64,000 nucleotides of DNA from assembly GCF_001955535.1 (NCBI RefSeq), contig NZ_MPVN01000004.1, positions 1 to 64,000 of the forward strand, given 5' to 3'. Source of the stretch: Paenibacillus sp. FSL H7-0326. GTDB taxonomy: Bacteria; Bacillota; Bacilli; Paenibacillales; Paenibacillaceae. Below are positions 1 through 64,000 of the stretch, one piece after another (position 1 is the stretch's first letter; each line of letters starts with the position of its first letter). The notes beneath the pieces are model-generated. The model was not told where the DNA came from. It searched no databases and was given only the letters and a program-made list of their open reading frames with translations. The translations under genes and the position numbers were made by a program.

Positions 1-223
1 GATTGCTCCGTCTTTCTTTCCCCTCCCATGCGAGAGAAGAACCTATCCGGTATTAGCTACCGTTTCCGGTAGTTATCCCAGTCTTATGGGCAGGTTACCT
101 ACGTGTTACTCACCCGTCCGCCGCTAAGCTAGGTGAAACAAGTTTCACCTTACTCCGCTCGACTTGCATGTATTAGGCACGCCGCCAGCGTTCGTCCTGA
201 GCCAGGATCAAACTCTCCAAAAA
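1..223 (-). rRNA. rrs: 16S ribosomal RNA, 5' end only (partial)
   Basis: The reverse strand reads the highly conserved 5' portion of bacterial 16S rRNA, including the GAGAGTTTGATCCTGGCTCA segment (the 27F primer site, about 199-218) and the conserved stretch that follows it. The gene runs off the left edge of the window, so only about the first 220 nucleotides are present. The exact mature 5' end is set by analogy and may be off by a few bases. It is transcribed away from oriC, from the tandem promoters at 421-566. Confidence 0.97.
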
Positions 224-420
224 AGAGAGCGATTAAGCTCAATTAGAAAAACTGACGAGAACGTAATGTTCTCTTTATTTTGCTCAACCATTCATACGGT
301 CTTGCGACACGTACCGAATGATCTCGCTAAGCATTTTCTTCGAAAATGCTGCTCACTCGTTGTTCAGTTTTCAAAGATCAACTTCGTTGCGTTTCAACCC
401 TCGTCGTCAGCAACTTTTAT

Positions 421-449
421 ATCATATCATGTCCGGTTTAGAAATGCAA
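421..449 (-). promoter_or_regulatory. rrn promoter P2 (proximal)
   Basis: On the minus strand a TTGCAT -35 (444-449) and a TATGAT -10 (421-426) are separated by exactly 17 bp. The start would fall near 414, about 190 nt before the 16S gene. The leader contains the GATCTTTGAAAACTGAAC segment (about 364-382) commonly seen ahead of 16S genes in Bacillota. Confidence 0.75.
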
Positions 450-537
450 GCTTTTTTTAAAAGTTTTTTTCAACTTCTGATCGAAGCTTACTTGCCATGT
501 TCTTGTTTGAAACGGCTTATTTCTTGGCCGGAATTAG

Positions 538-566
538 AATATACCATGTATAAAAATATAATGCAA
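538..566 (-). promoter_or_regulatory. rrn promoter P1 (distal)
   Basis: On the minus strand TTGCAT (561-566) and TATATT (538-543) are 17 bp apart. The -35 element sits in the same AGCTTGCAT context as P2, so the two promoters look like a tandem pair about 117 bp apart, as is usual for Bacillota rrn operons. The stretch 224-657 holds only this leader and promoter region. Confidence 0.7.
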
Positions 567-657
567 GCTTTTTCTTTAAGTAATTTATTTTCTATTGTTT
601 TATCTACTATAGAAGGTATCTCTTTCTACAATTGAGATGGAGATACCCCCTGATATG

Positions 658-1767
658 TTACTCATTTATTACTCTCTTGATATAGAGCTGACGCTCTGCC
701 ACTAGATTTACAATAGCTCCCTCTACAGCTACCATTGGACGCGTTGGGTGATCTCGATCGGTAAATATGATACTCCCCCTGCGATGATCGCTCAGCTCGA
801 CTACCGCTCCATTATGAAATTGTGTCACTTTACGAATAAAGGTTTGTACGATCTTCGGATCAAGCTTCCCGAAAGACTCTTGCATAATCTGTTCCAGTAC
901 CAGGTAAGGTGATTGCGAGCTCTTATACGGTCTCTCGAGCGTCATGGCATGGAATATATCTGCCACGGCAACAATTTTCGAATACGTATGGATCTGATGC
1001 CCCTCCAGCCGCAGCGGGTAACCCGAACCATCGATTTTTTCGTGGTGCTGAAGTGCAGTTAATCTTACCCCGTCATTGATCGCTTTTACGTTCTTAAGAA
1101 TTGTATATCCGTGGGTCGTATGTTTTCTTACTTCTTCCTCTTCTGTCTTACCCAGCGGTTTAGTACTGTACAAGATCTCAGGTGACACTTTAATATTACC
1201 GATATTATGAAGCAGGCCTGCGAGTGCGACTTGTATCCAGTCCCTTTGAGGCAGCTCACACCACTGTGCGATTAAATAGGAGGTTAGAGCTGTCAATACA
1301 GCATTGTGGTACATATAATCATCTCTTTTTATCGACCGTGGACTAAAATGAAGCACTTGATCGTTTTTTAAATGTAGTATAAGAATCGAAAATTGGGTAC
1401 GAAGCTCGAAAACAGGAACCTCAAATGCCATGGCCTCATTAAAAGCCTTCTTCGTCAAAGTGACCATACGCTCATACTCTTCCTCAAAAGAAGTAACATC
1501 TGCTGTATTTATAATCTCTGCGATCTGCTGGTCTACCTGTATCTGTTTCTCCTGCTCTTCCTGCGTGCTATATGCAGATCCTCCTTCTGAAGAACCCACT
1601 GTATTCATATCTACTTCTACGGTCTGTACAAGAAACGCTCGCAAAATTTCTAGATCTCGTGGAAGGATCACTTTTCCTTTGGATAGAAGGAGTCCCCCCA
1701 GCGGTGTATGTACATCCTTGGCCAGCTTTGTCCCTGGCTTTAATTCGATAATTGACATCATAACCAT
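658..1767 (-). CDS. HD-GYP domain protein with degenerate HD motif
   Basis: 369 aa. Residues 150-315 form an HD-GYP domain, the family that hydrolyses cyclic di-GMP. HHE is at 241-243, GSGYP at 247-251, an AD pair at 269-270 and ERPYKS at 278-283. The family's HDxGK signature reads H187-N188-I-G-N here, so the metal-binding Asp and the following Lys are both replaced. This suggests weak or lost phosphodiesterase activity, or a sensor role; that is inference. Residues 1-50 resemble the N-terminal segment (DUF3391-like) common in HD-GYP proteins, followed by an acidic, Gln-rich linker. Start is the first ATG, with a weak GGAG upstream; internal ATGs at codons 3 and 4 are alternatives. It lies between gyrA and the rrn operon. 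Confidence 0.85.
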   Translation of the reverse strand: MVMMSIIELKPGTKLAKDVHTPLGGLLLSKGKVILPRDLEILRAFLVQTVEVDMNTVGSSEGGSAYSTQEEQEKQIQVDQQIAEIINTADVTSFEEEYERMVTLTKKAFNEAMAFEVPVFELRTQFSILILHLKNDQVLHFSPRSIKRDDYMYHNAVLTALTSYLIAQWCELPQRDWIQVALAGLLHNIGNIKVSPEILYSTKPLGKTEEEEVRKHTTHGYTILKNVKAINDGVRLTALQHHEKIDGSGYPLRLEGHQIHTYSKIVAVADIFHAMTLERPYKSSQSPYLVLEQIMQESFGKLDPKIVQTFIRKVTQFHNGAVVELSDHRRGSIIFTDRDHPTRPMVAVEGAIVNLVAERQLYIKRVINE

Positions 1768-1927
1768 TACGCTAACGCTCCGTTCCTAACACAGTAATCT
1801 AGCAGTATTAAAAATATTATTCTATTTTCCATTATATCCCTACAGGTAACTTGTGTATATTGCGAGTTTATGACCTAATTATCTTTTATTTAAGGTCTCA
1901 CCTTTAGCATTTCTATATGGTTAATCT

Positions 1928-1957
1928 AAAAAAAGAGACCCCATTATGGGATCTCTC
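1928..1957 (-). terminator. Rho-independent terminator of gyrA
   Basis: On the minus strand an AGAGA/TCTCT stem extended by CCCA/TGGG pairs is followed by a run of seven T. It starts just past the gyrA stop codon. Confidence 0.75.
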
Positions 1958-1965
1958 TTGATAAC

Positions 1966-4533
1966 CTATTCTTCGTTCTCAGAATCCGTTTCCGGATCAA
2001 TAAGACTGCTCTCTTCACTGTCTTCTGTAACCGGTTCTGCAGCATCTTCAGACAAGGCACCCGATTCGGAAATAAGAGCTACATCCTCAATAGCCTCTAA
2101 TTCCTCTTCTTCTGTTTTATCTGTTCTGCATACCGTTGCTACTGAATCATCCTCGCGTGTATGAATGAGTCTCACCCCTTGAGTGTTACGACCCATCGTG
2201 GAGATTCCCTCCATACTCATGCGCATCAGTGTTCCGCTTGTTGTTATAATCATCAAGTCTTCTTCGTTCTTCACGACCTTCAGGCTGACAACTGGACCAT
2301 TCTTCTCCGTAATGTTGATCGTCTTGATCCCTTTACCACCACGGCTTTGAATACGATAGTCCGACACCGGTGTACGTTTGCCGTATCCGTTAGCCGTAAC
2401 AATGAGAACCTCAAGCTCTGAATCGACAATATCCATACCGATGACCGAATCCTCTTCGTCCAGGTTTATGCCTTTGACCCCTGTCGCGCTTCGTCCCATC
2501 GAACGGACATCATCTTCAGAGAAACGAATCGACATACCTTGAGCTGTGCCGAGAATCATCTCTTGTTTGCCATCGGTAAGCTTCACTTCAATAAGGGAAT
2601 CGTCCTCACGCAAGTGGATAGCTATAAGTCCGCCCTTGCGGATATTTACATAATCTTCGAGCGGGGTCTTCTTCACAACGCCATGCTTGGTGGCGAAGAA
2701 CAAGAACTTCTCGCTTTCGAACTCTTCAACCTCAATTACCGCGTTGACAGTCTCCCCTTGCTCGATCTGAATCATATTAATGATTGGCGTTCCTCTAGCG
2801 GTACGGCCAAGCTCAGGAATTTCATAAGCCTTGAGCCTGTACACCTTACCTTTGTCCGTGAAGAACATCAGATAATTGTGAGTATTGGTTACAAACAAAT
2901 GCTCTACGAAATCCTCGTCCTTGGTATCCATACCCACGACACCACGGCCGCCTCGCTTCTGTGAACGGTATGTGGAGACCGGAAGACGCTTAATGTAACC
3001 GGTGTGGGTAATCGTAACTACCACATCCTCGCGCGGAATCAGATCCTCATCAAGAATGCTTTCTTCGCCTACCGTAATCTCTGTGCAGCGCTCATCATTG
3101 TAACGTTCTTTGATTTCCTGCAGCTCATCACGAATAATCTCAAGCACCAAATGCTCATTCGCCAGAATCTCGCGATATTCTGCAATCTTGGCAAGAAGCT
3201 CGTTATATTCGTTCTCAATCTTCTCGCGTTCGAGTCCTGTAAGACGCTGCAAACGCATATCAAGGATAGCCTGTGCCTGATCATGACTAAGTTCAAAGCG
3301 CTCAATCAATCCTTCTCTCGCAGCATCTGTCGTTGCAGAAGCACGGATCAAAGCGATGATCTCATCAATATGATCGAGTGCAATCCGCAATCCCTCGAGG
3401 ATATGGGCACGAGCTTCTGCTTTGCGAAGTTCGAATTCCGTACGACGGCGAATAACCGTAATCTGATGCTGTAAGTAGTGATACAGAACATCACGCAGGC
3501 TCAGAATCTTAGGCTCGTTATTAACGATGGCCAGCATGTTTATACCGAAATTGGATTGCATGGAAGTATGCTTATACAGATTGTTAAGTACCACGTTCGG
3601 ATTCACATCGCGGCGCAGCTCAATAACAATTCGCATACCGCTGCGGTCGGATTCATCCCGAAGATCTGTAATACCTTCAATCTTCTTCTCCCGTACAAGC
3701 TCTGCGATCTTCTCTACAAGACGTGCTTTATTCACTTGATATGGAATTTCATGCACGATAATTCTTGCTTTGTTATTCACTTCTTCAATGGTCGTTCTTG
3801 CACGCATCGTAACCGTTCCGCGGCCCGTTTGATAAGCCTGACGAATACCAGAGCGGCCAAGAATAAATCCAGAAGTCGGGAAGTCAGGACCCTTGATATA
3901 TTCCATCAGCTCTAGAGAATCAATATCAGGATTCTCGATCATTGCGTGAACCCCATCGATGACTTCTCCCAAATTATGCGGTGGAATATTTGTCGCCATC
4001 CCTACGGCAATACCGCCTACACCGTTTACGAGCAGATTAGGATATCTAGCAGGGAGAACGACAGGCTCGTGCTCTTCCCCGTCATAGTTAGGTATAAAAT
4101 CTATCGTATCTTTATTAATATCACGAAGCATCTCCATCGCAATCTTGGACAAACGTGCTTCCGTATAACGCATTGCCGCCGCCATGTCTCCATCAATGGA
4201 ACCAAAGTTACCATGGCCATCAACGAGCATATAACGCATTGAGAAATCTTGGGCCATCCGTACCATAGTTTCATATACGGCCGAGTCTCCATGCGGGTGA
4301 TACTTACCGATAACTTCGCCGACGATACGCGCTGATTTCTTGTAAGGCTTGTCAGGTGCCATTCCAAGCTCCGACATTGCAAACAGAATACGACGGTGCA
4401 CTGGTTTAAGCCCGTCTCTAACGTCAGGCAAAGCACGGCTGACGATGATACTCATCGCATAGTCCATAAAGGACTCGCGCATTTCTTCGCCAATATCGCG
4501 GTCTTTAATTTGCGAGTTATTTTGATCCGCCAT
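1966..4533 (-). CDS. gyrA: DNA gyrase subunit A
   Basis: 855 aa. Type II topoisomerase subunit that cuts and rejoins DNA; acts as A2B2 with GyrB. The catalytic tyrosine is Y123 in [10 protein letters not shown]. The quinolone-determining positions are S84 and E88 (HGDSAVYE), the quinolone-sensitive state in Bacillus. The GyrA-box QKRGGRG, needed for DNA wrapping, is present at the start of the C-terminal beta-pinwheel. The last ~45 residues form an unusually acidic tail (many Glu/Asp) that makes the protein longer than the ~820 aa typical of Bacillus. Start ATG follows AGGAGGT. It is minus strand, codirectional with replication from oriC, and ends at a terminator. Confidence 0.99.
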
Positions 4534-4918
4534 GCTGGACCTCCTTCTTGTCTATCAAACAACATTGTTAAGCTGAAAATGTATTTGTGAAAAGCCTAAC
4601 AAGGCTTTAACGCCCAAATCTTCTAATGAATTTCTCTCTATTACTAGCCTAGACAAAAAGTCCATTATTAAACGTATTCACGCTTCTAATTGGACCTATC
4701 TATAGGGATATGCCCTTCCTGTTTTGAAGAGCAAACCATATACTGTACAAATTCAGAATGGACATTCAGCTGCACAATATTACTCATATCCACACAAAAC
4801 GCCATATTCCTCTATTATACCACTGATTTTTCTCCTTGTCCTATGGATTTCCTCCGGCAGGTATGATACTTCGCGAATTTATTGACTACATTTGATTAAG
4901 TAATAAAGGAGTGGTTAA
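4534..4918. other. Divergent intergenic region, gyrA / yheC/D-like gene
   Basis: 385 bp, AT-rich. A possible gyrA promoter on the minus strand is AGGACA (4837-4842), 17 bp, TATAAT (4814-4819), which would leave a leader of about 270 nt. A small hairpin (AAAGCC/GGCTTT, 4597-4614) lies in that leader. The plus-strand gene has a clear AAAGGAG at 4905-4911. No further gene is visible. Confidence 0.45.
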
Positions 4919-5701
4919 GTGAGCATCCGACGTGTCTCAAGCAAATGGAAAAAGACAGCTGTTCTCTTAAAAGATCCTCAGATCGCTGTCTATGTTCCAG
5001 AAACTCGCAAGTACAATCAGAATAATCTAGAGAAAATGCTGAACTCCCATCGTACGGTATATGTGAAACCAGAGCATGGATCTCATGGCAAAGGAATTAT
5101 GCGGGTAGAGAAACCAAATTCTAGCAGCGATGAGACCCATTCATCAAATGAATCCGAGCATGTTCTCCATTATGAAAAAACGAAAAAAACGTACACTACC
5201 GTTACAGCCCTGCATCAAAAGATACAAAAGCGAATGAATGGAAAGTCATATTTAATTCAGCGCGGGATCAGACTTCTTAAGCATCAAGGCTGCCCATTCG
5301 ATCTAAGAGTGATGGCTCAGAAGAACCCTCAGGGCAAATGGGAAGCTACCGGCATTATCGGTAAAGTCGCTGCAAAAGGAAAAATTGTGACTAATATTAA
5401 CGGCGGCGGTCACATTGCTTCTTTTGAAGCTTTGTTAAAGCCCTATCTCGGAGAAGCCGGGACAAAGAAATTCAAGAAAGAACTGAACTCTCTCGCTCTC
5501 AAAACGGCAAGACAGATGGAAAAGAACTATCCCGGCATTAAGGAGCTCGGCCTCGACATTGCTCTAGATGAGAAAGTAAGACCGTGGATTCTTGAGGTTA
5601 ATACGTCTCCTGGCTTGTATGTGTTCGGTTATTTACCGGACAAGAGCATTTATCGAAAAATCAAAAAGTACGCTAGAGCTTACGGTAGAGTACGAATGTA
5701 A
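4919..5701 (+). CDS. YheC/YheD-family ATP-grasp protein (spore coat-associated type)
   Basis: 260 aa. Resembles the YheC/YheD ATP-grasp family, which B. subtilis associates with the endospore coat. ATP-grasp hallmarks: KPEHGSHGKGIMRVEK near residues 44-59 (glycine-rich nucleotide loop) and LEVNTSPGL near the C terminus (metal-binding ExN). FDLRVMAQ and GGGHIA are also family-like. It is shorter than B. subtilis YheC/YheD (over 350 aa) and seems to hold only the ATP-grasp core. Start GTG at 4919 is 7 nt after AAAGGAG. It lies between gyrA and gyrB on the opposite strand, facing the replication fork. The substrate cannot be told from sequence. Confidence 0.82.
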   Translation: MSIRRVSSKWKKTAVLLKDPQIAVYVPETRKYNQNNLEKMLNSHRTVYVKPEHGSHGKGIMRVEKPNSSSDETHSSNESEHVLHYEKTKKTYTTVTALHQKIQKRMNGKSYLIQRGIRLLKHQGCPFDLRVMAQKNPQGKWEATGIIGKVAAKGKIVTNINGGGHIASFEALLKPYLGEAGTKKFKKELNSLALKTARQMEKNYPGIKELGLDIALDEKVRPWILEVNTSPGLYVFGYLPDKSIYRKIKKYARAYGRVRM

Positions 5702-5792
5702 CCATTCGCAGCAAAATCTAGCGTTCGCGTAAGCTCCTAAATACTCTCTGCCATAGAAGTTATTCAACTGCCATCCCGTCTACTGCAAATCA

Positions 5793-5822
5793 GAAAAAGG
5801 GGCCATACCGGCCCCTTCTGTA
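5793..5822 (-). terminator. Terminator of the gyrB transcription unit
   Basis: Stem AAGGGGCC/GGCCCCTT with a short loop, followed on the minus strand by a T run. It lies just past the gyrB stop codon and may also end the yheC/D-like gene from the other side. Confidence 0.8.
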
Positions 5823-5845
5823 AAACATATTGTTTAATATGAATA

Positions 5846-7765
<1,920 letters not shown>

Positions 7766-7890
7766 CTACTTCACTAGATTAGAGTGGATCTGATAATTGT
7801 GTTATGACTGTATATAAAAGTGCCAAATGCGTTATAAAAGTACCGCCTCCTTGCTCTTATCGCAAGATGACGATACTCCTCAATAAATCA

Positions 7891-8139
7891 TTATATATCG
7901 CTTAGAACATTCGCTCTTTTCTTGAGAGTGGTCGAAGAGATTGGGGAATAGTAAACCGTGCTCTTGGTAACGACAATCGACTTCGCTTCTTCTTCTCCAA
8001 TGATCTCCAGGTTTTTTTCCTGTTTAGAGTAAGTAATATACTGCTTCGATATTTTGGACGATTTTTCAATCGATATATCAAAAATAGCAACGAGCTCGGA
8101 AGAGCGGATAATCTTGTCTCCGCCCAGGTGGATATACAT
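7891..8139 (-). CDS. remB: Extracellular matrix regulator RemB (DUF370 family)
   Basis: 82 aa. Belongs to the DUF370/RemA-like family; in B. subtilis the recF-gyrB gene is remB (yaaB). The N terminus MYIHLGGDKIIRSSELVAIF is typical of the family. RemA/RemB-type proteins are DNA-binding regulators linked to biofilm matrix and osmoprotection genes; the targets here are unknown. Start ATG follows AAGGAG about 10 nt upstream. It is 15 bp downstream of recF, so probably in the recF operon. The position between recF and gyrB is the conserved one. Confidence 0.92.
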   Translation of the reverse strand: MYIHLGGDKIIRSSELVAIFDISIEKSSKISKQYITYSKQEKNLEIIGEEEAKSIVVTKSTVYYSPISSTTLKKRANVLSDI

Positions 8140-8154
8140 TGTCCGTTCATCTCC

Positions 8155-9267
8155 TTAACGTTCCACGTGACCAGCCTGTACATGATAGATATGAGCATCA
8201 TGGAGCTTGCTGGTATTTAGTGTCTCAACCCCTGTTGCGGTTATAAACGTCTGAACTTTGCTCTGGAACGTTTCAATTAGCTGCGTCTGACGGTATGGAT
8301 CAAGCTCAGATAGTACGTCATCCAGAAGCAGAACCGGATATTCACCAATCTCCTCGCAGATCAGCTCGATCTCTGCCAGCTTGAGTGACAGAGCGGTCGT
8401 TCTCTGCTGCCCCTGTGATCCATAGGTTTGTACTTCATGGCCGTTAATAAAGAAGGATAGATCGTCGCGATGAGGACCGGTTAGCGTTGTGCCTCTTCGG
8501 ATCTCCTGATCCTTGGTTTGTGATAATTTTATCATAAAAAGGTCTAATAAAACAGCTTCATCTTCTTCGAGGGCATCGGCAAAGGATGGAACATAAGCAA
8601 GCTCAAGCTTCTCTTTGCCCCCTGTAATGCCTTCATGAATCGTTTCCGCCCATTTTTGCAGCTTCTTTATGAATTGTTTCCTTTTTTTAACGATTTTAAC
8701 ACCATGCTCTGCTAATTGCTCATTCCATACGCTGAGCATCACCTGCTGAGATTCCGAAGCACCCCATAACTGCTTCAGCAGATTATTTCGCTGGACCAGA
8801 ATCTTCTGATACTGCTGGAGATGATAAATATAGCCTGGAGCGACCTGTCCAATCTCCATGTCAAGGAACCGGCGGCGAACCCCCGGTGTCCCTTTGACGA
8901 TCTCCAGATCCTCCGGCGCAAACATGACCACATTCAGGCTGCCGATAAAATCACTGAGCTTACGCTGCTCCAGACCGTTAATCTTTGCTTTTTTGCCTTG
9001 CTGGGATAACGATAAATCAAGCTGAATTGTTCCGTACCTTCTATCCACATGTGCACTGATATGCGCGCTCGAGGCATTGAATCGAATGAGTTCCTTGTCT
9101 TTAGAGGTCCGATGACTCTTCGTTAGTGCCAAAGCGTATATCGCCTCAACCAGGTTCGTCTTGCCCTGAGCATTCTGACCAATAATCAGGTTAACCGGCC
9201 CAAAGGACTCGAGCTTCAAATGCTCGTAATTTCGGTATTGATTCAGTTCAATGTCACTTACAAACAC
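8155..9267 (-). CDS. recF: DNA replication/repair protein RecF
   Basis: 370 aa. SMC-like ATPase that helps load RecA at gaps. Walker A GQNAQGKT at residues 30-37, signature-like YGSQGQQRT, and Walker B LLLDDVLSELD near residue 310-320. Length is as expected for Bacillota. Start is GTG, with GGGAGG upstream (SD to start about 9 nt). It is 56 bp downstream of yaaA in the dnaA-dnaN-yaaA-recF order and codirectional with replication. Confidence 0.98.
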   Translation of the reverse strand: MFVSDIELNQYRNYEHLKLESFGPVNLIIGQNAQGKTNLVEAIYALALTKSHRTSKDKELIRFNASSAHISAHVDRRYGTIQLDLSLSQQGKKAKINGLEQRKLSDFIGSLNVVMFAPEDLEIVKGTPGVRRRFLDMEIGQVAPGYIYHLQQYQKILVQRNNLLKQLWGASESQQVMLSVWNEQLAEHGVKIVKKRKQFIKKLQKWAETIHEGITGGKEKLELAYVPSFADALEEDEAVLLDLFMIKLSQTKDQEIRRGTTLTGPHRDDLSFFINGHEVQTYGSQGQQRTTALSLKLAEIELICEEIGEYPVLLLDDVLSELDPYRQTQLIETFQSKVQTFITATGVETLNTSKLHDAHIYHVQAGHVER

Positions 9268-9323
9268 ACTTTACATCCTCCCTTGCCTCTCGCCTCTTGA
9301 GGAAGCAGCAGGTGTTCGCTCTT

Positions 9324-9542
9324 CTATTTCGCTTCTTCGACCTGGAATTCGCCTTCCCCATCAACGGCTACCAGATCTCCAGCATACAGCTTACGGCCCC
9401 GTCTCTCTTCGATCTCACCATTTACTTTGACAGCCTGCTCCTGGAGCAGCGCCTTCGCCATTCCACCTGTCGGAACACAATCGGCCAGCTTTAGAAACTG
9501 ATCGAGCTTAATATATTCACTGTGGATAACTATTTTTTTCAC
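9324..9542 (-). CDS. yaaA: S4-domain RNA-binding protein YaaA
   Basis: 72 aa, essentially one S4 domain: YIKLDQFLKLADCVPTGGMA followed by VKVNGEIEERRGRKLYAGD, the strand-turn pattern of S4 RNA-binding folds. The gene between dnaN and recF in Bacillota is yaaA, implicated in ribosome biogenesis in B. subtilis (family knowledge). Start is GTG after GAGAGGAAG. Clear by both synteny and sequence. Confidence 0.93.
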   Translation of the reverse strand: MKKIVIHSEYIKLDQFLKLADCVPTGGMAKALLQEQAVKVNGEIEERRGRKLYAGDLVAVDGEGEFQVEEAK

Positions 9543-9598
9543 GGAAAACTTCCTCTCATGTGAATAACTTTTTATTTCAAAAAAAATAATACACAGCT

Positions 9599-10741
9599 CT
9601 AGTTCGTTGTACGGTATGGCAGAATGACATACTGGCTTGAGCTGTTGTCCGTCGGTTTTAGGATAATTGGGCTCATCACGCCGGTGAAGGAGATCATAAG
9701 CTCTTCACTCTCGACGACTTTGAGCACATCAAGCATATATTTCGAGTTGAAGGAGATTTTGAGCGGCTCCCCTTTGAAATCTTTTACTTGTAGCTCTTCA
9801 CGCACCTTACCTAGCTCAGAGGAGCTGGATGAAATTTCAATATCACCGTTATCCAGTGTCTGCATACGAACGATGTTTGTTTTTTCCTCACGGGACAGCA
9901 AATACGCGCGATCGATCGATTCGCTGAGCTTCTTTGTTTCTAATACGAGTTCTGTTTTGTAGGAGCTCGGAATAATTCTAGAAGTATCAGGGTAAGTTCC
10001 ATCCAGAATGCGGGTATAGAATAATACACGGTCAATCTTGAACAGCACCTGGTTGTCAGCAACGACGATATCAACGAGTGAATTTTGATCAGGGATAATT
10101 TTACTCAGCTCATTTAGTGTTTTTCCTGAGATTACAATATTGTGGAATTTGATCTCATCGGCTCCTTCGATATGAGCAGAGCGGGTTGCAAGGCGGTGGC
10201 GGTCAGTTGCCACAAATTTGAACTCATTATCAGCCAGACTCCATAATACGCCAGTCAAAATAGGTGTTGTCTCATGAGTGGAAATGGAGAATACCGTTTG
10301 CTTAATCATATTCTTGAGCAGATCACCAGGAATGGACAAGGTTTGGTTCTCTTCAATGCTTGGAAGAATAGGGAATTCCTCGGGATCGAGTCCAACGAGC
10401 TGAATTTCTGTTGCTCCGGCAGAGATAAAGGTATTGAAGTTGTCTTTGACTTCCATGTGAACTTCCTGAGATGGCAGCTTCTTAATAATTTCGACAAAAA
10501 ACTTAGCGGGTAAAACAACACTACCTGCCTGCTCTACAGAAACAATGGTCTTTCCATCCTCTTCTAAAGGGATAAACGATTGAATAGAAATATCTGTATC
10601 ACTTGCAGTAAGCGTAACGCCTTGATAATTCACATCAAATTTGATGCCCGTAAGAATAGGGATCGTGGTTCTGCTGGAGATCGCCTTGGATACATGTTGA
10701 ATGGATTCATTCAGGTAGCTTTTCAATATGCTGATTTTCAT
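9599..10741 (-). CDS. dnaN: DNA polymerase III beta subunit (sliding clamp)
   Basis: 380 aa. The ring-shaped clamp that tethers replicative polymerase to DNA. The N terminus MKISILKSYLNESIQHVSKA, the internal LSIPGDLLKNMIKQTVFSIS and the C-terminal YVILPYRT are all typical; length matches the family (378-380). Start ATG is preceded by GGAGTG. It is separated from dnaA by the 218 bp origin segment and is transcribed away from it. Confidence 0.99.
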   Translation of the reverse strand: MKISILKSYLNESIQHVSKAISSRTTIPILTGIKFDVNYQGVTLTASDTDISIQSFIPLEEDGKTIVSVEQAGSVVLPAKFFVEIIKKLPSQEVHMEVKDNFNTFISAGATEIQLVGLDPEEFPILPSIEENQTLSIPGDLLKNMIKQTVFSISTHETTPILTGVLWSLADNEFKFVATDRHRLATRSAHIEGADEIKFHNIVISGKTLNELSKIIPDQNSLVDIVVADNQVLFKIDRVLFYTRILDGTYPDTSRIIPSSYKTELVLETKKLSESIDRAYLLSREEKTNIVRMQTLDNGDIEISSSSSELGKVREELQVKDFKGEPLKISFNSKYMLDVLKVVESEELMISFTGVMSPIILKPTDNSSSQYVILPYRTTN

Positions 10742-10839
10742 AGTTTCACTCCTTGGGGAATATAAGCTTGATGTTGCTGACTAACGTACTTAACTTTTTC
10801 GAAATTTCGCGTCGTTAAGACGCATCTATATTGATGTAG

Positions 10840-10950
10840 TATTTATTAAAAAATAGTAGTAATAGTAATAGGCGCACTGAATATGTGGATAAGCCCTACA
10901 AACGGCATAAAATTAAGCCTATCCACATGTGTACAGATTGTGCATAGGCT
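10840..10950. other. oriC: oriC unwinding region: DnaA boxes, DnaA-trios, AT-rich DUE
   Basis: Between dnaA and dnaN. Reading the minus strand (dnaA to dnaN): a consensus DnaA box TTATCCACA (10892-10884), a short GC-containing spacer, then six consecutive DnaA-trio-like 3-mers (10871-10854; plus strand TAG TAG TAA TAG TAA TAG), then a T/A-rich tract. This is the layout of the B. subtilis basal unwinding system. Two one-mismatch boxes lie on the dnaA side (10919-10927 and 10939-10947). Gene orientation largely flips at this point, which supports it as the origin. Confidence 0.85.
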
Positions 10951-10959
10951 TTGTACTTG

Positions 10960-12306
10960 TTAAGTTGGGTTTTTGATTTTCTCGATAAGATTGTTGATAA
11001 CTTTAAACAGTTCCTGATCGCTCTTTATCGATTGTGTTATTTTCTCATGCGCATGAATGACGGTTGTATGATCCCGTCCCCCGAATGCTTCTCCGATCTT
11101 AGGCAAGGAAAAGTCAGTCAATTCTCGAGATAGATACATCGCAATCTGCCTTGGGAAGGCCACCGCTTTGGTTCTTTTTCTAGCCTTGAAATCTTCAAGC
11201 TTCAGATTGTAATATTCGCCAACCTTCTGCTGAATATCCTGAATGGTAATAATCTTCGGACGGCTTGATGGAATGATATCCTTGAGTGCTTCTGCTGCCA
11301 GATGTGTTGTTACGTCCTGATTGGTCAGAGACGAGTATGCTACCACACGAATAAGGGCCCCTTCAAGTTCTCTGATGTTCGTATCGATCTGATTGGCAAT
11401 ATACATCATTGCCTCATTCGGAATATCGAGATTCTCTGCCTTGGCCTTCTTGCGAAGAATGGCGATTCGCGTCTCAAGATCCGGAGGCTGGATATCGGTT
11501 ATAAGTCCCCATTCAAACCTGGAGCGCAGCCGTTCTTCAAGTGTCGGAATTTCCTTCGGCGGCCGGTCACTAGAGATAATAATCTGCTTATGTTCTTCAT
11601 GCAGTGCATTAAACGTATGGAAGAACTCTTCCTGTGTCGATTCCTTACCGGCCAAAAATTGAATATCATCAATCAGCAAAATGTCGACATTGCGATATTT
11701 ATTGCGAAAATTCTCACCACGGTTGTCGCGGATGGAATTAATGAATTCATTCGTGAATTTCTCCGATGAGAGGTAAACGACCTTACTGCTGGGGTTATGC
11801 TCCAAAATGTAGTGCCCTATGGCATGCATGAGGTGTGTCTTGCCGAGTCCAACTCCTCCATATAAGAAGAGCGGATTGTACGCTTTGGCAGGGGCTTCTG
11901 CAACTGCAAGTGATGCTGCATGTGCAAATCTGTTGCCCGGGCCGATGACAAACGTGTCAAAAGTGTACTTCGGATTAAGCATATGTGCCATTGCCTCTTC
12001 TTGTGGTACTGGAGGAGGCGTGATCACTTGCTGCGGATCCGGCTCAGCCGTCTTGTGTTCTTCTATGACAAACTTAACGTCCACTTGTTTTCCGAGCAGT
12101 TCATAAACGGTTGAACCGACAAGTTTCGTATAGCGGCTCTCCAGCCACTCTACAGCGAACGTAGTGGGTGCTGATATGACGATAGACTGATCATTCAGCT
12201 TAATGGCTTTGGTCGCCTTAAACCAGGTGTCATAGCTGGGTTTGCTAAGCTTGGTTTGAATTATTGATAGTATTTGCTGCCATAGTTCGGAAGTATGGCT
12301 GTCCAC
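10960..12306 (-). CDS. dnaA: Chromosomal replication initiator DnaA
   Basis: 448 aa. AAA+ ATPase that binds DnaA boxes and opens oriC. Domain I at 1-85 ([10 protein letters not shown]), a short linker, AAA+ domain III with Walker [11 protein letters not shown] and Walker [10 protein letters not shown], an arginine-finger segment ([11 protein letters not shown]), and the domain IV helix-turn-helix signature [12 protein letters not shown]. The start is GTG, 9 nt after AAGGAG. It is transcribed toward the unwinding site. Unlike in B. subtilis, the upstream neighbour is not rpmH but a gluconate cluster; DnaA boxes upstream suggest autoregulation. Confidence 0.99.
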
Positions 12307-12439
12307 AGACTGTCACTCCTTTTAATCGTCCAAATGTGGCCCAGAGCCATGAGCGGAATGTCGAAATAAAATTTATATTGTAGAATTTATCCCCAGTGTC
12401 CAAAAGACCTCAGACAAAAAAAGAATGAACAACTTAAAA

Positions 12440-12760
12440 TTGTTCACAACTTTATCCACAGGCTGTTGATAATATTATGGATCAAAACATATATTCACAT
12501 CCAAAAGTAATATAATCATAGCAAAAGAAAGCTTATATTTCAACGGATCTCAGGATTTTATCCACAAATTCAATAACTTGTGTATAATTTTTAATCACAA
12601 CACTATATATTGTTTATAATCTGTTTAGTTTTCGACAAGAATGCCCAAAAGGCGATAATAATTATTCACATCTTGTCCTCTAGCATTGAAGAAATCTGTT
12701 GAACAATTGGAGGCAGCCTGTGTATCTCTAGTGAAGTTAGGTCTGTGGATAACGAAGGAA
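12440..12760. other. DnaA-box cluster upstream of dnaA (incC-like)
   Basis: Four consensus 9-mers TTATNCACA: 12452-12460 (plus), 12558-12566 (plus), 12579-12587 (minus, TTATACACA) and 12744-12752 (minus). They sit in the AT-rich 550 bp between dnaA and the gntK terminator. In B. subtilis a similar cluster upstream of dnaA belongs to the bipartite origin and controls dnaA transcription. An 88-codon ORF here (12625-12891, minus) runs into the terminator hairpin and is not believed. Confidence 0.8.
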
Positions 12761-12852
12761 AGTGAGTAAATCACTCTGAGGATATTTTTGAGGTTGTAAT
12801 CATAGCCGATCAATTTATATAACGATTCATTAATCGTATTGAAACTAGGATA

Positions 12853-12889
12853 TGCAAAAGAGCCGATCATTATGATCGGCTCTTTTGCC
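12853..12889 (-). terminator. Terminator of gntK (bidirectional form)
   Basis: Near-perfect inverted repeat: a 17 bp arm at 12854-12870 (core AAAAGAGCCGATCAT) pairs with 12872-12888. T-rich on both sides, directly after the gntK stop. It insulates the dnaA control region from gnt transcription. Confidence 0.9.
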
Positions 12890-12900
12890 AAATGTTAAAT

Positions 12901-14448
12901 CTATTCGGTTGCGGTAATATGTTCTCGCTGGAACTTCGCAATATCCTCATATTCTTCCGTCAGCTTACGGGATATACGGATAAAGATCGGAAGCAGCTCC
13001 TGGTAGATCGCTACATGGTTTTGATCCGGCTTGTGGGCATGAGTCGTTCCCACCATCTCTGAGACAATCTCAAGCGAATCTGTGCGTCCTGTAGCATATA
13101 GACCAAGGACAACAGCGCCGAGACATGAGCTCTCGAAGCTCTCAGGTACAACGACTTCCTGATCAAAGATATCGGCCATCATCTGACGCCATAGTGGAGA
13201 GCGTGCAAATCCGCCTGTAGCCAGGATCCGGCTTGGCTGACCCATTTGTTCCTTCATGGCAAGCAGAACCGTATAGAGGTTAAAAATGACGCCTTCAAGT
13301 ACGGAACGAATCATATGCTCCTTCTTATGGTGCAGTGTAAGGCCAAAGAAGGAGCCTCTGGCATCAGGATTCCACAGTGGGGCTCTCTCGCCGGCTAAGA
13401 ACGGATGGAAGAGCAGTCCGTCTGCACCAGGGCTGACACGTGCAGCGATACGAGTAAGTACATCATACGAGCTGATACCGAGACGTTTGGCTGTTTCTAT
13501 TTCGCTGGCTGCCATTTCATCACGAACCCAGCGGAATATCATGCCTCCATTATTGACAGGCCCGCCGACAACCCAATGCTTCTCTGTCAAAGCGTAGCAG
13601 AACGTACGTCCTTTTGGATCAGTTACCGGCTTGTCTACAACGGTGCGGATTGCTCCGCTTGTCCCGATCGTAGCTGCCACTTCACCAGGGCGTATGGCGT
13701 TTACACCGAGATTGGACAATACACCATCGGTAGCTCCTACAACGAATGGAGTGGAGGCAGACAAGCCCATCTCTGCCGCATATTTTTCACTTAAGCCTTC
13801 GAGAATATGTGTCGTAGGTACAAGCTTGGACAAGCGTTCTGGAGTAATTCCTGCAATCTGCAGCGCTTCTTCGTCCCAATTCAGCTGTTCAAGATTCATC
13901 AGTCCTGTTGCAGAGGCTATAGAATGATCGACTACATATTCATTGAACAGCTTGAATGTAACGTATTCACGGATCGAAATGAATTTGGCTGATTGATTAA
14001 ACAGCTCGGTGTGATCATGTTTGAGCCATAGCAGCTTGGCAAGAGGGGACATCGGATGAATTGGAGTTCCGGTGCGGCGATAGATCTCGTGCCCGTTCAG
14101 CTCATCCTTTAATTTTCTAGACCATTCGTTACTGCGATTATCTGCCCAGGTGATGCATGGAGTAAGTGGGTTCCCTGCTGCATCCATGGCGATCATACTG
14201 TGCATCGCTGTACTGAAGGAAGCAAACATTACTTGGTCAGGTGTAACGCCGCTTGTCTTCATGGCTTCTTTAACTGTATGGATGACGGCATGGAAGATTT
14301 CCTCCGGATCCTGAACCGCTGCATCGGGAACAGGGGTATAGAGCGGGTATTCCTCACTTGCTTTTGCAACCACTTGTCCATTCTCTTCAAACAGGACCGA
14401 TTTCGTGCTCGTTGTCCCGATATCAATACCAAGCATGTATGATTTCAT
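12901..14448 (-). CDS. gntK: Gluconate kinase (FGGY family)
   Basis: 515 aa. FGGY carbohydrate kinase, probably gluconokinase: ATP-dependent phosphorylation of gluconate to 6-phosphogluconate. N-terminal phosphate-binding MLGIDIGTTSTKSVLF, the mid-protein GATDGVLSNLGVNA and AATIGTSGAIRTV, and the C-terminal GGFARSPLWRQMMADIF are FGGY motifs; length is that of B. subtilis GntK (513 aa). Assignment to gluconate rather than another sugar rests on the adjacent GntP permease and GntR regulator. Start ATG follows AAAGAAGG. Last gene of a minus-strand cluster that ends in a strong terminator. Confidence 0.93.
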   Translation of the reverse strand: MKSYMLGIDIGTTSTKSVLFEENGQVVAKASEEYPLYTPVPDAAVQDPEEIFHAVIHTVKEAMKTSGVTPDQVMFASFSTAMHSMIAMDAAGNPLTPCITWADNRSNEWSRKLKDELNGHEIYRRTGTPIHPMSPLAKLLWLKHDHTELFNQSAKFISIREYVTFKLFNEYVVDHSIASATGLMNLEQLNWDEEALQIAGITPERLSKLVPTTHILEGLSEKYAAEMGLSASTPFVVGATDGVLSNLGVNAIRPGEVAATIGTSGAIRTVVDKPVTDPKGRTFCYALTEKHWVVGGPVNNGGMIFRWVRDEMAASEIETAKRLGISSYDVLTRIAARVSPGADGLLFHPFLAGERAPLWNPDARGSFFGLTLHHKKEHMIRSVLEGVIFNLYTVLLAMKEQMGQPSRILATGGFARSPLWRQMMADIFDQEVVVPESFESSCLGAVVLGLYATGRTDSLEIVSEMVGTTHAHKPDQNHVAIYQELLPIFIRISRKLTEEYEDIAKFQREHITATE

Positions 14449-14492
14449 AACGTAAGAGCCTTCTTTCTAAAATGTATTTAGTAACGCAATTT

Positions 14493-14530
14493 GCCTAACA
14501 CGAAGCTAGCAGTTCAGCTTCGTGTTAGGC
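14493..14530 (-). other. Intercistronic hairpin between gntP and gntK
   Basis: 15 bp perfect inverted repeat: GCCTAACACGAAGCT at 14493-14507 pairs with 14516-14530 across an 8 nt loop. No T run follows on the minus strand, so it looks like an mRNA processing or stability element, or a partial block, rather than a full terminator. Confidence 0.6.
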
Positions 14531-14576
14531 AATTCTCATTGAAGTGTACATATATCCAGTGTACTATATGGAGTTT

Positions 14577-15938
14577 TTAGATGACAAAGCTTAATAGCAA
14601 AATAAGAATCAGTGCCACTACAGAAAGAATACATTCCATAACGGACCAGGTTTTTAACGTCTGGGATACAGACATATTGAAAAATTCTTTGATCATCCAG
14701 AAACCGGCATCGTTGACATGGGACAAGAAGAGGGAACCTGCTCCTGTTGCCAGAACGACGAGCTCGACACTTACATCTGGAGACATTCCAAGAACTGGAG
14801 CAACGATGCCGGCTGCTGTCGTCATCGCAACGGTTGCAGAACCGGTTGCAACGCGGATCAGAGCCGCCACGAGCCATGCAAACAGAATAACGTTGATGTT
14901 AATGCTTGTCGCAAGCTCAGCAATCGCATTACCGACACCGCTGTCGATCAACACTTGCTTAAATGCGCCGCCGCCGCCGATGATCAGAATAATGCTTGCT
15001 GTAGGAGCCAGACATTCGCTTGTAAACTTCGAAATTTCGCTTTTGTTAAAGCCGCGTGCAAATCCGAGAGAGAACAGTGCAAAGACGACAGAAATCAGGA
15101 GTGCAACAATTTCGTTCCCGATAAAAGTAAGGAAATGGGTAAGACCATTTGTAACTGCTGGATCAACAATGATCGCTACTGAACCGGCAAGCATTAGAAT
15201 AACCGGCAGCAGAATAGTCAGTAGAGTAATACCAAAGCCAGGGAGTTCGCGTTCGCTTTTTAATGAGAATTGTTCAGCAAGCTCTGCTGGCGGCTCAACT
15301 TGTACTCTTTTGCTAATAATATTACCGAATACAGGCCCTGCGATAATCGCAGTAGGCAAACCAACCAGGATACTGTAGAAAATGGTCATACCTAAGTTAG
15401 CATCAAATGCATCGATCGCAATCATTGGAGCCGGATGCGGCGGCACCAGACCGTGCACGGTTGATAGACCGGCCAGAATAGGAATACCAATCTTAATAAT
15501 GGACAAACCCGTTTTTCGAGCGACAGTAAAGACGATCGGGATAAGCAGGATAACACCTACTTCAAAAAATACAGGAATACCGACAATAAAACCAACGATC
15601 ATCATCGCCCAGTGAACACGTTTTTGACCGAACCGATTAACCAGCGTTGTAGCAATACGTTCAGCACCGCCGGACTCGGCCATCATTTTACCGAGCATTG
15701 TACCAAGACCGATAACAATAGCTATCGTTCCGAGTGTTCCGCCAACCCCGCCGGTTATGGAGCCGATGACATCTTCTGCGTTCATTCCTGTAAGTAATCC
15801 GAGCATTAAGGCGGATATTAACAGGGAGACAAATGGATTCCATTTATATTTAGAAATCAATACGATAAGAATAACAATCGTAATTAGTGTCCATATCAGC
15901 ATGGTGGCTGTATGACTAAGTCCAAAAATACTATCCAT
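14577..15938 (-). CDS. gntP: Gluconate permease (GntP family)
   Basis: 453 aa polytopic membrane protein, about 12-14 hydrophobic segments. Family-typical segments: GGVGGTLGTIAIVIGLGTML, LVPPHPAPMIAIDAF, and the C-terminal ATGAGSLFLSHVNDAGFWMI. GntP carriers import gluconate by proton symport. Length agrees with B. subtilis GntP (448 aa). Start ATG lies 10 nt after AAGGAG. Upstream, 15994-16057 carries a catabolite-response-like element and a GntR-type palindrome, so it appears to have its own regulated promoter in addition to read-through from gntR. Confidence 0.95.
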   Translation of the reverse strand: MDSIFGLSHTATMLIWTLITIVILIVLISKYKWNPFVSLLISALMLGLLTGMNAEDVIGSITGGVGGTLGTIAIVIGLGTMLGKMMAESGGAERIATTLVNRFGQKRVHWAMMIVGFIVGIPVFFEVGVILLIPIVFTVARKTGLSIIKIGIPILAGLSTVHGLVPPHPAPMIAIDAFDANLGMTIFYSILVGLPTAIIAGPVFGNIISKRVQVEPPAELAEQFSLKSERELPGFGITLLTILLPVILMLAGSVAIIVDPAVTNGLTHFLTFIGNEIVALLISVVFALFSLGFARGFNKSEISKFTSECLAPTASIILIIGGGGAFKQVLIDSGVGNAIAELATSININVILFAWLVAALIRVATGSATVAMTTAAGIVAPVLGMSPDVSVELVVLATGAGSLFLSHVNDAGFWMIKEFFNMSVSQTLKTWSVMECILSVVALILILLLSFVI

Positions 15939-15993
15939 AATTCAAAATCTCCTTTGCAGCCAATTAAAGTGAAATTCTAAAGTTGTGTAAAAC

Positions 15994-16007
15994 GAGAAAC
16001 GCTTACA
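15994..16007 (-). promoter_or_regulatory. Possible cre site (CcpA) upstream of gntP
   Basis: Minus strand TGTAAGCGTTTCTC matches the TGWAARCGYTWNCW catabolite-response consensus at all but the last two positions. The gnt genes of B. subtilis are under catabolite repression, so a CcpA site here is plausible. Confidence 0.5.
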
Positions 16008-16043
16008 AAAGTATTTTAAAGCCTTTTTATCGAGTACGAGTAT

Positions 16044-16057
16044 ACTTGTCGACAAGT
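16044..16057. promoter_or_regulatory. GntR operator candidate, gntR-gntP intergenic region
   Basis: Perfect 14 bp palindrome ACTTGTCGACAAGT. It shares the ACTTGT...ACAAGT arms of the palindrome described for B. subtilis GntR, and of the second site upstream of gntR at 16826. Confidence 0.7.
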
Positions 16058-16130
16058 TTGAGCGAAAAAGAGAAAGTACAGCGCTTGCACATTTCTCAAT
16101 TTGAATACCTTGGTACTTATCTTGGAGAAA

Positions 16131-16799
16131 TCATAATGCTTTATGCAAAGTTTGCCGTGAATCGTCAAAATAAAGCTTAACCTCATCCGCAACAACCTCA
16201 GAATTACGAGACTCAAGTCCACGTATAAGTCTGCGGTGCTTCTCAATTACTGTTTCGATCCGCTCATGACCATGAGAGAAAACTTCCTCTGTCGTAATCA
16301 GCAGAACTGTCATAATAATCTGCCGGATGCTCTTCCATAAATGCAGCATTCGAGTGTGGTTTGCTTCTATTATGATCGTTTCATGGAAACTTAAGTCTTG
16401 GTAAGCAAATTCGACATGATCCTTATGTTTTGCCGATAGCTCCATCTTATCAATGATCTGCTGCAGCTTCATGATCAGCTGCTCTGGCAAATCTAACGAT
16501 AATCGCTCCTGGACAAAGCTTTCAATAAGGTATCTAACGTCATACAGCTCATCCATATCACGTTGACTAAGACCAAGCACAACAGCGCCCATTCGTTCCA
16601 ATCGAAGCAAGCCTTCATTTGAAAGCGTTTTAAATGCATCTCTAACGGGAGAACGGCTGCTGCCAAATTGAGTGGCGATTCGATTCTCGGACAAAACCTC
16701 TCCTACTGGAATGGCGCCATCAATAATTTGCAGTCTTAATTCGCTTACAATATATTCACCAAGAGACTCTCCTTGTAACCAAGCAGCAGGATATCGCAT
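16131..16799 (-). CDS. gntR: GntR-type regulator of gluconate genes (FadR subfamily)
   Basis: 222 aa. N-terminal winged helix (about residues 12-80): GEYIVSELRLQIIDGAIPVG and SENRIATQFGSSRSPVRDAF. C-terminal all-helical FCD effector domain (about 85-215), including RYLIESFVQERL and an EANHTRMLHLW segment. In B. subtilis gluconate releases GntR from its operator. Start ATG at 16799; a clear SD is hard to see. Operator-like palindromes lie just upstream of its own start and upstream of gntP, so autoregulation and control of gntPK are likely. First gene of the minus-strand cluster. Confidence 0.9.
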   Translation of the reverse strand: MRYPAAWLQGESLGEYIVSELRLQIIDGAIPVGEVLSENRIATQFGSSRSPVRDAFKTLSNEGLLRLERMGAVVLGLSQRDMDELYDVRYLIESFVQERLSLDLPEQLIMKLQQIIDKMELSAKHKDHVEFAYQDLSFHETIIIEANHTRMLHLWKSIRQIIMTVLLITTEEVFSHGHERIETVIEKHRRLIRGLESRNSEVVADEVKLYFDDSRQTLHKAL

Positions 16800-16825
16800 G
16801 ACATGACGCTCCTATCCAAAAGTAT

Positions 16826-16839
16826 ACTTGTATACAACT
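16826..16839. promoter_or_regulatory. GntR operator candidate upstream of gntR
   Basis: ACTTGTATACAACT, one mismatch from the palindrome ACTTGTATACAAGT, embedded in AGTATACTTGTATACAACT. Closely similar to the B. subtilis gnt operator. 27 bp upstream of the gntR start. Confidence 0.75.
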
Positions 16840-17026
16840 AGCTGAGACTTATCCTACACTATTATTGAATGTTTTGTAAACGATTAATTTAGGATATATA
16901 AGAAGAATTTAATTCAATTTCCTAATTTAAGCGGATCCCGTTAAGCGCACATCCGCTTTTGCAGCCAACAGCTGGAGGACCTCTAAATAATAGGGGCTGG
17001 ATGAGAAAACACAAAAAACAAATTGG

Positions 17027-17084
17027 TTATCCACATGTGTATAATTTATATATATTGAAAGATATTATTTGCTATTGTGGACAA
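17027..17084. other. Distal DnaA-box group beyond the gnt cluster
   Basis: Two consensus boxes abut in opposite orientation: TTATCCACA (17027-17035) and TGTGTATAA (17036-17044). A one-mismatch box, TGTGGACAA, follows at 17076-17084. The surroundings are very AT-rich, as upstream of dnaA. In related genomes boxes of this kind lie in a single rpmH-dnaA spacer; here the gnt cluster lies between the two groups. The rest of 16840-17310 holds only the rpmH promoter. Confidence 0.7.
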
Positions 17085-17150
17085 TTATTTAAATATCATT
17101 ATATATCTTGTAAGTAAAACATGATAAGCTGTATGAAGTCAGTTGACTTT

Positions 17151-17178
17151 TTGACTTGATCATGTTTAAATGTATAAA
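17151..17178 (+). promoter_or_regulatory. Promoter of rpmH-rnpA
   Basis: TTGACT (17151-17156), 16 bp, TATAAA (17173-17178). Predicted start about 17185, leaving a ~125 nt leader before rpmH. Confidence 0.6.
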
Positions 17179-17310
17179 GGCATTTTCTGTGTTTATGAAA
17201 ATGATTAAATTTCGATAATGTTATGGATTGCGCTAAGCAAATTAATACAGTTCATAAGCTCTACAAGATAGTTCAATCTGTACAGGATTCCTTTAAGGGG
17301 GTGCATACAC

Positions 17311-17445
17311 ATGAGACCAACATTTAGACCGAACGTAAGCAAACGTAAGAAAGTTCATGGTTTCCGGAAAAGAATGAGCACGAAAAACGGCCGTAAAGTT
17401 CTGGCAGCCCGCCGTCTAAAAGGCAGAAAAGTATTAAGTGCGTAA
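17311..17445 (+). CDS. rpmH: 50S ribosomal protein L34
   Basis: 44 aa, very basic. Reads [20 protein letters not shown] at the start and [12 protein letters not shown] at the end, unmistakably L34 (B. subtilis L34 is also 44 aa). Too short for most length cut-offs. ATG follows AAGGGGGTG about 7 nt upstream. The next gene, rnpA, is the conserved neighbour. A terminator hairpin right behind it separates part of the transcripts. Confidence 0.98.
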
Positions 17446-17454
17446 TGCGTGCAT

Positions 17455-17481
17455 AAAGACCACTACGGTGGTCTTTTTTTC
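17455..17481 (+). terminator. Terminator / attenuator after rpmH
   Basis: AAGACCAC (17456-17463), TACG loop, GTGGTCTT (17468-17475), then a T run. It probably keeps L34 transcripts in excess of rnpA. Confidence 0.9.
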
Positions 17482-17618
17482 TTAATGTCGCTCATTTGAT
17501 TGAAAATATAGAGGTATCAATACACTTTGGGTCGATTCGTTTATGTTTTTGGCGGATCGTCTATACTAGTTATGTTCATTTTTTGAGGATTGCCAGGTAA
17601 GCAAGGAGAAGATTGCTC

Positions 17619-17972
17619 GTGCATAAAAGATTACGTTTACGAAACCGGGACGACTTTAATCGCGTATACCGTTATGGAAAGTCCTTTGCCAACTATCAAT
17701 TTGTGGTATATGGATTGCGTCGCAAAGATGTCGATCAGTTTCGAGTCGGCGTATCTTGCAGCAAGAAAATAGGCAATGCTGTTGTTCGCAATCGTATTAG
17801 AAGGATTATTAAAGAAATCATTCGTCATCATGAAGCCGAAATAGTAGAACATATGGATCTGGTTTTTATCGTAAGAAAAGGCGCCGCTTCCATGAGTTAT
17901 CAGGAGATGGAGAAGAGTATCCTTCATGTCTTGAGAAAAGCTTCGCTGCTCAAGAAAAATCGCTTGAAATAG
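17619..17972 (+). CDS. rnpA: Ribonuclease P protein component
   Basis: 117 aa from the chosen GTG. Protein subunit that helps the RNase P RNA bind pre-tRNA and mature its 5' end. The basic RNR motif NAVVRNRIRRIIKEI and the N-terminal RLRLRNRDDFNRVYRYGKS are diagnostic. AAGGAG is at 17603-17608. GTG at 17619 gives the family-like N terminus HKRLRL with 10 nt spacing; an in-frame TTG at 17613 (4 nt spacing) is the alternative. Next to rpmH as in nearly all bacteria. Confidence 0.97.
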   Translation: MHKRLRLRNRDDFNRVYRYGKSFANYQFVVYGLRRKDVDQFRVGVSCSKKIGNAVVRNRIRRIIKEIIRHHEAEIVEHMDLVFIVRKGAASMSYQEMEKSILHVLRKASLLKKNRLK

Positions 17973-18042
17973 CGTTTTCTTTGTTCTTCTAATTATGGTA
18001 TTATTTACGGTGGAATGGAAAGGTTAAGAGAGGGGTTATGAA

Positions 18043-18924
18043 GTGTCGCGATTCATGTCAATGAAGGGTAGAAAATGGCTCCTTCTTATCGCTGTCATCG
18101 CTTTGGTCTCCGTGTTAGCAGGCTGTTCTACGAATCCGTCCGCACACTTGACCACGGAAGACTTAAAAAACAGTGATTCATTTTGGAGAAGTAACGTTGT
18201 TTACTGGTTCTCACTCGCTCTAGATACTTTTGCGAATTGGTTTAATGGAGAGTATGGTCTAGCCATACTGGTCTTAGTGCTTATTGTTCGTACATTGATT
18301 CTCCCATTAACCATTAAACAAGTTAAAAGCTCTAGAAACATGCAGAGGGTTCAGCCCCTAATCAAGGAGATCCAAACAAAGTACAAGGATAATCCTGAGA
18401 AGCTGCAACAAGAAACAATGAAGTTGTTCCAAGAGCATAAAGTCAATCCGATGGCAGGATGTCTACCTTTGATCATCCAGATGCCAATATATATTGCTCT
18501 TTACAATTCAATCTATATGAATTCCAATATCAGTCAGCATACGTTCCTATGGATGGAACTCGGCTCACCGGATACATCATTTGTCCTGCCGATTCTCGTT
18601 GCTGTGTCGATGTTCTTCCAAACCTGGTACATGATGAAGCAAAACCCAAGTCAGCAGCAAGGTCCTATGCAATTTATGCTGTGGGTATATCCGATTCTGA
18701 TGTTCGTTATGTCTTACCAGTTCGCATCTGCTTTGCCGTTGTACTGGTTCTATTCCAACATTTATACCATCGTACAAAACTTCTTCTTGTATCGTAATAA
18801 CGATAAGCATTTGGCTGCCGCTAATGTTCAGGCTGCGACGAGCTCCAGCAAGGGACAAGCTAAATCAGGCAGTGGTGCTAACAGATCGCAAGGCAACAAG
18901 AAAAAGAAGAAGAAAAGAAAGTAA
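18043..18924 (+). CDS. yidC: Membrane protein insertase YidC/SpoIIIJ (lipoprotein type)
   Basis: 293 aa. YidC/Oxa1/Alb3 insertase that places membrane proteins with or without SecYEG. Lipoprotein signal peptide ending in LAGC (Cys near residue 29), then an amphipathic region and about five transmembrane segments. GLAILVLVLIVRTLILPLTI carries the conserved hydrophilic-groove Arg; NPMAGCLPLIIQMPIYIALY and the PLYWFYSN end are signature segments. Very basic C-terminal tail (KKKKKKRK) for ribosome contact. In Bacillus the gene at this position is spoIIIJ, also needed in sporulation. Start GTG at 18043 follows GAGGGG. Confidence 0.97.
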   Translation: MSRFMSMKGRKWLLLIAVIALVSVLAGCSTNPSAHLTTEDLKNSDSFWRSNVVYWFSLALDTFANWFNGEYGLAILVLVLIVRTLILPLTIKQVKSSRNMQRVQPLIKEIQTKYKDNPEKLQQETMKLFQEHKVNPMAGCLPLIIQMPIYIALYNSIYMNSNISQHTFLWMELGSPDTSFVLPILVAVSMFFQTWYMMKQNPSQQQGPMQFMLWVYPILMFVMSYQFASALPLYWFYSNIYTIVQNFFLYRNNDKHLAAANVQAATSSSKGQAKSGSGANRSQGNKKKKKKRK

Positions 18925-18957
18925 TCAGCTTGTGGTGAAGGAGGCAGGGCGTTCTAT

Positions 18958-19662
18958 ATGACCACCGTCATTGCGACAGGTAAAACGATAGAAGATGCTG
19001 TCATGAAAGGATTAACTGAGCTTGGTGTCAGCCGGGAATCGGTTACGTTAAACGTCTTAGAGCAGCCATCCAGAGGATTTCTTGGACTTATCGGCGTTAA
19101 GCCCGCTAAAGTGGAACTAACCCTTATACCTAAACGCAAGAGCGAGTCCGTCGTAACTGAGCCTGACCGGATCCAAATTTCAAGCTTAACAGAATCGATA
19201 TCTTCTGTGTCTGAGGCAGACCCCTATTACGAAGCAAGTGAATTCATTAAAGAAGTAGCTGCTGGCATGGGGCTAGAGGTTGATATTGATATAAAGAAAA
19301 ACAGAGACGGAAAAATCTTTAATATAACTGGCGATAATTTAGGTCTGATCATCGGTCGTCGAGGGCAGACGCTGGATGCACTTCAATACCTTGCAAACAT
19401 CGTTGCGAATAAGCACTCTACAAGCTTTGTTCGAATTGTGCTGGACGCAGAGAACTTCAGGCAGCGGCGCCGCAAGACGTTGGAGGAGCTGGCTGAACGT
19501 CTCGCATTACAAGTTATTCGTACAGGGAAAGAAGTAATACTTGAACCGATGTCGTCTCAGGAACGCAAAGTTATTCATGCGAAGCTGCAGCATCACCGTC
19601 AGATTAAGACTTACAGTAAGGGCGAGGAGCCTAACCGTAGAGTAGTGATCACACCTAAATGA
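18958..19662 (+). CDS. jag: RNA-binding protein Jag / KhpB (SpoIIIJ-associated)
   Basis: 234 aa. Three parts: Jag-N domain (1-55), with AIATGK-like start TTVIATGKTIEDAVMKGL; KH domain with the GxxG loop in LIIGRRGQTLDALQYLANIV (about 120-150); and R3H domain near the C terminus (RKVIHAKLQHHRQIKTYSKG, where the R3H His/Arg pair is H-x3-H-R). KhpB homologues bind RNA with KhpA and influence cell elongation. ATG at 18958 is preceded by GGAGGCAGG. Directly downstream of yidC, 33 bp apart, as in all relatives; ends at a terminator. Confidence 0.95.
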   Translation: MTTVIATGKTIEDAVMKGLTELGVSRESVTLNVLEQPSRGFLGLIGVKPAKVELTLIPKRKSESVVTEPDRIQISSLTESISSVSEADPYYEASEFIKEVAAGMGLEVDIDIKKNRDGKIFNITGDNLGLIIGRRGQTLDALQYLANIVANKHSTSFVRIVLDAENFRQRRRKTLEELAERLALQVIRTGKEVILEPMSSQERKVIHAKLQHHRQIKTYSKGEEPNRRVVITPK

Positions 19663-19691
19663 TGTAATTCAATGAGAAATTTTGCGAATAC

Positions 19692-19731
19692 GCAATGGCT
19701 TTCTGCGGGATGCAGGAGCCATTGCTTTTTT
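19692..19731 (+). terminator. Terminator after jag
   Basis: GCAATGGCT (19692-19700) pairs with AGCCATTGC (19717-19725), followed by T6. Confidence 0.85.
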
Positions 19732-19778
19732 CATAGTATGGGCGAGTCTTTATATAAATGGTAAAGAAGGTGAACCTC

Positions 19779-21155
19779 TTGATTAGTGATAACATAGCTG
19801 CGATCTCCACGGCCGTTGGTGAAGCGGGGATTGCAGTGATTCGAGTAAGTGGTCCGGATTCAATTACAGAAGTAGAGAAAATATTCAAAAGTAAAAAACC
19901 TCTTCATCTTGTAGATTCCCACACCGTTCATTATGGACACATTATAGATCCAGACAGTAAAGGGCATATAGAAGAGGTGCTGGTTACTGTCATGAGAGCT
20001 CCGCGCTCTTTTACAACAGAAAATGTAGTTGAAATCAGTTCTCACGGCGGCGTTATTTCCGTTAAACGGATTATGGATTTACTTCTTCAGCTGAATATCC
20101 GGGTCGCCGAGCCTGGCGAATTTACGAAGAGGGCTTTTTTGAATGGCAGAATTGATCTGTCACAGGCCGAAGGCGTTATGGATCTGATTCGTTCGAAGTC
20201 AGACCGGGCATTCTCTGTCGCATTGAAGCAGGTAGAAGGATCGCTCTCCACCAAGATTAAAGATTTGAGACACACGCTGGTAGAGACGCTTGCTCATATT
20301 GAGGTAAACATCGACTATCCAGAGCATGATGTGGAGTCACTCACCTCGGAATTCATTAAAGAAAAATCATCTTTTGTGATGAATGAGATTGCCAAGCTGT
20401 TAAAAACAGCAGAACAAGGAAAAATATTAAGAGAAGGTATTACAACAGCGATTGTAGGAAGACCAAACGTCGGCAAATCCTCGCTGCTGAATACACTCGC
20501 CCAGGACAATCGTGCGATTGTAACAGATATTCCTGGAACGACACGGGATGTCATTGAAGAATTTGTTACGATTAACAACATTCCGCTGAAGCTGCTCGAT
20601 ACTGCTGGGATTCGGGAGACGATGGATGTCGTTGAGAAGATCGGGGTCGAACGTTCGAGGACGGCTTTTAGTGAGGCAGACTTGATCTTAATGGTAGTCA
20701 ATGCGAGCGAGCCGATTCACGATGATGAGATCGAACTGCTTGAACAGATCAAAGGACGACAAGCGATCATTGTCATGAATAAGATCGATCTCCCAACTCA
20801 GGCTAATCGAGAGATTCTAGAGCGCTACGTCGATCCTGAACTTATTGTCCCGATGTCTGTAAAAGCCGAGGAAGGGATCGATGCACTTGAAGCAGCGATA
20901 TCTCAGTTATTCTTCAGCGGCAGCCTGGAATCAGCCGATCTGACGTATGTGAGCAATGTGCGCCATATTTCCTTGTTGAAAAAGGCAAACCAATCTTTAC
21001 GTGATGCCTACGAGGCCGCTGAGCAGTATATTCCGATTGATATGATTCAGATCGATGTACGAATGGCATGGGAGCATCTAGGAGAGATCGTGGGGGATAC
21101 AGCACATGATGCGCTGATTGATCAAATCTTCTCTCAATTCTGTTTGGGTAAATAA
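19779..21155 (+). CDS. mnmE: tRNA modification GTPase MnmE
   Basis: 458 aa. With MnmG it installs the cmnm5 group on wobble U34 of certain tRNAs. N-terminal tetrahydrofolate-binding domain (IAAISTAVGEAGIAVIRVSG), helical domain, and inserted G domain: GRPNVGKSSLLN (G1), DIPGTTRDV (G3-like loop), DTAGIRE, NKID (G4). C terminus IFSQFCLGK keeps the catalytic Cys of the C(I/L)GK motif. AAGAAGG (19764-19770) is 8 nt before TTG at 19779, giving the family N terminus (MISDNIAAIS); the ATG at 19758 lies upstream of that SD and is less likely. Confidence 0.97.
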   Translation: MISDNIAAISTAVGEAGIAVIRVSGPDSITEVEKIFKSKKPLHLVDSHTVHYGHIIDPDSKGHIEEVLVTVMRAPRSFTTENVVEISSHGGVISVKRIMDLLLQLNIRVAEPGEFTKRAFLNGRIDLSQAEGVMDLIRSKSDRAFSVALKQVEGSLSTKIKDLRHTLVETLAHIEVNIDYPEHDVESLTSEFIKEKSSFVMNEIAKLLKTAEQGKILREGITTAIVGRPNVGKSSLLNTLAQDNRAIVTDIPGTTRDVIEEFVTINNIPLKLLDTAGIRETMDVVEKIGVERSRTAFSEADLILMVVNASEPIHDDEIELLEQIKGRQAIIVMNKIDLPTQANREILERYVDPELIVPMSVKAEEGIDALEAAISQLFFSGSLESADLTYVSNVRHISLLKKANQSLRDAYEAAEQYIPIDMIQIDVRMAWEHLGEIVGDTAHDALIDQIFSQFCLGK

Positions 21156-21391
21156 AGGGTAAGCCGTTAGCCTACAGCTGACAATGCTGTTCACATTATG
21201 CACGAATCACGAATGTAGTAAGCTGCATCTTAACTTAAGCAGAAGGATTCGTTATAATGAAGGATGGTGCTTGAGAAGAGCATTCATATGCTCAGTACTA
21301 TAGCTATTATCGATCGGATGAATTGAAGCCCGATTTAATTGTATAAGAATCAAACAAGGAAGTATTTCCTGATTATAAGGAGGTAAGGACA

Positions 21392-23278
21392 ATGGGATAT
21401 GATGGCGGAACGTTTGATGTCATCGTCGTTGGTGCCGGTCACGCAGGTGTAGAATCAGCACTGGCTGCTGCACGGATGGGTTGTAAAACGCTGATGGTAA
21501 CCATCAATCTGGACATGATTGCATTCATGCCGTGTAACCCGTCGATTGGCGGACCTGCCAAAGGGCATGTCGTTCGTGAGATTGATGCACTCGGCGGTGA
21601 GATGGGTCGCAATATTGACAAGACCTTTATTCAAATGCGGATGTTGAATACAGGGAAAGGACCTGCCGTTCATGCGCTGCGAGCGCAGGCAGATAAATTC
21701 TCTTACCAGCATACGATGAAAGAGACGATGGAGAAGGAACCGAACCTGACGATGCGTCAAGGCATGGTGGATCGTCTGATCGTAGAAGATGGGCAGTGTG
21801 TTGGTGTGATCACCCAGACAGGAACGGAATACCGAGCTAAATCGGTAGTTATTACAACAGGTACGTATTTGCGCGGGAAAGTCATTATGGGCGAGCTGAT
21901 GTATGAGAGCGGTCCTAACAACCAGCAGCCCTCCATTAAGCTGTCAGATCACTTGAAGGAGCTGGGCTTTGAGCTCGTTCGTTTCAAGACGGGAACACCG
22001 CCGCGGGTGCATAAGGATACGATTGATTTCTCGAAGACAGAGATTCAGCCAGGGGATGATGAGCCTAAATTTTTCTCTTATGAGACTGAAGGTTCAGATA
22101 ATGAACAGCTCCCTTGCTGGCTGACATATACGTCGACTGTGACCCATCAGATCATTAATGACAATCTTCACCGTGCTCCGATGTTCTCTGGTGTAATAGA
22201 AGGAACAGGACCAAGATATTGCCCATCTATTGAGGATAAGATTGTTCGTTTCAGCGATAAGCCGAAGCACCAAATCTTCCTTGAGCCGGAAGGCAAGAAT
22301 ACGAAGGAATATTACGTTCAAGGTCTGTCCACCAGCTTGCCAGAGGATGTTCAGCTGCAAGTGCTTCGTTCCATTCCTGGGATGGAAAATGTAGAGATGA
22401 TGCGAAATGGATATGCGATCGAATACGACGCCATGGTACCGACACAGCTGCTTCCTTCACTGGAAACGAAGCGTCTGCCGGGTCTATTCACCGCAGGCCA
22501 GATTAACGGTACATCCGGTTATGAAGAAGCAGCAGGTCAAGGAATTATGGCAGGTATCAACGCAGCACGCAAAGCCCAAGGTAAAGAGGCAGTGGTGCTG
22601 GATCGTTCGCAAGGCTATATTGGTGTCCTGATCGATGATCTGGTCACGAAGGGGACGAATGAGCCATACCGTTTGCTCACTTCACGCGCCGAATACCGTT
22701 TGCTGCTTCGCCATGATAATGCAGATCTGCGTCTGACTCCATTGGGCAAAGAAATTGGCTTGATCTCAGAAGAACGTTATGCGCGATTCCTCGATAAGAA
22801 GGAAAAAGTAGATCAAGAAATTGAACGTCTGCGCACAACGAGAATCCGCCCATCGGAAGTGAATGAGCTGCTCGCAAGCCTGGATTCGGCTCCGCTTCAG
22901 GATGGTACAACCTTGCTTACGCTGATGAGACGTCCTGAGATCTCCTACTGCATTATTGAACAAATCTCTCCTTCACCTGAAGATTTAAATGCAGAAATGA
23001 AGGAGCAAGTTGAGATTCAAATTAAATATGCGGGCTATATTGAGAAGCAATTAATCCATGTAGAACGACTTCAAAAAATGGAGAAGAAAAAAATTCCAGA
23101 CTCCATCGATTACAATGACATACATGGTCTGGCTATGGAGGCGAAACAGAAGCTTGAACAGATTCGCCCGATCTCCATTGGTCAAGCATCCCGTATTTCA
23201 GGTGTGACACCTGCTGATATTTCGATCTTGCTCGTGTATTTGGAACATTACAATCGGGTAACGGCATCTAGGGGGTAA
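21392..23278 (+). CDS. mnmG: tRNA uridine-5-carboxymethylaminomethyl modification enzyme MnmG (GidA)
   Basis: 628 aa. FAD-dependent partner of MnmE. N-terminal dinucleotide fold [20 protein letters not shown], then [23 protein letters not shown] (first GidA signature), [34 protein letters not shown] (second signature) and the C-terminal [15 protein letters not shown]. Length is typical (628-629 in Bacillus). ATG at 21392 follows AAGGAGG. 236 bp after mnmE, 2 bp before rsmG, so the latter is cotranscribed. Confidence 0.98.
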
Positions 23279-23280
23279 CG

Positions 23281-24006
23281 ATGGATCAAATACAGCAGCA
23301 GCTGCAGGATCGTTTAGATCCACGGGGTATATCTCTTACGGAGAAACAGTTGGAGCAATTTGAGCTTTATTATAAAGAGCTGGTATCCTGGAATGAAAAA
23401 ATGAATTTGACGGGAATTACGGAGCGGGAGCAGGTCTATACGAAGCATTTTTACGACTCCGTTTCCCTTTCTTTCTATGTGGATATGAACAAGATTCAGA
23501 CCATTGCAGATATAGGGTCCGGAGCCGGATTTCCCGGTATCCCATTGAAGATTTGTTATCCGCATTTAAAGCTTACGATTATTGATTCATTGAATAAAAG
23601 AATCAATTTCCTTCAGCATATCGTAGATACGCTGGGCCTTAACGGCGTAGAGCTTATCCATGGCCGTGCAGAAGAGCTGGGAAGACGGACAGGATATCGA
23701 GATCATTATGATCTGGTTACTGCACGAGCGGTTGCTCGAATGGCTGTACTGAATGAATTCTGTCTGCCTTTTGTCCGGAAGGATGGTATCTTTGCCGCGA
23801 TGAAGGGGAGCGATCCGACGGAAGAATTGCAGGATGCTGAATTCAGCCTGAAGGAGCTGAAGGCGAAGGTGATCGACACGCATGCTTTCCAGCTGCCGGT
23901 TGAAGAATCGGCGAGACATATTATTGTCATCGGCAAAACAAGCAGCACACCGAAGAAGTATCCTCGCAAACCAGGAACTCCACTGAAAATGCCGCTTGTA
24001 AAATAG
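23281..24006 (+). CDS. rsmG: 16S rRNA m7G527 methyltransferase RsmG (GidB)
   Basis: 241 aa. SAM-dependent methyltransferase acting on G527 of 16S rRNA; loss gives low-level streptomycin resistance in other bacteria. Motif I IADIGSGAGFPGIPLKI binds SAM; WNEKMNLTGI at residues 38-47 and LVTARAVARM are family signatures. Start ATG is 2 nt after the mnmG stop, with GGGGG overlapping the mnmG end as SD. The gene ends 12 bp before a parS site that forms the stem of its terminator. Confidence 0.97.
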   Translation: MDQIQQQLQDRLDPRGISLTEKQLEQFELYYKELVSWNEKMNLTGITEREQVYTKHFYDSVSLSFYVDMNKIQTIADIGSGAGFPGIPLKICYPHLKLTIIDSLNKRINFLQHIVDTLGLNGVELIHGRAEELGRRTGYRDHYDLVTARAVARMAVLNEFCLPFVRKDGIFAAMKGSDPTEELQDAEFSLKELKAKVIDTHAFQLPVEESARHIIVIGKTSSTPKKYPRKPGTPLKMPLVK

Positions 24007-24015
24007 ATAGAAAGA

Positions 24016-24048
24016 GAATGTTTCACGTGAAACATTCTCTTTTTTTTT
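24016..24048 (+). terminator. rsmG terminator whose stem is a parS site
   Basis: AGAATGTTTCAC pairs with GTGAAACATTCT with almost no loop, then T9. The central 16 bp are the parS sequence annotated separately. Confidence 0.8.
24019..24034. other. parS: parS centromere site
   Basis: TGTTTCACGTGAAACA, a perfect palindrome matching the Bacillota parS consensus TGTTNCACGTGAAACA. It is the entry site for ParB (Spo0J) sliding clamps, whose gene lies 2.5 kb downstream. Confidence 0.95.
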
Positions 24049-24730
24049 GTGAATGGATAGTACACGATTTGACGAGGTCTCAAGCAATCACATTCTAGAT
24101 ACAAGGAGTAGGTAGATCATCAAATTCCTATTCAAGTTCATGTTCCTATTCCATTCCCATTTGGTTCCGGCTTCTTATTCAAATGCATAGATCCCACGCC
24201 GCAGCTCGATTTTGAGCTATCACCTGCCACCAAGCTTACCTCTTAGGGAATTACATGAAGTTGTTCTATCATGCTGCTCTCCACTAATCATGTTTCCATT
24301 AATGAAATCTCTTTTATTAAGTTGACCATTGAATTCTAACTTGTTTAACAGAAAAAAGAGTAGATTAGGCATAAAACATGTTGTGTTTTCACAGCTTATT
24401 TTCATAGCGGAAAAGAAAGAAATAAATCGATTGTTGAATAGGATTATGCGAGAAAAAGTGATAGAATACATAGTAGAATGAATGGGAGATTCAGACATCA
24501 ATTTGATCTATGCCGTATTAAGATGTCGGAAGCTTCATTGTAGTTCAGTCTAATTTATATATCGTGAGTTTATGTCGTATAAAGTGGAGCATCAACACCA
24601 TTCCTACTGATATTTTTAACTTTTACATACTCAGGTGTAGCATGCTGTAATTCTTTGTATACCGAAGCGAAGGTAAGACAGTGAAGTGTCCTTCAAGGCA
24701 CTATTATGAAATTAGGTGGTAATATACGGA
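24035..24730. other. Non-coding stretch before noc
   Basis: About 700 bp, AT-rich, between the rsmG terminator and noc. A 93-codon minus-strand ORF (24220-24501) shows no recognisable domain, SD or synteny and is not annotated. No promoter with good spacing was found. Unusually long for this otherwise compact region. Confidence 0.5.
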
Positions 24731-25549
24731 ATGAAAGAACAATTTTCTAAGTTATTTGGTTTGACGGAACGCAGTGGCGGGGATGAAGTAAAGCAAATTC
24801 CGATTAACGAAATTGTCAGCAGCCCGTATCAGCCCCGTACGATTTTTGATGACGAGAAGATTGATGAGTTATGCCAGACGATCAAAACGCATGGTGTTAT
24901 TCAGCCGATTGTAGTCCGTATTCGTAATTCCCAGTATGAGATTATTGCGGGTGAGAGACGCTGGCGTGCCGTGAAGAAGCTTGGAATGGACCATATCCCA
25001 GCGATTGTAAGAGAATTTAATGATTCTCAAGCGGCTTCTATTGCTCTCATTGAAAATCTGCAGCGTGAAGGGCTTACGGCCATAGAAGAAGCAGTTGCCT
25101 ATCAGAAGTTAATAGACTTACATCAGCTGACACAAGAGAGCCTTGCACAGCGTCTTGGCAAAAGTCAGTCTACGATTGCGAACAAAATCAGACTCCTGCA
25201 GCTTCCTGAAGAAGTGAAGAATGCACTGATGGAACGTAAAATTTCGGAGCGACATGCCAGAGCTTTATTGTCACTGGATCAATTGGAGTTACAGCTGAAA
25301 TTGTTAGAAGAAATCATCAGCAAAGAGCTGAATGTTAAACAAACCGAAGCAAGAGTTGCTTTTTATAAGGAAGCGACAACCGTTAAGAAATCCAAACGTA
25401 TCTCCTTTACAAAGGATGTGCGACTGGCACTAAATACGATTCGCCAATCCATAGATATGGTGTCTGGTTCAGGCATGGATATTAAGACGAAGGAATCGGA
25501 TCATGAAGATCATTACGAAATTGTGATTCAGATCCCTAAACGCAAGTAA
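24731..25549 (+). CDS. noc: Nucleoid occlusion protein Noc
   Basis: 272 aa. ParB-family CTPase that binds Noc boxes and blocks division over the nucleoid. The N-terminal [15 protein letters not shown] is the amphipathic, membrane-binding helix. The ParB-type CTP site reads [10 protein letters not shown] (box II); the helix-turn-helix is around [20 protein letters not shown]. Distinguished from Spo0J by the N-terminal helix and by its place just upstream of soj. ATG at 24731 gives the family N terminus; the GTG at 24716 overlaps the only SD-like AGGTGG (24714-24719) and would add five residues. Confidence 0.93.
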
Positions 25550-25562
25550 TGAATAGTTCTTG

Positions 25563-25585
25563 AGCGGCAATTCAGCCGCTTTTTT
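25563..25585 (+). terminator. Terminator after noc
   Basis: AGCGGC (25563-25568) / GCCGCT (25575-25580), then T6. Confidence 0.85.
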
Positions 25586-25742
25586 AGATAGCAGAGTAGA
25601 GTAGAAGGCTTACTGAGTTTGAGACTTTTGTCTGCAAATCTAGTATGAAATGACAAACTTACAAATGAAGTGGTCCAGGCTATCTATCTGAATCATGTAT
25701 CTCATACCCCAAGGAATGACTTCTATATTTGAGGTGAACGAA

Positions 25743-26504
25743 GTGTCGAAGATTATTGCCGTAGCAAACCAAAAGGGCGGAGTAGGGAAGACCACGACTT
25801 CTGTCAATTTGGGCGCGGGAATGGCCTCGTTAGGTAAACGAGTGCTTCTCGTAGATATAGATCCCCAAGGGAATACAACCAGCGGAGTTGGTATTAACAA
25901 AGCAGATGTAGCTCATTGCATTTATGATGTGCTTATTGAAGAGATTCATCCTAGAGAAGCGATAGTCGAGACAAGTATTCAAGGCCTGCATATTATTCCA
26001 GCGACAATCCAGCTTGCAGGCGCAGAAATTGAGCTTGTATCAACGATATCGCGTGAAGTCAGACTTAAGAAATCACTGCAGCTCGTTAAGGACGAGTATG
26101 ATTATATCCTCATTGATTGCCCTCCATCCTTGGGCATGCTCACCATTAATTCGTTAACAGCTTCCGATTCGGTCATTATCCCTATTCAGTGCGAGTACTA
26201 TGCGCTGGAGGGATTGAGTCAGCTGTTAAACACCATTCGCCTTGTACAAAAGCACTTGAATACCTCACTGCAAATTGAAGGTGTCTTATTGACGATGTTC
26301 GATGCACGTACTAATCTAGGTATACAAGTGATTGAAGAAGTGAAAAAGTACTTTCAACAGAAAGTATACCAGACAATTATTCCGAGAAATGTACGTCTGA
26401 GTGAAGCTCCATCACATGGACAATCCATTATTACTTATGACCCTCGTTCCAGAGGAGCTGAAGTATATTTAGAGTTGGCAAAGGAAGTGATCTCATATGA
26501 GTAA
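25743..26504 (+). CDS. soj: Chromosome partitioning ATPase Soj (ParA)
   Basis: 253 aa, the same length as B. subtilis Soj. Deviant Walker A KGGVGKTT at residues 11-18, Walker B-type LIDCPPSLGMLT, and ANQKGG start are ParA hallmarks. Binds DNA as an ATP dimer, is regulated by Spo0J and controls DnaA activity. GAGGTG (25731-25736) is 6 nt before GTG at 25743; an upstream in-frame ATG (25695) lacks an SD. Overlaps spo0J by 8 bp, so translation is coupled. Confidence 0.97.
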   Translation: MSKIIAVANQKGGVGKTTTSVNLGAGMASLGKRVLLVDIDPQGNTTSGVGINKADVAHCIYDVLIEEIHPREAIVETSIQGLHIIPATIQLAGAEIELVSTISREVRLKKSLQLVKDEYDYILIDCPPSLGMLTINSLTASDSVIIPIQCEYYALEGLSQLLNTIRLVQKHLNTSLQIEGVLLTMFDARTNLGIQVIEEVKKYFQQKVYQTIIPRNVRLSEAPSHGQSIITYDPRSRGAEVYLELAKEVISYE

Positions 26505-27345
26505 GCGTTTGGGTAAAGGCTTGGATGCACTTATACCTTCGCTTTCGATTAACGAAGATGACAAGATTGTGGAAATACCACTGAGCCAGCTGCGAGCAAA
26601 TCCATACCAACCTAGAAAAACGTTCGATGAAGATTCTATTCAAGAGTTAGCTGAGTCGATTCGACAGCATGGTGTAATTCAACCCATTATTGTACGAAGT
26701 GTACTGAAGGGCTATGAAATTATTGCAGGAGAACGTCGTTTTCGCGCATCCCAATTCTGTGGCAAATCTACCATACCTGCGGTCGTAAGAAATTTTACGG
26801 AACAACAGGTCATGGAGATTGCTCTGATCGAGAATTTACAACGAGAAAACTTGAATGCGATGGAGGTAGCTGTTGCATACCAAGGGCTGATGGATCAATT
26901 TTCTCTCACCCAAGAAGAGTTATCGATGAAGGTAGGTAAATCAAGATCCCATATCGCCAATTTTTTACGATTGCTCGCGTTGCCTGAGGAAGTAAAGGAG
27001 CATGTTTCACGTGGAACATTATCCATGGGACATGCGAGAGCTATTGTGGGAATCAAGGAGCAAAAGGTTGTTAAAGAATTGGCAAAGCAATGCATCCAGC
27101 AACAGTGGAGTGTACGGGAGCTAGAAGAAGCCGTACAACAATTGGATCGCAAGAATGAAGATCAAAAGGCAAAGGTAAAACAGAAAAAGAGAGATCCATA
27201 TATTGAAAATGTAGAAGAAAGCCTGCGTAATCGATTCCAAACGACAGTAAAGATCAAAGCCAACAAAGACAAAGGTAAAATCGAACTGAACTATTACAGT
27301 CAACAAGATCTGGAAAGATTACTTGAGCTGTTGCAATTGCAGTAG
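26497..27345 (+). CDS. spo0J: Chromosome partitioning protein Spo0J (ParB)
   Basis: 282 aa, the same length as B. subtilis Spo0J. CTP-dependent DNA clamp loading at parS. N terminus LGKGLDALIPS is the Soj-stimulating peptide with basic residues; NPYQPRKTFD, the CTP-binding AGERRFRAS box, HTH (EELSMKVGKSRSHIANFLRL), and a basic linker plus C-terminal dimer domain follow. SD AAGGAAG lies within soj. The coding sequence itself contains a parS site at 27003. Confidence 0.97.
   Translation: MSKRLGKGLDALIPSLSINEDDKIVEIPLSQLRANPYQPRKTFDEDSIQELAESIRQHGVIQPIIVRSVLKGYEIIAGERRFRASQFCGKSTIPAVVRNFTEQQVMEIALIENLQRENLNAMEVAVAYQGLMDQFSLTQEELSMKVGKSRSHIANFLRLLALPEEVKEHVSRGTLSMGHARAIVGIKEQKVVKELAKQCIQQQWSVRELEEAVQQLDRKNEDQKAKVKQKKRDPYIENVEESLRNRFQTTVKIKANKDKGKIELNYYSQQDLERLLELLQLQ
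27003..27018. other. parS: parS site inside spo0J
   Basis: TGTTTCACGTGGAACA; its reverse complement TGTTCCACGTGAAACA fits the consensus TGTTNCACGTGAAACA exactly. B. subtilis also has a parS within spo0J. It encodes part of HVSRGTL in the protein. Confidence 0.93.
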
Positions 27346-27465
27346 GTAGGTGCGACCAAAAGATAGGCAAGGTAATGAAGGGTGTTCGTTTGAGGTGACA
27401 TATCGTCCTCTTACCGTAAGGGAAGATGAGGTATGTCATTTGTTGTGTTTAGGGAGGAATGACAT

Positions 27466-28629
27466 ATGAAGGGGAACAGAGAAGGTATCGTCTATTTAGA
27501 CCATGCTGCCACGTCTTGGCCGAAGCCGGAATCAGTGAAAGAAGCGATGCTGCAGGCGATGGACATCGCAGGGGCCAACCCAGGTCGGGGAAGCCATTCT
27601 ATGGATGTACAAGCCAGCAGAGTATTATTTAATACGAGAAGGAAACTGGCAGAGTTGTTCCATATTCATAACCCGAATGATATTGTGTATACTTTTAACA
27701 CAACACTTGCCTTAAATATGGCGATCAAGGGAATTGTGAATTCAGGGGATCATATCATTACCACGATGATGGAGCATAATTCTGTCCGAAGACCGATCGA
27801 GTATCTGAAAACACACAAGCAGGTAGAAGTAGACTATCTGCCTCTTGATGATCAGGGACAAATCTCCATTTCCATGTTAGAACAAACCATTCGACATCGT
27901 ACGAAGCTGATCGTTGTATCCCATAGCTCGAATCTATTAGGAAGTATTCTTCCCCTTGAAGAGATAGGACGAATAGCTAGGAAACATCAAATTCACTTTC
28001 TTGTCGACGCTGCGCAAAGCGCTGGAGTTCTAGATATTGATGTGGAACGAATGAGTATAGATATGCTGGCTTTTCCTGGGCATAAAGGATTGCTCGGTCC
28101 GCAAGGTACCGGAGGGCTATACATTCATCCCTCGATTGATTTAGAGCCCTTGATCCATGGTGGAACCGGAAGTCAATCGGAAGCGATTGATCAACCAACC
28201 GTAAGACCGGACCGTTACGAATCGGGGACCCCCAATACGATCGGTGTTGCTGGATTAGGTGCAGGTGTAGATTATGTACTGGAGATGACGACGGAGCAAA
28301 TCTATCAGCATGAATGGAAACTAACACAGCTGCTAATGGAGGGTTTAGGTACAATTCCTGGTATTCAGACGCTGGGTCCAGACCTGGGAGAACCGAGAAG
28401 TGGACTTGTTGCATTCTATAGTGAGAAGATAGATGCTGCAGAGCTTGCCTTTACATTAGATAGGCAGTTCGGTATTGCAGTTCGTGCAGGGTATCATTGT
28501 ACTCCACTTGCCCATGAAAGCGCAGGTACAGCGAAGCAAGGTGCAGTCAGGGCTAGTTTTGGTGTAAACTCTAATGAGAGAGAAGTGGCCATATTGCTTG
28601 CTGCTGTTCGTGAGCTGGCGAATAGGTAA
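27466..28629 (+). CDS. Cysteine desulfurase-family class V aminotransferase
   Basis: 387 aa PLP enzyme. LDHAATSWPKPE at the N terminus, D181 in VDAAQSAG, PLP-lysine K207 in AFPGHKGLLGPQG, and the catalytic Cys345 in RAGYHCTPLAH, equivalent to the SufS-type active-site cysteine. All residues for mobilising sulfur (or selenium) from cysteine (or selenocysteine) are present. It resembles the EF2568-type subfamily seen with orphan selenium-handling genes more than IscS or SufS; that is from memory of the family. No suf/isc genes adjoin. AGGGAGGAATGACAT precedes ATG. 120 bp after spo0J. A DUF3343 putative Se/S carrier lies 1.2 kb downstream. Confidence 0.85.
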   Translation: MKGNREGIVYLDHAATSWPKPESVKEAMLQAMDIAGANPGRGSHSMDVQASRVLFNTRRKLAELFHIHNPNDIVYTFNTTLALNMAIKGIVNSGDHIITTMMEHNSVRRPIEYLKTHKQVEVDYLPLDDQGQISISMLEQTIRHRTKLIVVSHSSNLLGSILPLEEIGRIARKHQIHFLVDAAQSAGVLDIDVERMSIDMLAFPGHKGLLGPQGTGGLYIHPSIDLEPLIHGGTGSQSEAIDQPTVRPDRYESGTPNTIGVAGLGAGVDYVLEMTTEQIYQHEWKLTQLLMEGLGTIPGIQTLGPDLGEPRSGLVAFYSEKIDAAELAFTLDRQFGIAVRAGYHCTPLAHESAGTAKQGAVRASFGVNSNEREVAILLAAVRELANR

Positions 28630-28691
28630 GTAAGGATTCTGCATGAGTCCCAAAAGAACAATGTAAAAGACGTTAGGAGTAGGAGCAATAA

Positions 28692-29192
28692 ATGACAGAA
28701 ATGAATGAGCTGATTCTGGAACAACTGCCTTTGATTGTGTTTGGGATTGTATTGGTGCTGATCATTTTATTGATCATGTTGATTGTGCAGACAGCTAAAG
28801 TCAGTAAGCTGCGCAAAAATTACAACAAGTTTATGTCCAGTACGGGCGTAGAAGATTTGGAGTCCCTACTATTGAACCTGAAGGTGCAGATGGATGCGAT
28901 TGAGGACGAGCAAGGTGCGAATAAAGACATGGTTGCCAGAATGAATAAAAAACTTGATCGTATTCAAGGAAAAATGGGTATTAAACGTTATAATGCTTAT
29001 GGTGACCGTGGAGCCGATCTGAGTTTTTCCATTGCTATGCTGAACGAGAAAGAGGATGGGCTTGTCCTGACTGGACTCTACAATAGAGATGGCTCCTACG
29101 TATATGCCAAGCCCCTGCAAGGGGGAGAGTCCACATATACGCTCTCAAACGAAGAGAAGGAAGCCATTACTCTTGCACGGCAAGCAGAGTAG
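28692..29192 (+). CDS. DUF4446 family membrane protein
   Basis: 166 aa. One N-terminal transmembrane helix (about residues 13-33), a probable coiled coil (40-95), then a soluble domain with SFSIAMLNEKEDGLVLTGLY and SYVYAKPL, the pattern of DUF4446 proteins found near parB in Bacillota. Function unknown. AGGAGTAGGAG precedes ATG. Its 3' end overlaps the convergent yyaC by 26 bp. Confidence 0.8.
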   Translation: MTEMNELILEQLPLIVFGIVLVLIILLIMLIVQTAKVSKLRKNYNKFMSSTGVEDLESLLLNLKVQMDAIEDEQGANKDMVARMNKKLDRIQGKMGIKRYNAYGDRGADLSFSIAMLNEKEDGLVLTGLYNRDGSYVYAKPLQGGESTYTLSNEEKEAITLARQAE

Positions 29193-29772
29193 AACGATTA
29201 TGCCATTCTACTAGCGCAGCATACAGGCTGTGTGCAATGATGTTGGACATCCGGACAACAAGACTTAGCCGAGTATTCTGCAGAACGAAATATTCCATGA
29301 AGCCGCCGACATTGACGATCCCTGTTAAGTGGATATCGCCTACCGGCGGCAGTTCTTTATTTACACCTGCTCCTGGTTTAAGCGGACCTGACGCAACCTG
29401 AATGCAGCCCACACTGGAGGCTTGACCTAAACAGGCGTCAATCCCGATAATATAGGGATCTGTGTGCTTGCTGTATATCATTGTGAGCGTATCCTGAAGA
29501 TTCATGGCGTGAACCGGATCTTCCAGCGTCCCATAGAGATGGAAGAAAGGACTGTTATGCTCGGATAATGCAGTTCCAACAAGTGGGCCCAGGCAGTCGC
29601 CTGTAGACCGGTCGGTGCCAATGCATACGATAACGATCTCTTTGTGATTAGGTGCCTCAAACAGGTGAAATAATAAACGATGAATAATAGCTGAATGTAC
29701 TCCCGGATCGGTATGCTGTAGCTTTAAACCAGGCATGTCCTGTAAATTTATCGCTTTTGGAATCCGATTCAT
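29167..29772 (-). CDS. yyaC: YyaC family spore protein (DUF1256, GPR-like fold)
   Basis: 201 aa. IVCIGTDRSTGDCLGPLVGT and IIGIDACLGQASSVG are the characteristic segments of YyaC, related to the germination protease GPR; PVGDIHLTGIVNVGGFMEYF is also conserved. Present only in spore formers; B. subtilis yyaC is a forespore gene. Sits in its conserved place after spo0J. ATG follows AAAGGAAG on the minus strand. A possible forespore sigma promoter lies upstream (29812-29841). One of few minus-strand genes on the right arm. Confidence 0.92.
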   Translation of the reverse strand: MNRIPKAINLQDMPGLKLQHTDPGVHSAIIHRLLFHLFEAPNHKEIVIVCIGTDRSTGDCLGPLVGTALSEHNSPFFHLYGTLEDPVHAMNLQDTLTMIYSKHTDPYIIGIDACLGQASSVGCIQVASGPLKPGAGVNKELPPVGDIHLTGIVNVGGFMEYFVLQNTRLSLVVRMSNIIAHSLYAALVEWHNRSTLLAVQE

Positions 29773-29811
29773 AGCGCACTATCTTCCTTTCGTGCTTGGA
29801 TTAGTAGTAAA

Positions 29812-29841
29812 TAGTATATGGAAGAAGCTTGGTTTTTATAC
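29812..29841 (-). promoter_or_regulatory. Possible forespore (sigma F/G) promoter of yyaC
   Basis: Minus strand GTATA (29841-29837), 16 bp, then CATATACTA (29820-29812). This loosely fits sigma G/F promoters; the spacing and -10 are imperfect. Confidence 0.3.
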
Positions 29842-29877
29842 TTCGTACCATTCGTATTGATAGACTGGAGGTAGAGG

Positions 29878-30153
29878 ATGGAGTTGTGGCTGACCATCGC
29901 ATTTGATTCAACGCAGCAGGCACTTCGCGCAGAAATGCTGCTCGACTATGCAGGAATTGATATCGATACCTATCCAACGCCGAAGGAAATAACGGCAGGC
30001 TGCGCACTGTCCATCCAGTTTCCATCGGAGGATTTAAGACAAGTCCATCAAATCATCGTGAGTGAAAAAGTGGAGATTCGCGGCATCTATGAAAAAAAAG
30101 GTGCTGAGTATATACAAGTCGATTGTTGTGAACACGAAGGGGAGGAGTATTAA
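29878..30153 (+). CDS. DUF3343 protein, putative Se/S carrier
   Basis: 91 aa. Matches the DUF3343 (putative Se/S carrier) family: N-terminal FDSTQQALRAEMLLDYAGI, PTPKEITAGCALSIQF with the conserved Cys42, and EIRGIYEKKG near the C terminus. A second thiol pair, Cys83-Cys84, lies near the end. Such proteins are thought to carry activated selenium or sulfur. ATG follows GGAGGTAGAGG. Overlaps the next gene by 1 bp (TAATG). Same strand as the desulfurase-family gene 1.2 kb upstream. Confidence 0.82.
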   Translation: MELWLTIAFDSTQQALRAEMLLDYAGIDIDTYPTPKEITAGCALSIQFPSEDLRQVHQIIVSEKVEIRGIYEKKGAEYIQVDCCEHEGEEY

Positions 30154-31244
30154 TGTGGTTTGAAGCATCAGGAACGACTCCTGAAACGGAAACAAATGAA
30201 ACACCGGAAGAGACTTCTGGAACGGCCGGCACAGCCCCGACGGAGGAAACTACCGATACCGGAACAGATACAGGAGGAACCGCTCCTTATCCATCGGCTA
30301 CCCCCGATGACGGAACACTCACTGAAAATGTAGGGGAAGCCGTTCAAGGGACCGTTGATGAAGCCAAGCGTTTAAGTGATGTCTTCTGGAATTGGGTCAC
30401 GGACACCAATATGTGGATTCATTACGCAGGAATTGCACTACAGATCATTATTGTATTTATTCTGACCCGGATTGCGATTAAGGTGCTTCATAATGTCATT
30501 GATCGGTCGCTGCTGAATCGGCAGTCAGAGAGAAGAATCAGAATCAATAAAAGACGTGTAAACACAGTAGGCGAGCTGCTCAAAAATGTGGTATCTATCG
30601 TATGTAACTTCATTCTTGTACTCCTCATTTTATCTCAAATGGGTGTGAATCTCGGGCCTGTACTCGCCAGTGCTGGGGTACTCGGATTAGCGATCGGTTT
30701 CGGTGCGCAAAGCTTGGTCAAAGACATTATTACCGGATTCTTCATTATATTAGAGGATCAGTTCGCGGTGGGTGACGTTGTTCAATCAGGGACGCTGAAG
30801 GGAACAGTGGAGGTCATTGGTCTTCGAACGACGAAGATTGTTAGTTTTACAGGAGAAGTGCATATTATTCCTAATGGAACCATTACGACGGTAACCAACT
30901 ATTCGATGGCCAATTCCCGTGCGGTTGTGGATATCCCGATGAAAGGCGAGGAGCAGCTGGGAGAGAGCATGAGAATGGTGAAGGAAGCTGTTCAGAACCT
31001 GTCTGAGCGTAACAGCAATGTCTTAATGGTTCCGGAGGTGGTTGGCATACAATCCATGACAACCGCTGAATATGTAATTCGAGTAGTGGCGGAGTGTCTG
31101 CCCAATGCCAATCATGAAGTGGAACGTCTAATTAAAATGGATGTAAAAGAAGCACTGGAACATAAGGAGAGCGTAAGGCTTGCTGAACTAGAAGCCGCCG
31201 CAGCTACTGAAGATAATACGGGGGATGGTTCGAATGGAGCGTAA
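30153..31244 (+). CDS. MscS-family mechanosensitive channel
   Basis: 363 aa. Pore-lining helix and MscS signature: LVASAG-like VLASAGVLGLAIGFGAQSLV, then KDIITGFFIILEDQFAVGDVV and IPNGTITTVTNYS. About three TM helices (88-110, 143-163, 172-195) precede the cytoplasmic beta domain. Residues 5-75 form an unusual Thr/Glu/Gly-rich hydrophilic segment that is absent in the compact Bacillus YkuT; it has no signal peptide. AGGGGAGGAG inside the DUF3343 gene gives a strong SD, so the two are translationally coupled. Role: release of solutes on hypo-osmotic shock. Confidence 0.93.
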   Translation: MWFEASGTTPETETNETPEETSGTAGTAPTEETTDTGTDTGGTAPYPSATPDDGTLTENVGEAVQGTVDEAKRLSDVFWNWVTDTNMWIHYAGIALQIIIVFILTRIAIKVLHNVIDRSLLNRQSERRIRINKRRVNTVGELLKNVVSIVCNFILVLLILSQMGVNLGPVLASAGVLGLAIGFGAQSLVKDIITGFFIILEDQFAVGDVVQSGTLKGTVEVIGLRTTKIVSFTGEVHIIPNGTITTVTNYSMANSRAVVDIPMKGEEQLGESMRMVKEAVQNLSERNSNVLMVPEVVGIQSMTTAEYVIRVVAECLPNANHEVERLIKMDVKEALEHKESVRLAELEAAAATEDNTGDGSNGA

Positions 31245-31446
31245 AGTGTTTAATCTGGGGGACATCGTTCAGATGAAAAAGCCGCACCCTTGTGGAAGCA
31301 ACGAGATGGAAATTATTCGTATGGGCATGGATATCCGAATTAAGTGTGTAGGCTGTAAACATAGTGTACTTGTACCACGCGCTAAGTTTGAAAAAAATTT
31401 TAAGAAAGTGCTCCGCTCGGCTGAGGATCCGCAAGGGCAAGCGTAG
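31234..31446 (+). CDS. DUF951 family small protein
   Basis: 70 aa from the ATG at 31234 (an ATG at 31225 adds three residues). MERKVFNLGDIVQMKKPHPC, then GMDIRIKCVGCKHSVLVPR, is the DUF951 pattern; B. subtilis yyzM is the counterpart. Three cysteines (PHPC and CVGC) could bind a metal. Overlaps the end of the MscS gene by 11 bp. The function is unknown but the family is conserved downstream of spo0J in many Bacillota. Confidence 0.9.
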   Translation: MERKVFNLGDIVQMKKPHPCGSNEMEIIRMGMDIRIKCVGCKHSVLVPRAKFEKNFKKVLRSAEDPQGQA

Positions 31447-31459
31447 GCTCAAACAGTGC

Positions 31460-31488
31460 TTGCCAACAGACAAGCAAAAGTGTATAAT
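31460..31488 (+). promoter_or_regulatory. Promoter of tRNA-Ser
   Basis: TTGCCA (31460-31465), 17 bp, TATAAT (31483-31488). Predicted start about 31495, only a few bases before the mature tRNA. Confidence 0.8.
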
Positions 31489-31500
31489 ATAAAGTGCTGC

Positions 31501-31592
31501 GGAAAGGTACCCAAGAGGTTATAAGGGGACTGACTCGAAATCAGTTAGGCGCCTTGCGGCGTGCGAGGGTTCGAATCCCTCTCTTTCCGCCA
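31501..31592 (+). tRNA. tRNA-Ser (anticodon CGA)
   Basis: 92 nt class II tRNA with long variable arm and encoded CCA. Acceptor stem GGAAAGG/TCTTTCC with discriminator G. Anticodon arm ACTGA-CTCGAAA-TCAGT gives anticodon CGA (codon UCG). T arm GAGGG-TTCGAAT-CCCTC. It has its own promoter and terminator. Confidence 0.96.
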
Positions 31593-31625
31593 CACCATTT
31601 AACTGTTAACTATATAGAGATTAGG

Positions 31626-31652
31626 CCCTGCATTGAATGCAGGGTCTTTTGT
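31626..31652 (+). terminator. Terminator after tRNA-Ser
   Basis: CCCTGCAT / ATGCAGGG hairpin (31626-31644), then TCTTTTG. Confidence 0.85.
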
Positions 31653-31708
31653 CGTTATGGACGTGAATGTCAAGGGTGCCTGATTGTTGCTTGTTATCTA
31701 TAGTCACC

Positions 31709-31735
31709 AAAAAAGGACCCTTTCGGGTCCTTTAT
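31709..31735. terminator. Bidirectional terminator
   Basis: AAAGGACCC / GGGTCCTTT around TTTC, with A-run and T-run flanks. It can stop transcripts from both the tRNA side and the minus-strand yjzC-like gene. Confidence 0.8.
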
Positions 31736-32086
31736 GGGGGGCAGTGCATTTTTTTAAAGAAAACATCTTCTACGACAGCTTCAGTTAGAAGCTCGGTGTA
31801 CTGCTACGCAATACCAGTGCATCTGAATCCATAATTACTTCATCAATTGCACATTACCTTCCGCTTCTATCGCCACGTTAAAGACCCTCCTTCAAATGAA
31901 TAAGTCCGGCTCTGTCTTCAAATCATCCAACGGAACCACACCTCTCTGTGAAGCACTGCCTTGATTGTATTATATCCGCATCAGCGAATTATAACCGGGA
32001 ATTATATTGGTAAAGCTTGGATTCACAAAGATCGAGCTTGCTTACGTATAACATGACCATTCTGATCCCTTTTTCTGCTCATCGCC
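31736..32086. other. Non-coding stretch with a 13-codon ORF
   Basis: Between the terminator and the yjzC-like gene. The one notable item is a minus-strand ORF, 31835-31876: GGAGGG, 8 nt, GTG and 13 codons (V-A-I-E-A-E-G-N-V-Q-L-M-K). It may be a tiny peptide or the remains of a broken gene. Confidence 0.4.
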
Positions 32087-32281
32087 TTAGTGAACTCGGG
32101 CTTTGGTCAGCTTCTTCCATTTTCGATTATGGTTTGAGGTTTCAGGGAAAGTCTCCCCTTTTTTGAGATTGATTCGCTTCGGATCGTTGATCTCGGTATG
32201 GAAGCTTCTTTCACCAATCTCCGTGTACTCTCCATCATTAGGTGCTTTGTCTCCTGGTTCAAACTCGGTTTTTTCACCCAT
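32087..32281 (-). CDS. YjzC-like small protein
   Basis: 64 aa. MGEKTEFEPGDKAPNDGEYT and FPETSNHNRKWKKL resemble YjzC of B. subtilis, which has the same FxPGxKAPNxGxYxEIGE start and KFPETxNHNRxW end (from memory). Function unknown. AAGGAGGG lies 8 nt before ATG, which makes translation very likely. Basic and Gly/Pro-rich. It is transcribed against its neighbours on the right arm. Confidence 0.75.
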   Translation of the reverse strand: MGEKTEFEPGDKAPNDGEYTEIGERSFHTEINDPKRINLKKGETFPETSNHNRKWKKLTKARVH

Positions 32282-32499
32282 TTGAAATGCCCTCCTTCAA
32301 TATTCTGATTGAAAAATTGTGTCACATTGGCTATTGTGCACAGTCTCTTGGAGGAACATGTCTGATCAACATTGGTAAAAGAGAACATGTGCTTGCACTC
32401 GTTTATTGAAAATGGTATATTGATATGGTGCGAGTTTAATCTCGTTCCTTGCTCTTAAGCGATGACTTGAGGGCCTTAAGTCCATAAGGAGGTGCTAGT

Positions 32500-32790
32500 A
32501 TGCGCAAATACGAAGTGATGTACATTATTCGTCCTGACATTGAACAAGAAGCTGTTCAAGCTGCAGTCGAAAAATTCCAAGGCATCATCTCCAACGGCGG
32601 TGGTGAAATTACAAAACACGACGTTATGGGTAAACGCCGTCTTGCGTATGAGATCAAGAAATTCCGTGATGGTCATTATGTGTTGGTTAACTTCACTGCT
32701 GAACCAGCTGTCGTTTCTGAAATGGAACGTATCATGAAAATTTCTGACGAAGTAATTCGTTATCTCATCACGAACGACGTTGTTGCTTAA
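32500..32790 (+). CDS. rpsF: 30S ribosomal protein S6
   Basis: 96 aa. MRKYEVMYIIRPDIEQEAV and the LAYEIKKFRDGHYVLVNF core are S6. It binds the 16S central domain with S18. AAGGAGG precedes ATG. First gene of the rpsF-ssb-rpsR operon, in conserved order; 50 bp before ssb. Confidence 0.98.
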   Translation: MRKYEVMYIIRPDIEQEAVQAAVEKFQGIISNGGGEITKHDVMGKRRLAYEIKKFRDGHYVLVNFTAEPAVVSEMERIMKISDEVIRYLITNDVVA

Positions 32791-32840
32791 TTCGTTTCAA
32801 GTGATTTTGTAAGAACTACGCTCAGAAGGAGGGGATTAGA

Positions 32841-33329
32841 TTGTTGAACCGAGTCATTCTGATCGGCCGGTTAACTCGTGACCCAGAATTGCGGTACACA
32901 CCTGCAGGGGTAGCCGTAACGCAGTTTACCATTGCTGTAGACCGTCCGTTTACAAGCCAAGGCGGGGAAAGAGAAGCTGATTTTATACCGGTCGTTACCT
33001 GGAGACAGCTGGCGGAGACTTGCGCAAATTATTTGCGTAAAGGCCGTTTGACAGCCGTCGAAGGGCGCATCCAAGTAAGAAACTACGAGAATAACGAAGG
33101 AAAGCGTGTATACGTAACCGAAGTTATTGCAGATAACGTTCGTTTCTTGGAATCCAACCGTGATGGCGGCAACGCGAATAATAACGGTGGTGGTATGCGT
33201 GAAGAGCCTTCTTATGGAGGCGGCGGCCGCGGGAATAATAGCAATAACAATTTCTCACGGAGCAATCAGGATCCTTTTTCCGATGACGGAAAACCGATTG
33301 ATATTTCGGATGATGATTTGCCATTTTAA
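32841..33329 (+). CDS. ssb: Single-stranded DNA-binding protein
   Basis: 162 aa. OB-fold at 1-106 ([38 protein letters not shown]), Gly/Asn-rich linker, and the acidic tip DDDLPF that recruits repair and replication partners. Starts with TTG, with AGAAGGAGGGG ending 6 nt upstream; the second codon TTG encodes Leu, as in Bacillus MLNR. Between the two ribosomal genes. Confidence 0.98.
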
Positions 33330-33348
33330 TTAGGAAGGACTGAATAGC

Positions 33349-33621
33349 ATGAGCTTCAAACAAAGAGAAGGCGGAGACAACGATAAAAGACCGGCTCGCC
33401 GCGGCGGCCGTAACAAACGTCGTAAAGTGTGCTTCTTCACTGTTAACAAAATTACTCACATTGACTATAAAGATACGGATCTGCTTCGTAAATTTATCAG
33501 TGAGCGCGGAAAAATTTTGCCACGCCGTGTAACAGGCACAAGCGCAAAATACCAACGCATGTTGACGATTGCAGTTAAACGCTCCCGTCAAATCGCATTG
33601 CTTCCGTACACAACTGAATAG
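33349..33621 (+). CDS. rpsR: 30S ribosomal protein S18
   Basis: 90 aa. [20 protein letters not shown] followed by [20 protein letters not shown] is S18. The N-terminal 20 residues are Arg/Gly/Asp-rich. AGGAAGGACTG precedes ATG. Last gene of the operon; a strong terminator follows. Confidence 0.98.
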
Positions 33622-33641
33622 TTAACGATTCAGTGAACGGG

Positions 33642-33678
33642 AAGGACAGTCTGCTACTTAGCAGGCTGTCCTTTTTTT
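33642..33678 (+). terminator. Terminator of rpsF-ssb-rpsR
   Basis: AAGGACAGTCTGC pairs with GCAGGCTGTCCTT (one G-U), then T7. Confidence 0.92.
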
Positions 33679-33761
33679 GTAGGGTTGTTCCTGGAATGGT
33701 AGAACGAATATAATAGAATACATAGCTTTCATCATTCATCTAAAAAGCTTGAGGAGTGGTT

Positions 33762-34388
33762 ATGAACAGACAGCGGCAGTATAAACAGAAGCGAAGATCT
33801 AGTGGGCCTATTTTTTTTGTTTTTCTCGTATTGGGCCTTATCTATTATATCTCTCAAACGGAATCATTTAATATAGATTGGGGGAGTCCTAATCTATTGT
33901 TTGAAGAGGACGAGCCAAAACATGTAACAGAGCTCCATCCTGAAGTGGCGGCAAAGAAATCACAGCTGGTGGAGCTAGCAAAGCAAAAAGGAATACAAAT
34001 TATGATAACAGAAGGTCACCGCAGTGAAGAGAGGCAAAATGAGCTGTATGAGCAAGGTAGAACGACGGAAGGCCAGATTGTCACCTCTGCTCGTGGAGGG
34101 GAATCCTATCATAATTATGGCTTGGCGATAGATTTTGCAATCCGGATATCTGAAGACAAAGTGATATGGGACATGGAATATGATGGGAACAACAATGGTG
34201 AATCCGACTGGATGGAAGTCGTCGCCATTGCCAAAAGTCTTGGGTTTGAGTGGGGCGGGGACTGGGCCAATTTCCCTGATTATCCGCATCTGCAGTATGA
34301 CTTTGGCTATAGTATCGCTGAACTACAGCGCGGGAAGAGACCCCCAGGTTATGAGATCGAGCCAGAGGATTTGGAAGCAAGCGAATAA
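33762..34388 (+). CDS. Membrane-anchored M15 family peptidase (CwlK/VanY-like)
   Basis: 208 aa. N-terminal cytoplasmic basic stretch, one TM helix (about residues 17-34), then an M15 domain: TEGHRSEERQNELYEQGR, the zinc motif SYHNYGLAIDF (HxxGxAxD) and WGGDWANFPDYPHLQ with the third His. Fits an L-Ala-D-Glu endopeptidase (CwlK-like) or D,D-carboxypeptidase cutting peptidoglycan stems; the class cannot be fixed from sequence. GAGGAG lies 5 nt before ATG at 33762; the GTG at 33756 overlaps the SD. Ends at a terminator. Confidence 0.88.
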   Translation: MNRQRQYKQKRRSSGPIFFVFLVLGLIYYISQTESFNIDWGSPNLLFEEDEPKHVTELHPEVAAKKSQLVELAKQKGIQIMITEGHRSEERQNELYEQGRTTEGQIVTSARGGESYHNYGLAIDFAIRISEDKVIWDMEYDGNNNGESDWMEVVAIAKSLGFEWGGDWANFPDYPHLQYDFGYSIAELQRGKRPPGYEIEPEDLEASE

Positions 34389-34436
34389 CTCAATTAATTA
34401 TCAATTTTACACTAAGTAAGAAAATAAGAAATATAA

Positions 34437-34476
34437 AAGAAGTAAGCTCTGCGCATGATAGAGCTTACTTCTTTTC
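34437..34476 (+). terminator. Terminator after the M15 peptidase
   Basis: GAAGTAAGCTCT / AGAGCTTACTTC, then TTTTC. Confidence 0.88.
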
Positions 34477-35346
34477 GTAGTATGTGATGAAATGGTAGCA
34501 GCCCCCATCATTTTTAGAATTATTCGTGGGATTCATCATTTTTGACTTGAAATTAATAAAGATAATTGTATAATAGGAAAAAAGTTCTATTATAATCAAC
34601 AAATATAATAGAACTATAAAGCATATGTTAATTTACTTTGAAGAACCTGAACCACGCTAGTTTATCACACCAATCCACTTTCCACCTCATTTCAGAATCA
34701 TCATAGCAGATAAATCCAAATCAACAAAGTTAATTTTGTGTTATATAATATAACATATCTTAACACATTTTAAGCTGAATCCAGCTAAGTTGTGTGAAAG
34801 GCATGTCATGTTTAGAGTTAAAAACCGATATTTTAAGAAGAAAGTCCTCAACACAATCTAGAAGTTTAGATCTATATAATCAGGTCTATATACCCCGTCA
34901 CAGGTCTTTTAAACAACATTTTTAATGAAAATATGAAAAAATTATTGACGTTAGTAATATTTACACGTATTATTACAATAACTTATTTAGATTTGAAAAT
35001 GTAGGTTCATCTTACATTTATTGACCTTTGGTCTAAAACTTCCTATCCTTTTCACATTTTGACCTCATAGACTTAGCAATAAGACCATCGATTTATTTAG
35101 ATTCACTCCACAACTAGAGAAGCTCACATCTTACGAGACTAACCATCAACGTTTAAACAATATTCACTCTACACATCGTCCTATCATTTACAAACTAGCA
35201 TTTCGCTCTATTTCTTTCATTACACAACAGTGCATCATGATTAAATTTACTCACCTCTGTAATTATTCATGGATAAGTATTCATACATAATTATCCTGAT
35301 AATTTATAAGCAACAAGCATTATAGAATTTTACGAGGAGGATTTTC
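34477..35346. other. 870 bp AT-rich leader region of the opp operon
   Basis: No ORF of note. The only good promoter is at 34945-34973; downstream there is a ~360 nt AT-rich leader without a riboswitch or T-box pattern I recognise. Confidence 0.5.
34945..34973 (+). promoter_or_regulatory. Promoter upstream of the opp operon
   Basis: TTGACG (34945-34950), 17 bp, TATTAT (34968-34973). The start near 34980 leaves a leader of ~365 nt before the binding-protein gene. Confidence 0.6.
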
Positions 35347-37116
35347 ATGAGAAAGAGATTTTCGCTAATGCTTGTGATCATGCTCATGCTGGTTACTGTG
35401 CTGGCAGCATGCTCCGGCGGATCAACAGCTGAAGAACCAACGACGGGGGAAACACCTGCAGAAACAACTGAACCGGCAGAGACACCAGAAGAGCCGGCAG
35501 AAGAGCCAGCAGCAGAAGATGCTACGCAGAATGATGGTTTGTTTGAAGCGGCAGATATGTCGATGAATCCAGGAACAGCAACAAACCGTACCGACACATT
35601 AATTGTAGGGATTACATCCCCTGCAGGTATTTTTAATCCTCTCTTTGCAAGTACAACCTATGATATATGGGTAAACGATCTTATTTTTGAATCCTTCCAA
35701 GGTATTAATGCTGACGGCACTTACTCTCCTCGACTTGCGGAGAGCATCGAGGTTAGTGAAGATGGTTTGCAATACACCTTCAAGCTGAAGCCAGATCTGA
35801 AATACACAAACGGTTCTCCAGTAACCGTAAATGACTATTACTTAGCTCTTAAAATGTACCATGACAGCAGCTATGATGGTCAGTCTGATCCACTCTCTTG
35901 GAAGATCAAAGGTGGACAAGAGTACTATGATGGCAAGGCAGATGAAATCTCTGGTGTAACCATTGTTGATGATCACACGGTTCAAGTTGAAGTTACAGAA
36001 GCAACAGCTTTGACGCAAGTAAACTTGGCAGGAGTTCCATTTATTCCATCTGATTACTATGGTAAGTCCTATACCCAAGGCAACCTGGATGGAGTCAAGG
36101 CTCTGAATGACAAGCCAATCGGTTCTGGTCAATATGTATTGAAATCCTTTGCTCCCGGTCAAGAGGTTGTATTTGAAGCAAACCCGGATTACTACTTGGG
36201 AGCACCAAAAATTAAGAATGTAATTTACAAAACGACTACCGACGAAACAAGACTTGCGATGCTGGAATCCGGTGAAATCGACATGGATATGCTCACAGTC
36301 GATGAAGATAACGTTGAAATGGCTCAGGCCCTTGGATTCTTGGATCTGAACATCTTCCCAACGAACGGATATGGATACATCGGTATGAATCATACAAGTC
36401 CGAAATTCTCTGATGTGAAAGTGCGCCAAGCCTTGGTTTATGGCCTTAATCGCGCTGAGATTGTAGAAGCGGTATACGGCAAATTTGCTGATGTTATCAA
36501 TATTCCACAATCCAAGCAATCTTGGGCTTATACCGAAGAAGGCATTGAAGCCTATGCATTTGATACCGAAAAGGCTAAAGCACTTCTAGACGAAGCAGGC
36601 TGGACTGTAGGTGCGGATGGTATCCGTGAGAAAGACGGTGAAAAATTTAAAATCGACTTCTCCGCGACAGCGGATAACGTCGTAGTAGATGCACTTCTTC
36701 CAATCATGACTGCGAACTATAAAGACCTTGGCATTGAAGTCGTAGCTGAAGTGCTTGATTTCAACGCTATTACTGAGAAGGCTGAATCAGGAAACTTTGA
36801 AATGTTCTTTATGGCTTGGGGCTTGACTCCAGATCCAGATACAACTGTTTATACAACAGACGGTGCTCAGAACCGCCTTGGATACTCTCATCCAGCCTAT
36901 GATGAGCTGGCAGCACAAGGTAAAGCAGAACTTGATCTCGAGAAGCGTAAAGAAATCTACGCTAAGGCATATCAAGAGCTTAATGCAACGATTCCGGATA
37001 TCTTGATGTACCAAAGACGTGACGGCTGGGCGATCAATGGCCGCATTAACGGCCTAGAAATCACACCTTACAAAGACTTCACTATTGATCTGTACAAAGC
37101 CGAAATCGGAGAATAA
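35347..37116 (+). CDS. oppA: Oligopeptide ABC transporter, substrate-binding lipoprotein
   Basis: 589 aa. Signal peptide with lipobox LAAC (Cys22), then a 45-residue Glu/Thr/Pro-rich linker, then an SBP_bac_5 domain (about 75-585): PRLAESIEVSEDGLQYTFKL and VRQALVYGLNRAEIVEAVYG are family signatures. AGGAGG precedes ATG. It heads a five-gene operon; a strong hairpin after the stop should favour its higher expression. Substrate may be oligopeptides, but dipeptides or nickel-type ligands are possible for this family. Confidence 0.93.
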   Translation: MRKRFSLMLVIMLMLVTVLAACSGGSTAEEPTTGETPAETTEPAETPEEPAEEPAAEDATQNDGLFEAADMSMNPGTATNRTDTLIVGITSPAGIFNPLFASTTYDIWVNDLIFESFQGINADGTYSPRLAESIEVSEDGLQYTFKLKPDLKYTNGSPVTVNDYYLALKMYHDSSYDGQSDPLSWKIKGGQEYYDGKADEISGVTIVDDHTVQVEVTEATALTQVNLAGVPFIPSDYYGKSYTQGNLDGVKALNDKPIGSGQYVLKSFAPGQEVVFEANPDYYLGAPKIKNVIYKTTTDETRLAMLESGEIDMDMLTVDEDNVEMAQALGFLDLNIFPTNGYGYIGMNHTSPKFSDVKVRQALVYGLNRAEIVEAVYGKFADVINIPQSKQSWAYTEEGIEAYAFDTEKAKALLDEAGWTVGADGIREKDGEKFKIDFSATADNVVVDALLPIMTANYKDLGIEVVAEVLDFNAITEKAESGNFEMFFMAWGLTPDPDTTVYTTDGAQNRLGYSHPAYDELAAQGKAELDLEKRKEIYAKAYQELNATIPDILMYQRRDGWAINGRINGLEITPYKDFTIDLYKAEIGE

Positions 37117-37134
37117 TTAAATCAGCATGATAAC

Positions 37135-37168
37135 GATAAGCTCAGCTCTGGCAAGAGCTGAGCTTATC
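37135..37168 (+). other. Intercistronic hairpin between oppA and oppB
   Basis: 15 bp perfect stem: GATAAGCTCAGCTCT (37135-37149), loop GGCA, matching arm 37154-37168. The T tract is broken (TACTTTTC), so partial termination or mRNA 3'-end protection of oppA is likely. Confidence 0.75.
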
Positions 37169-37193
37169 TACTTTTCTAACCGGGAGGAATATT

Positions 37194-38159
37194 ATGAAGC
37201 AGTACATTATCCGGAGGCTGCTGCAGATGATTCCGACGATGATCGGAATCACCATTATCTTGTTTGCCATAACAGCATTGGTGCCTGGAGATTTCATTAC
37301 CTCACAGCAAAACCCGCAGATGACAGAAGAAAGAGCGGCTCAGCTTCGTGCAATATATGGTCTGGATAAACCCCTAGTAGAGCGGTATTTTACTTGGGTA
37401 GGCAATATGCTTACCGGGAACATGGGTGAGTCACTTCAGCATAAGCGGGCGGTAACAGATGTTATTGGAGATTATGTGTGGAATTCTTTCGTGCTAGCCT
37501 TTTTCAGTATGATCTTCAGCTGGATTATTGCCGTATTTACAGGCGTATTCTCTGCTAAATTTCAATATTCTTTCTTTGATAAAGTGGTAACTTTACTTGT
37601 GTTCCTATGTATGTCGCTTCCTTCCTTTTTCATTGGACTCGTATTAATTAAGTTTCTTGCTGTTGACCTGGGATGGTTCCCAGTGGGGGGAATGAGTTCA
37701 GCAGGGGCGTCAAATATGTCAATTTGGACATATTTTTTAGATGTTGTAAATCATAGCTTCCTTCCAATACTCGTACTGACCATGCTAAGTACAGGAACTC
37801 TGACTCGTTATTTCAGAACAAGCATGCTGGAGGTTATTCGGCAGGATTACGTTCGAACGGCCCGTGCTAAAGGGTTGAAAGAGAGAACCGTTATCTTCAA
37901 GCATGCGCTTCGTAATGCCATGCTTCCTGCTATTACGCTGATGGGATTTGAACTTCCCGGATTATTTGGAGGAGCCATTATCCTTGAGAAAATATTCGTA
38001 TGGCCTGGTGTTGGACAAGTGTATATGGAGTCAATCAATATGCGGGATTATCCATTTATGCTTGGTTTCACCGTCTTCATCTCGGCACTAACCTTAATAG
38101 GTACGCTGCTGTCGGATGTACTATATGGAACCGCAGATCCTAGAATAAGGTTAAAGTAG
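37194..38159 (+). CDS. oppB: Oligopeptide ABC transporter permease OppB
   Basis: 321 aa, about six TM helices. MKQYIIRRLLQMIPTMIGIT start and ARAKGLKERTVIFKHALRNA (the EAA loop that contacts the ATPase) are typical of the OppB/DppB type. CGGGAGG precedes ATG. 12 bp before oppC; follows the oppA-oppB hairpin. Confidence 0.95.
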   Translation: MKQYIIRRLLQMIPTMIGITIILFAITALVPGDFITSQQNPQMTEERAAQLRAIYGLDKPLVERYFTWVGNMLTGNMGESLQHKRAVTDVIGDYVWNSFVLAFFSMIFSWIIAVFTGVFSAKFQYSFFDKVVTLLVFLCMSLPSFFIGLVLIKFLAVDLGWFPVGGMSSAGASNMSIWTYFLDVVNHSFLPILVLTMLSTGTLTRYFRTSMLEVIRQDYVRTARAKGLKERTVIFKHALRNAMLPAITLMGFELPGLFGGAIILEKIFVWPGVGQVYMESINMRDYPFMLGFTVFISALTLIGTLLSDVLYGTADPRIRLK

Positions 38160-38171
38160 GAGGAGATTACA

Positions 38172-39095
38172 TTGGCGATTGAGGCTGCACCCCTTAAGTC
38201 GAATACTCAAGTTCCAGTTAAGCGGCCAGATTCTCCGTGGCGTATATCATTACGTCGATTTACTCGCAATCGGCTCGCGGTAATGGGACTTTTAATTTTA
38301 GTCTTTATGGTTTTGTTCTGTGTGTTTGGTCCGATGATGTCCCCGTATAGCTTGTCAGACTATTCTGTAGCGAACAAGAATCAGCCGCCGAATACACAGC
38401 ACTGGCTGGGTACGGATAAGCTCGGCCGCGATATTTTGCTTCGAATTATGCTGTCTGGAAGAATATCTCTTTTAGTTGGATTTGTAGCTACTTTTGTTGC
38501 TGTTGTGCTTGGATCTGTACTCGGTGCCTTGGCAGGATTTTATAGAAGATTTGTAGATACGATCATCATGCGTGTTGCTGAAATCTTCATGGCAATTCCG
38601 TCGCTACCGTTGTTGATCATCATGGGCGCGATTTTGTCTGATTTGAAGGTCCATCCGGATTATCGAGTTTACTTCCTAATCCTGATTATGGGTGTCATGG
38701 GATGGACAACTTTATCAAGAATGGTACGCGGCCAGATTCTTTCTCTCCGCGAGCAGGAGTTTATGCAGGCGACAGAAGCGCTTGGACTTCGGGATAGTCG
38801 CAAGATCTTCAGACACCTCATTCCGAATACAGTACCGATCATTATCGTTACTTCTACACTGCTTGTGGCGAGCATGATCTTGAGTGAATCAGCACTCAGT
38901 TATCTGGGTCTCGGCGTAGTGCCGCCAACTCCATCTTGGGGCAATATGATATCCGATGCCAATAGTCTGATTGAATTCCGTAAGAGACCTTGGGTATGGA
39001 TTCCACCAGGGGTTTGTATTCTGGTAACAGTAATAGGCATTAACTTAATCGGTGACGGGCTTCGTGATGCGCTCGATCCTAAAATGAAAAAGTAG
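38172..39095 (+). CDS. oppC: Oligopeptide ABC transporter permease OppC
   Basis: 307 aa, about six TM helices. N-terminal cytoplasmic segment with SPWRISLRRFTRNRLAVMGL, the HWLGTDKLGRDILLRIMLSG motif, and an EAA loop (ATEALGLRDSRKIFRHLIPN). Start TTG at 38172 is supported by AGGAGGAG 8-9 nt upstream. Pairs with OppB. Confidence 0.95.
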   Translation: MAIEAAPLKSNTQVPVKRPDSPWRISLRRFTRNRLAVMGLLILVFMVLFCVFGPMMSPYSLSDYSVANKNQPPNTQHWLGTDKLGRDILLRIMLSGRISLLVGFVATFVAVVLGSVLGALAGFYRRFVDTIIMRVAEIFMAIPSLPLLIIMGAILSDLKVHPDYRVYFLILIMGVMGWTTLSRMVRGQILSLREQEFMQATEALGLRDSRKIFRHLIPNTVPIIIVTSTLLVASMILSESALSYLGLGVVPPTPSWGNMISDANSLIEFRKRPWVWIPPGVCILVTVIGINLIGDGLRDALDPKMKK

Positions 39096-39107
39096 GGAGA
39101 TGCGAAC

Positions 39108-40085
39108 ATGGCAAAAGAACTTGTAGAATTTCGCAACTTAAAAACGCATTTTCATACATCCGCCGGGATCGTCAAAGCCGTAGATGACGTCAGCTTTACT
39201 ATACGAGAAGGCGAGACCGTATGCGTCGTTGGGGAATCTGGCTGCGGCAAGAGTGTTACTGCAATGTCACTCATGCGCTTGCTCGATACTCCTTCTGCCG
39301 GAGGAGAAATCTTGTTCGAAGGCAGAGATCTATTGAAACTGAGCAATAATGAAATGCGCAAGCTTCGAGGCAACGAGATATCGATTATATTCCAGGAGCC
39401 GATGTCTTCCTTAAACCCGGTTCTCACGATCGGGGAGCAGATTAGTGAACCGCTCATGCTGCACCAGCTGCTCGATAAGAAGGAAGCACGCAAGAGAGCC
39501 ATTGAGCTGATTAGTCTGGTGGGTATTCCGCGTCCTGAGGTAATTGTAGACTCCTATCCTCATGAACTGAGTGGAGGTATGCGTCAGCGGATTATGATTG
39601 CGATTGCCCTCAGCTGTAATCCTAAGCTGCTGATTGCCGATGAGCCGACCACAGCGCTTGATGTTACGATCCAAGCTCAGATTCTCGATCTGATGCGGGA
39701 TATTAAAGAGAAGTTCAACACTTCGATCATGCTCATTACCCATGATCTTGGTGTTGTAGCCGAAATGGCAGATTACGTTGTCGTTATGTATGCTGGAAAA
39801 GTCATCGAGGAAGCTTCCGTATATGAGCTGTTCAGAGAACCGAAGCACCCTTATACCAAGGGATTACTTAAAGCAAAGCCAATTATTAACCAAAGACAAG
39901 AGCGTCTCTACTCTATACCAGGCCAGGTACCTAACCCTGTGGACTTGGAGAATAACTGTCATTTCCATGATCGCTGCGAGTTCTGCATGAGCATTTGCCG
40001 TGAGAAGGAGCCGCCGCTTCGAAAGAATGAGCAAGGACATAAAGTGGCTTGCTGGCTGTACGAGGAGGAGGCGAAGGTACGATGA
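39108..40085 (+). CDS. oppD: Oligopeptide ABC transporter ATPase OppD
   Basis: 325 aa. Walker A GESGCGKS, Q-loop FQEPMSSLNP, signature LSGGMRQR, Walker B LLIADEPTTALD, H-loop ITHD. The C-terminal oligopeptide-type extension holds CHFHDRCEFCMSICREKEPP; its four cysteines are often an Fe-S or zinc site in this subfamily. GGGAG precedes ATG. Overlaps oppF by 4 bp (ATGA). Confidence 0.96.
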   Translation: MAKELVEFRNLKTHFHTSAGIVKAVDDVSFTIREGETVCVVGESGCGKSVTAMSLMRLLDTPSAGGEILFEGRDLLKLSNNEMRKLRGNEISIIFQEPMSSLNPVLTIGEQISEPLMLHQLLDKKEARKRAIELISLVGIPRPEVIVDSYPHELSGGMRQRIMIAIALSCNPKLLIADEPTTALDVTIQAQILDLMRDIKEKFNTSIMLITHDLGVVAEMADYVVVMYAGKVIEEASVYELFREPKHPYTKGLLKAKPIINQRQERLYSIPGQVPNPVDLENNCHFHDRCEFCMSICREKEPPLRKNEQGHKVACWLYEEEAKVR

Positions 40086-41095
40086 CAGAAGTAACTAGTG
40101 CGACAGTAACTGAAGTAAGACCAAGTAAATTAGCAGAACCGCTTATGGAGGTCAAAAACCTCAAGAAGTACTTCCCGATCACAGGCGGTGTATTTCAGCG
40201 CCAGGTTGGGAATGTAAGAGCGGTAGATGATGTATCATTTACGATCTATAAAGGCGAATCCTTTGGACTGGTCGGCGAGTCTGGCTGCGGCAAGAGTACG
40301 ATTGGCAGAACCATTCTTCGTCTACTGGAGAAAACAGAGGGAAGTGTTCTTTTCAAAGGCCAGGATATCCATAAGCTGTCTAAACAGCAGCTGAGAAGCA
40401 TCCGTCCACAGATGCAGATTGTATTTCAAGATCCCTTCAGCTCCCTGAATCCACGAATTAAGGTTGGAGAAGCAATTGGTGAGGCACTGCTGGATCATAA
40501 GCTTATTCCCAAAAAAGAGCTTCGGGAGCGTGTAGAAGAAATTCTTCGGATCTGTGGTCTGTCGAGCTACCATTATAATCGTTTCCCGCATGAGTTCTCA
40601 GGCGGTCAGCGTCAGCGTATCGGGATTGCGCGCGCGCTCATCCTTAACCCTGATTTTATTGTGGCGGACGAGCCTGTATCTGCTCTGGATGTATCCATCC
40701 AGGCTCAGATTATTAACTTGCTGAGTGATCTGCAGGCAGAGAAACAGCTCACTTATTTGTTCATATCCCATGATCTTAGTGTTGTCGAGCATTTGTGCAA
40801 CCGAATCGGAGTCATGTATCTGGGCTCGATGGTAGAGATGGCTAGTAAGGATGATCTATTCCAGAATCCACTTCATCCTTATACCAAAGCACTGCTGTCT
40901 GCTGTGCCGATTCCAGATCCGACAATCAAACGGGAGAGAATTGTGCTGAAAGGCGATATTCCAAGCCCGGCGAATCCGCCTTCGGGCTGTAAGTTCCATA
41001 CACGCTGCCCGCTCGCTTCGGATATTTGCAAGCAGGAAATTCCAGAATATCGCAACATGGGCAATGATCACTATGTTGCATGTCATTTTGCATAA
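40082..41095 (+). CDS. oppF: Oligopeptide ABC transporter ATPase OppF
   Basis: 337 aa from the ATG at 40082, which overlaps the oppD stop and has GAGGAGGAGG upstream; a longer in-frame reading (40049) lies inside oppD and lacks that support. Walker A GESGCGKST, FQDPFSSLNP, signature FSGGQRQR, Walker B IVADEPVSALD, H-loop ISHD, and the C-terminal cysteine cluster CKFHTRCPLASDICKQEIPE. Completes the transporter. Confidence 0.96.
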   Translation: MTEVTSATVTEVRPSKLAEPLMEVKNLKKYFPITGGVFQRQVGNVRAVDDVSFTIYKGESFGLVGESGCGKSTIGRTILRLLEKTEGSVLFKGQDIHKLSKQQLRSIRPQMQIVFQDPFSSLNPRIKVGEAIGEALLDHKLIPKKELRERVEEILRICGLSSYHYNRFPHEFSGGQRQRIGIARALILNPDFIVADEPVSALDVSIQAQIINLLSDLQAEKQLTYLFISHDLSVVEHLCNRIGVMYLGSMVEMASKDDLFQNPLHPYTKALLSAVPIPDPTIKRERIVLKGDIPSPANPPSGCKFHTRCPLASDICKQEIPEYRNMGNDHYVACHFA

Positions 41096-41162
41096 ATAAC
41101 GTTACAAGCTTGGGTTTGGGGTCCTGCTTGCGAACGGACAATATTATCAGTTGAATTGTTAA

Positions 41163-41214
41163 GGAGCATCATTTCCATATCCGATAGGGTAGAGGAGATG
41201 ATGCTCTTTTTTTT
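41163..41214 (+). terminator. Terminator of the opp operon
   Basis: GAGCATCAT (41164-41172) pairs with ATGATGCTC (41198-41206), then T8. Confidence 0.85.
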
Positions 41215-41478
41215 ATTGGATTATATGGAAGCAGGGCCAAGGGAGGACCAATGAATCAAGATGCATAGTTCCATAAAAAGCAGGTGTTTTTGAAGCAGTA
41301 AAAAATTGGAATGAAAAAAAGAGAAAAAATTTTAAAAAAGTGCAGACAAAATTGTCATTTCATACGTCTATATATATAGAAGTGTTTAATAAAAACTATA
41401 ACGAGAGTCAAATACATAGAAGAAAACAACATCAACATATGAAATGCGGCGTATTCAGGAGAATGGGGGACAAGCTAT
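41215..41478. other. Spacer before the carboxypeptidase gene
   Basis: Purine- then AT-rich; no ORF, promoter or structured RNA that I can support. Confidence 0.4.
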
Positions 41479-42411
41479 ATGAAAAAGTGGATTTTGCGAA
41501 GCAGTGCTATAGTCGTTATTCTTGCGCTGTTTGTGATTATCATCAGACCGGGAATATTAGTCGGGAAGCCCGCCATTCAATCGAATGCTGCATTGTTGAT
41601 GGACGCAAATACAGGAGAAGTCATTATGAACATCAATGGTGATGTTCCGTTGCCAACAGGGAGTATTACCAAATTGATGACCCAGCTGATCATCATGGAT
41701 GAGATCTCAGCAGGACATATTTCCTGGAATGATCAAGTTGAAATCAGCCAGAATGCTAACGATGTCGAAGGACAGCAGGTGGCGCTTAGCCCAGGAGATC
41801 AGTTTACAGTAAGAGAGCTGCTTGAAGTTGTATCGGTATATTCGGCGAATGATGCGATGGTTGCTCTCGCTGAGCATGCTTTGGGATCTGAGGATGTATT
41901 CATTGATCGAATGAATGACAAAGCCAAGGAATTAGGGCTCTCGGTCCATACGATATATCATAATGTGACAGGAAATACTTCCTCGGCAGGTGGCCCTACA
42001 GACAATTATATGACTGCGAGTGATATTGCGTTATTATCAGCCCATCTCATTCGGGAGCATCCGGAAATTCTGAAGATGGCAAGTCGTCCGCAAGTGGAAT
42101 TAAAGGGTAAAGGCCTCTACATGAGTAATACCAACTGGATGCTGGAAGAGATCAGTGGACCTTACTCCTATGAAGGGGTAGACGGACTCAGAACAGGATA
42201 TACAGAGGAAGCCGGATACAGTTATGCAGGGACTGCCGAGCAGAACGGCAAGAGGCTCGTTGCGGTCGTGCTTGGAGCCGAGTCACAGGAACAACGATTT
42301 AACGAAGCTAGAGATTTGCTAAACTACGGATATTCACACGGATACACGGCGGGAGGTTGGCATAAGCAGTGGGCATTGGCACTGCGGCAGGCCGTCGACC
42401 GAACCATATAA
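41479..42411 (+). CDS. S11 D-alanyl-D-alanine carboxypeptidase-like protein
   Basis: 310 aa. N-terminal signal/TM (7-27), then a low-molecular-weight PBP domain: SxxK at S62-I-T-K65, SxN at S122-A-N124 and, in the place of KTG, R238-T239-G240 (GLRTGYTEEAG). The enzyme trims the terminal D-Ala of peptidoglycan stems. The Lys-to-Arg change in the third motif is unusual and might alter activity. No C-terminal PBP5 amphipathic anchor: the protein ends soon after the catalytic domain, so the N-terminal helix may anchor it. GGGG-type SD (AGAATGGGGG) precedes ATG. Confidence 0.88.
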   Translation: MKKWILRSSAIVVILALFVIIIRPGILVGKPAIQSNAALLMDANTGEVIMNINGDVPLPTGSITKLMTQLIIMDEISAGHISWNDQVEISQNANDVEGQQVALSPGDQFTVRELLEVVSVYSANDAMVALAEHALGSEDVFIDRMNDKAKELGLSVHTIYHNVTGNTSSAGGPTDNYMTASDIALLSAHLIREHPEILKMASRPQVELKGKGLYMSNTNWMLEEISGPYSYEGVDGLRTGYTEEAGYSYAGTAEQNGKRLVAVVLGAESQEQRFNEARDLLNYGYSHGYTAGGWHKQWALALRQAVDRTI

Positions 42412-42474
42412 CATTGAGTTAGCCAAAACTAAGGACAGACGGATAGCCGCTACAATAGAAAGGCATGATTAGTG

Positions 42475-42514
42475 AAGAGCAGGGAGACAACAGATACCTT
42501 GTTCTTTTTTATTT
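42475..42514 (+). terminator. Terminator after the carboxypeptidase gene
   Basis: AAGAGCAGGG pairs with CCTTGTTCTT (two G-U pairs), then T6. Confidence 0.7.
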
Positions 42515-42699
42515 TTCAAAGCGAGCTGAGGGTGTTCAATTTACAATATATATCATATTAGAAATATAAATGCCTAAAATATATGTTTATAGTTACATAA
42601 TTTTTTCTTTACTTTTGAATTTATAGGCGTATGATAATAATTGACTCTTGGGTTAATTATAGATCTTGAGTTGGAATCCTAGGTCTCGGAGGGATATGA

Positions 42700-44292
42700 A
42701 TGAAAAAGCAATTACAATGGCCGCTCATTATTTTTGCGGTCGGTGTGTTCATGGCTGCCTTGGATAATGGCATTATTACTTCCTCTTTAACAACATTGAA
42801 CGCTTCATTCGGGGTATCACCGAACTGGGGAGCATGGACAATCACTTTATACACACTGGGCCTCGCCATAAGTGTACCGATTGCAGGCAAGCTGTCGGAC
42901 CGATATGGGCGGAAGAAGCTGTTTATGATCGAAGTGGCTTTATTCGGGCTTGGATCATTGCTCGTGGCATTAAGCCCAAACTTTGTAATGTTCTTGGGCG
43001 CAAGGCTAATTCAGGCCCTAGGGGGCGGCGGAATATTCATTATTGCAAGCTCTTATGTGCTCAGTACCTACCCTAAAGAGAAACAGGGTGGAGCACTAGG
43101 GATGCTGGGTGCGATGAATGGAGTAGCTGCCGTACTGGGACCCAATGTCGGTTCTCTGCTGCTTCAGCTCACGGGCAACTGGCATTGGCTGTTTCTCATT
43201 AATGTGCCCATTGCGATACTGCTACTACTTCTGGGCTACAAATTCATTAGCGAGGAGCAGGAGCTAAGTACTGCGAAGATGGACTGGATCGGTGTCAGTC
43301 TGCTCTCCTTAGGGGTACTGGGAGTCATGTTCAGCTTCACGAACCTTGAAGGAGTCAGCCTATTGACCAGCATGGGCGAACCTGGATTTTATGGATACTT
43401 TGCTGGCGGGCTGATCATGCTGATTCTGTTTTATTATTGGGAAAAAAGAATGGAGCTTCAAGGAGCTAGTCCGGTCATTTCCACCCAAATGCTTCGAGTA
43501 CCGTCTTTTTTGTGGACGCTGCTCATTGCCTTTTTCTCGGGCGCGATCCTGGCATCGGTCATTTTCATTCCCGGATTCGTGGAACAGTATCTTGGTGTAT
43601 CCAGCACGGCTTCCGGGTATTGGTTCACTCCGCTTGCCCTTGCTGCTGGTGTAGGTTCGGCGCTTGGCGGGATGTACGTAGATCGCAAAGGTCCGATCTG
43701 GACACTTACGGTAGCTGGTTTAATAAGTGCGTTTGGCTTCCTTCTATTTGCGTTATGGGTCGACAGCTTATGGGAAATGGTCATTTCAAGCTTGTTTGTC
43801 GGGCTTGGATTTAGCGTAATGCTGGGAGCACCCGTCAATGTTCTTATTACGGAGGATGCGAAGGAGTCAGAACGAGGCATTGCGCTGGCAACCAGTTCGT
43901 TATTCAGGCAGATGGCGATGGCTATTGCGCCAACGGTCTTTGCCGGTTTTCTCGCACGTTCCTTCTCAAGCTTTGGTGCCAACATAGAGGCGAGTTTCGC
44001 AGAGGAGGGGATTCAAGCCGATCCTTCCGTACTGCAGCAATATATGGGGGAAACACAGATGGCCTCAACGGATGTGAACTCTATTCGTGAAGCTTTCGCT
44101 TCCATCCCGGATACCTCCATTTCGGATGCATTAACACAGGCACTGGATTTGACGGTGAACCAAGGATACAGCAGTTTATTCTGGTCTGCTCTGATCTTCA
44201 GTATCCTTACGGCAGCGGCATCACTAGTGACGGGAAAGATTCGCAGCAAGAAGAGGAATCAAAGGGAAGAGAATAGACAGGTATCACATTAA
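42700..44292 (+). CDS. DHA2-type MFS transporter (drug:H+ antiporter, 14 TM)
   Basis: 530 aa, about 14 hydrophobic segments. MFS motif A GKLSDRYGRKKLF between TM2 and TM3, the antiporter motif C-like GAMNGVAAVLGPNVGSLL, and FMAALDNGIITSSL (motif D1-like) near the N terminus. Fits the DHA2 multidrug exporter family; actual substrate unknown. Soluble segment at about 440-480 before the last TM. AGGTCTCGGAGGG precedes ATG. No regulator adjoins. Confidence 0.9.
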   Translation: MKKQLQWPLIIFAVGVFMAALDNGIITSSLTTLNASFGVSPNWGAWTITLYTLGLAISVPIAGKLSDRYGRKKLFMIEVALFGLGSLLVALSPNFVMFLGARLIQALGGGGIFIIASSYVLSTYPKEKQGGALGMLGAMNGVAAVLGPNVGSLLLQLTGNWHWLFLINVPIAILLLLLGYKFISEEQELSTAKMDWIGVSLLSLGVLGVMFSFTNLEGVSLLTSMGEPGFYGYFAGGLIMLILFYYWEKRMELQGASPVISTQMLRVPSFLWTLLIAFFSGAILASVIFIPGFVEQYLGVSSTASGYWFTPLALAAGVGSALGGMYVDRKGPIWTLTVAGLISAFGFLLFALWVDSLWEMVISSLFVGLGFSVMLGAPVNVLITEDAKESERGIALATSSLFRQMAMAIAPTVFAGFLARSFSSFGANIEASFAEEGIQADPSVLQQYMGETQMASTDVNSIREAFASIPDTSISDALTQALDLTVNQGYSSLFWSALIFSILTAAASLVTGKIRSKKRNQREENRQVSH

Positions 44293-44315
44293 TATCAATC
44301 ATTGAAATTGTAAGA

Positions 44316-44350
44316 AAAGAAGCTCTTTCTGCGGAAAGAGCTTCTTCTTC
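44316..44350 (+). terminator. Terminator after the MFS gene
   Basis: AGAAGCTCTTTC pairs with GAAAGAGCTTCT, then TCTTC. Confidence 0.75.
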
Positions 44351-44551
44351 GTTTAAATATGACAATTTGCAGCATCCCTAACTTCTGATTATTATGGTAA
44401 TATAGCAAAATGTACAAGTTGCAGGATGAAAAATAATAGGCCATCATAATAGAGGGATACATTCTAGGGCAGAATGTGCCGAAAATAATACTGTTATGAC
44501 GTTGCTTTCACATAAGACGAATCTACAAATCTAATAGAGAAGGAATGAACT

Positions 44552-45649
44552 ATGAGATCTAGAAGCAGAAACAGGCATCGTAGAAAAAGGAGAGGAAGAG
44601 GCTTACTCATCACCCTCCTGACTCTTGTCGTTGTAGTCGCGGTCGCTTATCCGTTCCGTCAACAGATTGCTATAGCCGCATTTGATCTATTCTTGTCAGG
44701 CACGGTCGAGAACCAGCTTGAAAAATCATATAAACCATCCGGGAGTGCCAGCGCAGAGCCCGTTGTATATCAGGATGAGCCCTTCTCTGTACTGCTGTTA
44801 GGTACGGATGCAAGACCGTATGAGAAGACCCGCGGTCGTTCAGACACCGTCATTTACGCTGTAGTTCGCCCTCAGGAATCCCGGGTACTGCTCGTCTCTA
44901 TTCCACGTGACACTTATGTGGAGATTGTAGGACATGATGCAGATGAGGACGGCATGAATGATTACGATAAGCTTACCCATGCTTTTGCCTTTGGCGAAGA
45001 GGAGATGGCGATCAACACGGTTGAGAAATTCCTGGGCTATGAGGTAAACAATTACGCAACGGTCAACTTTATGGCCATTCAGCAGGTTGTAGATGCTATC
45101 GGCGGGGTAGAGCTTCCGATTACCGAAGATATCGTTAATAAAAATCCGAATCATGTGCAATTTACTATCGAAGGTGGTAAACCAATCTATAGTGGGGAAG
45201 AGGCATTATACTATATCCGTTACCGCGAAGACAGTGATTTTAAGCGTGCAGAAAGACAGCAGATCTTCTTGAACGCTGTAGCAAACCGTATGCTGAATGT
45301 GAAACAGATTTCCCAAATTCCAGAGCTGTTTGATATTATGGGAGAGAATTTCCAGACGGATCTGCATCCGACATCTATTATTAACCTTGCCAAGCAGGTT
45401 CTTACACAAGGCAACCCGGAAATTTTAAGTTTCACGATGATGGGTGAAGGGGTAAGAAAGGATGACGGTATATTTTATACCGAAGTCGACGAGAAATATT
45501 ATGAGTATTCAAAAGAAATGATCGCGAACTGGCTCGATCCGAATACAACGGAAGAAACACTGCTCAAGCCGGAGGATTTTAATAAAGAAGACGAAACCGA
45601 GAGCGATGTTACAGAGAGCAGCGAAACCATACCTTCTCAATCTCAATAA
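44552..45649 (+). CDS. LCP-family (LytR-CpsA-Psr) cell-wall glycopolymer ligase
   Basis: 365 aa. Basic N terminus (RSRNRHRRKRRGRG), one TM helix (19-40), then the LCP domain: LLGTDARPYEKTRGRSDTVI with the conserved Asp/Arg residues, VSIPRDTYV, KLTHAFAFG, and LYYIRYREDSDFKRAERQQ. LCP enzymes attach teichoic acids or other glycopolymers to peptidoglycan (B. subtilis TagTUV). Acidic Glu/Ser-rich C-terminal tail. AGAAGGAATGAACT gives the SD for ATG. Confidence 0.93.
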   Translation: MRSRSRNRHRRKRRGRGLLITLLTLVVVVAVAYPFRQQIAIAAFDLFLSGTVENQLEKSYKPSGSASAEPVVYQDEPFSVLLLGTDARPYEKTRGRSDTVIYAVVRPQESRVLLVSIPRDTYVEIVGHDADEDGMNDYDKLTHAFAFGEEEMAINTVEKFLGYEVNNYATVNFMAIQQVVDAIGGVELPITEDIVNKNPNHVQFTIEGGKPIYSGEEALYYIRYREDSDFKRAERQQIFLNAVANRMLNVKQISQIPELFDIMGENFQTDLHPTSIINLAKQVLTQGNPEILSFTMMGEGVRKDDGIFYTEVDEKYYEYSKEMIANWLDPNTTEETLLKPEDFNKEDETESDVTESSETIPSQSQ

Positions 45650-45663
45650 CATAGACGTACGAC

Positions 45664-45706
45664 AATCAGCACTGACGACATTCTTTTGGTCGGGTGCTGA
45701 TTTTGT
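45664..45706 (+). terminator. Terminator after the LCP gene
   Basis: AATCAGCAC (45664-45672) pairs with GTGCTGATT (45694-45702), then TTTTG-type tail. Confidence 0.75.
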
Positions 45707-45807
45707 TGTCTTATATGAATATAATGGAATAAGAAGTTATTTTTCGCAAAATCCCATACTAATGGGTTGTTCTTATAATTGTGTGTAAAGAGGAGGAATA
45801 ACTCGAT

Positions 45808-46242
45808 ATGAATATTGCTTTTTTCTTGCTTCCGAAACAAGAGGTGGCCACGGTAACCTCGGATGCAACGCTCAGACAGACACTTGAACGGATGGAATAT
45901 CACAGATTTACAGCGGTACCGATTCTCAGCAAGGACGGTAAGTACGAAGGTACGGTGACAGAGGGAGACCTGCTGTGGCATATGAAGAATTCCAGAGGAG
46001 AGATTACATTTGAAAACGCTTCAAAATATGTGCTGAAGGATGTACCCCTGCGCTTACATATCAAGCCTGTATCGATTGATGCCAACATGGAAGACTTGAT
46101 CAAGCTGGCGAAGGTTCAGAATTTTGTTCCTGTCGTGGATGATATGCAGCGGTTCATCGGGATCGTAAGACGGAGCCAGATTATTGAGTATTGTGAAGAT
46201 GTCATGTCTAGAGGTTCTGTGAAATCTGATGCAAATTTATAA
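45808..46242 (+). CDS. CBS-domain pair protein
   Basis: 144 aa, two CBS motifs: residues 10-60 (TLRQTLERMEYHRFTAVPIL ... GTVTEGDLLWHM) and 85-140 (NMEDLIKLAKVQNFVPVVDD ... FIGIVRRSQIIEYC). Stand-alone CBS pairs bind adenine nucleotides or cyclic di-AMP; the ligand here is unknown. The gdpP cyclic-di-AMP phosphodiesterase gene is 1.4 kb downstream, which is suggestive only. AGAGGAGGAATAACTCG precedes ATG. Confidence 0.88.
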   Translation: MNIAFFLLPKQEVATVTSDATLRQTLERMEYHRFTAVPILSKDGKYEGTVTEGDLLWHMKNSRGEITFENASKYVLKDVPLRLHIKPVSIDANMEDLIKLAKVQNFVPVVDDMQRFIGIVRRSQIIEYCEDVMSRGSVKSDANL

Positions 46243-46366
46243 CTAGCAGGCATATTCATTAGAGATTGACTGCATCCTATAAGCTGTAGGGCCGCGGGTC
46301 GCCTTTTTATGGGTATTCCCTTATGCTATAATGGAGAATAAAGCATTTTACGGGAGTGTGACGAGC

Positions 46367-46675
46367 ATGAGCATGCCAAAAGAACTAGATGTCGCGAAGC
46401 GCGCAAAAGTGATTGAATGGCTCAAAACCGAAGTGCTGGATCAAGTGTCACGATTGTTCAAGGCTCTATGGGAAGGAAGCAACGCTCGAATCAGTGACAG
46501 CCTTGCGAGTCTCATCATGAGTAGTTATATTCTGGGACGGAGGCTCGGCATATCGTTTAGAGATATGGATGACCTGCTCGTTGAGAAGCTCAAGAAGCAC
46601 AAGAAGGAAGGTCACCAGCTTGAGGACTGGTACCAGGACATTTCCGCTCTCGAAGACCATATGCGTAAGAGGTGA
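46367..46675 (+). CDS. MazG-like family protein
   Basis: 102 aa from the ATG at 46367. Helical protein (ARISDSLASLIMSSYILGRR, MDDLLVEKLKKHKKEGHQLE) of the short MazG-like group. The catalytic EExxE metal sites of true MazG pyrophosphatases are not clear, so activity is doubtful. An ATG at 46331 would lie within a TATAAT -10-like element, so the later ATG, 10 nt after GGGAG, is preferred. Followed at once by the DUF2232 gene. Confidence 0.65.
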   Translation: MSMPKELDVAKRAKVIEWLKTEVLDQVSRLFKALWEGSNARISDSLASLIMSSYILGRRLGISFRDMDDLLVEKLKKHKKEGHQLEDWYQDISALEDHMRKR

Positions 46676-46680
46676 ACATT

Positions 46681-47598
46681 TTGAAATTCCGCTGGAAAAC
46701 AGCTGTTTGGAGTCTGATTTATCTGCTTCTGTTATTATCTCTGTTAACTCCTTTAACAGCGATTAGTGTGTTTCTGATTATTTTACCAGGGGTTATACTT
46801 TATACCTCATTAAATTTGAAGTCATTCTTAGTACATGTTATACCCGTACTCTTGATTGGGCTGATCATAAGTCCGATTTATTTAATATTTGGTATATTTT
46901 TCTTAATTCCAGCGATTCTTATCGGTCATTGTTATAAGAAACAAAAGCCTGCGTTAAACACCTTGGTGCTTGGAACAGGCACGATTCTGGCCGAATTTCT
47001 ACTACTGCTCTTAATCAGCACAACTTTGTTTCAAATTGATTTCTCTGAATATATTCGTGAAACGATCGAGTTTACGATGACACCGGTAACTGAATCGGGC
47101 GGTAACAACGCCTTGACGAATGGATTGGTAATGGATGAAGAAATGGCGGAGGCGGTGAGCAACGCGACCGTTCAGATGATTCCTTTTGCGCTCATCGTCA
47201 CTTCACTGGTGATGACTTCTCTAACCCATGTTATTGCCCGTCCTATTCTTGGCCGAATGGGAATCCGAGTGAACCGGCTTAAGCCAATCCGTGAGTGGAG
47301 ACTGCCAAGATCCTTGATATGGTATTATTTCTTGGGCATTATTCTTCAGCTGGTAGCTGGCAATACAGACAACAGCTTTCTGACGATGATTGCACTCAAC
47401 TTCTCACCGCTGATTAATTTCTGCTTCATGATTCAAGCCATCGGATTTTTCTTTTTTGCTGCACATGCGAGATCATGGCATCCGGTCATTCCGTATCTGC
47501 TCGCTGTTGCCACGTTTCTGATTGGACCCATGCGGATTATCGGAATCATAGACCTTGCCTTCCCGCTCCGTGAAGCCATTTCGAAACCAAAACGATAG
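46681..47598 (+). CDS. DUF2232 family membrane protein (YybS-like)
   Basis: 305 aa, about seven or eight TM helices, which matches the DUF2232/YybS family. The conserved order in Bacillota is yybS-gdpP-rplI-dnaB helicase, as here. Function unknown. Start TTG at 46681 is 6 nt after AAGAGGTG; a GTG at 46672 overlapping the previous stop would add three residues. Confidence 0.85.
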   Translation: MKFRWKTAVWSLIYLLLLLSLLTPLTAISVFLIILPGVILYTSLNLKSFLVHVIPVLLIGLIISPIYLIFGIFFLIPAILIGHCYKKQKPALNTLVLGTGTILAEFLLLLLISTTLFQIDFSEYIRETIEFTMTPVTESGGNNALTNGLVMDEEMAEAVSNATVQMIPFALIVTSLVMTSLTHVIARPILGRMGIRVNRLKPIREWRLPRSLIWYYFLGIILQLVAGNTDNSFLTMIALNFSPLINFCFMIQAIGFFFFAAHARSWHPVIPYLLAVATFLIGPMRIIGIIDLAFPLREAISKPKR

Positions 47599-47606
47599 GA
47601 TGAACC

Positions 47607-49613
47607 ATGATGCCTAAATTTCTGTTAAAGCGTTGGCACGGTTATCAGACCGTCTGGGCGTTTGCTTTATTATTAATACTGGATGCATTTCTGGTTGCAT
47701 ATAACTGGCCGCTGGGTCTGGTTTGCTTCGTTCTTATCGCTGTACTCGGATTTATCATGGTCAAGAAAGAGTTCGTATTCCGAAGAGAACTGGTCAATTA
47801 CATGGGTAGTCTAAATCTTCGGATCAAAAGAGTTGAAGGCGAAGTGTCTGCGAGCATCCCGCTTGGCATCGTGCTGTATAGTGAGGATCGTTCAATTGAA
47901 TGGCATAATCCTTATGTATCCAGAATGTTTGAAGAGAAGACGCTGATCGGGAGTGAACTGACTTCTTTTTTTCCGCAGCTTCCATTCAAGCAGAAGGATA
48001 AGAAGGATGGCAGCAAGGAAAATACGCATGGAAACGCTCATGAAATCAGATTTGAGTATCAAACGCTGGATCGGGTCTATGAGCTGTTTCATTACCCCGA
48101 GGAACGGCTCATTTACATTTATGAGATAACAGAGCTCGCTACCTTACGGGAGAAATACGAGAATGAGAAGATTGCACTCGGTATCATCATGCTTGATAAT
48201 CTGGATGAAGCATCTCAGGGGATGGATGATCAGCAGCGAACAGCACTCATTGCCCGTGTTGCCAGTGAAATTACAGCTTGGGCTAAGGATTATCATATCT
48301 ATCTAAGAAGATTATCGTCCGAACGATACCTTATGGTGCTTCATTACAGCTCACTTCAGCAGCTGGAGATGAGCAGATTTGTTATATTGGATAACATCAG
48401 GGAGATGACGGCAGATCTGAAGGTGCCGATGACGCTGAGTGTGGGACTCGCCTTTGGATCAGAGAATATCCGGGAGCTGGGCGAGCTGGCTCAATCGTCT
48501 CTTGATATGGCACTTGGCCGGGGCGGTGATCAGGCAGCGGTGAAGGCGGGACAGCGGCTCTCTTTTTACGGCGGTAAGACCAATGCAGTGGAGAAGAGAA
48601 CCCGGGTCAGAGCCAGAGTGATTGCCCATGCCCTGCGTGATTTAATGCAGGAGAGCGATCGTGTCTTCATCATGGGGCACAAAATGCCAGATATGGATGC
48701 GATCGGTGCTTCCATAGGACTATGGAAAGCTGCTAATCTATATCATGTAGAGTGCTATATTGTGCTGGATTGTTCGAACCCATCCATCGATCGCTTGATG
48801 GAGCAGGTGAAGAAGGATGAGCGGCTGCTGGAGGCATTTATTCTGCCTGAGGAAGCCATGCAGATGATGACCGAGCACAGTCTGCTCGTTGTCGTGGATA
48901 CACATAAGGCCTCCATGACCATTGAGCCGAAGCTGGTGGACTCCATTTCCAGAGTTGTTGTGGTGGATCATCACCGCAGAGGCGAGGAATTTATTAACGA
49001 TGCTGTGCTGATCTATCTGGAGCCGTATGCTTCATCAGCAGCAGAGCTGGTCACAGAGCTGCTGCAGTATATTCATGATAAGCTGCAGCTCACTCCACTG
49101 GAGGCGACAGCATTACTGGCTGGAATAACGGTGGATACGAAGCATTTTGCCATGCACACCGGTTCAAGAACGTTCGAGGCAGCGGGGTATTTGCGCAGAA
49201 ACGGTGCCGATTCGATGCTGGTTCAGCGGCTGCTGAAGGAAGATTTACAGGAATATATTGCGAAAGCAGAAATCATAAAACATGCTAAAATGATGTATGG
49301 GCATATTGCGGTCGCTGTGACGGAGCCGGGACAGGTAATTCCGCAGCTTCTGATTGCACAGGTAGCCGACTCGCTGCTCAACATGACGGATGTCGTTGCT
49401 TCATTTGTGGTTAGTGAACGACCGGACGGCGTGATTGGCATTAGTGCCCGTTCACTCGGCAAGATGAATGTACAGGTTGTCATGGAACGCATGGGGGGCG
49501 GAGGTCATTTGACCAATGCTGCCGTACAGCTGGAAATGTCGATTGGGGAAGCAGAGGAAAAACTGCTGGAAGTATTGGCTGAAATCGAGAAGGAAGAGGG
49601 GTTGTTCGAATGA
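47607..49613 (+). CDS. gdpP: Cyclic-di-AMP phosphodiesterase GdpP
   Basis: 668 aa. Two N-terminal TM helices (about 15-55), a PAS-like domain (85-150), a degenerate GGDEF domain (170-310; the GGDEF signature is lost), then DHH/DHHA1: [34 protein letters not shown], and C-terminal [14 protein letters not shown]. Hydrolyses c-di-AMP to 5'-pApA and so controls potassium and cell-wall homeostasis. Starts ATG-ATG at 47607/47610. Overlaps rplI by 4 bp (ATGA). Confidence 0.97.
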
Positions 49614-50053
49614 AAGTCATTTTTATAAAAGATGTAAAAGGTCAAGGAAAAAAAGGTCAAGTTAAAGAGGTATCCGAAGGATACGCTTCTAACTTTTTGC
49701 TGCCAAGAGGTTTAGCACGTGCGGCTACGGATGGCAATATGAAAACACTAGAGAATCAGAATGCGGCTGAAGAGAAGCGCAAGCAGCAGGAAAAGGACGA
49801 TGCGGTAGCACTCGGCAAGAAGCTGGAAGAGGCAACCATCGTGCTGAAGGCAAAAGCCGGAGAAGGCGGACGTCTATTTGGAGCGATTACGAGCAAGCAG
49901 ATTGCAGAAGCACTTGCAGGGCAAGGCTTCAAAGTGGATAAACGCAAAATTGAACTGGACGAGCCAATCCGTAACTTGGGAGTGACTCAGGTTCCGGTTA
50001 AGCTCCACCCTGATGTCAAAGCTACGCTCAAGGTCCAAGTAACGGAGGAATAA
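49610..50053 (+). CDS. rplI: 50S ribosomal protein L9
   Basis: 147 aa. [20 protein letters not shown] and [14 protein letters not shown] are the L9 N-domain, joined to the C-domain by a long helix (49-75). ATG overlaps the gdpP stop and GAAGAGGGG within gdpP is the SD. The dnaB gene begins 2 nt after its stop. Confidence 0.99.
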
Positions 50054-50054
50054 G

Positions 50055-51416
50055 ATGGGCGGCGAGATTTATTTTGATCGTGTTCCGCCGCAAAACCTGG
50101 AAGCGGAGCAAGCGGTTCTAGGTGCAATTCTTATTCAATCGGAAGCACTCATTACCTCTATGGAGCGGGTGACAACCGATGATTTCTATGACAAGCCCCA
50201 TCAGCTGATCTACGAAGCGATGATTGAGCTTGGAGAAGGTAATCAGCCCATTGATCTCATTACACTGACCTCACTCTTGCAGGACAAAGGGCAGTTAGAT
50301 GAGATTGGCGGGGTAACCTATTTGGCCAAGCTGGCACATGCAGTGCCGACAGCAGCCAATGTCGATTATTATGCACAGATCATCGAGGAAAAATCGATGC
50401 TGCGCAGACTCATTCGTACAGCGACGCAGATCGTAAGCGAAGGATATGCCGGCGGGGAAGACGTATCCGGCATGCTCAGCGATGCAGAGCGTCGCATTCT
50501 GGAGATCTCCAACCGCCGCTCAAGCAGTGGGTTTATCGCCATCCGAGATGTCGTTATGGAGGTCTTCGAGAAGGTAGAGTCACTGTATCAGAACAAGGGG
50601 AATACGACAGGAATTCCTTCGGGCTTCGTTGATCTGGACAAGATGACGAGCGGATTCCAGCGGAATGACCTGATCATTGTGGCTGCCCGTCCTTCCGTAG
50701 GGAAGACGGCATTTGCCCTGAACATTGCCCAGAACGTAGCGGTTAGAGCGAACGAGACCGTAGCGATCTTCAGTCTTGAGATGTCCGCCGCACAGCTGGT
50801 ACAGCGTATGATCTGTGCGGAAGCCAATCTCGATGCTGGCGTGATGCGGAACGGGGAGTTCAAGAGTGATGACGACTGGTCCAAGCTGACCATGGGCATC
50901 GCTGCTTTGTCAGAAGCCGAAATTTATATTGATGATACACCAGGGATTACCGTGGCTGATATTCGTGCTAAATGCCGCCGTCTGAAGAAGGAAAAAGGGC
51001 TCGGGATGATCGTCATCGACTACCTGCAGCTGATTCAGGGACGAGGCAAGGCTGGGGAGAACCGGCAGCAGGAAGTATCAGAAATCTCCCGTACCCTTAA
51101 GCAGATTGCACGGGAGCTGGATGTGCCGGTCATTGCTCTGTCCCAGCTCAGCCGGGGTGTCGAGCAGCGCCAAGATAAACGGCCGATGATGAGTGACCTT
51201 CGGGAATCCGGTTCCATTGAGCAGGATGCCGATATTGTAGCCTTCTTATACCGCGACGATTACTACAATCAGGAGACGGAGAAGAAGAATATCATCGAGA
51301 TTATTATAGCCAAGCAGCGTAATGGTCCGGTGGGCACTGTCGAGCTGGTCTTCTTGAAGAACTTCAATAAATTCGTTAATTATGAACGCGTGCATTCGGA
51401 TGCCTTTGCCGGGTGA
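50055..51416 (+). CDS. dnaB: Replicative DNA helicase DnaB (dnaC of B. subtilis)
   Basis: 453 aa. N-terminal DnaB-N domain (1-110; PPQNLEAEQAVLGAI), linker, RecA-like domain: Walker A ARPSVGKTAFALN, Walker B VIDYLQLIQG, and DLRESGSIEQDADIVAFLYR with the arginine finger region downstream. Hexameric fork helicase loaded at oriC by DnaB/DnaD/DnaI in Bacillota. GGAGGAATAAG overlapping the end of rplI is the SD. Confidence 0.98.
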   Translation: MGGEIYFDRVPPQNLEAEQAVLGAILIQSEALITSMERVTTDDFYDKPHQLIYEAMIELGEGNQPIDLITLTSLLQDKGQLDEIGGVTYLAKLAHAVPTAANVDYYAQIIEEKSMLRRLIRTATQIVSEGYAGGEDVSGMLSDAERRILEISNRRSSSGFIAIRDVVMEVFEKVESLYQNKGNTTGIPSGFVDLDKMTSGFQRNDLIIVAARPSVGKTAFALNIAQNVAVRANETVAIFSLEMSAAQLVQRMICAEANLDAGVMRNGEFKSDDDWSKLTMGIAALSEAEIYIDDTPGITVADIRAKCRRLKKEKGLGMIVIDYLQLIQGRGKAGENRQQEVSEISRTLKQIARELDVPVIALSQLSRGVEQRQDKRPMMSDLRESGSIEQDADIVAFLYRDDYYNQETEKKNIIEIIIAKQRNGPVGTVELVFLKNFNKFVNYERVHSDAFAG

Positions 51417-51447
51417 CGACGCATTCTTACCTATTAAACTATCAATC

Positions 51448-51490
51448 CACTTCTCGTGTGCTGATTGCACCGTGGGGAGTGGATTTTATC
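51448..51490 (+). terminator. Terminator after dnaB
   Basis: ATCCACTTCTCGTG... pairs imperfectly with ...GTGGGGAGTGGAT, then TTTTAT. Confidence 0.6.
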
Positions 51491-51513
51491 ATTTTAAGCG
51501 GAGTTGTCCAGCA

Positions 51514-51557
51514 AATCCCGAACGATAAATTTTACTTATAATTTAATGTTCGCTTTT
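51514..51557. promoter_or_regulatory. Probable PurR box pair upstream of purA
   Basis: Two inverted copies of AWWWCCGAACWWT: AATCCCGAACGAT at 51514-51526 (11/13) and the reverse of 51545-51557, AAAAGCGAACATT (12/13), 18 bp apart. In B. subtilis PurR binds such pairs with 16-17 bp spacing, and purA belongs to its regulon. Confidence 0.7.
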
Positions 51558-51561
51558 TTAT

Positions 51562-51590
51562 TTGACTTTGATAGGAGTGACTGGTACACT
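51562..51590 (+). promoter_or_regulatory. purA promoter
   Basis: TTGACT (51562-51567), 17 bp, TACACT (51585-51590), directly behind the PurR boxes. It leaves a leader of ~240 nt (51597-51837) in which I recognise no known riboswitch. Confidence 0.65.
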
Positions 51591-51759
51591 TGAATTGCTG
51601 CTTTTTGAGGTAAACCTTACAGCAACAGTCATTTCCTGAGGGGAATGGCGATTAAGGTAGGGCTTTTTGCCGTGATATGAGGGCGGTTCGTAATCTTGTG
51701 AAAATCTAGGACATTCGAATGTCTGCGAGAGCTGCAGTCATGAATTGGCTGCGATATAG

Positions 51760-53124
<1,365 letters not shown>

Positions 53125-53167
53125 TCTATAGACAACTAAAGGTTTACTTCATATCTAGATCCAGAAT

Positions 53168-53206
53168 CCCCATCCCTTCTTGTATAGAAAGGATGGGGGT
53201 TTTTGG
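53168..53206 (+). terminator. Terminator after purA
   Basis: CCCCATCC...TTCT pairs with AGAA...GGATGGGG, then T5. Confidence 0.85.
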
Positions 53207-53411
53207 TATGCTTTCCTGAATTAGCGTTAGTACTGCTGTGAAAATATGAAAATTCGAAGGATAGAATAGAGAGAAATACGTCAATACTGAGGCTATAGCC
53301 TTCTTCGGGATGAATCAGACAACGTAAAATTAACGATGGACTGAAGCATCCAGCTCATCTGCTAGATTAGGCGGCGAAGAGGGGAGATAGATAGGAGGAG
53401 GCGTAAACATA

Positions 53412-54179
53412 ATGAAATGGCTAAAATGGACGGGGCAGCTCCTGCTGACCGTCATCCTGGTGAGCACTCTGACTCTGCTGACAACAGGACTAATTGTGCA
53501 ATCTTATATTTCATCACTGCTGGCCAGCTTCAATATCACGTGGGAAGGCGCGCCGAACAATCTTGCTGCGGTGTTTCAAGGTGCGCTGGGTATGAATCAG
53601 ACATCAGACACTTCCGAAAGCACAGAGCCTAATTCGGATACAGCTTCTGTTGGCAGTATGAGCCCAGATCCATCCCAAAATGGAATGGATGGCAAAGCAG
53701 ATTCTGATGCTAGTGCAGGCGATGAACCGAGTCAAACAGACGGGACGGATACAAGTCAGGCTGATCCGAACAATCCCGAATTAAACAGTGAGGAAGAAGG
53801 GAGCAGCGAAACAGACAGTGAAGTTGCTGATGGAGGGGAATCAACAGGCAGTCCATCAGGAAGCTCGTCTGAGACTCCTGAGACCCCTTCCTCAAGCACA
53901 ACAGAAGAAGGGGCCGAGGCAGGTACAGCTGAACCGGATGACCAGATGGTCATGACACCAGAAGACATTACAGATCAGAAGGACTCCATCTCCACCGAGG
54001 ATAAGACAGCGGTATTCGAGCTGCTCATGAATAATATTCCTGCCGATGAAATGCAGAAGATCACTAGTACAATGGAAGGCGGTTTGACAGAGACAGAGCT
54101 GCAGAACATGGAGCAAGTGATTGCAAAATATTTAACAGAGGAAGAATATAATGAGCTGATGGCCGTATTGACACCTTAA
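53412..54179 (+). CDS. Hypothetical acidic, membrane-anchored protein
   Basis: 255 aa; not recognised. N-terminal hydrophobic segment (7-36) without a lipobox, so a TM anchor or signal peptide. Residues 60-190 are low-complexity (Ser, Thr, Glu, Asp, Gly, Pro), strongly acidic, probably disordered. The C-terminal ~60 residues form a compact helical segment (TAVFELLMNNIPADEMQKIT, EEYNELMAVLTP). AGGAGG lies 10-11 nt before ATG. Its own terminator and position between purA and the M23 peptidase suggest a monocistronic surface protein. Codon use is like its neighbours. Confidence 0.8.
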   Translation: MKWLKWTGQLLLTVILVSTLTLLTTGLIVQSYISSLLASFNITWEGAPNNLAAVFQGALGMNQTSDTSESTEPNSDTASVGSMSPDPSQNGMDGKADSDASAGDEPSQTDGTDTSQADPNNPELNSEEEGSSETDSEVADGGESTGSPSGSSSETPETPSSSTTEEGAEAGTAEPDDQMVMTPEDITDQKDSISTEDKTAVFELLMNNIPADEMQKITSTMEGGLTETELQNMEQVIAKYLTEEEYNELMAVLTP

Positions 54180-54192
54180 AGGAAAGTTCAGG

Positions 54193-54217
54193 AAACCCGC
54201 GCTTTGCGCGGGTTTTT
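54193..54217 (+). terminator. Terminator after the acidic protein gene
   Basis: AACCCGCGC / GCGCGGGTT around TTT, then T5. Confidence 0.92.
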
Positions 54218-54482
54218 GGTATGTTTTGGTGAGTTGATCTAGGACTTCCGGCTGTGGTAAAGTAAACAAGTAAGCAAAAGGTTAAATTTTTGATACTATT
54301 TAGCAACCTTTTATTCATATATCTAAGTAATCAAAGCGATAAGTGAGGACTGAACGTTCGATCAAATCATACATATCGTTTACCGCTTGGATTGAAACTA
54401 CGAATAAAAAGGCTCATAAGTGATGTAATGGAGTGCAATAATATAGCTTGAACTTTTAAAGGGCAGAGAAAAGGAGAAAATC
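54218..54482. other. Spacer before the M23 peptidase gene
   Basis: AT-rich, no ORF. No convincing promoter was identified; the SD AAAGGAG sits just before the start codon. Confidence 0.4.
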
Positions 54483-55961
54483 ATGAGCAGTATGAAAGAC
54501 AACATGAAGAGCTCTGACAACTCGTTACCGAAAAAGGAGTTATCCAAGCCACGTAAATGGCTTCTTGTAACGGCAGCAGGATTATTTGTTACCATGTCAG
54601 CAGGCTTTGCGAGTGAAACGTATGTAACTGCAAATACGATCCCTTATTACAATGTTTATGTTAAGGGAGAGCATATCGGAGCAGTCAAAAGTGAAAATGA
54701 GCTATCGAAGCTGTATGAGAGTAAAATAGAACAGCTTCAGCAGCAATATCCCGATGCTCTTATGCAGCTGGACATCAGCGACGTTGAGCTAAAGGAAGAG
54801 CAGGCATACAAGCCTGAGATCGACAGCGAAGCCACACTCAATAAGCTGAACGGGTTACTGACCGGTTATGCGGAAGGTGTTAAGCTTAAGATTGATGGCA
54901 AGACGATAGGGATTGTAAAAGACCAGAAGACAGCGGATCAAGTCATCCAGAATGTTAAAAATAAATATATTACAGCTGAAGAAAAAGCAGCTGAGTCCGC
55001 TTCTAAGATCAGAACAGTAGCTGCGCTATCTTCCGATAGTTCACAAGCTCCTGAAGGGGAGCAGGTCAGCCTGGAATCCGTCGAGCTTGAAGAGCAGGTC
55101 GTGCTTAGTGAAGTGAAGACCGATCCGAGCAAGGTCCTCTCCAGTGACGAGGCGATTGAACGACTGACGGAGGGACAAGAGCAGAAGACGGTGTACGTGG
55201 TGAAGGAGGGGGATACCCTGAGTTATATCGCCCAGCATCACAACACAACGATCGCTGCTCTCAAGCAGCTGAATCCTGAACTAGAAGAAGACAGTCTTCG
55301 GATCGGGGAAGAGCTGACGCTTGTAATTCCAAAACCACCGCTTACGGTAACGACGGTCGAGAACGTAGTCGAAGAGATCGAGACGGAACCACAGGTAGAG
55401 ATCCGTCAAACAGACGAACTCGAGTCAGGTGTTACCAAGGTCGTACGGGAAGGACAAACCGGGCTCAAGCAGGTCGAGTATCGGATTACTAAAGAAAATG
55501 GCGAATTGGTAAAAGAAGAATGGCTCGGTCAGGAAGTTATAGAGGCTTCAGTATCTAAAGTCGTTCTCCAAGGGACCAAGGTGACGGGTGAAGGCAGCGG
55601 CATCTTCAAGTGGCCAGTAGTCAACGCAACGATCACCAGCGGCTTCGGCGAACGCTGGGGCAAGCAGCACAAAGGCATTGATCTCGTGGGTAACAGATCC
55701 ATTACCGCTTCTGACGAAGGAGTTGTAACCTTTGCAGGACAGCAAAGCGGCTATGGTAACGTCATTATCATTAATCATCGTAACGGATATGAGACGGTGT
55801 ATGGTCATCTGGACAGCATTGGAGTCAAAGAAGGACAGATTGTTGATCAAGGCCAAAACATTGGAATTATGGGGAATACGGGACGCTCCACAGGTACACA
55901 TCTTCACTTTGAAATCAAGAAGAATAGTGTAGCGCAAAATCCGATGAAATATCTCCCTTAA
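54483..55961 (+). CDS. LysM-G5-M23 peptidoglycan endopeptidase
   Basis: 492 aa. N-terminal basic stretch and TM/signal segment (about 27-45); coiled linker region; LysM (about 238-285: VYVVKEGDTLSYIAQHHNTT); G5 domain (about 290-360); M23 domain (378-490) with HKGID and HLHFE zinc ligands and SGFGERWGK. M23 enzymes cut peptide cross-links. It lies directly upstream of walR and is likely a WalR-type wall hydrolase by location only. AGAAAAGGAGAAAATC precedes ATG. Confidence 0.93.
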   Translation: MSSMKDNMKSSDNSLPKKELSKPRKWLLVTAAGLFVTMSAGFASETYVTANTIPYYNVYVKGEHIGAVKSENELSKLYESKIEQLQQQYPDALMQLDISDVELKEEQAYKPEIDSEATLNKLNGLLTGYAEGVKLKIDGKTIGIVKDQKTADQVIQNVKNKYITAEEKAAESASKIRTVAALSSDSSQAPEGEQVSLESVELEEQVVLSEVKTDPSKVLSSDEAIERLTEGQEQKTVYVVKEGDTLSYIAQHHNTTIAALKQLNPELEEDSLRIGEELTLVIPKPPLTVTTVENVVEEIETEPQVEIRQTDELESGVTKVVREGQTGLKQVEYRITKENGELVKEEWLGQEVIEASVSKVVLQGTKVTGEGSGIFKWPVVNATITSGFGERWGKQHKGIDLVGNRSITASDEGVVTFAGQQSGYGNVIIINHRNGYETVYGHLDSIGVKEGQIVDQGQNIGIMGNTGRSTGTHLHFEIKKNSVAQNPMKYLP

Positions 55962-55967
55962 AATAGG

Positions 55968-56004
55968 AAAGCATGATCTGTATAGACACAGATCATGCTT
56001 TTTT
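55968..56004 (+). terminator. Terminator after the M23 peptidase gene
   Basis: AGCATGATCTG / CAGATCATGCT, then T6. Confidence 0.92.
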
Positions 56005-56126
56005 GATGAGCAGAGGAAAGAGCCCTTCTCACCTAGTGAAGTTGCCAGTTTAGGTATGTTAGAATGAGAATACGATTATAAAAAAGGCAGTTATAGAAGA
56101 CGCAAAATCAAAGGTGGGGCGAACGG

Positions 56127-56852
56127 ATGCAGGGAAAGATTCTAGTGGTCGATGATGAACAGCCGATTGCAGATATCCTGAAATTTAATTTAGAGAAAGA
56201 AGGATACGAGGTTATCTGTGCATTTGATGGCATTCAAGCAGTTGAGCTCGCTCTATCCGAAAGACCGGATTTAATCCTGCTTGATCTGATGCTCCCTGGC
56301 AAGGATGGAATGGATGTATGCCGGGAGGTGCGGGCTCAGCTGGAAACCCGGATTATTATGCTCACAGCAAAGGACTCCGAGATTGATAAAGTGCTCGGGC
56401 TTGAGCTGGGAGCAGACGACTACGTGACGAAGCCGTTCAGCACACGCGAGCTGCTCGCAAGAGTCAAGGCACAGATGCGAAGACAGCAGAAGTCAGAGAC
56501 AGCAGCGGAGCCTCCGCAGACAGAGGAAGAGGCACAGGGTCTGAAGCTGCACGATCTTTATTTTGATACAGATATGTATACAGCCTACAGAAATGGACAG
56601 GCTCTTGATCTTACACATCGAGAGTATGAGCTGCTCTATTATATGGCCAAGAACGCAGGCAAGGTCATGACAAGAGAGCATTTGCTTCAGGCGGTATGGG
56701 GATTTGAATACTTTGGCGATGTCCGCACAGTCGATGTGACGGTCCGAAGGCTGCGGGAGAAGATTGAAGAGAATCCGAGCAAACCGGAAACGATTGTTAC
56801 CCGCCGAGGACTGGGGTACTTGATTCGGGGATCGAAGAACGGAGTCTTGTAG
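56127..56852 (+). CDS. walR: Response regulator WalR (YycF)
   Basis: 241 aa. Receiver domain with phospho-acceptor D53 ([12 protein letters not shown]), K103-type KPFSTREL, and an OmpR-type winged helix ([35 protein letters not shown]). Essential controller of cell-wall hydrolases in Bacillota. AAAGGTGGGG precedes ATG. Start of the walRKHIJ operon; the WalK start codon follows the stop with no gap. Confidence 0.98.
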
Positions 56853-58676
56853 ATGAAATGGACCTCTTATTTCCGCACAGTGCAGGCGAAGCTGATCATT
56901 GTATATGTGCTGCTTATTCTGGTGGCGATGCAGCTGATCGGGGTTTATTTTGTCAGTGCGATGAAGACTTCACTCACGAGCAATTTCACAGAGGATTTGC
57001 ATGCGCGCGCCGAAATGCTGTCTGTTCTGGTTGCTGAAGCGCTGGTTACAGGTGACAGTGAGGGAGAAGAGGACAGCACAGAGAATCTGGGCACGCTCGT
57101 CAACAATCTCTTTAACATCAACGGAGCCGAGATTCAGGTGCTGGATGCAAGCGGACGGGTATTAACAACGACGCTCAGCTCACATAACGATTATATCGGA
57201 CGCAAGAACACGCAGACGGTGGTAAGCCGTGCATTGCAAGGAATCCGCGACAACGAAGAAAACATAATTGACGAAGACAATGTCCGCAAAAAAGTCGTAG
57301 CCAAGCCCGTTTCCTCTGGGGGCAAAATCGTAGGTGCTGTGTATATCGCGGCATCGATGAATGAGCTGTATACGACAATGGAGCGGATTAATAACATATT
57401 TATCTCCGGGGTGCTGATTGCACTTGGACTGACCGCTGTACTGGGCGTCATTCTGTCACATACCATCACAGCCCCTATCAAGGAGCTTACACGCAAGGCC
57501 AACGCCGTGGCAGAAGGGGATTTCAGCACCAAGATGCCTGTGCTCGGCAAGGATGAGATCGGGCAGCTCAGCAGCACCTTTAACTATATGACGAGCCAGC
57601 TCAGAACGGCACTGTCTGAGAATGAAGAGGAGAAGGATAAGCTGTCTTCTATTCTGGCAAATATGAGTGACGGCGTAATCGCTACCGATGAGCTCGGCCG
57701 GATCATTCTGGTCAATAAACGGGCCAGCATGATGCTGGGCCGGGATGAAGCTGCGATGAGCGGCAGGCATTTTGCAGTCGTACTCGGGCTTGAGGTTGAA
57801 GAAGCAGAGACGATGCTGAGCGGAATTACCGCGTCAACACTGCTTCAAATCCAGCCATCTGGTCAGAACGATTCGGTGGTGATTCGGGTTACCTTCACAC
57901 CGGTGCAGCGGCGCGATCAAGAACGAACAGGGGCCATTATCGTGCTGCAGGATGTTACCGAGCAGGAGGAGCTGGAGGCATCCCGGCGAGAATTCGTGGC
58001 CAACGTGTCTCATGAGCTGCGTACACCGCTGACGACGATTAAGAGCTACGCAGAAGCGCTGGATGATGGAGCCATTGAAGATCCGGAGCTCGGAGGACGA
58101 TTTGTTGGGGTTATTCAAAATGAAACCGAGCGTATGATTAGGCTTGTCACGGACCTGCTTCATTTATCCCGGCTTGATTCCAATGAAGCACCGCTGCGGA
58201 AGCAGCCGACCGTGATCATGGATGTGCTGGATGAGGTAGCCGACCGGTTCTCCTTCCAAATGCAGCAGAAGTATATGAATGTGGCAGTTATCGTGGACCA
58301 GGATGTGCCGGAGGTACCGCTGGACCGGGATCAGATCGACCAGCTGCTGGATAACCTGGTATCCAATGCGCTGAAGTACTCGCATGAGGGCGGCAGCGTT
58401 ACTTTATCCGCGACTCATATGGGAGATACGGTCGCTATATCCGTGGAAGATACCGGAATCGGCATACCGAAGAAGGATATTGACCGTATTTTTGAACGAT
58501 TTTATCGGGTTGAGAAGGGGAGATCGCGCAGTATGGGTGGAACGGGTCTTGGACTATCTATTGCACGCGAGATCGTCAAAGCCCATGGGGGAGACATTGA
58601 GCTGGAATCGGAGCTGGGCAGAGGGACGAAGGTCACCTTTACACTTCCGCTGGAGCAAGAAGGGAGTGAGCTGTAG
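56853..58676 (+). CDS. walK: Sensor histidine kinase WalK (YycG)
   Basis: 607 aa. TM1 (about 15-37), extracytoplasmic PAS-like domain (38-180), TM2 (182-203), HAMP (205-257), cytoplasmic PAS (260-370), HisKA with H387 (FVANVSHELRTPL), and HATPase: N box (DQLLDNLVSNALKYS), G boxes DTGIGIP and GGTGLGLSIA. Phosphorylates WalR; membrane sensor of wall status. ATG directly after the walR stop, GGAG SD in walR. Confidence 0.98.
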   Translation: MKWTSYFRTVQAKLIIVYVLLILVAMQLIGVYFVSAMKTSLTSNFTEDLHARAEMLSVLVAEALVTGDSEGEEDSTENLGTLVNNLFNINGAEIQVLDASGRVLTTTLSSHNDYIGRKNTQTVVSRALQGIRDNEENIIDEDNVRKKVVAKPVSSGGKIVGAVYIAASMNELYTTMERINNIFISGVLIALGLTAVLGVILSHTITAPIKELTRKANAVAEGDFSTKMPVLGKDEIGQLSSTFNYMTSQLRTALSENEEEKDKLSSILANMSDGVIATDELGRIILVNKRASMMLGRDEAAMSGRHFAVVLGLEVEEAETMLSGITASTLLQIQPSGQNDSVVIRVTFTPVQRRDQERTGAIIVLQDVTEQEELEASRREFVANVSHELRTPLTTIKSYAEALDDGAIEDPELGGRFVGVIQNETERMIRLVTDLLHLSRLDSNEAPLRKQPTVIMDVLDEVADRFSFQMQQKYMNVAVIVDQDVPEVPLDRDQIDQLLDNLVSNALKYSHEGGSVTLSATHMGDTVAISVEDTGIGIPKKDIDRIFERFYRVEKGRSRSMGGTGLGLSIAREIVKAHGGDIELESELGRGTKVTFTLPLEQEGSEL

Positions 58677-59957
58677 ATGAAGGAAAGATTCAAGACAATC
58701 GTACTCGCAATCTTGATCACCGCAAGCTTGTTTCAGAGCTATTTTCTCATCTACCGGCTGCCGGGCAGTTATTCGGTTGTTACAAGCGATTCCAATTATA
58801 TCAAGACGGAGAATATGGGTCAGGAGCAGCGAATCGAGAATCTGATCTTCCCTGATCACATGGTTATTCATATGGGTGAAGACCGGCATACACTTTTCTA
58901 TCCAGAATCGACCTTCTATCAGCTGATTTATTCGCGGCTTGCCGGGCGCAGCTTCGGAGAATTTCAGAGACAGAGTGTGAGCTCGGAGAACTGGAATGAG
59001 CTGAAGAAAGAGAATCTGGGAATTGAGCTGTCGTTCGAAGGCGGGATGCCGGTGGCACTGCTGCAAAGAGTGATGCAGCTCAGCAGTGATCCATTATTTG
59101 AAGCTGAAACAATCAATAAGATCTGGATATATACAGATAGTGATGACAAGGCACGTGCCTTGTTCTTTAGTTCACAGGGCGACGTGGTGTACGAAGCTGC
59201 CGATGTGGATCTTACAGTTCAGGATATTAAGCAGCATGTCGACTTCGGGGCAGGCTGGACTCCCTACAAGCTGACTAGTGGAGGATATTATCTTCCTGAA
59301 GAAGCACTGGAGATGGTTCAGGCCGAGCTGGGGACCCAGCAGTACACGGTGGAGCAGATGCAGCGAAGCCTGTTCTTCGATCCCAGCATGACACGGAACA
59401 TCCAAGAGAAGGATGGATCAGAAATCTATACGGACAGCAAGCGTAGTCTTCAGGTGAATTTCAATCAGCGCTGGGTCAGCTATAATGACCCGGCAGCCGT
59501 ACAGGCGAGCGAGGGTGATCGGACAAAGGATACTCTTGCGGCGATTGATTTTGTTAATCAGCATGGGGGATTTAATGGCACGTACCAGATGCAAATTGAC
59601 TCAGATGGAGACAGCACGGAGGTCCATCTACTCCCCTATTACGAGAGTTATCCGGTGCTCGATTTGCCGGAGTATGGATATGAGCATATGCGTCTCGAGG
59701 TTCAGAAGGAGCTCGTATCCACATATGAGCGTTCACTGCTGTATCTTAATGAAGCTGAGGAGCTCGGCAAGGAGATGGTGCAGCTTCCTTATGGGGACGA
59801 GCTGGCTGAACAGATCAAGGCGGCAGCAGGCGAACAGCAGGTTATCAAGCTAAATCCGGCTTATCAGCCGGTCGTATCAGAGGCTGGAATGAAGCTGGTT
59901 CCCGTATGGGAAATCACGCTGGCCAGCGGTCAAGTGAGTACGATTCCATCTTCTTGA
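58677..59957 (+). CDS. walH: WalK regulatory protein WalH (YycH)
   Basis: 426 aa. One N-terminal TM helix (about 7-27) and a large extracytoplasmic domain, as in YycH, which with YycI modulates WalK in the membrane. Sequence conservation is low in this family; the call rests on synteny, topology and length (B. subtilis 455 aa). ATG directly after the walK stop, with GGGAGTG as SD. Confidence 0.92.
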   Translation: MKERFKTIVLAILITASLFQSYFLIYRLPGSYSVVTSDSNYIKTENMGQEQRIENLIFPDHMVIHMGEDRHTLFYPESTFYQLIYSRLAGRSFGEFQRQSVSSENWNELKKENLGIELSFEGGMPVALLQRVMQLSSDPLFEAETINKIWIYTDSDDKARALFFSSQGDVVYEAADVDLTVQDIKQHVDFGAGWTPYKLTSGGYYLPEEALEMVQAELGTQQYTVEQMQRSLFFDPSMTRNIQEKDGSEIYTDSKRSLQVNFNQRWVSYNDPAAVQASEGDRTKDTLAAIDFVNQHGGFNGTYQMQIDSDGDSTEVHLLPYYESYPVLDLPEYGYEHMRLEVQKELVSTYERSLLYLNEAEELGKEMVQLPYGDELAEQIKAAAGEQQVIKLNPAYQPVVSEAGMKLVPVWEITLASGQVSTIPSS

Positions 59958-60017
59958 TGTGCTTCCACTACCCTGGACTTGTGCTGTCAAAGGTCTATAA
60001 TGAAATGAGGTGAGGAA

Positions 60018-60758
60018 ATGGATTGGGGCCGTGCTAAGAATGTGTTAATCTATGCTTTTTTACTGCTGAATCTGGTACTCGGATATCAGCTCTGGATGGA
60101 TGCGCGGGAAACTGCGGGCTCAAGTCTGGACTTCACCTCGCTGGGAGAGAGCACACAGCGGCTCATGGAAGAGAAGGGAATCGAGATTCTCGCTCCCATT
60201 CCAAGTGAAACACCTGCAATGCCCAAGCTCACCTATCGGTATGTGAATGGAAGCAAGGCAGCAAAGCCGATTCAGCTGGAAGAGCCGATCGACAGCAAGC
60301 TGATCTTCTCTGAGCAGGAGATGGAAGCCGCACTGCAGCCATTTATTCCGAACATTGCGGAATATAAGCTCGATCCACTGGCCAATCCAGACGTGCTGGA
60401 TCGTTTCATCCTGCATCCGCTGGCTGAACAGAAATGGCCGTTGTTTCATGTGGACCTGGCACTGTATTATTCCAATCAAAAAATAACGGCTTATGAGCTG
60501 TCACCGATTGAAATGTCGACATTTGAAGAAGAACAACAGGTGCTTCCGGCTTCGAAGGCGCTTGGCACATTGGTTGAATTATTCTTGCCCGATGAAGCCG
60601 TCGTTCAGGATATTGAGCTCGGATATTATGGGGAGGAGTTCAACTCGGACAGCCAGGTCGCAGCCCCTGCATGGCGATTCGTGCTCGAGAGCGGGCAGCA
60701 GTATTATGTGCAGGGCATCAGCGGAGAGGTTATTAGTCCGAAGTCAGATAAACCGTAA
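60018..60758 (+). CDS. walI: WalK regulatory protein WalI (YycI)
   Basis: 246 aa. MDWGRAKNVLIYAFLLLNLV: short cytoplasmic start then one TM helix, the diagnostic YycI N terminus (WxxxKxIFIxxFLLLNxxL). The rest is an extracytoplasmic domain. AGGTGAGGAA precedes ATG. 60 bp after walH, 13 bp before walJ. Confidence 0.94.
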   Translation: MDWGRAKNVLIYAFLLLNLVLGYQLWMDARETAGSSLDFTSLGESTQRLMEEKGIEILAPIPSETPAMPKLTYRYVNGSKAAKPIQLEEPIDSKLIFSEQEMEAALQPFIPNIAEYKLDPLANPDVLDRFILHPLAEQKWPLFHVDLALYYSNQKITAYELSPIEMSTFEEEQQVLPASKALGTLVELFLPDEAVVQDIELGYYGEEFNSDSQVAAPAWRFVLESGQQYYVQGISGEVISPKSDKP

Positions 60759-60771
60759 GGAGTTTTAAGCT

Positions 60772-61578
60772 ATGGGGATCGCTTTTACCGTATTGTCGAG
60801 CGGTTCGACAGGCAATGCGACTGTCGTGCGTAATGAGGATACTGCTTTATTAATAGATGCTGGCCTGAGTGCCAAACGAATAGATGAGCTGCTGCTTGAA
60901 CGGGACATGCTTGGGTCTCAGCTGGATGGAATCTTGGTAACGCATGAGCATTCTGACCACATTCGAGGACTAGGCGCAGTGGCACGTAAATATAATTTAC
61001 CGATCTATGCAAACACGAATACCTGGAAGGCGATGCACAAGGCGCTTGGCAAAATTCCAGAGGAGAACATCAGGATCATGGAGAGCGGAGAGGTCCGTGA
61101 GTTTGAGTCACTGCGTGTGGAATCTTTCGGGATCTCTCATGATGCAGCCGAGCCGGTGGGTTATTCATTTTATGATGGCAAGGAGAAGCTGAGTGTAGCC
61201 ACCGATCTCGGTTATATGAGCGACAAGGTTAGACTTGCCATATCGGATGCAGATGTGCTCGTGCTCGAATCCAATCACGACATTGACATGCTTCGGATGG
61301 GACGGTACCCGTGGAATACGAAGCGCCGTATCATGAGTGATCTGGGACACTTGTCTAACGAAGCGGCAGGTGCGGCACTTAGTGAGCTGCTGAACGGCCG
61401 AACCAAACGAGCGTATTTAGCACATTTGAGCCGGGACCATAATATGATGGAGCTGGCGAAGTTGACCGTTCGCGGTGCGATGGAGGACCGGGGCTGCTTC
61501 TACAAGGACAGTGAATTTCAGCTGTGCGAGACGTATTATGACCGGCCTACACCGTGGGATAAGGTGGGCTCTCCATAA
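60772..61578 (+). CDS. walJ: Metallo-beta-lactamase fold protein WalJ (YycJ)
   Basis: 268 aa. MBL-fold hydrolase; motif THEHSDHIRG (HxHxDH) near residue 61-68, SHDAAEPVGY, ATDLGYM and LESNHD supply further metal ligands. Possibly a nuclease; in B. subtilis YycJ is linked to DNA double-strand-break repair or cell-division coordination (not settled). AAGGAG precedes ATG. Its 3' end overlaps a convergent small ORF by 32 bp. Confidence 0.95.
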   Translation: MGIAFTVLSSGSTGNATVVRNEDTALLIDAGLSAKRIDELLLERDMLGSQLDGILVTHEHSDHIRGLGAVARKYNLPIYANTNTWKAMHKALGKIPEENIRIMESGEVREFESLRVESFGISHDAAEPVGYSFYDGKEKLSVATDLGYMSDKVRLAISDADVLVLESNHDIDMLRMGRYPWNTKRRIMSDLGHLSNEAAGAALSELLNGRTKRAYLAHLSRDHNMMELAKLTVRGAMEDRGCFYKDSEFQLCETYYDRPTPWDKVGSP

Positions 61579-61753
61579 AGCTGTCGAGCTCGGCTGCTTT
61601 TTTCTCCACCTCTTCACGGGTCAGGATATTCTTCTCGACGAGCAGCTCGATGATTACACTGAGGGCGAGGGTATTGCGATAATGCTCTTCCTTCAGATCA
61701 GCCAGCTTGGCTGCCATTTGGATCTCTTCCATTGCAGAGTAGACACGATTCAT
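61547..61753 (-). CDS. Small hypothetical protein convergent to walJ
   Basis: 68 aa; not recognised. Helical, charged (EEIQMAAKLADLKEEHYRNT, LTREEVEKKAAELDSF). AAGGAGG lies 7 nt before the ATG at 61753, so translation is likely; an in-frame ATG further upstream (61825) has no SD. It overlaps the end of walJ by 32 bp tail to tail, so the transcripts are antisense there. The LTREEVEKKA segment resembles a nitrile-hydratase/DUF-type helical pattern only weakly; no function is proposed. Confidence 0.7.
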   Translation of the reverse strand: MNRVYSAMEEIQMAAKLADLKEEHYRNTLALSVIIELLVEKNILTREEVEKKAAELDSFMESPPYPTV

Positions 61754-62127
61754 GTGTAGACCTCCTTCTATTAATCTCTTTAATTCGGCTTGTATTCTAT
61801 TGTAGTCAGGAGAGCATAGAATCATTCCTGTTTTTTCCTCTGTAACGAAATATAGAGCCGTGGTATGCTAAAAAGGCTGTTTGAACTGAACGAAAGACTG
61901 CTTGAATCTTCTAATTTTTGGTGAAATTAAGGTATATGTCTTATTGTTCGTTCTAGACGGGCCGTTGTGCTGGAAAAAGTTCCTAGAAACTTTTTGTGCA
62001 ACGGAGGTGTCTAATATAGTAGTGTCTTGATTCATACATTTGATGATTTGATATATAACCATGTAACAAGTGTTAAGGCGAGAAGAACAGGTCTTGATGC
62101 GTAGTGATACGAAGGGGAGAGGATTTA
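61754..62127. other. Spacer between the small ORF and htrA
   Basis: 374 bp with divergent leaders: the AAGGAGG of the minus-strand ORF (61760-61766) at one end and the htrA SD at the other. One GC-containing imperfect repeat around AGTTCCTAGAAACTT (61978-61992) is seen. No gene. Confidence 0.4.
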
Positions 62128-63369
62128 ATGGGTTTGTTTGATGACGAATTTTATTCCACCAAAGTATCGAAACGGACCGGAAAATCGATAGGGCGGGTAA
62201 GATTCAGCCGTAAGAAATTCTGGCCAAAAACAGTAAGTACATCAGGGTCCTCCTCTCTTTCCATGCTTCAAGTTGCCATTATTAGCTCGGTGATTAGTGC
62301 GGTTGTGTCTGTTGGTATATTCGCACTCGTTGCGATGCCGGGGGATGCTCAGACGGCCTTCTCCGGTACTTCACTCAGAACAGCGCAAGGTGATCCGTAT
62401 GAACGCATTATTACTGCCGGTGACAAGGTAAGGCCTGCTGTTGTCAGTATTGTCAGCCATCGTGAGATCGACGGCTCGCGCATAGAGGATGCGGCTCTAG
62501 GATCCGGTGTCATCTTTAAGATTGAAGGCGATACCGCCTATATTATGACCAACCATCATGTTGTGGACAGCGGAGATAATCTGGAGGCTGTTACTGTGGA
62601 TGGGGTATCCAAAGAGGCAAAGCTCATCGGGAAGGATCGCATCAGCGATGTAGCCGTCCTGTCCATTGACAGTAAAGGCATCAATACAACGGTTGAAATC
62701 GGTGATTCGAAGCAGATTCGCCGGGGAGAAACCGTGCTTGCGATCGGTAATCCGCTGGGTCTTGGTGGTACGATGACTTCGGGGATTGTGAGCTATACGA
62801 ACCGAATGATCCCTGTATCGATTAACCAGGACGGAGTATATGATTGGGAGCAGAATGTCATTCAGACCGATGCTGCAATCAATGAAGGTAACAGCGGTGG
62901 AGCGCTGATCAACATGCAGGGTGAACTGATCGGGATCAATACGATGAAGATTGCAGACATGGGGGTTGAAGGCCTTGGCTTTGCGATTCCGACAGAAGAT
63001 GTGATGAAGATTGTGACCGATCTGATGGAGGATGGCCAAGTATCAAGACCCTTCCTCGGTGTGTACACAATTGATCTGTCGAGCTCCTATGCACCGCTTG
63101 ACGAGGAGCAGCGCAAGGAGCTGAAGCTGCCTGATTCGGTAGAGGAAGGCGCTCTTGTACTGGAGTCATCCGGACCAGCGGGCGAAGCAGGACTTAAGCT
63201 GAATGATGTCATCGTTGAATTTGACGGAGAGCCGATCCAATCGACGATGGATGTGCGAAAGTATCTGTATGATAAGAAGAAGATCGGGGATGAGATGGTC
63301 ATCTCTTATTACCGGGATGGGAAGCTGCAGGAAGCAACGGTGAAGCTGACCGATAAGCCGGTGGAATGA
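62128..63369 (+). CDS. htrA: HtrA-like serine protease (DegP family, YyxA type)
   Basis: 413 aa from the ATG at 62128, 6 nt after GGAGAGG; a GTG at 62104 adds eight residues. Cytoplasmic N terminus (1-45), TM (46-70), trypsin-like domain with catalytic H144 (TNHHVVD), D174 (RISDVAVL) and S256 (EGNSGGAL), and one PDZ domain (about 305-400; LKLNDVIVEFDGEPI). Quality-control protease at the outer face of the membrane. Last gene of the wal region in conserved order. Confidence 0.96.
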   Translation: MGLFDDEFYSTKVSKRTGKSIGRVRFSRKKFWPKTVSTSGSSSLSMLQVAIISSVISAVVSVGIFALVAMPGDAQTAFSGTSLRTAQGDPYERIITAGDKVRPAVVSIVSHREIDGSRIEDAALGSGVIFKIEGDTAYIMTNHHVVDSGDNLEAVTVDGVSKEAKLIGKDRISDVAVLSIDSKGINTTVEIGDSKQIRRGETVLAIGNPLGLGGTMTSGIVSYTNRMIPVSINQDGVYDWEQNVIQTDAAINEGNSGGALINMQGELIGINTMKIADMGVEGLGFAIPTEDVMKIVTDLMEDGQVSRPFLGVYTIDLSSSYAPLDEEQRKELKLPDSVEEGALVLESSGPAGEAGLKLNDVIVEFDGEPIQSTMDVRKYLYDKKKIGDEMVISYYRDGKLQEATVKLTDKPVE

Positions 63370-63426
63370 TAGTGGAATGAGTGGTGAGAGTAGAAGCTTA
63401 GACAGCTGGCTCCTCACATTTTGCTG

Positions 63427-63457
63427 AAGTCCGACATGATGATGTCGGACTTTTTTT
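63427..63457 (+). terminator. Terminator after htrA
   Basis: AAGTCCGACAT (63427-63437) pairs with ATGTCGGACTT (63442-63452), then T5. Confidence 0.93.
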
Positions 63458-63523
63458 ATGTGGATCAAGATGTGAAGTCTCATAAGAATTGAATGAAGCT
63501 GCCTAGGCTGAGCTGCAGCTGGC

Positions 63524-63910
63524 TTAGTGGTAGACGACGAAGGCAGTCACGGTGTATGCAGTACTGAAGATACATAGTGACAATGAGCGTAAATACTCTC
63601 TTGAGAGTCGATTGAGTTTCCATTCTTTAAACGCATTATAGGCATGAATCAGGGTAAACGCGAAAAATAGTAAGGCATTTGGCTGTTCCATGATATACAC
63701 GCTAACCATGACAAGAGCCATCGAAATTATCGCACTTGCGACATCTATCCTCTTCAAGGCGGTTGTTTTCTCTATAGGCTCAAATCTTTCTACTTCAAAG
63801 CTCCAGGAGAACAGAAAATAATACAGCGCATTTAGAATAAAGAACGTAACTATCAAGAGAGAATTAAGATCGGAATGGATAGGGCTTCCCTCCTTTCGGA
63901 AATGGATCAT
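63524..63910 (-). CDS. Hypothetical small membrane protein
   Basis: 128 aa from the ATG at 63910; about four TM helices (17-35, 57-75, 76-92, 107-126). Not recognised. The ATG has only a weak AGGAA upstream. A strong AAAGGAGGG (63896-63888) lies inside the ORF, 7 nt before an in-frame ATC codon, so the real start may be that rare ATC or the in-frame TTG about 30 nt further on. Minus strand, convergent with htrA. Confidence 0.6.
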   Translation of the reverse strand: MIHFRKEGSPIHSDLNSLLIVTFFILNALYYFLFSWSFEVERFEPIEKTTALKRIDVASAIISMALVMVSVYIMEQPNALLFFAFTLIHAYNAFKEWKLNRLSREYLRSLSLCIFSTAYTVTAFVVYH

Positions 63911-64000
63911 TTCCTATTTTACAATAACTGGAACGGGATTTGAATTATCTGAATGTAGAACGAAGCACAGGTTGGAATAGGATATCTGTATGACATTGGG

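Follow-up and report, generated by a model that had tools for sequence, protein, structure and literature searches.

A desulfurase-like enzyme of the EF2568 family and a DUF3343 small protein recur as a pair at the parB locus of Paenibacillus and may form a sulfur relay independent of selD

Some bacterial cysteine desulfurases pass sulfur to a small partner protein, e.g., SufS to SufE or SufU and CsdA to CsdE, and others are dedicated to one acceptor, as in the Bacillus pairs YrvO-MnmA and NifZ-ThiI. The described gene sets that come closest to the locus analyzed here comprise EF2568/SclA, DUF3343 and YedF, and the parts of the papers available to us (PMC5322559, PMC2276186; SclA via PMC13188914) describe the same TIGR01977 enzyme and the same PF11823 carrier near each other. 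DUF3343 is mentioned in the available parts of PMC5322559 and PMC9312934, and in the former its cysteine is described as highly conserved and the carrying of selenium or sulfur as the predicted role of the family. In the literature searched, no biochemistry of this carrier family was found, nor, by title, a report on this enzyme-carrier pair.

The window, i.e., the whole stretch of 64,000 nucleotides that was analyzed, stems from Paenibacillus sp. FSL H7-0326. The enzyme gene and the carrier gene have the following context:

24716..25549, plus strand: nucleoid occlusion protein Noc (TIGR04285, 371 bits versus 315), context
25695..26504, plus strand: ParA/Soj-like ATPase, named from sequence and gene order, context
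26497..27345, plus strand: ParB partition protein, directly upstream of the enzyme gene, context
27466..28629, plus strand: PLP-dependent cysteine desulfurase-like enzyme of the EF2568 family (TIGR01977), 387 aa, K207 and C345 intact
28692..29192, plus strand: DUF4446 protein, 62 bp after the enzyme gene, context
29167..29772, minus strand: yyaC (TIGR02841, spore protease YyaC), between enzyme and carrier, context
29878..30153, plus strand: small protein of the Se_S_carrier/DUF3343 family (PF11823), 91 aa, conserved C42; shares base 30153 with the mscS reading frame
30153..31244, plus strand: MscS-type mechanosensitive channel, directly downstream of the carrier gene, context and rival partner
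31225..31446, plus strand: DUF951 small protein, context

The sequence-only reading had placed a DUF3343 protein with a conserved Cys42 about 1.2 kb downstream of the enzyme on the same strand. This was verified: the gap is 1.25 kb, both genes are on the plus strand, and the carrier matched PF11823 with 76 bits over residues 7-72 (gathering cut-off 25), which makes it a member of the family. DUF4446 and yyaC lie in the gap and, because yyaC is on the opposite strand, the pair is not one simple operon. Instead, the carrier gene heads a separate rightward run that continues with mscS and DUF951. The lack of simple co-transcription and the fact that mscS is the immediate neighbour of the carrier both speak against a relay. 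Promoter and terminator scans revealed no more sites than were found in shuffled sequence, and the RNA-family scan revealed one tRNA. The earlier statement that no suf or isc genes adjoin was correct for the parB locus. Elsewhere, the same genome encodes at least three further desulfurases beside their partners (NCBIfam names), i.e., SufS with SufB, SufD and SufU, an IscS-subfamily desulfurase beside MnmA, and another desulfurase beside ThiI.

The enzyme matched TIGR01977 over its full length with 465 bits (curated cut-off 377) and is thus a member of this family. As had been read from the sequence, K207 (motif PGHKG) and C345 (motif GYHC) are retained, which we take to be the PLP lysine and the catalytic cysteine, as established for the superfamily. 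None of the 172 aligned sequences, which include the window enzyme and a few other desulfurases, lacks either residue. The top solved relatives by sequence were SufS-type desulfurases, and the two alignments examined showed no long insert around the catalytic cysteine. The enzyme can probably strip sulfur from cysteine. A PADLOC search matched the enzyme to SspA and DndA and gave no other matches; both are desulfurases, and a defence role was not adopted.

C42 of the carrier is shared by all 29 family members of one alignment and by all 55 proteins of a second one, and the family scan matched the protein to PF11823 and to no SufE/SufU family. The predicted fold is small and ferredoxin-like, with C42 in the loop that connects strands 2 and 3, and its structural matches include ACT, PII-like, UreE and other domains. 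These matches would fit a PII/ACT-like ligand sensor that tunes the desulfurase or its acceptor. However, no Foldseek match was obtained at E <= 0.001, the best VIA-align Z was 8.0, the fold is too common, and the invariant single cysteine is more readily explained by a thiol function than by a ligand pocket, so that a regulator of this kind seems improbable. A fold-based identity for the carrier was also dropped, because the ferredoxin-like arrangement is too common to argue from. Neither TusA nor SufE was among the 50 rows listed by each of two fold comparisons, and their absence from the listed matches proves nothing.

The co-occurrence of the two families was analyzed in a class sample and in a phylum sample of 249 genomes each; the samples overlap in their genomes, their species cannot be treated as independent, and Fisher values serve for description only. 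In the class sample both families were present in 65 genomes, the carrier only in 1, the enzyme only in 42 and neither in 141 (three carrier matches under the cut-off, one in G249 and two in G410, were excluded). The respective numbers for the phylum sample were 153, 3, 16 and 77, with an enzyme set defined by E <= 1e-90 (169 genomes, 166 of them over the cut-off). The enzyme was thus found in 65 of 66 class and 153 of 156 phylum carrier genomes. The genes are also close to one another: an enzyme gene lies within 10 kb of 66 of the 69 class carrier genes, and the median gap is 1714 bp over 67 class loci with both genes on one contig (the enzyme list used for these distances comprised the carrier genomes plus part of the others). 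Among the related loci, i.e., the best 80 of 376 relatives, 79 keep both genes and the remaining one is a short contig; in the named loci the gap ranges from 789 to 1951 bp and the strand is identical in 79 of 79 cases. Neighbourhood genes were labelled in loci of at least 6 kb (99 in all). Other families have further genes without a name between yyaC and DUF951; of the six that were scanned, four (L106, L130, L136, L125) gave no Pfam match, L143 gave a weak Spore_permease match and L127 matched Colicin_V.

This conservation could also be a matter of synteny only, i.e., the genes would belong to an old conserved parB block, in which the carrier works with MscS and DUF951 and is unrelated to the enzyme. 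Indeed, mscS is present in 76 of the 80 named loci, its frame often overlaps the end of the carrier gene or begins within tens of bases, and the set of carrier, mscS and DUF951 was also seen away from parB, at 2 of 30 phylum loci. However, three of the four loci that lack mscS retain the pair, namely those of P. plantiphilus and of two Chengkuizengella, the latter two also having no DUF4446 at the locus (the fourth is a short contig). An enzyme gene beside the carrier was also seen away from parB, within 1.5 kb in 8 of the 30 best phylum carrier matches, some of whose stretches stop at a contig end; that the number is no higher speaks, on the other hand, against the relay. Co-evolution was analyzed for six locus genes after removal of the species signal, using the 74 of the 80 loci with all nine genes. 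The partial distance correlation between enzyme and carrier was 0.39, the largest of the 15 gene pairs and reached in none of 500 permutations. The value was 0.07 for carrier and MscS, which speaks against synteny only. Values of 0.26 for enzyme and MscS (0 of 500) and of 0.22 for carrier and YyaC (2 of 500) speak against the relay.

In 20 of 48 class parB loci the enzyme is present and the carrier is absent from the stretch. The 48 come from a set selected for the presence of the enzyme or the carrier, from which five loci whose stretch lacks ParB (L115, L117-L120) were removed before counting; the set did not include L054, L055 (which shares its genome with L124) or L057, and the carrier of L114 lies outside its stretch. 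Together with the 42 of 107 enzyme-bearing class genomes that have no carrier, this means that the enzyme does not need the carrier everywhere, which speaks against the relay. In the enzyme tree the 49 parB-linked class enzymes group at a support of 90, and carrier-less rows are scattered among them, which suggests that the presence of the carrier changes repeatedly across the tree; the tree was built with a quick method, has SH-aLRT support alone and a long-branch warning, and was used solely for such changes of the carrier label.

Fusion proteins of other bacteria point to the chemistry of the carrier. In at least 11 of the 249 phylum genomes, across seven family codes, the carrier forms the N-terminal domain of HydE, the hydrogenase maturase (TIGR03956). 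All 11 fusions keep the carrier cysteine and the radical-SAM motif CxxxCxxC. In 8 of the 11 cases the enzyme gene adjoins the fusion gene or is separated from it by a single gene, and in the remaining 3 the enzyme is absent from the stretch read; near some of the fusions HydG/HydF lie together with the enzyme. The carrier domain was absent from large HydE frames (at least 393 aa) in 20 other genomes, the 393-aa frame of G185 being left out, and the same profile detected 11 of 11 known fusions. A fusion of the carrier to SelD is encoded in at least one genome (G190), directly behind an EF2568-like enzyme, which scored 338 bits and is thus under the cut-off of 377. The window genome itself has no HydE match over the cut-off (best 45.1 bits versus 254.6), and HydE does not occur in PMC5322559. 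The fusion of the carrier domain to HydE, with the enzyme gene beside most of the fusions, is the main new lead. Both types of fusion point to sulfur or selenium chemistry for the carrier, which also argues against synteny only, an explanation that we regard as unlikely. Taken together, co-occurrence, adjacency, co-evolution and the fusions to possible sulfur or selenium acceptors indicate that the pairing, which had been suggested from proximity and family roles, is more than proximity and that the two families belong together.

The cargo could be selenium, as the sequence-only reading had considered. The enzyme would then be a selenocysteine lyase, and the carrier would bring selenide to a selenium user, as is predicted for EF2568 and DUF3343 of selD-bearing bacteria in the available parts of PMC5322559 and PMC2276186. 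In the phylum sample the two families do follow selD, since 140 of 167 selD genomes have the carrier and 148 the enzyme (ten selD matches under the cut-off were scored negative), and selenium may therefore be the cargo in many other species; the fusion of the carrier to SelD in G190 is in line with this. In the class sample the link is weaker, with selD in 28 of 66 carrier genomes and 53 of 107 enzyme genomes. For the window this part of the reading did not hold. Its genome, which is 99.97% complete, has no selD (best match 27.9 bits versus a cut-off of 125), and the traits yqeB/yqeC, selA/selB and ybbB are described as SelD-dependent in the part of PMC5322559 at hand. The enzyme scored 363 bits with the selenocysteine lyase model SclA (NF040779), under the curated cut-off of 525. 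selD is absent from 37 of the 65 class genomes that have the pair, and among the 22 of these that belong to the family of the window it is absent from 19; in the selD-bearing relative G402 selD is on another contig than the pair. Among the 82 phylum genomes without selD over the cut-off, 14 have both families, 2 the carrier only, 7 the enzyme only and 59 neither. A selenium relay is thus also an improbable explanation for the window.

The location of yyaC between enzyme and carrier had also led to the proposal of a link to sporulation, i.e., a sporulation-specific thiol step tied to yyaC. In the class sample spoIVA was indeed found in 104 of the 107 genomes with the enzyme and in 63 of the 66 with the carrier, versus 73 of 142 genomes without enzyme and 114 of 183 without carrier. 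However, yyaC is encoded on the strand opposite to the pair, 72 of the 177 spoIVA genomes have neither enzyme nor carrier, and P. hunanensis and P. wulumuqiensis keep the pair at a locus that lacks yyaC. The same is true for G099 of the window's family, which retains the pair at parB and has no spoIVA in its genome either. The proposal has therefore become very doubtful.

We somewhat favor the reading that the pair is a selD-independent sulfur relay to an acceptor. The enzyme, with PLP on K207, would move the sulfur of cysteine onto C345 as a persulfide, and the DUF3343 protein would take over this sulfur on C42 and pass it on to the acceptor; in other bacteria the carrier domain would be fused to an acceptor-type protein, HydE or SelD, often with the enzyme gene adjoining. 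The analysis shows to which families the two proteins belong, which residues they keep, that they co-occur, adjoin and give a co-evolution signal, and that the carrier is fused to other proteins; from there on, the persulfide chemistry, the direction of the transfer, and sulfur and not selenium as the cargo here are inferred. A broader and distinctly more tentative idea is that DUF3343 is a general sulfur carrier from EF2568-type desulfurases to cofactor-building enzymes, fused to HydE for the hydrogenase cluster and to SelD for selenium use. The pair would then have belonged to the parB region for a long time, a region that can also contain hydGEF or larEBC, the latter with the sulfur-inserting enzyme LarE, and in Paenibacillus the pair would serve some sulfur-dependent pathway. 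DUF3343, whose designation as a putative Se/S carrier goes back solely to gene neighbourhoods, would gain a concrete test, because the fusions name acceptors (HydE, SelD) and the neighbour of the carrier names the donor. If this idea is true, the hydrogenase cofactor assembly of some anaerobes would use a dedicated sulfur delivery domain, Paenibacillus would have an additional sulfur route, and annotators would be advised not to infer selenium metabolism from the pair when selD is missing.

Compared with known systems, the published EF2568/DUF3343 sets are, in the parts of the papers available to us, linked to selD and selenium, whereas the window pair is found without selD, with an enzyme score below the SclA cut-off, and at a parB locus. 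Some HydE proteins of [FeFe]-hydrogenase maturation carry this carrier N-terminally, and the window genome is without HydE. As in SufS-SufE/SufU and CsdA-CsdE, a SufS-like desulfurase would pass sulfur to a small partner; unlike in the SufS systems, the partner belongs to PF11823, no Fe-S scaffold genes adjoin, and SufS and SufU are encoded elsewhere in the genome. As in YrvO-MnmA and NifZ-ThiI, a desulfurase would be set aside for one acceptor. In contrast to these pairs, the window genome already has separate desulfurases beside mnmA and thiI, and therefore the acceptor of the pair at parB should be a different one.

The enzyme, an EF2568-family class V PLP-dependent cysteine desulfurase-like protein, and the carrier, a 91-aa Se_S_carrier/DUF3343 protein, are both encoded at the parB locus, as the sequence-only reading had observed. 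The enzyme passes the TIGR01977 model with 465 bits (cut-off 377), and the carrier matches PF11823 with 76 bits. The locus has the following order:

5' of the enzyme: noc, then parA (named from sequence), then parB
27466-28629, + strand: enzyme (TIGR01977)
28692-29192, + strand: DUF4446 gene, 3' of the enzyme
29167-29772, - strand: yyaC, between the DUF4446 gene and the carrier
29878-30153, + strand: carrier (PF11823)
30153-31244, + strand: mscS, next after the carrier
31225-31446, + strand: DUF951 gene, after mscS
31501-31592, + strand: tRNA-Ser(CGA), directly 3' of the DUF951 gene and the sole tRNA gene detected in the window
3' of the DUF951 gene: rpsF, ssb and rpsR (named from sequence)

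DUF4446 and DUF951 are conserved neighbours at parB, present in 78/80 and 80/80, respectively, of the named loci, i.e., the best 80 of 376 relatives, nearly all of which are from Paenibacillus or Cohnella. By kinship the window belongs to a Paenibacillus genome, its carrier sharing 96% identity with the one in Paenibacillus sp. TCA20. One locus (L175) is Paenibacillus-like, and its record is titled Neobacillus mesonae MER 107, a title that may be wrong. At L023 and L035/L148 a carrier-mscS-DUF951 set lies away from parB, and at L023 it is downstream of selD.

The enzyme residues claimed to be intact, K207 and C345, are indeed present in 172/172 aligned sequences, as are H104 and H206, and the enzyme's closest relatives of known structure are desulfurases of the SufS type. 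The claimed conserved C42 of the carrier is invariant among 29 diverse members, together with F9 and P35. An AlphaFold2 model of the carrier, based on 55 window-type sequences (mean pLDDT 86.9, pTM 0.78), has the predicted order strand-helix-strand-strand-helix-strand-strand, and C42 is placed in the loop directly ahead of the third strand (residues 44-49). The PDB search gave no match at E <= 0.001, the best Z of a second structure comparison was 8.0, and the matches were a mixture of ACT, PII-like, UreE C-terminal and other ferredoxin-like domains. The fold says nothing about the function.

The pairing of the two proteins, drawn earlier from proximity and family roles, is supported by co-occurrence, adjacency and co-evolution. 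The proposed co-occurrence check gave the enzyme in 65/66 carrier genomes of the class sample and in 153/156 of the phylum sample (249 genomes each). The enzyme lies within 10 kb of the carrier for 66 of 69 class carrier matches; 65 of these 66 have both on the same strand, and, counted separately, 65 have the carrier downstream. It was also found in 79/80 named loci (best 80 of 376), the sole miss being a 5.7 kb contig. The pair is kept where neighbours were not found at the locus, i.e., yyaC in P. hunanensis and P. wulumuqiensis, mscS in two Chengkuizengella and P. plantiphilus, and DUF4446 in the same two Chengkuizengella. Distance matrices from 74 named loci were compared after the common signal of ParA, Noc and ParB had been removed. 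The enzyme-carrier partial correlation, 0.39, was the highest of 15 gene pairs, and 0/500 permutations were as high. The values for DUF4446-YyaC, enzyme-MscS and carrier-YyaC were 0.30, 0.26 and 0.22. The carrier-MscS value was only 0.07, which argues, softly, against the adjoining mscS as the main partner of the carrier. Among 48 class loci that were fetched for enzyme or carrier and contain parB, the enzyme follows parB in all 48 (unlabelled frames below 130 aa skipped), but the carrier is within the stretch in 28 and not in the other 20. Therefore, the enzyme is the more constant part of the locus. Carrier presence switches repeatedly across the enzyme tree.

A selenium role, one of the two originally considered, is not supported in the window's own genome. 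This genome (99.97% complete) has one carrier and one enzyme over cut-off, and no selD: the search for it gave two weak matches far under the cut-off (27.9 and 22 bits versus 125). Against the model for the selenocysteine lyase SclA, the enzyme scores 363 bits, short of the 525 required. In the class sample the carrier tracks the enzyme far more tightly than selD, which is present in 28/66 carrier genomes, and 37/65 pair-bearing genomes lack selD. In the phylum sample carrier, enzyme and selD all go together (selD in 140/156 carrier genomes). Among the 82 phylum genomes without selD over cut-off, the enzyme is nevertheless present in 14/16 with the carrier versus 7/66 without it. Thus, what window-type loci have in common cannot be a selD-linked use of selenium, although this may be the use in many other species.

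The suggested link to sporulation is not supported here either. In the class sample spoIVA (E <= 1e-30; 177/249 genomes) is present in 104/107 enzyme-bearing genomes versus 73/142 of the remainder, but 72/177 spoIVA genomes have neither enzyme nor carrier. Three enzyme-bearing genomes (G099, G224, G480) lack spoIVA. G099, from the window's family, keeps the pair at parB with no yyaC at the locus. The pair is therefore common in spore-forming lineages and can outlive sporulation genes.

Some of the carrier matches listed for the phylum sample are part of larger reading frames (430-478 aa), which, with the exception of a single SelD fusion, are carrier~HydE fusions, found in at least 11/249 genomes with 7 family codes (L042-L047, L049-L051, L253, L254). 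In 11/11 PF11823 is N-terminal and the frame is open, and both the cysteine of the carrier and the CxxxCxxC motif of radical-SAM enzymes are present; HydE (TIGR03956) is over cut-off behind the carrier domain in all 11 genomes, three of them rechecked as protein scans. The fusions mostly adjoin hydG/hydF and the EF2568 enzyme, which is the next gene or one further (past hydF) in eight of the 11 genomes and not within the stretch read in G137, G004 and G047. For six of the eight, parB is also within the stretch, making this a window-type locus. An additional HydE without the fusion is encoded in G080, G111 and G211, all three of which lack selD, and the carrier domain is absent from 20 other large HydE frames. 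The SelD fusion (373.8 bits, cut-off 125) is a sole case, in the fragmented G190 draft assembly (about 310 contigs; L048:4869-6164), directly 3' of an EF2568-like enzyme that is under the 377 cut-off (338 bits). Such fusion to acceptor enzymes beside the supposed donor would be expected of a carrier. The topic searches made found no mention in the literature of HydE or SelD fusions of this family.

Nickel-pincer cofactor genes lie within about 6 kb of the EF2568 enzyme at six loci (L114, L116, L157, L172, L253, L255), five of them at parB. Of these loci, six have larC, five larB and four larE; only at L253 and L255 were the names confirmed with NCBIfam. LarE is a sulfur-inserting enzyme. Elsewhere, the carrier is near Sulf_transp, URO-D-type, 2-hydroxyglutaryl-CoA dehydratase and BcrAD-type ATPase genes (L012, L030, L033, L018, L021, L036, L019).

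In 2015, gene neighbourhoods in selenium users led to the prediction that the DUF3343 carrier family is linked to enzymes of the Sec-lyase family; the authors found no branch specific to selenium and remarked that in some organisms the cargo may be sulfur (PMC5322559). EF_2568 was described as probably a selenocysteine lyase (PMC2276186), and the SclA work, cited in PMC13188914, came later. In the window's own genome three usual acceptor systems are already served by their own desulfurases, i.e., sufB-sufU-sufS-sufD, an IscS-subfamily enzyme beside mnmA and one beside thiI, so that the window enzyme and carrier form a further route. Taken together, the pair is best read, with moderate confidence, as a sulfur relay to an acceptor that is probably distinct from these three systems.
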